Virus record (IMG/VR): IMGVR_UViG_3300035180_001115
Span: 1 to 23,115 of that record
Length of the DNA stretch: 23,115 nucleotides
Reading direction: 5' to 3' (one strand)
Source of the DNA: a virus
Part shown: positions 1-23,115 of the stretch, one piece after another
Layout of the letters: every line of letters begins with the position of its first letter
Position numbering within the stretch: the stretch's first letter is position 1
Made by a program: the position numbers and the translations under genes
Notes under the pieces: model-generated
What the model saw: the letters and a program-made list of their open reading frames with translations, nothing else
Told to the model about the DNA's origin: nothing
Databases searched by the model: none

Positions 1-407
1 GCTTCAAACTGGTCCTCCACGAGCTTCTGGAGATGCGGATTCCCCTTGTGCTGGGCGATGGCCGCCGTGATCTCGGACTTCAGGAGGTAGGACTTGAGGC
101 CCTGGGTGGCCTTTTCCTTTTCCTCCAGGAGCGCCTTCTTCTCGGCCTCCACAATCGCCGTCAGCTTCTCGTACTTGCCCTGGGCCTCCAGCTGCGCCTT
201 TTCGGCGTCTGCCTTGGCCTTCGCTTCCGCGGCTTCGCGTTCCTTCAGCGCCTTCTCGGCCGCCTCGGCGCGTTCCCGCTCTTTCTGGAGGGCAGTCTTG
301 GCACCGGAGTCGTCCACATCGAGGACGAACTTGTCGCCGTCCTTCTTGTAGAGCGCCTTCAGGCCCTCTTCGAGCCCATCCAGGGAATCGAGCTTGTACT
401 TGAGCAC
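1..407 (-). CDS. Phage capsid scaffolding protein (partial, C-terminus beyond left edge)
   Basis: The open frame runs off the left edge, so about 135 N-terminal residues are visible. They start MLKYKLDSLDGLEEGLKALY, followed by KDGDKFVLDVDD and then a long, highly charged Ala/Glu/Lys coiled coil (about residues 38-100). This is the layout of phage scaffold proteins of the GP20/DUF4355 type, which assemble inside the procapsid and are lost on maturation. The GTG start at 407 is chosen because GGAG lies 6-7 nt upstream; there is no in-frame ATG nearby. It follows the minor head gene on the same strand, the usual portal-minor head-scaffold-capsid order, so the capsid gene should lie just outside the window. 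Family naming is from sequence character only. Confidence 0.8.
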   Translation of the reverse strand, partial: MLKYKLDSLDGLEEGLKALYKKDGDKFVLDVDDSGAKTALQKERERAEAAEKALKEREAAEAKAKADAEKAQLEAQGKYEKLTAIVEAEKKALLEEKEKATQGLKSYLLKSEITAAIAQHKGNPHLQKLVEDQFE

Positions 408-437
408 TTGGGACTCCAGGGGTTCCGCGTCGCGCGG

Positions 438-460
438 CGGACGGGTGTCACACCCGGTCC
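438..460 (-). other. Inverted repeat in minor head-scaffold gap
   Basis: GGACGGGTGT and its near-complement ACACCCGGTCC are separated by CAC, giving a roughly 10-bp stem with one bulged base. It lies in the 94-nt gap between the minor head and scaffold genes. There is no U-run, so it is not a standard terminator. It could be an mRNA-processing or stability hairpin that sets scaffold expression. Confidence 0.4.
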
Positions 461-464
461 TGCC

Positions 465-507
465 CCCAGGCTCAGGTTCGGAGCGTCCGGTTTGCGCCGG
501 ACTATCT
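465..507 (-). repeat. 43-nt dispersed repeat, copy 1
   Basis: Read on the minus strand it starts AGATAGTCCG and ends GAGCCTGGG. It aligns without gaps to 4674-4716, with about 31 of 43 positions identical by eye. It contains the hairpin GTCCGG-CGCAAA-CCGGAC right at the stop codon of the minor head gene. The two copies flank the lysis-portal-minor head block. Confidence 0.55.
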
Positions 508-1542
508 GCTCCGCAACTGCTCCAGCGTCAGCGCGTTCCCCCGCTGGTCAACCAGATCCTGAAGACTCAGCTTCCCCGACCGCCACAACTTGAGCCTGGC
601 CGGTCCGAGGATGTCCGCCTGATCCTTCTCGGACTGCCCCTTGAGCCAGGATTCCCAGGTGGTGTCGGACGACACCGGGCCGCCCAGGCTGGACCGCTTC
701 CCTGGCTCCATCTGGTCCAATTCGCGAGCCAGGCCCTTGTTCCTGGCCGCCAGTTCCTCCCACGACTTGGTGATGGGAACCGTGACGCACCGGCAGTTCC
801 AGTGCAGCGGCGGCAGGGTGTGGCCCGCACCCAGCGGCCAGACCTGGCCGTCCTGGGCACCGCAGGATGGACAGGTCCGCGGGTCCAAGGTCGCTGCCCA
901 CTGGAGATCCTTGATGATGTCGCTGTTCGCCTGGTAGGCAGCCATGTGCGCGGCGTTGTTCACGGCCATGGCGCTGGTCCGGACCAGGGCCTCGGCGTTG
1001 CGCTGAGAGATCATCTGGAGGTCGCGGACCCGGGCGGACAACTCGCCCACGCCCTCGCCCTGAAGCATCCCTGTCCGCATCTGGTCCGCGAAGGCGTTCT
1101 GGAGGTCCACGCTCTGCCGTGCCCACCAGTCCGCCGATGGGGCCCCCTTGACCAGCGCGTCCCCAGCCAAGGTCGCCAGCTGCTCAGCCGTCCACGTCAC
1201 CGGGCTCAGCAGCTCGAACCCCACCGCCTTGTTCAGCGCCGCCACCAGGGAGCCAGCCTGGGCATCCAGGGCGCCCTCCATGCCGGTCTGGTGCAGGTCC
1301 GCGATGTCGCCGTAGGTCTGCCCGATGCGGCGCTGGGCTTCCTCCAGGAGCTTCCGGAGCCGCGCCCGCTGCCAGTCCGTGCGGGGAGTGTCCAGTTCTG
1401 CCGCTGCCAGCTCGGCCACCAGGTCACGGCCCAGGGCCTTGAGCATGGCGATGATCTCGGTCCGGAGGTGCGCGTCGTAGCGCATCAGGTCCAAGCTGTT
1501 GCGGAGGATGGCGGAGTGCCAGAGATCGGGGATGGAAGCCAC
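502..1542 (-). CDS. Minor head protein, phage Mu F / SPP1 gp7 family
   Basis: This 346-residue protein is a head morphogenesis protein of the Phage_Mu_F/SPP1 gp7 type, which associates with the portal and is packed in small numbers in the capsid. The family signature is clear: a helical N-terminal region, then LDPRTCPSCGAQDG (C224, C227) and PPLHWNCRC (H247, C250, C252), a zinc-binding Cys/His set. The GTG start at 1542 directly abuts the portal stop codon (TAA-GTG), so it is probably translationally coupled to the portal. The order portal, minor head, scaffold is canonical. Confidence 0.93.
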   Translation of the reverse strand: MASIPDLWHSAILRNSLDLMRYDAHLRTEIIAMLKALGRDLVAELAAAELDTPRTDWQRARLRKLLEEAQRRIGQTYGDIADLHQTGMEGALDAQAGSLVAALNKAVGFELLSPVTWTAEQLATLAGDALVKGAPSADWWARQSVDLQNAFADQMRTGMLQGEGVGELSARVRDLQMISQRNAEALVRTSAMAVNNAAHMAAYQANSDIIKDLQWAATLDPRTCPSCGAQDGQVWPLGAGHTLPPLHWNCRCVTVPITKSWEELAARNKGLARELDQMEPGKRSSLGGPVSSDTTWESWLKGQSEKDQADILGPARLKLWRSGKLSLQDLVDQRGNALTLEQLRSR

Positions 1543-2943
1543 TTACGGCCCCTGCACCCGAGGCACGAACGGCACCGCCGGCATGGGCTTCGGGCCTTCC
1601 GCCTCCAGCGCCGCCTTCTCGTCATCCAGCGTCCGGTCCGGCGGGATCAGGCCGCCCGTCTGGAGGTTCCAGAACAGCACGTCCTGGCTGATCTGGCCCT
1701 TGTCCCGCATGGTGGACAAGGCGTTGAGCACCAGGGCGTTGACCTCATCCTCGTCCCAGTCCATGTCCAGATCGGCAGACCCGCCAGAGGGCTCGCGGAC
1801 CCAGAGGGCCATGAGGCGCAGGCATTCCTCGATGAAATCCTGGAATGTGTTGACCCAGGCCCGGAGCTTGGACGAACCCTCTGAAGACTCCAGACTAGAC
1901 TCTCGTGCCGTCTTCTGGCTCCCCTCGGACACCAGCATCTGCCCAGCCACGCGGCGCATCTGATCCTCCAAGTCGTGGAGGTCCGTCTTGCCTGCATCAA
2001 TCGCCGCGCCCGTGTGCTCCACGAACTTGAGGCCCTTCATGCCGATGATGAGCCCCTTGACGCCGATTTCTACCGGAGCATCCGGGTCCTGCCGCACATC
2101 CTCGTCCGCTGCCAGCAACGGCACCCGTGCCACATTCAGCACGGCCCGCTGGTAGCTGGAACTCTGCCAGTGCGTCACGTTCAGCCAGGCGAGGTCCTCG
2201 AGCGGGGGGCCGTCCTCCTTGGGGCGGTAGCAGGCGACCGGGACTTCCTGGATGCTCACGGGGCCCGACAGGTCCGGGAGGGGCACCCATACGGGCGGCC
2301 CACCTTCGGCTGTGGCCTGCTTCTCCCAGACTTCGACGGTGCCGGGCTCCAGGACGCGAATCCGCTCCACTTCCATGGTTCCCCAGCGGCCCACGGGGAC
2401 CTGGACACACTCCTTGTAGCGGAAGTGCGTGAAAGCGACCGTCCCGTCCTCGCCGGACTGGGTGCGGAAGTCGATCACGTTCTTGAGCGGGACGTGGACA
2501 AGGTAGGGACGCGCCCCCATGGCCCGTTCCTGGGCCAGGGTGGCGCCCTGCGGCACCCTGGCATAGTCCGCCACCACGTAGGTGCATCCATCCCGCAGGC
2601 CCGCCTTGAGGACACCTCGGAAGAAGGTGTCCGCGTCGGCGCCGCACTTGTCTATGTTCTCGAAACCCTGCTCAACGGCACTGGGGACATCCTTGAAGAC
2701 GATGGGGCTACCCATGGGCTTGCCGATGTAGGCTTCCAGGGCGTGGGCGAAGGCCGGGAAGAACTCCGCCTCGTCTCGCCGGGCTTCCCATGCCTTCTGG
2801 TTCTCCAGGGGACGCTTGGGAAGGTAAGCCTTCGCCAGCTTCCGCATCTCGATCACACCGGCGGCCACGGCCTGGCACACCGCGGCGCGGGTCTGCATCT
2901 CTTGGACCTCTTCGCCTAGGTCGTCAATCGCGGGTTCCTTCAT
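1543..2943 (-). CDS. Phage portal protein, DUF4055 family
   Basis: This 466-residue protein resembles DUF4055 portals: an N-terminal segment with KAYLPKRP and a YIGKP-type motif, central GCTYVVADYARVPQG and VIDFRTQSGEDG, and a C-terminal helical region with SEGSQKTARESSLESSEGSS (about 350-370). The last motif resembles the stem/crown region of portals, where Gln/Ser/Glu residues recur. The portal forms the dodecameric DNA channel at one capsid vertex and docks terminase. The start overlaps the upstream stop by ATGA. Length fits the family. It is separated from the large terminase by a lysis cassette, which is unusual because the two are normally adjacent. Confidence 0.9.
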   Translation of the reverse strand: MKEPAIDDLGEEVQEMQTRAAVCQAVAAGVIEMRKLAKAYLPKRPLENQKAWEARRDEAEFFPAFAHALEAYIGKPMGSPIVFKDVPSAVEQGFENIDKCGADADTFFRGVLKAGLRDGCTYVVADYARVPQGATLAQERAMGARPYLVHVPLKNVIDFRTQSGEDGTVAFTHFRYKECVQVPVGRWGTMEVERIRVLEPGTVEVWEKQATAEGGPPVWVPLPDLSGPVSIQEVPVACYRPKEDGPPLEDLAWLNVTHWQSSSYQRAVLNVARVPLLAADEDVRQDPDAPVEIGVKGLIIGMKGLKFVEHTGAAIDAGKTDLHDLEDQMRRVAGQMLVSEGSQKTARESSLESSEGSSKLRAWVNTFQDFIEECLRLMALWVREPSGGSADLDMDWDEDEVNALVLNALSTMRDKGQISQDVLFWNLQTGGLIPPDRTLDDEKAALEAEGPKPMPAVPFVPRVQGP

Positions 2944-3215
2944 CGGCGGCCCTCCAAGAGGCGGTCCAGCTTTTCGTTGATCGCCTTCAGATCAGCTCGA
3001 GTCTGGTCCTGTTGCCGGTTGAGCTCCTGGTCCTGGGCAGCATTCGCCGCGTGCTCCTGCTGGACACCTAATTCGACTGTGGTCAGCCTGCGGTCCTGGT
3101 TCACGGCCCATACGAAAAAACCAGCGAGCATGGCGAGGCTCAACAGCAGGTGGCCCAAGTCGATGCCGCGGTTGATGTGCCAGAGTTGGCGGCCTTCTTC
3201 GGGCATGTTCAGCAT
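2940..3215 (-). CDS. Small one-TM coiled-coil protein of the lysis cassette
   Basis: This 91-residue protein has a short polar N-terminus (MLNMPEEGRQLWHINRGIDL), one membrane segment at about 22-38 (LLLSLAMLAGFFVWAV), then a Gln/Glu/Arg-rich coiled coil ending in LDRLLEGRR. A longer in-frame ORF extends upstream, but I chose the ATG at 3215 because AGAGGA lies 8 nt before it and the extension is an antisense-like reading of the spanin gene. It sits last in the lysis cassette and overlaps the portal start by ATGA. It could be a second holin, an antiholin or a membrane-anchored lysis accessory protein. No specific family is recognised. Confidence 0.72.
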   Translation of the reverse strand: MLNMPEEGRQLWHINRGIDLGHLLLSLAMLAGFFVWAVNQDRRLTTVELGVQQEHAANAAQDQELNRQQDQTRADLKAINEKLDRLLEGRR

Positions 3216-3235
3216 TGGACAATCCTCTGGCGCCG

Positions 3236-3820
3236 TCACAGCTTCCCCCCCGCATAGCCCATGGCAACCCCCGCGACAAAACCTTCGATCCGGCCCCGCC
3301 AGCGGGACTCCTTGACGGACTGCTTCCAGGCGTTCGTGGCCGCTTCCTGCGCCAGCCGCGCCTGCTGTTCGTGTTGATACGCCGCCTGCCACTCGCCGGA
3401 TCGGCGCTGTTCGTCCGTCAGTGCGAGCTTGAGGCCAGCGATCTGGGCGTCTTGGGCTCGTACCAATACGTCGAGGGCGGCGATGGTTTCGTCTCGATGA
3501 TCAGGGGCCACAGCCGGAACGAGGGGCGGATTCGGGTTGACCGAATCAGAAACGGGAACGCTCGGCTTGGCTGCCAGGATCTTGCGAAGCCTCGCCACTT
3601 CGGCCCGTGCCCGATCCACGTCTGCCTGGGCCGCCGCCAGGTCCGCCGCATGATCCGGGATCTGCTGGGCGCTGTTGGCATGGCTCTGTGCCTCCTGATC
3701 CTGCTGATGGGACCACTGCTCCTGGTGGGCGCCCTGGTGCTTGTGGTAGGCGTCGAGGCCGGACATCAGGCCCCAACCAATCAGCAGAGCAGCAGCGAGG
3801 GCGTAGGCGGTCTTCTTCAT
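3236..3820 (-). CDS. Inner-membrane spanin-like (Rz-like) lysis protein
   Basis: This 194-residue protein starts with a signal-anchor (MKKTAYALAAALLIGWGL, TM about 5-22), followed by a long periplasmic Gln/Ala/Arg-rich coiled coil (about 30-85), a Pro-rich break (PNPPLVPAV) and a second coiled coil (about 110-175). That layout and its position right after the holin suggest an i-spanin, which helps fuse inner and outer membranes in Gram-negative lysis. The C-terminal GFVAGVAMGYAGGKL is hydrophobic and Gly-rich, which is odd for a spanin. I found no embedded o-spanin lipoprotein in the other frames. Its start overlaps the holin stop by ATGA. Confidence 0.65.
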   Translation of the reverse strand: MKKTAYALAAALLIGWGLMSGLDAYHKHQGAHQEQWSHQQDQEAQSHANSAQQIPDHAADLAAAQADVDRARAEVARLRKILAAKPSVPVSDSVNPNPPLVPAVAPDHRDETIAALDVLVRAQDAQIAGLKLALTDEQRRSGEWQAAYQHEQQARLAQEAATNAWKQSVKESRWRGRIEGFVAGVAMGYAGGKL

Positions 3821-4095
3821 GGGTTGCCCCCGTCCGGGCCTGGTTCAGGCATCGGCACACCCTGGGCCCCGGGGGCGGTCGGGGCCGCGGCCCCGGCGGA
3901 GGAAGCCTTCCACTTCCCGACGCCCCAGACCGCCATCAGCCCGGTGCTGAGGGTGCCAAGGGCGGCGGCCTCGGAGGCGTTGAACACGCCATGCCGGAAG
4001 GCCAGGAAAAGCATGGAAAGGCTGAAGGACACGACGAGCACGGCCATGAGCAGACGGCCCATGGAGCGCCCGGAACCGGCAGACAGGAAACTCAT
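3817..4095 (-). CDS. Holin (two transmembrane segments)
   Basis: This 92-residue protein has two predicted membrane helices, about 12-34 (MGRLLMAVLVVSFSLSMLFL) and about 42-58 (AAALGTLSTGLMAVWGVG), and a hydrophilic Pro/Gly/Ala-rich tail. That is class II holin topology. The ATG at 4095 is preferred over the longer ORF because AGGAGG lies 7 nt upstream and the ATG overlaps the endolysin stop by ATGA. A holin releases the signal-less endolysin encoded immediately upstream. No family was named from sequence alone; the call rests on topology, size and location. Confidence 0.75.
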   Translation of the reverse strand: MSFLSAGSGRSMGRLLMAVLVVSFSLSMLFLAFRHGVFNASEAAALGTLSTGLMAVWGVGKWKASSAGAAAPTAPGAQGVPMPEPGPDGGNP

Positions 4096-4595
4096 TCCGG
4101 GACCTCCTGAGCCCGCCGGACCCATCCCTTGAGGAACATGGCCTGGGACGAATCCCGCTCCACGATGCGGCGATAGAACGCCTCCTGCTCGAGGCAGAGG
4201 GCCTGGAGAATGCCCGGGGCAGCGTTCACCGCGGTCTCCGTCTTGGGCCCCCAGCGCCCGTCCAAGGCCACTTCCCCGCCCAGGGCTCGCTGGCAGAGCA
4301 TGACCGCACGGACCGGCCCGAGGTTCACGGCCATGTCCAGCAGCTTTGTGGCGACCCGCTGATCCGAGACACCCTCGAACAGCCAGTAGATCGCACGGTA
4401 GATCCCCTGGGCCTGGGCCTGCGTCAGGTCCCCAACCCAGGTAGGAAGGCTAGCGTCACGGCGCCGGGCATCGTCCAGCGTCCGCTGAGTGATACCGAGG
4501 TTCGTCGGGCCGCCCTTGTCCTCCAGGTGGTCGGAGAACCCGCCCTCGTGTCGGAGGACCCACGGAAGGGCTGCAAGGAAATCGGCCACGCGCAC
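4092..4595 (-). CDS. Endolysin: GH108 muramidase with PG-binding domain
   Basis: This 167-residue protein starts with LPWVLRHEGGFSDHLEDKGG then PTNLGIT, the diagnostic start of glycoside hydrolase family 108 lysozymes. E17 in HEGG is the expected catalytic acid. The C-terminal half (DGRWGPKTETAVNA, about 110-165) matches the small PG_binding_3 domain that usually follows. It has no signal peptide, consistent with release through the neighbouring holin. The start is GTG; the SD is weak, so the second GTG two codons downstream is also possible. It heads the lysis cassette between terminase and portal. Confidence 0.92.
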   Translation of the reverse strand: MRVADFLAALPWVLRHEGGFSDHLEDKGGPTNLGITQRTLDDARRRDASLPTWVGDLTQAQAQGIYRAIYWLFEGVSDQRVATKLLDMAVNLGPVRAVMLCQRALGGEVALDGRWGPKTETAVNAAPGILQALCLEQEAFYRRIVERDSSQAMFLKGWVRRAQEVPE

Positions 4596-4619
4596 CTGGA
4601 AGGGTGCGGGGGCTTCTGG

Positions 4620-5015
4620 TTATAGGCTGGGTCCGTGCTGGCGCCCATGAGGTTGGTTGAGTGCCCCCGCGGTCCCAGGCTCGGGCCGCTGGCGTCCGGG
4701 GCGTGTCGGACTATCTAGCCCAACCCTCCTCAGCGCCTCGCGCCGGGCCCGCTGGTGCCGCCTCAGCGCCTCGAACACCATGGACCGCGCCATACCCAGC
4801 CGGAGCGCGATTGTGACCCGCGGCAAGCCCTCCCCGGCGAGGTGCAGGATATGGGCGTCCCGTTCCATGGCCTCCAGGCGCGACAGGGGGAGCAGCTGCA
4901 TGGCGAGGGACAGGTCCAGGAATGCAGCCGTGGCGGCGATGGCCCGCTCCCGGTCCAGGCCGGTCCGGGCCTCGAGGCACTTGGTCAGGAACTCGGCGGT
5001 CAGGCGGTATTCCAT
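4620..5015 (-). CDS. Putative HTH DNA-binding protein between terminase and lysis genes
   Basis: This 131-residue protein is not assigned to a named family. Residues about 55-95 (AGEGLPRVTIALRLGMARSM followed by VFEALRRHQRARREALRR) look like a helix-turn-helix with a basic recognition and tail segment. The N-terminal half is helical (LTAEFLTKCLEARTG). GAGGGG lies 6 nt upstream of the ATG. The C-terminal ~30 residues are Pro/Arg-rich and coincide with copy 2 of the 43-nt repeat, so the ancestral protein may have ended earlier. It could be a late regulator or a terminase-associated DNA-binding protein. Confidence 0.65.
   Translation of the reverse strand: MEYRLTAEFLTKCLEARTGLDRERAIAATAAFLDLSLAMQLLPLSRLEAMERDAHILHLAGEGLPRVTIALRLGMARSMVFEALRRHQRARREALRRVGLDSPTRPGRQRPEPGTAGALNQPHGRQHGPSL
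4674..4716 (-). repeat. 43-nt dispersed repeat, copy 2
   Basis: Minus-strand reading AGATAGTCCG ... CCGGACGC ... GAGCCTGGG, same length and spacing as 465-507. The stem GTCCG/CGGAC is kept although the loop differs. Here it is inside the 3' end of the HTH protein gene, encoding a low-complexity tail. Confidence 0.55.
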
Positions 5016-5024
5016 GGGAGCCCC

Positions 5025-6332
5025 TCAGAAGTTGACGGCGTGGAAGGCGGCGGTCTTGCGGACGATCGGGAATTTCCGGTGGATGAAGTAGCCCGCGGCG
5101 TCCGTGGCGTGGTCCAGGTTCAACGTCTTGTCAGGCTCACCGTTCGCGGCCCAGGGCTGCTGCTCTAGGCAGTCCGCATACGTCGGACAGCGGTCCACAT
5201 TGACCTTGTAGTTCCGTTCACCCAGGGCGTTACAAAACATGCCGTTCATGGCGTTGATCCGGTCCTTCACCGGCGGGTTCGCGTCCGGCGCATCCACCTG
5301 GAAGCCCGCGGCCTTGAGCAGGGCGATGTCCGTCTCGCTGGCGTTGACCGAGCGCCGGGAGCCGCCGGACGCATCCGGATAGATACGGATCTGCCTGTCC
5401 TTTTGCCACTGCCCGTCCTTGAATGTCCAGAACCGCTCCCGGATGCGGCGAATCATGTCCGGCGTGTCGTAGGCGTTGATGATCTCCCCCACGGCCAGAG
5501 GCGCGCCGCCGCGAACCACATGCACCACCGCGGCCATCCTGCCCACATTGAAATCCATGCCGATGTAGAGGGTCTCGCCCGGGTTTTCCACGGCATCGGT
5601 GGAATTCAGGCGCCGGTCGAACTGCTGGTAGACCGTGCCCGTCTGGAGGTTGACGAATTGGCCGTTAATGTAGGCTTCAACGAGGTTGGCCGGGTATGAC
5701 TGGAGCAGGCTGGGAATGTAGTCGTCCGGCAGGTTCCGGGCGTTGTCATAGGTGCTGGCGTGAACCCGCCCGTAGAGGCCCGCGGCCTCCCTGCTGGCCC
5801 TGGGCACCTTGACGAACTGCTCATACACGAACCGGAAGCCCTCCGGCGTGGTGGTCACGTCCACGCCGTTCCTCAGTCCGGCGATGTTGTAGCGCATCCG
5901 GGCCAGGATCTTCCGCCAGGCATGGGTGGCCTTTTCCTTGGTCATGGTGTCGATCTCATCCACCTGGGCATGGCCGATCTTGAAGCCCACGATGGAGCCG
6001 GGGTCCTCCATGGACCGGCAGAGGATGGTCCCGCGATAGACCCGCCCGTTGCGGACCTCCACCTCATGGTTCGCGGTCCTCACCCGGGCCCGGAGGCCCC
6101 AGTCGTGGAATACCTCCTCCACTGTTGGGTAAAAGATGTCCCGGATCTGAGGGTAGGACGGGGCGAAGTAGCCGGTGTTGACGCCGGGATGCACCCAGAA
6201 ATGCTCCCCTTGCCCCGCGCACCCCGCCCAGGTCTTCCCAGACCCGAACCCCGCCACGAAGGCGCGGAACTTCGCCTGGAGGGCCAGGAACTCGGCCTGG
6301 GGGCGGTTCAGGGTGGGGGTGAGGGTGGTCAG
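5025..6332 (-). CDS. terL: Terminase large subunit (ATPase/nuclease), probable CTG start
   Basis: The packaging motor. Counting from the proposed CTG at 6332 (435 residues), the N-terminus reads LTTLTPTLNRPQAEFLALQ, then Walker A G28-FGSGKT34, Walker B AQVDE (D125, E126), and a C-terminal RNase-H-like nuclease with D260 (YIGMDFNVG), D320 (RIYPDASGG) and D407/D411 (LDHATDAAGYF). The first in-frame GTG (6257) begins only 2 codons before Walker A and would remove the adenine-binding LNxxQ segment, so it is very unlikely. No ATG, GTG or TTG occurs in frame between the small terminase stop and that GTG, but CTG at 6332 has GGAGG 5 nt upstream and overlaps the terS stop. The CTG start is inferred. 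Confidence 0.95.
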   Translation of the reverse strand: MTTLTPTLNRPQAEFLALQAKFRAFVAGFGSGKTWAGCAGQGEHFWVHPGVNTGYFAPSYPQIRDIFYPTVEEVFHDWGLRARVRTANHEVEVRNGRVYRGTILCRSMEDPGSIVGFKIGHAQVDEIDTMTKEKATHAWRKILARMRYNIAGLRNGVDVTTTPEGFRFVYEQFVKVPRASREAAGLYGRVHASTYDNARNLPDDYIPSLLQSYPANLVEAYINGQFVNLQTGTVYQQFDRRLNSTDAVENPGETLYIGMDFNVGRMAAVVHVVRGGAPLAVGEIINAYDTPDMIRRIRERFWTFKDGQWQKDRQIRIYPDASGGSRRSVNASETDIALLKAAGFQVDAPDANPPVKDRINAMNGMFCNALGERNYKVNVDRCPTYADCLEQQPWAANGEPDKTLNLDHATDAAGYFIHRKFPIVRKTAAFHAVNF

Positions 6333-6754
6333 GGCTTCCTCCCATCCACCACCTGGACGGTCACGGACACGGGCGTCGGCTTCTCGCCTTCGTCGCCCTC
6401 GCCGTCGTAGAGCCCGGATACCTTCCCACGGGCCATCTCCGCCGTCACGGCGGGGCCGTACTGCTTCGCGCGACGCGCCTCCTCACGAAGAGACCGTAGA
6501 GACACGAGGTGCTCCGCCAGCGTGATCCCTGACCTTTTCCTAGCATCTGAGCGTAACTGACTCAATCTTGCGGCAATCTTGGGGGTGGCGACAAGTTCAG
6601 CAGCGGTCCGGCTGACGGTCTCCGGCTTCATTCTTTCTGCGTTGTAGGCTTCCCGGTAGGCTTCAGAGGCATTCCCCGTCCGCGCCAGGTGGAGACAGAA
6701 GGCTTCCATTTTGGGTGTTAGCCCGGTAACTGGATCAGCGGCTGCCCGACTCAT
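6329..6754 (-). CDS. terS: Terminase small subunit (Terminase_2 family)
   Basis: This 141-residue protein begins with LTPKMEAFCLHLARTGNASE, AYREAYNAERMKPETVSRTA and AELVATPKIAARL, the N-terminal HTH signature of the Terminase_2 family. That domain binds the packaging initiation site. A basic helical region (RKRSGITLAEHLVSLRSLRE) and a short acidic tail (YDGEGDEGEK) before the TerL-interacting end follow. It overlaps the VRR-NUC stop by ATGA and the terL start by CTGA, so all three are translationally coupled. Confidence 0.92.
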   Translation of the reverse strand: MSRAAADPVTGLTPKMEAFCLHLARTGNASEAYREAYNAERMKPETVSRTAAELVATPKIAARLSQLRSDARKRSGITLAEHLVSLRSLREEARRAKQYGPAVTAEMARGKVSGLYDGEGDEGEKPTPVSVTVQVVDGRKP

Positions 6755-7218
6755 GCGACCTCCGTCCCGTCGCGGGGGGCGACGGCCTGTTCACCGAACT
6801 TCTCCAGCGCTTCGGCCACGGAGTGCGCGTGGAAGGCGATGTGACCTTCCGACCTGCGGGCCGCCAGGAAGTCCTTCTGGCCGAACTGGAACCTCCCGCC
6901 CGGCTTCTTGACCTCACAGAACACCCAGCGGCCATCGGGAAGCCGCCCAGTGAGGTCTGAGAAGGCCGGAGGGATCAGCAGGGCCACAGACAGGCCGAAG
7001 GGCGGCCGAGCGATTCCTAGGGCATTCAGGAGCCACTGCGGAGGGTTCGCCAGCAGGCCCTTGACCCCGGTCCCCCCCGCGTCGGTCTTGGTTAGTTTCA
7101 GCCGGTGCTTGAGAAGGAAGGCCTGCTGGATGGCCTTCTCGATGTCCCGCTCAGAGGGGGCGGCCTTCTTGCGCTTGGCGCGAACGATGAAGCCGGGGTT
7201 GGAGCCGAACATACTCAT
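6751..7218 (-). CDS. VRR-NUC domain nuclease
   Basis: This 155-residue protein has the VRR-NUC (PD-(D/E)XK superfamily) core: PPAFSDLTGRLPDGRWVFCE with VKKPGGRFQFGQKDFLAARR directly after. The putative metal ligands are the D in SDLTG and E-x-K in CEVKK; the Q in the FGQ motif is the usual downstream conserved residue. The N-terminus carries an ERDIEKAIQQAF helix also typical of the family. In phages these stand-alone nucleases sit with replication or packaging genes and probably resolve branched DNA before packaging. It lacks a good SD; its ATG overlaps the stop of the upstream repeat-bearing ORF, so coupling may supply translation. Confidence 0.88.
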   Translation of the reverse strand: MSMFGSNPGFIVRAKRKKAAPSERDIEKAIQQAFLLKHRLKLTKTDAGGTGVKGLLANPPQWLLNALGIARPPFGLSVALLIPPAFSDLTGRLPDGRWVFCEVKKPGGRFQFGQKDFLAARRSEGHIAFHAHSVAEALEKFGEQAVAPRDGTEVA

Positions 7219-7499
7219 GGGTGACCAACCTGACCAACCTCAAATCTGAGGTCGGTCGGGGAAATCGCATTGAAAAATAAGGAACTGACCAACCTGACCA
7301 ACCTGACCAACCTAAAGTCAGAAAAGGTTGTCAGGTTCGGATTATCGTCACCCTGGAGATTGGGAATTGGATGCTCCATGAAATTCCCCCTACGTGCGCG
7401 AGGCAAAAGGTTGGTCAGGTTGGTCAGATTCAACGCCCATGCGGCCCGAGGTCGGTCGGGCAGGTTGGTCAGAGGTTGGTCAGGTCGGTCAGGTGGCAC
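7215..7499 (-). CDS. Small ORF spanning the iteron array (uncertain)
   Basis: A 94-residue frame crosses the whole repeat array. It begins GTG at 7499 with GGAGGT 6 nt upstream, overlaps the primase stop by 11 nt, and ends by ATGA overlap with the VRR-NUC start. The product is low complexity where it crosses repeats (PDRPDQPLTNL, LTNLTNL, FRLVRLVRLV, VGQVGHP) because the 9-bp unit is a multiple of three and contains no stop in this frame. It could be translated mainly to couple VRR-NUC to the primase, or it may be an accidental open frame over an origin. No family is recognised. Confidence 0.4.
   Translation of the reverse strand: MPPDRPDQPLTNLPDRPRAAWALNLTNLTNLLPRARRGNFMEHPIPNLQGDDNPNLTTFSDFRLVRLVRLVSSLFFNAISPTDLRFEVGQVGHP
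7222..7491 (-). repeat. Two opposing clusters of 9-bp iterons; candidate replication origin
   Basis: TGACCAACC occurs exactly at 7222, 7231, 7286, 7295 and 7304. Its complement GGTTGGTCA occurs exactly at 7409, 7418, 7463 and 7474, with variants at 7326 (one base missing) and 7483 (GGTCGGTCA). A 13-bp repeat GAGGTCGGTCGGG occurs at 7248 and 7448, exactly 200 bp apart. The left cluster is direct, the right cluster inverted, and the middle (about 7261-7390) contains the most AT-rich pieces. It lies directly after the primase-helicase gene. Iterons plus an AT-rich segment next to the replication protein is the classic layout of an initiator-dependent origin; function here is inferred. Confidence 0.8.
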
Positions 7500-9786
7500 G
7501 GCACCACCTCCGCTCGCGGGCCTCGCCCACCCGTACCTGCTTCCACCCCTTGGCCTTGAGTAGGGCTGCCAGCTTCATGGAGGCGCCCTTGGTCTGCTGG
7601 GCAACGGGCAAGCCCATGAGGGTCATCAGCTCACCGATGGGGATACCTTCCGCCAGGGATTTCCCGTCCTTCATGTAGGCGGCCGCAGCCAATTCCACCA
7701 TGTGGTCCCATGGGTCCTCGGCAGCGAAGTCCTCGGCCTGGACCTCGCGGCGGGTGTCCATGGACGACTCGAGCCAGTGGTCCATACCGGCTCGCTCCAG
7801 GTTGAGGGCTTCCGCCCACAACTGGTCCCGCCATTCGCGGAGGCGGGAAACATTGACGGTGTCCATGACCCGTATTGGCCAGAACCGGCGGGAGCCGGTG
7901 GCGTCAGTCAGGAACTGGTCCCGGTTCGTGGTGCCCACGATGACGCAGGACCGCGGGTATATGGCCGCGGAGGCGGCGTAGGGCGCCCGGAATATGTCCC
8001 GACGGGAAGAGAGGAAGGCCTTGACCTTCTCCTGGGACTGGACGCTGGTCAGATGGTCTATCTCCCCCAGCTCTGTGATCCACGACTGGTGCAAGACCAG
8101 GTAGCCGTCCTTGTTCGTCAGGTCTATCGGGCTGTCGCCGAACCACTCGCCAGCGAGCTCAGCGAAGAAGGTGGACTTGAGGAAGCCCTGGGGCCCGGAC
8201 AGGACCAGGGTCGTGTCCAGCTTGCACCCGGGATGGAGCACCCGGCGGACCGCGCCCACGGCCCAGCGCACCAGGTACTGGGCGTTCAGGTCGTGGGGCT
8301 CGGCGTGGAGAACGACGTCGGGCACCTGGCGCAGCCGCTCCTGGCCGTCCCAGGGGGGCAACGCCTCGAGGTAGCGCCGGACCGGGTGTATGGGGTTCTG
8401 GCTGCACTGGGCCAGCAGCTTGGCCCGGACCTCATCCCTCCCGAAGTTCAGGCCGTAGGTGTCCTGCACCCACTCCTGGACCTCATCCACGAAGTGGTCG
8501 CGCTTGGGCTGGGCGTCGTGGCAGATGTCCCGGCTCATCTCATTGAGGGAGAGCCGGGCGCCCCACTGCGGGTCGAAGCGGAGGATCTTGGCGAGGTTGG
8601 CCGGCACCTTGAGAGGGGCGCCGTCCTTGCCCAGGTGAAGGCGCTGCCAGACAGGCGTGTGTTCCTCGCGCCCCACGGCGGGGGGCAGGGCCCCGTCCTC
8701 CTCATCCTCACCGGCCTCCTGCTTCGGGCGGTAGGCCTGAGCGTGGGAGCCCACCAGGGGCTTGCCGGCGGCTTCGCAGATGTCCTGGAGCCCGAGGTGC
8801 ACGTGCCCGGAGTGCGCGCACTTGAAGGACGGCCAGTCCCCCGGGGTCTGTATAACCACGGCGCTGTCATCGTCCAGGGCGTGGGTGTGCTCCGAGGCCC
8901 AGGGGCAGTGACACCGGAACTTGTAGCCTCCGCGGAAGGGCTGGGCCTTGCCCACTTTCACCCCCATGGACGCCAGCAGACCGGCCAGGTCTAGGGTTTT
9001 GAACTCCACGCGGAAGTTCCGCCACCAGTCCCGGCCCGTGCGGGGGTCGATCTTGGGGCGGGGCTTGAGCCAGGCGGGAGGCTCGGGGTCCTTGACCTCG
9101 ACGTTGGGCAGCGCGGCCTCGGGGATCGCCAAGTGCTTGCCCTTGAGCTCCCAGACCTTCACGGAGGAGGGGTCCGGGGCGCATGGCAGGAAGTTGAGCC
9201 GGGCCACGTCACGCAGAACGGGGATGTCGATCGCCCGGGACTCCTTCCATGGCAGGAAGCCCAGGTGGTCCATGGCCCATTCCGTGGCCTCGGTCCAGTA
9301 GGCCGGACTGATGGGGGCCTGCAAGGGGATCACAACGCGGAACTTGGCCAGCTGGGCGCTGTGGCTCCAGGTCGTGTAGACCACGGCCGCCAGCCCCCGG
9401 GCCTTGATTGCCTCGATCACCTGCTCGGGCTGGGCGGGCTCAGCGATGGGCACCTTGCGCGTCTTGGGCCTACCGCTCTTGTGGTTCTCACCGGGGATGG
9501 GTTCCTCGATGCAGTTGTCGAAGTCGAAGACCAGGAGGTGAATGGACTCGGCGTTGTCGCAGGCTCGGGACGTGCCGTCGAAGAAGGCCGTTCCCGAGAA
9601 CGCGGGGACCGCCTTCTTGGCGTCGGCGGGGTCCTTGCGCTTCGGGGCCCGGGTGACGGTGGTCAGGACCTCCACCAGTTCCGGCCAGGTCCCGTTGTGC
9701 CTGTCCGGCTGGTTGTCCTTGGCCCCGGCGAACTGGGACCAGGACAGCACCCGCTGGAAGGGCTGGAGGGCTGCGGCGGCACTCAT
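7489..9786 (-). CDS. Primase-helicase: AEP primase, zinc site and VirE-type helicase
   Basis: This 765-residue replication protein has three parts. Residues about 60-220 resemble an archaeo-eukaryotic primase: HLLVFDFDN (D88, D90) and YTTWSH (H142). A putative zinc site follows: RCHCPW (C292, C294) and FKCAHSGH (C323, H326, H328). The C-terminal third is a virulence-associated E (PF05272-type) P-loop ATPase: Walker A GPQGFLKST (531-539), Walker B SWITELGEID (about 568-577) and the arginine-finger motif TGSRRFWP (630-637). Such proteins prime and unwind phage or satellite origins. It is preceded by a 12-aa leader ORF with ATGA overlap and followed by the iteron array, its likely target. Confidence 0.92.
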   Translation of the reverse strand: MSAAAALQPFQRVLSWSQFAGAKDNQPDRHNGTWPELVEVLTTVTRAPKRKDPADAKKAVPAFSGTAFFDGTSRACDNAESIHLLVFDFDNCIEEPIPGENHKSGRPKTRKVPIAEPAQPEQVIEAIKARGLAAVVYTTWSHSAQLAKFRVVIPLQAPISPAYWTEATEWAMDHLGFLPWKESRAIDIPVLRDVARLNFLPCAPDPSSVKVWELKGKHLAIPEAALPNVEVKDPEPPAWLKPRPKIDPRTGRDWWRNFRVEFKTLDLAGLLASMGVKVGKAQPFRGGYKFRCHCPWASEHTHALDDDSAVVIQTPGDWPSFKCAHSGHVHLGLQDICEAAGKPLVGSHAQAYRPKQEAGEDEEDGALPPAVGREEHTPVWQRLHLGKDGAPLKVPANLAKILRFDPQWGARLSLNEMSRDICHDAQPKRDHFVDEVQEWVQDTYGLNFGRDEVRAKLLAQCSQNPIHPVRRYLEALPPWDGQERLRQVPDVVLHAEPHDLNAQYLVRWAVGAVRRVLHPGCKLDTTLVLSGPQGFLKSTFFAELAGEWFGDSPIDLTNKDGYLVLHQSWITELGEIDHLTSVQSQEKVKAFLSSRRDIFRAPYAASAAIYPRSCVIVGTTNRDQFLTDATGSRRFWPIRVMDTVNVSRLREWRDQLWAEALNLERAGMDHWLESSMDTRREVQAEDFAAEDPWDHMVELAAAAYMKDGKSLAEGIPIGELMTLMGLPVAQQTKGASMKLAALLKAKGWKQVRVGEARERRWCRAT

Positions 9787-9821
9787 TGCGTTCCTGCCGG
9801 CCGTGTCTGATACTGGTTCAT
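9783..9821 (-). CDS. 12-aa leader ORF coupled to the primase
   Basis: The frame MNQYQTRPAGTQ has AAGGAG 6 nt before its ATG, a better SD than the primase itself, and its TGA overlaps the primase ATG as ATGA. It probably works as a translational-coupling leader rather than as a functional peptide. Confidence 0.5.
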   Translation of the reverse strand: MNQYQTRPAGTQ

Positions 9822-9847
9822 GCTCGACTCCTTACTAGTCGGGTTGT

Positions 9848-10348
9848 TCACGAGGCCAGCCCGCCACGGCTGGCCTTTTCACTGTTGGAATTCAGCAGTT
9901 CATCAATCAGCGCCCGCATCCCTAGCAGCTCGGGGCGCAGCTCGCGCAGCTCGTGTTCCGTGATCTCCACGCCGCCCTCGGAGTCCGGAGCCATGGCCTG
10001 GATCAGGTGGGCGATCGCCACGCCGCTCTTGCGGGACAGCAGGGAGGCCAGGACCGTGTGGGTCCGGGCGTGGCGGGTGTCGTGGCCCGGCCGCATCGCG
10101 GCCAGGGCATCCCAGAGGATGGAATTCCCCGTGGCCCGCTCGAGGGCCGGGTAGAGGTGGGCCGGTAGCATGTCGGGGTCGTCCGGGTTGCGGTATTTGG
10201 ACAACTGGCCGGGGCTGCACTTCAGGGCGTATTCCGCGACCCACGAGGCGGCGATCCCGTCCTCCCGCTTCGCCAGGTCCAGGGATTCCCCCAACGCCTC
10301 GGAAAGGGCAACGGCTTGCGGGTGGAGTTGCCTGGATTTGCACATCAT
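9848..10348 (-). CDS. CII/CP76-like phage regulatory protein
   Basis: This 166-residue protein resembles the phage CII-like/CP76 regulator group. A helical N-terminus is followed by SPGQLSKYRNPDDPDMLPAH and LYPALERATGNSILWDALAA (about 45-90), the characteristic HTH with 'N-P-D-D-P' and 'ATGN' elements. It ends in helices with ELRPELLGMRALIDELLN. In other phages such proteins decide lysis or lysogeny, or activate early genes. Here it lies between the Cro-like gene and the primase, on the same strand, as the second gene of the lytic operon. The SD is weak; ATG at 10348 or the next codon are equally possible. Confidence 0.75.
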   Translation of the reverse strand: MMCKSRQLHPQAVALSEALGESLDLAKREDGIAASWVAEYALKCSPGQLSKYRNPDDPDMLPAHLYPALERATGNSILWDALAAMRPGHDTRHARTHTVLASLLSRKSGVAIAHLIQAMAPDSEGGVEITEHELRELRPELLGMRALIDELLNSNSEKASRGGLAS

Positions 10349-10357
10349 GCTTTACCC

Positions 10358-10501
10358 ATGAAGGTGATCCCCGAACTGATCCCGCTCGAAGCCCAGGCGA
10401 TGTTTGCGCCCACGCCAGAGTGGGAGGCGGCGGCCAGACAGACGCTGGCGGTGGAGAGGGCCCGTCCTCATGCGGCGGCGGGGGGGGAGGAGGAGGAATG
10501 A
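10358..10501 (+). CDS. Small acidic ORF in the regulator gap (doubtful)
   Basis: A 47-residue frame, MKVIPELIPLEAQAMFAPTP then EWEAAARQTLAVERA and an EEEE tail, lies in the 119-nt gap between the CII-like and Cro-like genes but on the opposite strand. It overlaps the 3' end of the Cro-like gene by 34 nt. No SD is visible. The non-low-complexity first half looks protein-like, so it is kept at low confidence. Confidence 0.25.
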   Translation: MKVIPELIPLEAQAMFAPTPEWEAAARQTLAVERARPHAAAGGEEEE

Positions 10502-10695
10502 TCAGGGAGACCCATCAACACGGCCGCCTTGAGCGCGCCCTTCGAGGCGGCTTCCAGGCGAAGTGCAAGGGGAAGGCGAGGCTTGATCTTCCCGGAAAGA
10601 ATCCGGCTCATGTGCCCATCACCGATCCCAACCTTCCTAGCGAGGGACCTTTGCGTCAGGCCAGCGGCCCGAAGGGAGTCTTGGAGAACGCTCAT
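10468..10695 (-). CDS. Cro-like HTH (XRE) repressor
   Basis: This 75-residue protein is almost entirely one Cro/CI-type helix-turn-helix: LQDSLRAAGLTQRSLARKVG then IGDGHMSRILSGKIKPRLPL and ALRLEAASKG. The ATG at 10695 is chosen over a longer frame because GAGGG lies just upstream and the extension would read through the operator. It is divergent from the CI-like gene and is the first gene of the leftward operon, so it most likely acts as Cro, shutting off the repressor promoter and tuning early lytic transcription. An operator (10705-10722) lies in its promoter. Confidence 0.82.
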   Translation of the reverse strand: MSVLQDSLRAAGLTQRSLARKVGIGDGHMSRILSGKIKPRLPLALRLEAASKGALKAAVLMGLPDHSSSSPPAAA

Positions 10696-10702
10696 GGCCC
10701 TC

Positions 10703-10731
10703 AGTTTGCAGCGCCAATGCAACCAAGTCAA
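10703..10731 (-). promoter_or_regulatory. Leftward (cro) promoter with operator O1
   Basis: On the minus strand, TTGACT (10731-10726) and CAAACT (10708-10703) are 17 nt apart. The -35 is good and the -10 is weak. Within the spacer and -10 lies the symmetric operator TTTGCA-GCGCCA-ATGCAA (plus strand 10705-10722). A repressor bound there would block RNA polymerase directly. Confidence 0.6.
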
Positions 10732-10735
10732 GGTG

Positions 10736-10756
10736 GTGCAAGCGTGAAATTTGCAC
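10736..10756 (+). promoter_or_regulatory. Second operator-like inverted repeat O2
   Basis: GTGCAA (10736-10741) and TTGCAC (10751-10756) form an inverted repeat with a 9-nt centre and the same TTGCA/TGCAA half-sites as O1. It lies 13 nt from O1, immediately before the CI-like coding region, so it could mediate repressor autoregulation. The wider spacing makes it a weaker match. Confidence 0.45.
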
Positions 10757-10776
10757 CCATGCGGCAAGATCTAGCC

Positions 10777-11190
10777 ATGGCGAAGCACTGGATCTACAGC
10801 GAGGCGTTTGATCGTCGCTACCGGGAGTTCAGGGAGCGCACTGGTGCGTCGAATGAGGACGTGGCCCGAGCACTCGGCAAGTCTGAGGGGACCATCAACT
10901 CCTACCGCAGGAAGCACGACGCCATCACCCCCGACCCCGAAACGCTGCTCAAGGCGGCCGAACTGTTCGGGTGCAACATATTCGAGTTCATGCCCGACTA
11001 TCGCGCCATCCAGGCCGTAAGAATCGGTGTCGCCGAATTGACGGATCTTGATATTTACAGGATCTCGGAGTCAGCGCGGATGCTTACCGATCCCGGCTCT
11101 ACACAAGAAGAGCGGGACATGATGGTCCAGGGGTTACGAGAGCTCCAGGACAAAATTGCCCGTCTCAAGCGGTCTAGATCAACTACCTGA
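10777..11190 (+). CDS. CI-like HTH repressor
   Basis: From the ATG at 10777 the product has 137 residues: an XRE-type HTH (YREFRERTGASNEDVARALG then KSEGTINSYRRKHDAITPDP, about 10-50), a short linker (AAELFGCNIFEFMPDYRAI), then a helical C-terminal part ending in a coiled coil (DMMVQGLRELQDKIARLKR). There is no peptidase domain, so it is not a LexA-type, self-cleaving CI. It is divergent from the Cro-like gene with operators between them, the standard place for the lysogeny repressor. Start alternatives are ATG 10759 and GTG 10744; the GTG has AAGGTGG about 7 nt upstream. Confidence 0.78.
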   Translation: MAKHWIYSEAFDRRYREFRERTGASNEDVARALGKSEGTINSYRRKHDAITPDPETLLKAAELFGCNIFEFMPDYRAIQAVRIGVAELTDLDIYRISESARMLTDPGSTQEERDMMVQGLRELQDKIARLKRSRSTT

Positions 11191-11250
11191 AGGTTGTTTG
11201 GTCAACACCTGTCCATTATTTTTCTGGTAGCCTCTTTGCCCGGAGGCGTG

Positions 11251-11469
11251 ATGCAGACCAGTGATCCCGCATTTTCCCATGCCCTTGAGCTTAAAGCCGC
11301 GCTTTACGGGCTTGCCCTGGTCCCCTGCGACCTGGCGCGGCCTGCTGTGTCTACCACGCCCTCCGGCTTTCCTATCCTCTTCCTTCCCCGCGCCTTTGAG
11401 GCGAAAGCCTGGGCCCACCTAGTGGACGAACAGATCAACGCAATCAAATCCAAGAGAGGTGCAGCATGA
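11251..11469 (+). CDS. Small protein of unknown function downstream of repressor
   Basis: The 72-residue product (MQTSDPAFSHALELKAALYG ...) is chosen from ATG 11251 because GGAGG lies 5 nt upstream; a longer frame begins at 11194. It contains a VPCDLARPAVSTTPSG segment and ends with AWAHLVDEQINAIKSKRGAA. No domain is recognised and no membrane segment is evident. It overlaps the lipoprotein start by ATGA, so the two are co-translated. Placement between repressor and lipoprotein suggests expression during lysogeny. Confidence 0.6.
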   Translation: MQTSDPAFSHALELKAALYGLALVPCDLARPAVSTTPSGFPILFLPRAFEAKAWAHLVDEQINAIKSKRGAA

Positions 11470-11834
11470 AGCGATTCTTCCCGGCGCTGGCTCTGGTGGC
11501 CTTGGTGGGGTGCACATCCCCCGTCACTGACCCAGCCATGATTGAGTCGTGTGGGCCCAAGCCGAGTCAACAGATAGCCGAGGCTGTCGCGGCCAAGGCT
11601 GTATCCCTCATGCGCCTCAAGGACCCCGAATCTGCGCGGATCACCGAAGTGACTGTGGAGTCCCCCATGGTCTGGAAAGGTGATCCCGGAGGCCCCTGGG
11701 TCGGCTGGCAGATCGGGTTCTACCTGAACGCCAAGAACTCATTTGGTGGCTACGTGGGGCCGCAGCGCATCATCGTCCTGCTCCGGAAAGACGGTACGTT
11801 CCGCTACCGCCCCGCTGACGCCTGGCACCCCTGA
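11466..11834 (+). CDS. Phage-encoded lipoprotein (candidate conversion or exclusion protein)
   Basis: This 122-residue protein has a textbook lipoprotein signal: MKRFFPALALVALVGC with lipobox LVGC, C16 being the lipidated residue. The mature part has a helix (IAEAVAAKAVSLMRLKDPES), then alternating strands (ARITEVTVESPMVW, VGWQIGFYLNAKNSFGGYVG, QRIIVLLRKDGTFRYRP), a compact globular fold. It shares an operon with the CI-like gene and is followed by a terminator, so it is likely made in lysogens. Phage lipoproteins in this position often block superinfection; that role here is inferred. Confidence 0.75.
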   Translation: MKRFFPALALVALVGCTSPVTDPAMIESCGPKPSQQIAEAVAAKAVSLMRLKDPESARITEVTVESPMVWKGDPGGPWVGWQIGFYLNAKNSFGGYVGPQRIIVLLRKDGTFRYRPADAWHP

Positions 11835-11858
11835 TTTATCCCTCCACACCCTGTGTCC

Positions 11859-11881
11859 AGCCCCGCCCCGGCGGGGCTTTT
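11859..11881 (+). terminator. Rho-independent terminator of the repressor/lipoprotein unit
   Basis: AGCCCCGC-CCCG-GCGGGGC followed by TTTT, a perfect 7-bp GC stem with a 4-nt loop. It lies 25 nt after the lipoprotein stop codon and separates the lysogeny unit from the rightward early operon. Confidence 0.85.
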
Positions 11882-11888
11882 CCATGCC

Positions 11889-11911
11889 CTCAAAAAAATT
11901 TTGAGATTTTT
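11889..11911. terminator. AT-rich hairpin with T-run, possible second terminator or promoter-proximal element
   Basis: CTCAAAA-AAA-TTTTGAG followed by ATTTTT forms a 7-bp AT-rich stem. It is weaker than the terminator just upstream. The same AT-rich stretch could instead help open, or act as an UP-like element for, the promoter at 11925-11952. Confidence 0.35.
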
Positions 11912-11924
11912 CTTGCCGTGGGGG

Positions 11925-11952
11925 TTGCATCTTTGCAGTTTCGATGCAAACT
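11925..11952 (+). promoter_or_regulatory. Rightward early promoter with operator O3
   Basis: TTGCAT (11925-11930) and CAAACT (11947-11952) are 16 nt apart and embed TTTGCA-GTTTCG-ATGCAA (11932-11949), the same 6-6-6 operator as O1. The -10 hexamer is identical to that of the cro promoter and likewise overlaps the operator's right half. It would drive the operon from the leader ORF through the integrase. Confidence 0.55.
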
Positions 11953-12001
11953 GGTCCTGTCGCACTTCTCATCCCCCCCCCCAATCGGAAGGAGAATGTC
12001 T

Positions 12002-12079
12002 ATGCCGAAAATCGTGAAGTTCCAGCCGCCGAAGCCCTCCGGCCCCAAGGCCCCCGCGCCGATTCGGGTGGCGGCATGA
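12002..12079 (+). CDS. 25-aa Pro/Lys-rich leader ORF
   Basis: The frame starts MPKIVKFQPPKPSGPKAPAP and ends IRVAA. AAGGAG lies 8 nt before the ATG, the strongest SD in this stretch, and the TGA overlaps the pentapeptide ATG (GCATGA). It is the first gene after the rightward promoter. It may be a true small basic protein or only a coupling leader. Confidence 0.6.
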   Translation: MPKIVKFQPPKPSGPKAPAPIRVAA

Positions 12080-12786
12080 CCCCCTCCACCATCTCCGTGA
12101 CACCCCACGCCGGTGCGGACCTCGCAGGCGCAAAACTCGTCAGGGCGGACCTGTATGGGACGGACCTATCTGGGGCAGATCTCTCCAGAGCGGATCTCTC
12201 CGGTGCAGACCTCGCCGAGGCAGATCTCGCCGGTGCTGACCTCTCCAAGGCAAACATCGCCGGAGCGAACCTCCACGGCTCAGACATCTGCGGTGCGAAC
12301 CTTGTCCGAGCGAACCTCGCCGTGACAAACCTCGCCGAAGCGAACCTCTCCGGTGCAAAGCTCGTCAGGGCGGACCTGTACGGTGCGGATCTCTCCGGGG
12401 CAGACCTCTCCGGGGCGTACCTCTACGAAGCAAACCTCGCCGAGGCGGATCTCGCCGGTGCAAATCTCGCCGGTGCGGACCTCGCCAGGGCGAAACTCTA
12501 CGGGGCGAGATACGGCGACCTGAAGCTAGCCGCAGTCGTGGTCATGACGGGCCTCTACAGGTACCAGTGCTGGGCCGCGGTCACCACTGACGGCGTCCCC
12601 TACGTGCGCATGGGGTGTTTCTGGCATTCCGTTGACGAGTGGGATGCCATCGGAATCCGAACGAGCAACACTTCCGAGTTCCCCGATGACGGCAGCGCGG
12701 AATCTGAGGAGCGTGCGGCGGCCTTTGAGCTTACGAGGGCCAAGGCACTCCGTATGGCTGAGGCACACAAGAAGGAGGTGTCATGA
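12076..12786 (+). CDS. Pentapeptide-repeat protein with conserved C-terminal domain
   Basis: This 236-residue protein has an 11-residue N-terminus, then about 26 uninterrupted pentapeptides of the A(D/N)LxG type (about 12-141; for example AGADL, VRADL, YGADL), predicted to form a right-handed quadrilateral beta-helix. Residues about 142-236 are a separate domain with YRYQCWAAVTTDGVPYVRMG, CFWHSVDEW and SEFPDDGS, which I recall in other phage pentapeptide proteins. Pentapeptide helices can mimic DNA (gyrase protection by Qnr/MfpA), so a role against host topoisomerase or nucleases is possible but not shown. The ATG at 12076 is preferred to 11944, which lies inside the operator. It is first in the early operon. 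Confidence 0.85.
   Translation: MTPSTISVTPHAGADLAGAKLVRADLYGTDLSGADLSRADLSGADLAEADLAGADLSKANIAGANLHGSDICGANLVRANLAVTNLAEANLSGAKLVRADLYGADLSGADLSGAYLYEANLAEADLAGANLAGADLARAKLYGARYGDLKLAAVVVMTGLYRYQCWAAVTTDGVPYVRMGCFWHSVDEWDAIGIRTSNTSEFPDDGSAESEERAAAFELTRAKALRMAEAHKKEVS
12130..12380 (+). repeat. Internal DNA duplication in the pentapeptide gene
   Basis: A 26-nt block at 12130-12155 recurs at 12355-12380 with one mismatch, including the exact 20-mer CTCGTCAGGGCGGACCTGTA. The offset is 225 bp, exactly 15 pentapeptides, and the following codons (YG-DLSGADLS) also match. This suggests expansion by in-frame duplication. Confidence 0.7.
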
Positions 12787-12862
12787 CCCCCTCCACGGAA
12801 GACGTTGCTCGCACCACCGCCGTCGGCATCTTCGCGGAAATGACCGCCTCGCCGCGTGGGAG

Positions 12863-13087
12863 ATGGCCCGGCAGAAGGCCGCCGAGCTCTACCACGCCAT
12901 GGACACCGTGTGCGTCCAGATCCAGACCCGCCACGGCAACCGGCCCTCCGAAGTGCCCATGACCACGCGGATCTTCCTCGACCGGCTGCCGGGCTTCCGT
13001 GAGGCCGTGCTGGAGCCGGAGACCGAAGCCATCGAAAACGCCCATGTCTGCCCGGTGTTCGCCCCGGCGATGCGGAGGCCCGCATGA
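12863..13087 (+). CDS. Small early protein of unknown function, possibly N-terminally frameshifted
   Basis: From ATG 12863 the frame gives 74 residues (MARQKAAELYHAMDTVCVQI ...) ending by ATGA overlap with the Gp157 gene. Coding character clearly extends upstream in this frame (NDRLAAWE) but there is no start codon there. In another frame, ATG 12783 gives a convincing N-terminus (MTPSTEDVARTTAVGIFAEM) that runs into nonsense just where this frame becomes good (about 12835-12845). The gene may therefore be a frameshifted, once ~100-residue protein. No family is recognised. Confidence 0.6.
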   Translation: MARQKAAELYHAMDTVCVQIQTRHGNRPSEVPMTTRIFLDRLPGFREAVLEPETEAIENAHVCPVFAPAMRRPA

Positions 13088-13620
13088 ACCTCTACGACCT
13101 GACCGAGAACTGGCAGCGGCTGGACGCCCTGCTTGAGGAATCCGCCGGCGACCTCACACCCGAGGCCGAGGAAATCATGGCGACCCTCGTCACCGAGGCC
13201 CCTGACGCCCTGGAGCGGGCCGGATTCTTCCTCAAGAACTCCGAGGCCCGTGTGGACGTGGCAAAGGCCCGCCGCGCCGCCCTGGCCGCCACCATCGAAG
13301 TCGAGGAAGCGAAGCAGGAACGTGTGCGCGCCGCCATGGCTCTGGTCCTCCAGCGCCTCGGGAAGCCGGTGAAGCTGCCCGAATTCACCCTCAGCACCCA
13401 GACCCGCACGTCCTATGCCTTCGCCCTGGCCCCGGACGCGGACCCGCTGGAAATCGGCGACTTCCTCCGCTACCGCGAGCCCGAACTGGACAAAAAGGCC
13501 CTGACCGCCGCCGCGAAGGAAGGCAACGTCCCCGCCGGCATCCTTTGCCAGACCAGCGAGACCACCGTGCTCATGCTTCGCACCCCCGCCAAGAAGAACA
13601 CCACCGAAACCGCTGCCTAA
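13084..13620 (+). CDS. Siphovirus Gp157-family protein
   Basis: This 178-residue protein begins MNLYDLTENWQRLDALLEE and has the helical first half (AKARRAALAATIEVEEAKQE) then a beta-rich second half (LPEFTLSTQTRTSYAF, DKKALTAAAKEGNVPAG) typical of the Siphovirus Gp157 family. Members lie in early recombination modules beside RecT/Erf/Sak-type genes and SSB; their biochemical role is not settled. Here it is directly followed by a Sak4-like ATPase and SSB, matching that context. The end GCCTAAACCAGGAG is shared word for word with the next gene's end. Confidence 0.85.
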   Translation: MNLYDLTENWQRLDALLEESAGDLTPEAEEIMATLVTEAPDALERAGFFLKNSEARVDVAKARRAALAATIEVEEAKQERVRAAMALVLQRLGKPVKLPEFTLSTQTRTSYAFALAPDADPLEIGDFLRYREPELDKKALTAAAKEGNVPAGILCQTSETTVLMLRTPAKKNTTETAA

Positions 13621-13634
13621 ACCAGGAGAGTCCC

Positions 13635-14696
13635 GTGCTCATCATTGACGACAACAGCCCCAGCGCGGCCCCCAAGCCGTCCATCTTCCTTCATGGCGTG
13701 ACTGGCGCCGGAAAGTCCACCTGGGCCACCCAGGGAGGCCGCCCCCTGGTGATACTGACCGAGCCGAAGGCCATGGCCGTGCTCCGCCAGGTCAACCCCC
13801 AGGCCCAGGGCCTCGTGCCGCAGTCCACCAAGGACGTGCTGGACCTCTTCACCCGCCTGGGACAGCCCGAGTGGCTGGCGGCGAAGAAGATTGACCGCAT
13901 CGTGCTGGACAGCTTCACGGACCTGACCTACTCGCTTCCGGCCTGGATGAAGGACCCGAGCGGGAGGGAGATCCTGACGAAGCTGGAAATTCAGGAGTTC
14001 GGGGACCTCAAGAACTACGCCCTGGCCCTGGTGAAGGCCATCCAGCTCACGGGCTATCCGAGCATCATCATCGCCCGCAGCACCGTCAAGAAGGTGGGCC
14101 GGGTGGAGAAAGTTGTCCCGGACGGCTACGGAAAGTCCGTGGAGGAACTCCCGGGGAAGTGCCTCCCCACCGTCGAGGCCGTCTGGAACGAGGACCACGG
14201 CTACCACATCAGCAGCGCGCCCGATGAGTGCAGCCAGCGGTGCGGGCTCCCCTGGGTTCCCCAGGTCTGGACGGGCGCGGCCCTGGAATTCCTGGAGCGC
14301 GTGGCGACCCCTTCCGGCGCGCAGCAGCGCCCCGCACCCCTGACCGAGAAGGAAACCTCCGAGGCCCTGAGCCAGATGGTGGAGGCGTCCCGCGCGGCCA
14401 AGGCCAGGCCCGTGAGCGCGGGGGCCGCCGCATTCGCGGATGCCGTGGCCGATGGCCCCGCCACCTGTTCTCCGGAGGACTGCGTGGAAATCACGGATTT
14501 GGCCATCCGCAACAAAGTGAACCTCGACCAGCTGGGCGCTTACATGGCCTCCAAGGGCTACATGCTTCGCGCCAAAGACTGGACCTCTATCACGCCCGAG
14601 GGGCACGAGAAGGCCCTTCTCCACCTCAAAGACGACAGTAAGCGCCGCGCCCTCGTGGCATACCTCGACTCCCACTTCCCGGCCCAAGCCGCCTAA
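13635..14696 (+). CDS. Sak4-like RecA-fold ATPase (AAA_24)
   Basis: From the GTG at 13635 (AGGAG 7 nt upstream) the protein has 353 residues. SIFLHGVTGAGKSTWATQGG carries Walker A (21-29), and DRIVLDSFTDL carries Walker B (D92). This is the AAA_24/Sak4 arrangement: a minimal RecA-like ATPase that promotes single-strand annealing with the phage's own SSB. Residues about 300-353 form a helical C-terminal extension (LDQLGAYMASKGYMLRAKDW) absent from minimal Sak4 proteins. It lies between Gp157 and SSB, so these likely act together in phage recombination and replication. Confidence 0.85.
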   Translation: MLIIDDNSPSAAPKPSIFLHGVTGAGKSTWATQGGRPLVILTEPKAMAVLRQVNPQAQGLVPQSTKDVLDLFTRLGQPEWLAAKKIDRIVLDSFTDLTYSLPAWMKDPSGREILTKLEIQEFGDLKNYALALVKAIQLTGYPSIIIARSTVKKVGRVEKVVPDGYGKSVEELPGKCLPTVEAVWNEDHGYHISSAPDECSQRCGLPWVPQVWTGAALEFLERVATPSGAQQRPAPLTEKETSEALSQMVEASRAAKARPVSAGAAAFADAVADGPATCSPEDCVEITDLAIRNKVNLDQLGAYMASKGYMLRAKDWTSITPEGHEKALLHLKDDSKRRALVAYLDSHFPAQAA

Positions 14697-14711
14697 ACCA
14701 GGAGCACACCC

Positions 14712-15230
14712 ATGACCGCCTTTTCTATCCCCGGCCTTGATCAGGCCGCTATCGACCGGACCGACCCCACGGCCAAGAAGCGCAGCGGCAAGCCGTTCCC
14801 CGCCACCGACAGGTGGACGACCTTCACCGGTGAGGTGACCAGCGTCGAGACGAAGGTCCTCGGCGAGAACGAATACCTCAGCATCCGCGTGCGCAACGGT
14901 GAGTGCGGGGCCGAGCTGCTTGTCAGCACCGAGCCGGACAAGACCTACGAACCCAAGAATGAGGAGGACCGCCAGAACCAGGTGCAGCGGAACCTGGAGA
15001 CCTTGGCCAAGGCGGTCAAGGCCCTGGGGATCTTCAAGAACGGCAAGGTGGACCCGGCCCTCTACGCGGGCGGGGTAGTCGTGGCCTTCGCTGCCAGGCA
15101 CAAGGGCACGCACATCGGGAGCGATGGCAAGACCTATCCCAAGATCGGCTACATCTTCGATGGTGTCTCCACCGAGGGGCTGATCCCCGTCCAGCCGCTG
15201 GCTGGCGCTGACGACTACATTCCGTTCTGA
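14712..15230 (+). CDS. ssb: Single-stranded DNA-binding protein (SSB-like)
   Basis: This 172-residue protein has an OB-fold-like beta-rich core (RWTTFTGEVTSVETKVLGEN, EYLSIRVRNGECGAELLVST) and ends with ADDYIPF, an acidic tip with terminal Pro-Phe like that of bacterial SSB proteins. The tip recruits partners. It follows the Sak4-like gene, its expected partner. The sequence is diverged from E. coli SSB, so the call rests on the tip, fold character and context. GGAG lies 8 nt before the ATG. Confidence 0.78.
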   Translation: MTAFSIPGLDQAAIDRTDPTAKKRSGKPFPATDRWTTFTGEVTSVETKVLGENEYLSIRVRNGECGAELLVSTEPDKTYEPKNEEDRQNQVQRNLETLAKAVKALGIFKNGKVDPALYAGGVVVAFAARHKGTHIGSDGKTYPKIGYIFDGVSTEGLIPVQPLAGADDYIPF

Positions 15231-15583
15231 TGCGCCCCCTCATTTACATCAGTTCTCCCTACACCGCCACCAGTGAACAGCTGGTGGCGGCCAACACCCA
15301 GCGGGCCCTCGCCTATGGCGCGCAGGTCCGCGGCATCGGGGCCACGCCCCTGGTGCCCCACGTATCGGTCATTCCCTTCCCCGCGCTGAGCGCCAAGGAA
15401 GCCTGGGGCCCGGCGATGCAAGAGTGTCTGACCATGCTTTCCAGGGCGGACGCCATGCTGCTCTGCCCCGGCTGGGAGGAATCCCGTGGGTGCCGCGTGG
15501 AGCTGCTCCAGGCCGAGCAATGGCAGATCCCCGTGTTCTACAGCGTCCAGGACCTGCGGGTCTGGGTGGAGAAGTCCGCATGA
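15230..15583 (+). CDS. DUF4406 / nucleoside 2-deoxyribosyltransferase-like protein
   Basis: This 117-residue protein has the compact Rossmann-like fold of nucleoside 2-deoxyribosyltransferase relatives: LIYISSPYT (Y5, start of strand 1), ADAMLLCPGWEESRGCRVE (D74; E91 in the position of the catalytic nucleophile) and AEQWQIPVFY. Named homologous groups are DUF4406 and DUF1937, common in phage early regions. The family includes enzymes that cleave or exchange N-glycosidic bonds, so a nucleotide-pool or NAD-related role is possible; the substrate is unknown. It starts within the SSB stop (TGATG). Confidence 0.78.
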   Translation: MRPLIYISSPYTATSEQLVAANTQRALAYGAQVRGIGATPLVPHVSVIPFPALSAKEAWGPAMQECLTMLSRADAMLLCPGWEESRGCRVELLQAEQWQIPVFYSVQDLRVWVEKSA

Positions 15584-15903
15584 CACCCCTGCAAGCACAC
15601 ATCGCCCGGCGCCCGGAGATGCCGCGCCCCTTCAACGCTGACCGGCCTGAGTGCATCGCCTGGCAGCAGGACTTTCAGCGGTGGGTAGACAAAAAGGAAC
15701 GCCTGGAGTGCGCCGCGCGCGTGGCGGGGCTGGTCTCCGACCCCGAGAGGCAGAAGCCGCGGTGCATGCGCGACATCCCAGCCCCGCGCAAGCGGCCCGC
15801 CTGGTCCGGCGCTACCCGTGAATACAACCGTCAGAAAGCCCGGGAGTACCGGGAGCGCCGTCGGGCCGCGATCCGGGAGCCCCGGGGGGAGGGGCCGCGA
15901 TGA
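15580..15903 (+). CDS. Basic protein of unknown function
   Basis: The 107-residue product (MTPLQAHIARRPEMPRPFNA ...) is rich in Arg, with AWQQDFQRWVDKKERLECAA helical and a C-terminal REYNRQKAREYRERRRAAIR. The ATG at 15580 overlaps the preceding stop by ATGA, and it ends by ATGA overlap with the next gene. A nucleic-acid-binding role would fit the charge, but no domain is recognised. Confidence 0.65.
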   Translation: MTPLQAHIARRPEMPRPFNADRPECIAWQQDFQRWVDKKERLECAARVAGLVSDPERQKPRCMRDIPAPRKRPAWSGATREYNRQKAREYRERRRAAIREPRGEGPR

Positions 15904-16256
15904 TTCTCGTGGTTCTCATCCCCCTCTGGTTACTCGGCCTCGTCGTGATCCTCCGAGACCTCGACCGGGAGCGGTCGGCCCGGGAGAAGGCGGCCCGCCG
16001 GGTGCGCCCTCTGGCGCCAGATGAAAAGGCAGCGCAGGAACTATACCGGAAACGCGACCGGGACCGGGTGCGCGCCATGCGTGCCACCCGCTACGCCGAT
16101 CAGCAGGAGTGGGAGATGCGGCGGAACGAGGCCGAACACATCAAGCACGTGCGGGACCGCCGCAAGCTATATGCCGAACGGACAGGTCGCACGCCTGAAC
16201 CATCCGGGAATCCCGGAGAGTTGATCCCCCGCATCCATGAGGTGCCCCATGCCTGA
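15900..16256 (+). CDS. One-TM membrane protein with basic cytoplasmic tail
   Basis: This 118-residue protein begins with a membrane helix (MILVVLIPLWLLGLVVILRD, TM about 2-18), followed by a strongly charged helical tail rich in Arg/Glu (DLDRERSAREKAARRVRPL, KRDRDRVRAMRATRYADQQ). It overlaps both neighbours (ATGA upstream, 8 nt downstream). It could anchor a replication or exclusion complex to the inner membrane. No family is recognised. Confidence 0.62.
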   Translation: MILVVLIPLWLLGLVVILRDLDRERSAREKAARRVRPLAPDEKAAQELYRKRDRDRVRAMRATRYADQQEWEMRRNEAEHIKHVRDRRKLYAERTGRTPEPSGNPGELIPRIHEVPHA

Positions 16257-16383
16257 GTTCTGCATCTTCGTCCTCTTCCTTTTCGGCCTGGTGGCGGTCC
16301 TGCTGCTGCCCACGCCTGGCGAGCGGAGGCGGGAGCGCCACCAGCCCACCCACGACACCACCAAGACCTGGTGGATGCCATGA
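16249..16383 (+). CDS. 44-aa small membrane protein
   Basis: The frame reads MPEFCIFVLFLFGLVAVLLL (TM about 4-20) then PTPGERRRERHQPTHDTTK and WWMP. GAGGTG lies 5 nt before the ATG and it overlaps the previous gene by 8 nt. Small size, one TM and a basic tail resemble phage early membrane peptides that inhibit host processes or superinfection; no specific role can be assigned. Confidence 0.6.
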   Translation: MPEFCIFVLFLFGLVAVLLLPTPGERRRERHQPTHDTTKTWWMP

Positions 16384-16411
16384 CGCTGACCGGCTGGGTC
16401 TAGGAGCCGTA

Positions 16412-16786
16412 ATGACCAACACCCTCAAGCCTCCCGCTGAATACTTGCAATTACTGGAGGGTCTGCGGGAAATAAATCGCTACGCGAAACACTGGAGCGT
16501 CAAATTGGAGCGCCATACGAACCGGCACCCCGATTGTTATGGCAGACCTCGGGGATGGTATGAGGTTCATCCTAACAATGTCGTAGTCGGCTACTGGAAC
16601 GCCTACAAGGATGACCTGAAGGGTGTGGATATTGCCGCCTGGAACGAAGAAGCGAGACGAATCAGCAACCCGAAACCCTGGAGGAAGTATGACGATCCAC
16701 CCCGCAAAGACCCCGATGGAAGGCGGGTTCAGCCTGGAGAAGTTTATGCCGAACACAGACCCCGAAACAGCCCGGGTCTTAGATGA
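16412..16786 (+). CDS. Hypothetical protein
   Basis: This 124-residue frame has TAGGAG 6 nt before its ATG. The first ~95 residues look coding (MTNTLKPPAEYLQLLEGLRE, GWYEVHPNNVVVGYWNAYKD, DIAAWNEEARRISNPKPWRK), while the last ~30 overlap the DUF551 gene and look like read-through of that frame. It marks the start of a less GC-rich stretch (16412-17800), a sign of recent acquisition. No domain is recognised. Confidence 0.6.
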   Translation: MTNTLKPPAEYLQLLEGLREINRYAKHWSVKLERHTNRHPDCYGRPRGWYEVHPNNVVVGYWNAYKDDLKGVDIAAWNEEARRISNPKPWRKYDDPPRKDPDGRRVQPGEVYAEHRPRNSPGLR

Positions 16787-17060
16787 TGTCCTCGACGCAC
16801 TAGAGAAGGAGCGAAAGTTGAAGGGCTGGATTCCATGCGCTGATCGCCTTCCCGAGAAGTGTCAGGAAGTGCTGATCTACCTGGATGAGAATGAAGGCGG
16901 GATGCTCGAACTTGGATACACCAGCCTCATCACCATCGCCACATATACGGGGGAAGGTGATGAGTGGTCCCGTGATTGGGAAGCCGATGCCAATGCGCCC
17001 ATCGAAGATGGTTGCCAGCCGACCCACTGGATGCCCCTTCCTCAACCCCCGACCGTCTAA
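16689..17060 (+). CDS. DUF551 domain protein
   Basis: This 123-residue protein carries the DUF551 signature: GWIPCADRLPEKCQEVLIYL near the middle and THWMPLPQPP at the C-terminus. DUF551 is common in phage and prophage accessory gene clusters, of unknown function. Two starts have good SDs: ATG 16689 (GGAGG) and ATG 16746 (GGAG, 6 nt), the latter reducing the overlap with the upstream gene to 41 nt. It ends GTCTAACG, like the two genes after it. Confidence 0.82.
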   Translation: MTIHPAKTPMEGGFSLEKFMPNTDPETARVLDDVLDALEKERKLKGWIPCADRLPEKCQEVLIYLDENEGGMLELGYTSLITIATYTGEGDEWSRDWEADANAPIEDGCQPTHWMPLPQPPTV

Positions 17061-17110
17061 CGAATATCCACTGGTTGAGCGGCGAACACGAAAACGTAAC
17101 AGGAGAAATC

Positions 17111-17356
17111 ATGAAATTCCGAAAGAAGCCAGTTGTGATTGATGCGGAACTCTATGATGGGACCGCCGCAAGCGTGGAACGAGTGATGGAAATGGGAGGA
17201 ACGCGGGGAATTAACAACAGCCCAGAAGGGCTTTACATCGTGACCCTCGAAGGGACGATGAGAGCGAACAGGGGCGACTGGATCATCAGGGGCGTGAAAG
17301 GGGAGTTGTACCCCTGCAAACCTGACATTTTCGAGGCGACATACGAAGACGCCTAA
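17111..17356 (+). CDS. Conserved small phage protein
   Basis: The 81-residue protein starts MKFRKKPVVIDAELYDG and has YIVTLEGTMRANRGDWIIRG followed by VKGELYPCKPDIFEATYE. I recognise this pattern as a widespread phage/prophage family of unknown function, often annotated hypothetical or PGDYG-like, with the GDWIIRGVKGE core. AGGAG lies 5 nt before the ATG. It ends GCCTAACG. It lies in the small-gene cluster of the early operon. Confidence 0.8.
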   Translation: MKFRKKPVVIDAELYDGTAASVERVMEMGGTRGINNSPEGLYIVTLEGTMRANRGDWIIRGVKGELYPCKPDIFEATYEDA

Positions 17357-17388
17357 CGACCAGCTCACCGGGACGCAGGAGGAACGAA

Positions 17389-17583
17389 ATGGAAAAATTG
17401 AAAGCATTTCTCGAATGGGGCAGTCTGGCAGGCGTGGGCGCATTTGTGCTCTACGTCATCGTCGGCGGGTTGGTTGGCTCGATCTGCGGCTGGCCGTTCG
17501 CCGAATTCGCGTTGCCCGGCGCGATTGGTTGCGGGATCGGAACGGGGTTGGCAACCGGAGCAGTATCCGCTTGGGATGCCTAA
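17389..17583 (+). CDS. 64-aa two-TM membrane protein
   Basis: The product MEKLKAFLEWGSLAGVGAFV ... has two hydrophobic Gly-rich segments, about 11-34 and 38-58 (FALPGAIGCGIGTGLATGAV), separated by a short GWPFAE turn. AGGAGG lies 6 nt before the ATG. It ends GCCTAACG. Small Gly-rich membrane proteins of this kind are also common in integron cassettes. Function unknown. Confidence 0.65.
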   Translation: MEKLKAFLEWGSLAGVGAFVLYVIVGGLVGSICGWPFAEFALPGAIGCGIGTGLATGAVSAWDA

Positions 17584-17622
17584 CGCCCCAGCTAACCGGC
17601 CCTCGGGCCAAACGGAGGAATC

Positions 17623-17799
17623 ATGAACCAACATGCACAGGCCCAAGACCCCGAGTCGAGCAAGTGCCCATGGTGCGGTGGACCTGCGGACAATGGGCAT
17701 GACCGCAGCATCCCGCCGAATGCCTACCTATGCTCGAAATGCGCCAGCTCAGATCGAGCCAAGCGGAACATCGAATACAACCTGCTAATGGAGCAGTGA
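17623..17799 (+). CDS. 58-aa zinc-ribbon protein
   Basis: GGAGG lies 4 nt before the ATG. The product contains two CxxC knuckles, KCPWCGGPADNGHD (C15, C18) and AYLCSKCASSD (C37, C40), a four-cysteine zinc ribbon, and ends in a helical NIEYNLLMEQ. Similar small zinc ribbons in phages bind nucleic acid or host RNA polymerase, but the target here is unknown. Confidence 0.65.
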   Translation: MNQHAQAQDPESSKCPWCGGPADNGHDRSIPPNAYLCSKCASSDRAKRNIEYNLLMEQ

Positions 17800-17816
17800 C
17801 GCATGAAAGGAGAACC

Positions 17817-18008
17817 ATGAAGGCAAGATGTTGCCCCCGGTGCCTGGCCCTCACCGGAGACCAGGAAGACGACGCCATCCATACCTGCACGCCGACCAAG
17901 GCGTGGCGGAAGATGGAAGCCAGGGTCGCGGAACTGGAGGCCGAAATCGCAGTAATGGAGGCCGAAATCGCCGCCATCCTCGGCACCCAGCGGGGCGGGG
18001 AGGGGTGA
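17817..18008 (+). CDS. Small CxxC protein with C-terminal coiled coil
   Basis: The 63-residue product from ATG 17817 (AGGAG 4 nt upstream) begins MKARCCPRCLALTGDQEDDA with CPRC and a later HTC (possible zinc site), then a heptad coiled coil (ARVAELEAEIAVMEAEIAAI). A longer frame from 17730 overlaps the zinc-ribbon gene and is rejected. Its stop overlaps the next start (TGATG). No family is recognised. Confidence 0.65.
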   Translation: MKARCCPRCLALTGDQEDDAIHTCTPTKAWRKMEARVAELEAEIAVMEAEIAAILGTQRGGEG

Positions 18009-18256
18009 TGGAGATCCTCACACAACAAGAACTCCAGATCCGCCTCCGGGCCGAGGGGCTGCCTCTAGGAACCCCCAGCATCCACGCCTGCATCGAGGCC
18101 GGGATGCCCGTGGTGAGAATCCCGGGCCACAAGAAGCCCCGGTTCCACTGGCCATCCTGCTGGGCCTGGCTCATCGCGTCCCGCGAACTGGATCCGCTGG
18201 CCCTTGCGACCAGGGATAGACTATTCCACAGGAACTCCCGGAGGACCACCGCTTGA
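18008..18256 (+). CDS. Candidate excisionase / recombination directionality factor
   Basis: This 82-residue protein looks like a small winged-helix DNA-binding protein: EILTQQELQIRLRAEGLPLG, IHACIEAGMPVVRIPGHKKP, RFHWPSCWAWLIASRE. The pattern 'helix-turn-helix, then GMPVVRI-x-KPRFHW' resembles AlpA/MerR-like excisionases. It lies directly upstream of the integrase with a 4-nt TTGA overlap, where phage xis genes usually sit, so co-expression for excision is likely. The call is from layout and context. Confidence 0.6.
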   Translation: MEILTQQELQIRLRAEGLPLGTPSIHACIEAGMPVVRIPGHKKPRFHWPSCWAWLIASRELDPLALATRDRLFHRNSRRTTA

Positions 18257-19260
18257 CCCGCTGGCTCCACAAGCGAGGCCGGTTCTACCACTACCGATTC
18301 AAGGTGGGCGGCCTGGAATACAGTGGCACCACGGAAGCCACGGATCTGGCGACGGCCAAGGTTGTCCTAGAGCAGGTGCGCCGGGAAACCATCCTCGGGG
18401 ACCACGGGATGCGGAAGGCCCCCACGCTCGGGGCCGTGGCGGGTGAGTGGCTGGGCACCCGCGGCAAGTCGGCATCCAAGGGTCACCGCAGGGCGGCAGA
18501 GCAGAGCCTGGAGGCACTCGGGAGCCTCGGCAAGCTGCCGCTGGACCGAATCACCACGCCCATCGTCCAGTCGTGGCAGGCCGCCTATCTACAGGGCCAC
18601 AGCGCGGCATCTGCGAACCTCGTCCTACGCTACCTCAAGCTATGGATGCGCTGGGCCATGGGCCAGAAACTCATCCGGGAGATGCCCTACTCCGTCCGGC
18701 CCGAGAAACAGCAGGAGCGCCCGCGCCCCGTGGTAGAGGATGTGGACGGGTTCCTCGCCAGGGTGGACGCCGGGGCCCGGAACCCGCAGGTTCCCGCCGC
18801 GGTCCGCTTCGCCATGATGCTGGGGCTCCGGGAGTCGGAAGTCCTCCAAGCCCGCTGGGAATGGCTGAAGGACGGATCCTACACCGTGGCCGGCCGCACC
18901 AAGAGCCGGAAGGTCCGGACCGTGCCTGTGCCAGAACCCTTGCGGGTGGCCCTGGTCCTCATGCTGGCGGCCCAACAGCACGGCCCGGCACAGGTCCCAC
19001 GGCTCGGCCTGATGTTCCCAGGCCGGGATGGGCGGCCCCACCGCCAGGGATGGCTACGGCAGGCCCTCCAGCGCGGTGGGGTAGGGGGCCTGGGGATGCA
19101 CCGCCTACGGGCCACCTTCGCCACGCTGCACCTCCGCAAGGGGACGCCACTGAAAGAGGTCCAGGAGATGATGGGCCATGGTGATGCCCGGACGACCCTG
19201 CTCTACCAGGAGGGCAGCCAGGGCGAGAAGCGGAAGTACCAGGATGCGCTGTGGGCGTGA
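18253..19260 (+). CDS. int: Tyrosine recombinase (phage integrase)
   Basis: This 335-residue protein starts at TTG 18253. It has an N-terminal arm-type region (WLHKRGRFYHYRFKVGG), a SAM-like core-binding domain (about 58-145) and a catalytic domain with all expected residues: R193 (GLRESEV), K217 on the beta-hairpin (GRTKSRK), H283 and R286 (MHRLR), H309 (MMGHGD) and the nucleophile Y318 (TLLYQEG). It acts on the tRNA-Thr attachment site located 70 nt downstream. It is the last gene of the rightward operon. Confidence 0.95.
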   Translation: MTRWLHKRGRFYHYRFKVGGLEYSGTTEATDLATAKVVLEQVRRETILGDHGMRKAPTLGAVAGEWLGTRGKSASKGHRRAAEQSLEALGSLGKLPLDRITTPIVQSWQAAYLQGHSAASANLVLRYLKLWMRWAMGQKLIREMPYSVRPEKQQERPRPVVEDVDGFLARVDAGARNPQVPAAVRFAMMLGLRESEVLQARWEWLKDGSYTVAGRTKSRKVRTVPVPEPLRVALVLMLAAQQHGPAQVPRLGLMFPGRDGRPHRQGWLRQALQRGGVGGLGMHRLRATFATLHLRKGTPLKEVQEMMGHGDARTTLLYQEGSQGEKRKYQDALWA

Positions 19261-19333
19261 CAAATCGCGCACAAGCGAAAATCAAGAAGTCGCAAACCAT
19301 CGCAAGCATTGGGTTCCAGACTGGCACCCCAAC

Positions 19334-19380
19334 GATTCGTAATCAGCAGGTCGCAGGTTCGAATCCTGTAGTTGGCTCCA
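19334..19380 (+). other. Phage attachment site: 3' part of tRNA-Thr(CGT)
   Basis: GATTCGTAATCAGC, then T-arm GCAGG-TTCGAAT-CCTGT, acceptor strand AGTTGGC, T discriminator and CCA. The anticodon loop TTCGTAA gives anticodon CGT (Thr). The 5' half of the tRNA (D-arm, 5' acceptor) is absent, so it is a fragment that would restore the host gene after integration. It follows the integrase gene, the standard place for att. The core limits cannot be set without the host sequence. Confidence 0.85.
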
Positions 19381-19395
19381 GTGAATGCAACAGTT

Positions 19396-19422
19396 AGCCC
19401 CCATCGCTGGGGGCTTTCTTTT
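19396..19422 (+). terminator. Rho-independent terminator after the att tRNA fragment
   Basis: AGCCCCC-ATCGCT-GGGGGCT followed by TTCTTTT. It would terminate the restored tRNA transcript and the rightward integrase operon, and separates both from the convergent tail operon ending at 19425. Confidence 0.88.
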
Positions 19423-19424
19423 GC

Positions 19425-19868
19425 TCAATTTTCGCCAATTTCGCACGTATTTGGCGGGGGAGGTGTTACAAGGAACGTGACAAGCCCCTGCGGCGTCCAC
19501 CCTCGCGCCTCGTGGTCCAGGCCAAGAAGCATGGCGGCGAACTCGGCACACTCCCAGCCTGCATGATCCCCATGCTCCCCTAGACCCGCCCGGATCGCAT
19601 CCTTGACGGAGTAGTGGTCCCCGAGGTGGCGGAGGGCCATGGGCACGTCCACAGTTCGCCCGGTGGGGAAGACAGTGGGGCCGTCCTCCATGCGGTTGCG
19701 GAAGGCGTGGCAGGACACACCGCCGATGGCACGGGCCTCTAAGACCAACGGCTCGCCTTCGACCATCCAGAGGACTCCGCAGTGGTCCCAGGCGCTATGA
19801 GTCCACCAGCGAATGATGGCGGCGATGGGCCCGCGCCCTCGGAACATGACGAGATCGCCGGTCTGCAC
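19425..19868 (-). CDS. Permuted NlpC/P60-like (YiiX-type) protein
   Basis: This 147-residue protein begins MQTGDLVMFRGRGPIAA and has WWTHSAWDHCGVLW (H29), LVLEARAIGGV (E44) and GWECAEFAAMLLG (C107). The order His/Glu then Cys is that of circularly permuted NlpC/P60 (YiiX/YaeF-like) papain-fold proteins. In a tail operon it could cleave cell-wall peptides during entry, though an amidase or transpeptidase on another substrate is possible. The GTG start directly follows the upstream stop. It is the last gene before the att site. Confidence 0.72.
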   Translation of the reverse strand: MQTGDLVMFRGRGPIAAIIRWWTHSAWDHCGVLWMVEGEPLVLEARAIGGVSCHAFRNRMEDGPTVFPTGRTVDVPMALRHLGDHYSVKDAIRAGLGEHGDHAGWECAEFAAMLLGLDHEARGWTPQGLVTFLVTPPPPNTCEIGEN

Positions 19869-19869
19869 G

Positions 19870-20331
19870 TTACGCCCCCATGATCACGGCCTTGTCCGTG
19901 GACACGATCCAGGCCCGCTGACTCTCCCAGGTTGTGTCAGGGGTCAGCCCGGCCTTGGCGAGGTTGGCGCGGTAGAGCATCGCGTAGTTCTCGGCGGGCA
20001 CGATGAGGGCCTGGAGCCCCGTGGCCGCGATCCCCGCCGTCGTCCATGCGGCGATGGCATCCGCCTCAGCACAGGTCGGGTTCGCCTTAATGTAGTCCAC
20101 ACTCGCGGACTTCGCGGCGAACCGCTCCTGCCGCAAAAGTTGGTCCACATTGGAGAACTCTCCGATGGAGTCGAGCCCCTGGAGGGACGCCACAACCGGC
20201 GCTTTCTCCGCGGCATTGGCAACCTGGAGTTGATCAATGGCGACGACACACTGGCCTGCTAGGGCTCTGGCCTGGGCGAGCGCGATTTCCTTCCCGTTGA
20301 GAAAAGCGAGGGTTTGAAGGGCGTCGGCCAT
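19870..20331 (-). CDS. Hypothetical protein of the tail operon
   Basis: This 153-residue, Ala-rich, mostly helical protein (MADALQTLAFLNGKEIALAQ, IAAWTTAGIAATGLQALIVP, TWESQRAWIVSTDKAVIMGA) has no recognised domain. GGAG lies 6 nt before the ATG. It follows the tail fibre gene and could be a fibre chaperone or virion accessory protein. Single stop then GTG links it tightly to the peptidase-like gene. Confidence 0.65.
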   Translation of the reverse strand: MADALQTLAFLNGKEIALAQARALAGQCVVAIDQLQVANAAEKAPVVASLQGLDSIGEFSNVDQLLRQERFAAKSASVDYIKANPTCAEADAIAAWTTAGIAATGLQALIVPAENYAMLYRANLAKAGLTPDTTWESQRAWIVSTDKAVIMGA

Positions 20332-20340
20332 GGGAGGCTC

Positions 20341-20406
20341 CTAGTGAGTGAAGTGGGAAAACGGAGTGGGGCAGACTGGTGGTGATTCGGGTTTGATCTG
20401 GGCCAT
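20341..20406 (-). CDS. 21-aa ORF between tail fibre and 153-aa gene
   Basis: The frame starts MAQIKPESPPVCPTPFSHFT and ends H. AGGAGG lies exactly 6 nt before the ATG, an ideal SD, and the stop TAG is part of the SD (TAGGAG) of the next gene. It fills an otherwise empty 100-nt gap. It may be a real micro-protein or only a translation relay. Confidence 0.5.
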   Translation of the reverse strand: MAQIKPESPPVCPTPFSHFTH

Positions 20407-20433
20407 GATGGGCCTCCTTTTGGTTGTGTTGAC

Positions 20434-23115
20434 CTACCAGGAAAGAATTAGTATTCCGTCGCCCCCACTCATGCCGGAAGTATTCGCCGCATTGCGTCCT
20501 CCACCGCCTCCTATTCCTGGAGCAGACCCTCTGGAAGTATAGAGATCTCCACCCTGGCCGTAGCCGCTAGATCCGCCCATGGAAGACGCGAAACCATTAC
20601 CGGCTGGACCCGCCAGGTAATTGTCTCCCTCTTGCCCCCCACCCGTTCCAAGCAAAGAAGTGGTGAAGATAATGCCCGACACAGGTTTGGGAAGCCACCC
20701 AGATTGAGGCGTTCCGCCCCAGTCGAGATTGTTCCCGTTCACTTGGTTCGGGCCACCTCCGCTCCCGCCATAAGCCTTCCCCGAGGAAATACCGCCACCT
20801 GCGCCGCCACAGGCGAGAAAACCGCCGAATGTGGTGTTCCCTCCACTTGTCGCAGACCCATTCGTGGTGGCATTCCGGAATGCTCCTCCAGAACCAACGG
20901 AGTATGAGTAGCTGTTCCCAGGAGTCACATCCATGGAGAACATTAGTGAGCCGCCACCCTGACCGCCACCCATACAGGTCGAGGATGCCCATGCGCAGCC
21001 TCCACCACCGCCCACCATCAGCACGTTCAGTCGCTTGATCCCCGGCGGGCAAACCCAAGTTCCGCTTGTCCCAGCGGCAAAGGTCTTGGTGCCGCCGTTT
21101 ACCAGCCGCCCGAGCGCCATGTCCCCGACATAATAGCCGCCGATTGAGACGCCGATACCGAACTCAGCCTGGACGGTGACGGCCCTCTGAACACCAGAAG
21201 CGTTGTTTGAGGTCATGTCTCCGTTGTAGCAGTTCGCGGTAAACCCGTTTGCGCTGATCCTGAACCCGCTGGGCGCCGCGCCTGTGTTAGGCGCAATGGC
21301 CCCCATCTGGTACCCGCTCGCGTCCGAACCGCTCCGCATGTCCAGCGAGTAGAGCAGCGGCACCCGCTCCACCAGGGCCTGGAGCGTTCCGTCCACGATC
21401 AAATCACCCGTTATTTGTTCTTCGAGGGTCAATCCCGATAGATAGACATTCCCAACAGTCCCACCATAATTCAGAAGGGCAACCATCCGCGCCGTTTTTG
21501 CATTGGCTGGGATCGCTAAGTCACAGCCGGGCCCAAGCGTCCCTGTATAGCGTGTCCAGTTGTTTGCCGGTGGTGCGACGCCTATGATACCTAAATAGAA
21601 GTAAGTGCCATTTCCGGTGATGTTGACACCATCGGAGTCCAAAAGCTGTAATCCAAGGTAGCAGACGCCGTTTGCAGCCGGGTCGCGGTCAAGCCACCCG
21701 GCCAAGCGATACTTTTTCCTGTAGTCAATAGGGATGTAGTCTTTGGAAATGATCGAAACACTAGTGTCTGTGACAGCCACCGTACCCCCCACTGGGGCCG
21801 AAGAATTAGGCAGTACAACCCAGGTGCCGTCAGTTACAGTCCAAAACGATGGGTCTAGGAAAGTGGGATCGAGATTGAGCCGGGTGCCCATACCGCCGAT
21901 AACCAACTGGCTCGCAAACAATTGCCCAAAGAGCCCCGTCGTCGCCACCAGCACATCGGTCCATGCCGTGCCCGCTGGGTTGACCTGCACCGTGCGTGAG
22001 TCCGTGGTGATCGCATAGTAGCCTGGAGGGTAGGCCGGATCGGGCAGGGCGGGCTTCGACCCATAGGCCCACCCGACCTGATGCGGCTGGGAAGCGAGTT
22101 GCGCGGCGTTTGCCTTGTTCGTGGCATCCGTCGCCGCCGTGCTAATCGCGTTCTGCGCCGTGCCCACCGCGATGGCGTTCCGCAGATCGGCGGCGGCATT
22201 CTTCACGGCGGCCCACTTCGGGTTCCACAGGGCCACACGGTTGCCGGTGCCGAGTGATGTGGTGCCGCTTAGGGAGTTCCAGGCCGTGGGGCTGGTGAGC
22301 GTGCCCAGGTAGGACATCAGCGCGGAATAGGCCGCGTCATAGGTGGAGTGGTCTACGCTGTAGGAATTGGCCTTCGCCACGAGGTCCGCGTTCTCGCTCG
22401 TGATCGCGTTGTAATCCAGGATGATCTGCGGCTTTTCGCCCGTGGTCAGGGTGTCGGGGTCATTGATGGTGTTGACGCCGGTTTGGGCGCTGCTGGCGGC
22501 GGTTTGGGCTGCGTCCACTTCAGTGACATCGAACCACCGGAAACCTTGGATCTCCCAGTAGCCAGTGGTCCCGGCATAATTTCCTAGGTACTCTGGCTGG
22601 ACGAACTTCACACCAGATTGGAAGTCCGAGCCCTGCCATGTGTGCTCGTAAAAGACCCATCCAGTATGTGCGGCGACGCCAGATGGATAATACGGTGACC
22701 TACCGATATTGGTTGCGCAGGGGGTGCCTGCACTATCAAGAAACTGTCGCAAGTCGAAGAAGAGGACGCCATCTGTCCCAGCTGCCGCTCGCGCCCAGAA
22801 CCGAGTCTTGTATTTGCGCGATGTATCCACAGGGTGATAGACGCCATCATTGGCGGAGGCTTGCACGGCCATGCGAAGTGCAGTGGCGCCCTCCATCCCA
22901 TCTGAGATTGTGACTACCGTTTGCCCTGCCAAATTGGGCCATAGCTCGATGGGGCGAGAGAGTGACCCGGAACCCTGAGCCGCATCCACCAGAGACTTCG
23001 CCTTCGCATAGATGGCATTGAGCAGGGCCTGCCGAGTGGAGTACACATCGGCAAACTTCTGCCTGAAGATGGTTCCCACGATGACCACATCGGAGCCTGG
23101 AATGTCATTCCAGCC
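20434..23115 (-). CDS. Tail tip / fibre protein with Gly-rich C-terminus (partial, N-terminus beyond right edge)
   Basis: The frame is open to the right edge (893 residues visible, beginning GWNDIPGSDVVIVGTI), so the GTG at 23088 is not the true start. The N-terminal visible part resembles the C-terminal half of gpJ-like central tail tip proteins, with helical spacer (TAASSAQTGVNTIN, AISTAATDATNKANAAQLAS) and carbohydrate-binding-like beta domains. The C-terminal ~220 residues begin GTKTFAAGTSGTWVCPPGIK and form a Gly-rich domain (LMVGGGGGCAW, GGAGGGISSGKAYGGSGGG) like phage adhesins with polyglycine sandwich tips. This is the likely receptor-binding region. Confidence 0.85.
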   Translation of the reverse strand, partial: GWNDIPGSDVVIVGTIFRQKFADVYSTRQALLNAIYAKAKSLVDAAQGSGSLSRPIELWPNLAGQTVVTISDGMEGATALRMAVQASANDGVYHPVDTSRKYKTRFWARAAAGTDGVLFFDLRQFLDSAGTPCATNIGRSPYYPSGVAAHTGWVFYEHTWQGSDFQSGVKFVQPEYLGNYAGTTGYWEIQGFRWFDVTEVDAAQTAASSAQTGVNTINDPDTLTTGEKPQIILDYNAITSENADLVAKANSYSVDHSTYDAAYSALMSYLGTLTSPTAWNSLSGTTSLGTGNRVALWNPKWAAVKNAAADLRNAIAVGTAQNAISTAATDATNKANAAQLASQPHQVGWAYGSKPALPDPAYPPGYYAITTDSRTVQVNPAGTAWTDVLVATTGLFGQLFASQLVIGGMGTRLNLDPTFLDPSFWTVTDGTWVVLPNSSAPVGGTVAVTDTSVSIISKDYIPIDYRKKYRLAGWLDRDPAANGVCYLGLQLLDSDGVNITGNGTYFYLGIIGVAPPANNWTRYTGTLGPGCDLAIPANAKTARMVALLNYGGTVGNVYLSGLTLEEQITGDLIVDGTLQALVERVPLLYSLDMRSGSDASGYQMGAIAPNTGAAPSGFRISANGFTANCYNGDMTSNNASGVQRAVTVQAEFGIGVSIGGYYVGDMALGRLVNGGTKTFAAGTSGTWVCPPGIKRLNVLMVGGGGGCAWASSTCMGGGQGGGSLMFSMDVTPGNSYSYSVGSGGAFRNATTNGSATSGGNTTFGGFLACGGAGGGISSGKAYGGSGGGPNQVNGNNLDWGGTPQSGWLPKPVSGIIFTTSLLGTGGGQEGDNYLAGPAGNGFASSMGGSSGYGQGGDLYTSRGSAPGIGGGGGRNAANTSGMSGGDGILILSW

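Follow-up and report, generated by a model that had tools for sequence, protein, structure and literature searches.

What does a cluster of short, facing DNA repeats do when it sits at the end of the VapE-family primase-helicase gene of a phage? The virus record analysed here, referred to as the window, is 23,115 bases long and apparently belongs to a temperate tailed phage, and its minus strand carries a run of genes consisting of VapE, a small nuclease, terS and terL with the repeat array lying between VapE and the nuclease gene. A first-pass annotation had proposed opposing repeat clusters at 7222-7491 as a candidate iteron origin and both its repeat counts and its coordinates were right. 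The unit TGACCAACC is found in five exact copies on the plus strand (7222, 7231, 7286, 7295 and 7304) and four on the minus strand (7409, 7418, 7463 and 7474), with a further copy carrying one mismatch at 7483-7491 (minus strand) and several degenerate reverse copies within the array. The exact 13-bp direct repeat that had been pointed out, GAGGTCGGTCGGG, is present at 7248-7260 and 7448-7460, 200 bp apart, and each copy contains a degenerate unit GGTCGGTC. The array does directly follow the primase-helicase gene, to the extent that the first repeat unit opens with the TGA stop codon of VapE, and the stretch between the two halves is AT-richer than the remaining 3' flank as had been described (Table 1). 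The same sharing of TGA between the VapE stop and the start of the first unit is seen in three relatives (L005, L042 and L102). Within 7258-7285, which separates the distal triple from the outer pair, about 20 bp of AT-rich sequence are the same in L042 and may form a second site for melting or for a protein.

Table 1 Features of the repeat array and of the surrounding genes in the window
Feature	Position	Strand	Details
Gene-proximal outer block	7450..7491	-	Units at 7483-7491 (1 mismatch, VapE stop), 7474-7482 and 7463-7471; degenerate GACCGACC at 7450-7457
Spacer between outer and inner blocks	7427..7449		23 bp
Inner gene-proximal pair of exact units	7409..7426	-	9-bp step
AT-richer centre, proposed melting region	7313..7408		96 bp; AT 0.50 vs 0.38 in the remaining 3' flank
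Inner distal triple of exact units	7286..7312	+	9-bp step; orientation opposite to the gene-proximal pair
Spacer with AT-rich stretch	7258..7285		28 bp; stretch identical in the closest relative L042 (alignment)
Distal outer inverted pair	7222..7257		GACCGACC on - (7250-7257) facing two exact + units (7222-7239)
VapE-family primase-helicase, proposed initiator and self-loading helicase	7489..9786	-	765 aa; Pfam PF05272, E 3e-66
VapE C-terminal part with winged helix, proposed iteron-reading domain	7492..7713	-	Model residues 304-375 = VapE 692-763
Small nuclease, Holliday-junction-resolvase-like, outside the origin	6751..7218	-	PHROG 5702, E 7e-9; presumably VRR-NUC-like
CII-like regulator	9848-10348
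HTH regulator	10468-10767
Integrase	18253-19260

Allowing at most one mismatch, TGACCAACC has 17 matches in the window compared with a mean of 5.76 and a maximum of 14 over 100 shuffles. In a test blind to the unit, one 7-mer occurs nine times in the 615 bp from the end of VapE and no 7-mer exceeded four copies in 200 dinucleotide shuffles. A chance origin of the repeats is ruled out by these shuffles. A full scan of the window placed its strongest convergent repeat window at 7151-7550.

The neighbouring protein was compared with known helicases by sequence, profile and fold. The window VapE matches a DNA helicase family in PHROG (E 7.2e-81) and the structure 7pds in the PDB (phmmer E 1.5e-36, profile search E 3.1e-75). 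An AF2 model of residues 389-765 built from a 46-row alignment reached a pLDDT of 94.1 and had as its best structural match PriRep1 with double-stranded DNA (7pds_A; Z 31.1, rmsd 4.9, 373 of 377 residues), a protein which we take to come from a SaPI, followed by the C-terminal region of NrS-1 (Z 15) and the SaPI5 primase-helicase (Z 13). The C-terminal secondary structure elements of the model are H304-318, H329-335, H345-357, E360-365 and E370-375, an order that reads as a predicted winged helix at the end of VapE. Only the helicase core and this C-terminal domain are common to the seven array-bearing VapE proteins compared, and a separate primase-like gene is present upstream in L012 and L036. 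Elsewhere in the window an open frame on the plus strand (11944-12786) encodes pentapeptide-like repeats (ADLSGADL...), and a frame with YGNARVYGDA-type repeats is found in L005 (1768-2562). The packaging genes are mosaic, with terS 30% alike between window 5025-6754 and L005 8107-10039 and terL giving no match at E 0.01.

The array is kept beside VapE among relatives. In the nearest viral relative, L005, whose VapE is 69% identical, an array lies at the matching place with TGAGC in place of TGACC in 12 of 12 marked copies, and the closest VapE of all (85% identical) is that of L042, a Holophagaceae MAG. Arrays were retained next to VapE proteins 29-85% identical to that of the window, even where the unit had changed, which bears out the expectation of the first-pass annotation that related phages would conserve the repeats with drifted spacers. 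Other carriers include a proteobacterial MAG (L036) and Bradyrhizobium elkanii (L079).

In order to start from the repeats rather than from the gene, genome and viral contigs were scanned for three tandem GASCRACC units, giving 76 and 6 stretches respectively, and a set of 97 loci was assembled, nearly all found by the repeat pattern and with the copies of the window (L001-L004) dropped. A VapE HMM matched eight of these loci (seven distinct contigs), and in every one of the eight VapE is directly followed on its 3' side by a cluster with two or more copies per orientation. Conversely seven of the eight distinct contigs with such a two-orientation cluster carry VapE, the exception being L100, and in the stretches examined of these loci no VapE match accompanied clusters whose copies all pointed one way or that had a lone copy pointing the other. 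Tandem GASCRACC runs in one orientation occur in many bacterial genomes (L047, L050, L066 and others), with no VapE match in the stretches examined. The exception, L100, is a viral contig on which TGACCGACC units of both orientations make up a large array at 2069-2602 and VapE has no match; part of another type of DNA primase (PHROG 1156) is encoded about 3 kb from the array, and the TGACCGACC unit may serve another initiator family.

A second set was gathered from the gene by fetching further loci by VapE protein and adding ten annotated phages picked from a protein search, the fetch taking the best 80 of 590, 590 and 578 confirmed loci in three scans. After dropping L181-L186, loci without a VapE match and loci with less than 300 bp after VapE, 258 of 348 loci remained in 90 clusters at 80% identity (the largest with 72 loci), overlapping fetches of one contig being merged by the clustering, and one representative per cluster was tested. 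As the fetching alignments (A1, A2 and A3) were seeded with array-bearing VapE proteins the sample is not neutral and leans towards their kin. Within about 600 bp 3' of VapE the 7-mer count exceeded that of all 200 dinucleotide shuffles in 51 of these 90 clusters, or in 47 of 86 once the four representatives already known to carry repeats are set aside, and a p of 0.05 was reached by 60 of the 90. Every one of the 51 significant arrays has units in both orientations, and the convergent arrangement that the first-pass annotation had thought unusual is therefore not so among VapE-linked arrays. Counting against an origin, no significant array lies within 600 bp at the strict cut-off in the other 39 clusters; in seven of these, repeats pointing both ways occur between -279 and +1985 bp relative to the end of the gene. 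Of the ten annotated phages, five are significant themselves, two through the representative of their cluster (L188 and L189) and three not (L191, L194 and L195). In an earlier set of 46 clusters (without L181-L186 and without L097 and L101, which are on the same contig as L005) a score of at least 5 was reached by 28 of 46 3' flanks, the corresponding numbers being 4 of 41 for stretches within the gene and 5 of 38 for stretches 1.5-2.1 kb away.

Scanning 89 of the 90 representatives without regard to position (one locus shorter than 4000 bp was left out) placed the best repeat window only 0-700 bp 3' of VapE in 52 loci where 8.1 were expected, and 44 of the 54 loci with a best score of at least 6 had that window in the first 700 bp. 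Of the other ten, seven have the two-orientation repeats between -279 and +1985 bp noted above, and in L005, L112 and L291 a stronger repeat elsewhere outranks the array, in two of the three with units in one direction only. In L118 and L148 the strongest repeat window falls within the VapE open frame itself, some 200-280 bp short of its end, as if the tail of the gene ran through its own origin. In the window and in four of four complete phage genomes, the latter chosen after the array was seen in them or in their cluster, VapE is followed on its 3' side by the top repeat window of the whole record; in Pseudomonas U5 one small gene intervenes.

The repeat unit changes between lineages, taking the forms TGACCAACC, TGAGCAACC (the L005-type unit), TGAGAGACC, TGCCCAACC, TGTCCCAC, TGTCACCA and GCTACACC, many of which end in ACC(T). 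The geometry is kept. A 9-bp tandem step is the commonest, with 53 entries (locus plus orientation) and 19 for each of the next steps. Centres between convergent blocks were measured in 45 of the 51 significant arrays and have a median length of 81 bp; they were AT-richer in 41 of the 45 (means 0.51 vs 0.38, Wilcoxon p 5e-8) and not in the other four. In several arrays an outer inverted pair spaced 18-22 bp was seen by eye about 36 bp from the inner block.

Repeat identity varies together with the end of the VapE protein. Across the 51 arrays the distance between repeats correlates with the distance between C-terminal parts when ATPase distance is controlled (partial correlation 0.25, p 0.0005), the converse value for repeat against ATPase with the C-terminal part controlled being 0.077 (p 0.05), in Mantel permutations that correct for shared ancestry in part only. 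For the 1183 pairs whose ATPase parts are distant, repeat and C-terminal part show a raw correlation of only 0.14. Repeat similarity thus appears to follow the C-terminal winged helix more than the ATPase domain, which fits a C-terminal reader of the repeats. A one-residue code was looked at in L005, L102, L103 and L079, in which an Arg two residues after the wing GW goes with TGAG units and Gln, Lys, His or Ser at that position with TGAC or TGCC units. Judged by eye this code is broken by L280, which has Cys, and by TGTCCCAC-type arrays, which also have Arg, and it is a lead only.

A phage operator would also place repeats in an intergenic gap within an operon, and this phage encodes both HTH and CII-like regulators, so that a Cro/CII-like protein, or VapE acting as an autoregulator, might use the array to control late transcription. 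We regard this as very improbable: the array tracks VapE and its repeat identity follows the VapE C-terminal domain, and an operator does not require an AT-rich centre flanked by convergent blocks. A search of 6700-8000 gave no sigma-70-like promoter, a weak argument given that only 0.2 would be expected by chance. A structural role in RNA, in which a long stem-loop would terminate, attenuate or stabilise the VapE transcript, draws on the folding of the transcribed strand at -124.7 kcal/mol (z -7.4), but such folding is expected of any inverted-repeat array and the numbers of copies per side are often very unequal (9 and 2 or 3 and 9, for example), which a stem does not need. A terminator-like site was looked for and not found and no Rfam family reached its gathering score, the best being SurC at 23.4 of 80, and we consider this the least probable of the alternatives. 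One plus-strand frame stays open, or almost open, across the array in the ten loci examined. A protein-coding repeat of the (LTN)n kind was rejected as substitutions show no concentration at third positions, the counts at codon positions 1/2/3 being 19/11/16 (window vs L042) and 10/10/8 (L012 vs L036) in the array and 33/21/91 and 24/21/89 in the VapE gene controls. Since array substitutions are spread over the codon positions while VapE shows a third-position bias, the array is non-coding.

Packaging is a further alternative, in which the array would be a cos or pac site recognised by the small terminase subunit in the manner of lambda cosB. The array is about 0.5 kb from terS in the window and L005 and about 0.2 kb in L012 and L079, and in Synechococcus phage S-LBS1 an array at the right end abuts a left-end terS if the record is circular. 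Because terS lies within about 0.6 kb in the window, L005, L012 and L079, position alone does not argue against a packaging site in this group. The annotated phages do. Six of them have both array and terminase in the stretches fetched (Haddon left out), and in five of the six 1.6-7 kb and two or more genes separate the array from the annotated terminase: about 4.9 kb in C. difficile phiCDKH02, 4.5 kb in Corynebacterium IME1320, 7 kb (terL) in Marinobacter PS3, 2.5 kb in S. aureus StauST398-2 and 1.6 kb in Pseudomonas U5. The array is moreover kept in both the window and L005 despite terL proteins that give no match to each other at E 0.01, and in L042 the repeat unit of the window occurs together with an L005-like terS (52%). 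On the evidence of the annotated phages a packaging site was rejected as the main reading, although terS is near in the group of the window and perhaps in S-LBS1, and we consider it very improbable. Taking linkage to VapE, convergence and the AT-richer centre together, an iteron origin as first proposed is the best explanation of the array; judged from the sequence comparisons the repeats are most likely the start site of phage DNA copying, bound by the adjacent helicase.

The first-pass annotation could not assign the array to a described origin type, and here such a type was found in the SaPI-type origin that directly follows the gene of a self-loading helicase. In SaPI origins iterons flank an AT-rich region. 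The closest solved structure to the window VapE in both sequence and fold is PriRep1 (7pds), and another related structure is that of the SaPI5 primase-helicase (7ola). According to PMC7581432, citing Ubeda 2007, the Rep helicases of SaPIs bind iterons immediately downstream of their own gene, a layout shared by the window in that a helicase with a C-terminal DNA-binding domain, predicted in our case, is followed directly by several short repeats. The same source describes a putative SCC origin in which direct repeats downstream of the SCCmec Cch2 helicase gene are bound by the isolated C-terminal domain; it differs in that only three iterons are reported and in that the helicase belongs to the Primase_Cterm/D5_N branch and not to VapE. 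For the window, AAA+ helicase kinship to SaPI Rep was found by sequence, profile and fold, and the predicted winged helix and its co-variation with the unit would fit a further feature of such replicons, a C-terminal domain that reads the repeats. The window differs from SaPIs in being a temperate tailed phage and not a satellite, with a unit TGACCAACC that has strongly diversified among relatives. We conclude that the window array is probably a phage origin of the known SaPI/SCC kind, found here in tailed phages with a strongly diversified word. Lambda-type origins offer a more distant parallel. In lambda the phage-coded initiator O binds iterons near an AT-rich region, and in the window such binding is proposed. 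The lambda iterons form part of the coding sequence of the initiator, and O acts as a loader and not as a helicase, whereas the array of the window shares with its gene only the stop codon and has a VapE helicase as its neighbour.

How would such an origin work? We hold it highly probable that the array is the vegetative replication origin of the phage, bound by VapE through its C-terminal winged helix, loading two hexamers and melting at its centre. The winged helix would bind the 9-bp units, and oppositely oriented units on two sides would load two oppositely directed helicase hexamers. The AT-richer centre of about 80-100 bp would then melt and replication would start there. GC skew lends this reading no clear support and does not contradict it: in the window its extremes are at 3396 and 10890, away from the array. 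In the four complete phages the skew follows gene direction, since whichever extreme falls closest to the array, at a distance of 4 kb in one genome, is a minimum where VapE is on the plus strand and a maximum where it is on the minus strand.

Matches to the window VapE were found in 676 of 50,697 phage records. In ten annotated phage records the gene appears as 'DNA primase', 'DNA helicase', 'putative helicase', 'primase and polymerase' or 'virulence-associated', and no origin is annotated in the stretches examined. Among the literature matches listed (titles and the starts of abstracts) no description of a VapE-linked phage origin was found, and the main text of the Marinobacter PS3 paper (PMC8424206) makes no mention of origin, iteron or repeat. 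The layout would allow an origin to be called from sequence, as convergent 9-bp repeats 3' of vapE, and the natural variation of the unit makes the specificity of the C-terminal domain directly testable by asking which helicase fires which origin. More tentatively, and with slightly more doubt than confidence, we suggest that VapE phages share one origin design with an evolving word, in which the winged helix changes together with the unit while the geometry stays fixed (9-bp step, convergent blocks, an AT-rich centre of about 80 bp and outer units about 36 bp away). If true, this shared design would amount to a readable protein-DNA code and to many mutually orthogonal origin-helicase pairs in phages of several bacterial phyla.

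Follow-up and report, generated by a model that had tools for sequence, protein, structure and literature searches.

Duplicated palindromes suggest a lambda-plan immunity region in a temperate phage probably hosted by Holophagae

The virus record analyzed here (23,115 bases, the whole of which we refer to as the window) very likely carries the lambda-plan immunity region of an uncultured temperate phage, in which a CI-like repressor would bind a 17-bp palindrome at three places and silence both early promoters, with a Cro-like protein probably competing. In six relatives of this phage, the duplication of the sites, their geometry and their arrangement are conserved, with turnover of the operator sequence itself.

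Results

Copies of the palindrome in the window

According to the original prediction, the inverted repeat TTTGCA-N6-ATGCAA is present at positions 10705-10722 and 11932-11949, and a scan run over the 23,115-base record found both copies to be exact and detected no others. The symmetric core of the repeat is TTGCA-N7-TGCAA (17 bp), of which the record likewise holds two exact copies, at 10706-10722 and 11933-11949, and the promoter-oriented 20-mer TTGCA-N7-TGCAAACT matches exactly only at 10703-10722 on the minus strand and at 11933-11952 on the plus strand. An operator matrix was built from these two strong copies, which it ranks at the top, making the scan partly circular; its third-best site in the whole window adjoins the start of the CI-like gene. 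A related inverted repeat had also been reported to precede this gene at 10736-10756. Such a repeat exists (GGTGCAA/TTGCACC), with a true span of 10735-10757, and we considered it as a third operator, but its half-sites are oppositely oriented and lie 9 bp apart, and the site at 10751-10767, which has the true geometry, was preferred.

The statistics of the window by themselves place the repeat modestly above chance over kilobases. A plain similarity search across the 3.2 kb downstream of CI, in the window alone, gave 13 against a null maximum of 14, which was not significant; scoring similarity together with symmetry over 2.6 kb downstream of CI gave p = 0.04, and restricting the comparison to the two intergenic gaps gave p = 0.003. 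The lack of significance of plain similarity over kilobases in the window alone would suit a short palindrome that had occurred twice in intergenic DNA by chance, a reading which we regard as highly improbable in view of the restricted test and of the six relatives that, with other sequences, share both positions and the promoter geometry. As we read the sequences, it is this comparison with relatives that decides the case for operators, which would stay open on the evidence of the window alone.

Duplicated palindromes in related phages

The primase encoded in the window shares 85% identity with a primase from a Holophagaceae metagenome-assembled genome, and more distant primase relatives were found in 21 other genomes of the same class, which points to a probable host within Holophagae (Acidobacteriota). 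Related immunity regions were retrieved by primase, CI-profile and CII searches, and the comparison set consisted of the window together with L060/L058, L040, L003, L090, L077 and L076, six related phages or prophages from Holophagae genomes and metagenomes; L003, L076 and L077 are viral contigs, and the L003 primase is 69% identical to that of the window. Used as single queries, neither the CI nor the Cro of the window retrieved relatives among viral contigs, nor did CI among GenBank phages, and no homoimmune phage emerged when viral contigs were scanned for the complete pattern of cro promoter and operator.

All six relatives have a palindrome in two copies, the first ahead of cro and the second past the CI operon, and its sequence differs in each phage (Table 1). 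In a test blind to the expected sites, 17-mers from the 110 bp preceding CI were compared with those from the 2.6 kb beyond it and scored for similarity and symmetry against 200 shuffles; the smallest possible p value (0.005) was obtained in L060, L040, L003 and L090. The same test did not choose the pairs in L076 and L077 (p = 0.19 and 0.15, respectively), which were first spotted by eye. In each phage, including L077 and L076, a matrix built from the two copies ranks them above all other sites of the locus, and its third-best site lies near CI in the window, L040, L003, L090 and L076. Upstream of CI, the distance to the start of the cro-side site is 71-72 bp in five phages (the window, L060, L040, L090 and L077), 85 bp in L003 and 89 bp in L076. 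L003 has a 38-nt element upstream of cro that also occurs, inverted, ahead of the distal operon; its immunity region has no copy of TTGCA-N7-TGCAA. The distal promoters of L003 and L077 lead into recombination genes, namely Sak4-like and Gp157/Gam-like genes in L003 and a RecT-like gene in L077.

Among 12 other CI homologues (L078-L089, mostly AT-rich, with several contigs ending near CI), 10 were without a significant duplicated site; the nominal hits in L088 (a tandem repeat) and L089 (AT-rich) look like simple repeats. A blind search for inverted duplicates in loci with distant primases was informative only for L003 and L040. Taken together, a duplicated palindrome found at the same two places in six relatives, in each with its own sequence and with a shared geometry of promoter and cro start, supports the two-promoter regulon that had been predicted, since an operator bound by a phage-specific repressor would be expected to combine a constant place and geometry with a sequence of its own in each phage.

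Genes around the putative switch

In lambda, cro, cII and the replication genes lie to one side, and cI, further lysogen genes, oL, recombination and integration lie to the other; by analogy, the gene order of the window is that of lambda. Reading rightward from CI, the window has the 91-aa (or 72-aa) ORF, the lipoprotein-like gene, operator 2, the 25-aa ORF, the pentapeptide-repeat gene, a Gp157/Gam-like gene, a Sak4-like gene, a gene for a 172-aa conserved protein and, last, the integrase gene.

Table 1. Putative operators, candidate promoter elements and predicted genes of the immunity region in the window, with the putative operators of six relatives
Feature	Position	Strand	Basis
Operator 1 (oR, cro side), TTGCAGCGCCAATGCAA	10706-10722		Exact match and equivalent in six relatives; overlaps -10 of cro promoter
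Operator 2 (oL-like), TTGCAGTTTCGATGCAA	11933-11949		Exact match and equivalent in six relatives; overlaps -10 of rightward promoter
Operator 3 (weak, adjoins CI start), TTGCACCCATGCGGCAA	10751-10767		Third-best site in whole window; comparable in L040, L003, L090, L076
-35 TTGACT, predicted cro promoter (pR-like)	10726-10731	-	TTG 7-10 nt before operator in 14/14 promoters
-10 CAAACT, predicted cro promoter	10703-10708	-	Ends 7 nt before cro ATG (10695)
-35 TTGCAT, predicted rightward promoter (pL-like)	11925-11930	+	Sequence and geometry in relatives
-10 CAAACT, predicted rightward promoter	11947-11952	+	Sequence and geometry in relatives
VapE-type primase/helicase, leftward operon	7489-9786	-	Domain search
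CII-like protein, 166 aa	9848-10348	-	phrog_101, E = 2e-5; 81-82% identical in L058
Cro-like protein, 75 aa, HTH_31/HTH_3	10468-10695	-	Domain search
CI-like repressor, 137 aa, HTH_3, no S24 domain	10777-11190	+	Domain search
Short ORF after CI, 91 aa (or 72 aa from 11251)	11194-11469	+	Position of M78 peptidase gene in three relatives
Lipoprotein-like gene between CI and operator 2 (lambda rex position)	11466-11834	+	ORF, family search, comparison with L058
25-aa ORF, first in rightward operon	12002-12079	+	Sequence; no family match
Pentapeptide-repeat protein, rightward operon	12076-12786	+	Domain search
Tyrosine integrase, end of rightward block	18253-19260	+	Domain and family search
L060/L058 operator, TTAGCGGWTCGCTA			
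L040 operator, GTTAC-N7-GTAAC			
L003 operator, TCKCAC-N5-GTGMGA			
L090 operator, GGATACATWATGTCTAC			
L077 operator, TGAA-N7-TTCA			
L076 operator, CTTAC-N7-GTATG/GTTAG			

We also noted that the first gene of substantial length in the pL-like operon codes for a repeat protein both in the window and in L003 (3768-4562), where an 18-nt unit yields YGNARV-type repeats, different in kind from the pentapeptides of the window. In the window, L058 (229-621), L090 (3361-3981) and L076 (315-1028), the interval from CI to the distal operator contains a lipoprotein-like gene; in L040 and L077 it contains genes for secreted or membrane proteins. These genes, in the rex position, are candidates for superinfection exclusion or lysogenic conversion. 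In Streptococcus thermophilus phages, prophage lipoproteins exclude superinfecting phages (PMC3952083), and the window lipoprotein is therefore a candidate for an exclusion role, which we offer as a lead only. Separately, iterated and partly inverted short repeats (of the TGACCAACC, CTGAGCAACC and GTCCGAAC types) are present at approximately 7215-7500 in the window, 9314-9545 in L003 and 2340-2591 in L045, directly after the primase gene in the first two, and are possibly a replication origin. An 85-nt inverted pair in L045 was rejected as an operator, as it resembles iterons.

Candidate promoters and a predicted leaderless cro mRNA

Each copy of the repeat had been described as sitting between a -35-like hexamer and an identical -10, CAAACT, with the two promoters on opposite strands. 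The opposite strands and the identical hexamer were borne out, but the operator is not strictly between the hexamers, since its outer arm overlaps the -10. The minus-strand arrangement is TTGACT-N17-CAAACT and the plus-strand arrangement TTGCAT-N16-CAAACT. CAAACT agrees with TATAAT at three of six positions, making it a poor -10, and a generic promoter consensus scan of the window found no promoter. Against shuffles, the cro promoter scored p = 0.01, and the rightward promoter, at p = 0.41, does not stand out alone. All 14 candidate promoters (two in each of seven phages) have the TTG of a -35-like hexamer 7-10 bases ahead of the operator (approximately 0.10 expected per promoter), and in all seven phages the operator is followed 9-12 nt later by the cro ATG. 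A -10-like hexamer lies at the far operator edge, and is identical at the two promoters in the window, in L077 (CATACT) and in L090 (TACCTT). The two opposite-facing candidates, first described as "both lytic promoters", are better termed pR-like and pL-like: the former is predicted to serve cro, the CII-like gene, the primase gene and the structural genes, and the latter the recombination genes through the integrase gene.

Since the start would fall 6-7 nt after the -10, the cro mRNA would begin at or beside its AUG, and on these positions we predict a leaderless cro mRNA across the lineage (the window, L060, L003, L090, L077 and L076), less clearly so in L040, where the -10 candidates lie 7-10 nt from the ATG. 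This prediction has a precedent in phage PY54, whose cro mRNA was mapped as leaderless (PMC4488713). The same geometry bears on whether the element is instead a transcribed or structural signal common to the two promoters, such as an iteron of the origin, a recombination site or a nut-like antitermination site. A nut-like signal would agree with one inverted repeat recurring near two early promoters, but at each of them the element reaches into the predicted -10 and precedes the predicted start, and therefore would not be transcribed; boxA-like matches are at chance level, and the iteron-like repeats of the window lie elsewhere, near 7215-7500. We consider a signal of this kind very improbable.

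Which protein would bind the sites

Many regulators would be compatible with a 17-bp palindrome overlapping a promoter, among them a host protein that binds both sites and couples the early promoters to host physiology. The chances of this appear minimal: the seven related phages, apparently of one host class, have seven different operators, a diversity that a shared host regulator would not tolerate.

Between L058 and the window, the CII-like proteins are 81-82% identical, the lipoproteins 43% and the CI proteins only 27-33%, and the operators are unrelated. This reads as an exchanged immunity cassette, in which the repressor and both operators change and the neighboring gene is kept, corresponding to the heteroimmunity of lambdoid phages. 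CI varies from phage to phage and so does Cro; operator turnover therefore tracks the two alike, and the comparison cannot separate them. This, along with the binding of PY54 Cro to a single operator (PMC4488713), would be compatible with sites that are wholly or mainly operators of the Cro-like protein, with CI acting elsewhere or otherwise. We think this unlikely, as a distant second copy and a weak copy at the CI start fit a repressor that silences both early operons and itself. Most plausibly, then, CI acts at these sites, and CI and Cro probably both bind them.

Repressor type and inactivation

We searched the 137-aa CI-like protein for an S24/LexA-like C-terminal peptidase domain and obtained no S24 match. 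Its predicted structure is all helical (mean pLDDT 75.7, from a model of moderate quality built on three sequences). The nearest solved folds are lambda CI N-terminal domains, with no Foldseek match reaching E = 0.001, and the model aligns weakly with DdrO along most of its length. The CI profile matches ImmR of ICEBs1 (7t8i, E = 4e-6). In L040, L076 and L077, a gene for an M78 (ImmA/IrrE-type) peptidase directly follows CI. The window ORF after CI has no Pfam match, and hence an M78 gene was not found there; in both the window and L058 (631-843), an ORF of 70-91 aa without HExxH takes the place of the M78 gene, and may be a degenerate or replacing gene. In L003 (4787-4978), the repressor frame is apparently shortened and fused to the tail of the lipoprotein gene, which would reflect either a faulty assembly or, in a phage without a repressor, a deletion.

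A tentative further possibility, which we would not yet favor, is that these phages form a distinct Holophagae-phage lineage of lambda-plan switches, in which a short, non-self-cleaving repressor controls the two early promoters chiefly by way of single strong operators and every member makes its cro mRNA without a leader. Release of the repressor would be brought about by the M78 peptidase, whereas the window and L058 would use a different route, with the small replacing ORF perhaps taking part.

Discussion

In the mechanism that we propose, CI at 10706-10722 would cover the -10 and spacer of the leftward cro promoter, and CI at 11933-11949 would cover the rightward promoter of the recombination-integrase block; bound at both strong sites, it would block RNA polymerase at both early promoters. 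Weak binding at 10751-10767, beside its own start, would allow CI to autoregulate. In the lysogen, the CI-lipoprotein operon alone would be on. Loss of CI would open both early promoters, and the small Cro-like protein, predicted to be made from a leaderless mRNA, would probably bind the same sites and turn CI off.

This plan resembles that of lambda and the lambdoid phages: the CI and Cro genes diverge around shared putative operators, and the putative operator of the cro promoter recurs past the CI operon on a second candidate promoter, the one predicted to serve the recombination and integrase genes. Also as in lambda, a CII-like gene follows cro, a further gene lies between CI and oL, and immunity appears to be exchanged as a cassette. 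The sites are 17-bp dyads in both, lambda having six of them, three at each of oR and oL (PMC10742460), whereas in the window oR has two, one strong and the other weak, and oL a single site. Some accepted lambdoid phages have fewer sites than lambda, 933W having five in all (PMC10742460). Unlike lambda CI, the window CI is without an S24 self-cleaving domain, the cro mRNA of the window is predicted to be leaderless, and no N gene or boxA was recognized in the window, where boxA-like matches occur at chance level and the 25-aa ORF at 12002 has no family match.

The immB switch of the telomere phages PY54, phiKO2 and N15 shares the divergent repressor and Cro genes, but PY54 Cro acts on a single operator adjoining the repressor gene, whereas the putative operator of the window also lies on a second, distant promoter (PMC4488713). 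ImmR/ImmA of ICEBs1 and DdrO/IrrE of Deinococcus likewise have a short HTH repressor without S24; the M78 peptidase gene of these systems has its counterpart beside CI in L040, L076 and L077, but none is found there in the window or L058.

Within the literature covered, which was partial, we found no molecular description of immunity switches in phages of the Acidobacteria/Holophaga group. The region thus seems to be a known kind of switch in a little-studied lineage, where it had seemingly not been described before. With one layout and seven operators, the seven phages form a natural set for following how a repressor, its Cro and two operators change together, and this set yields concrete predictions of sites, promoter positions and leaderless cro mRNAs. 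In these phages, the operator sequence would amount to an immunity type that can be read directly from the genome.
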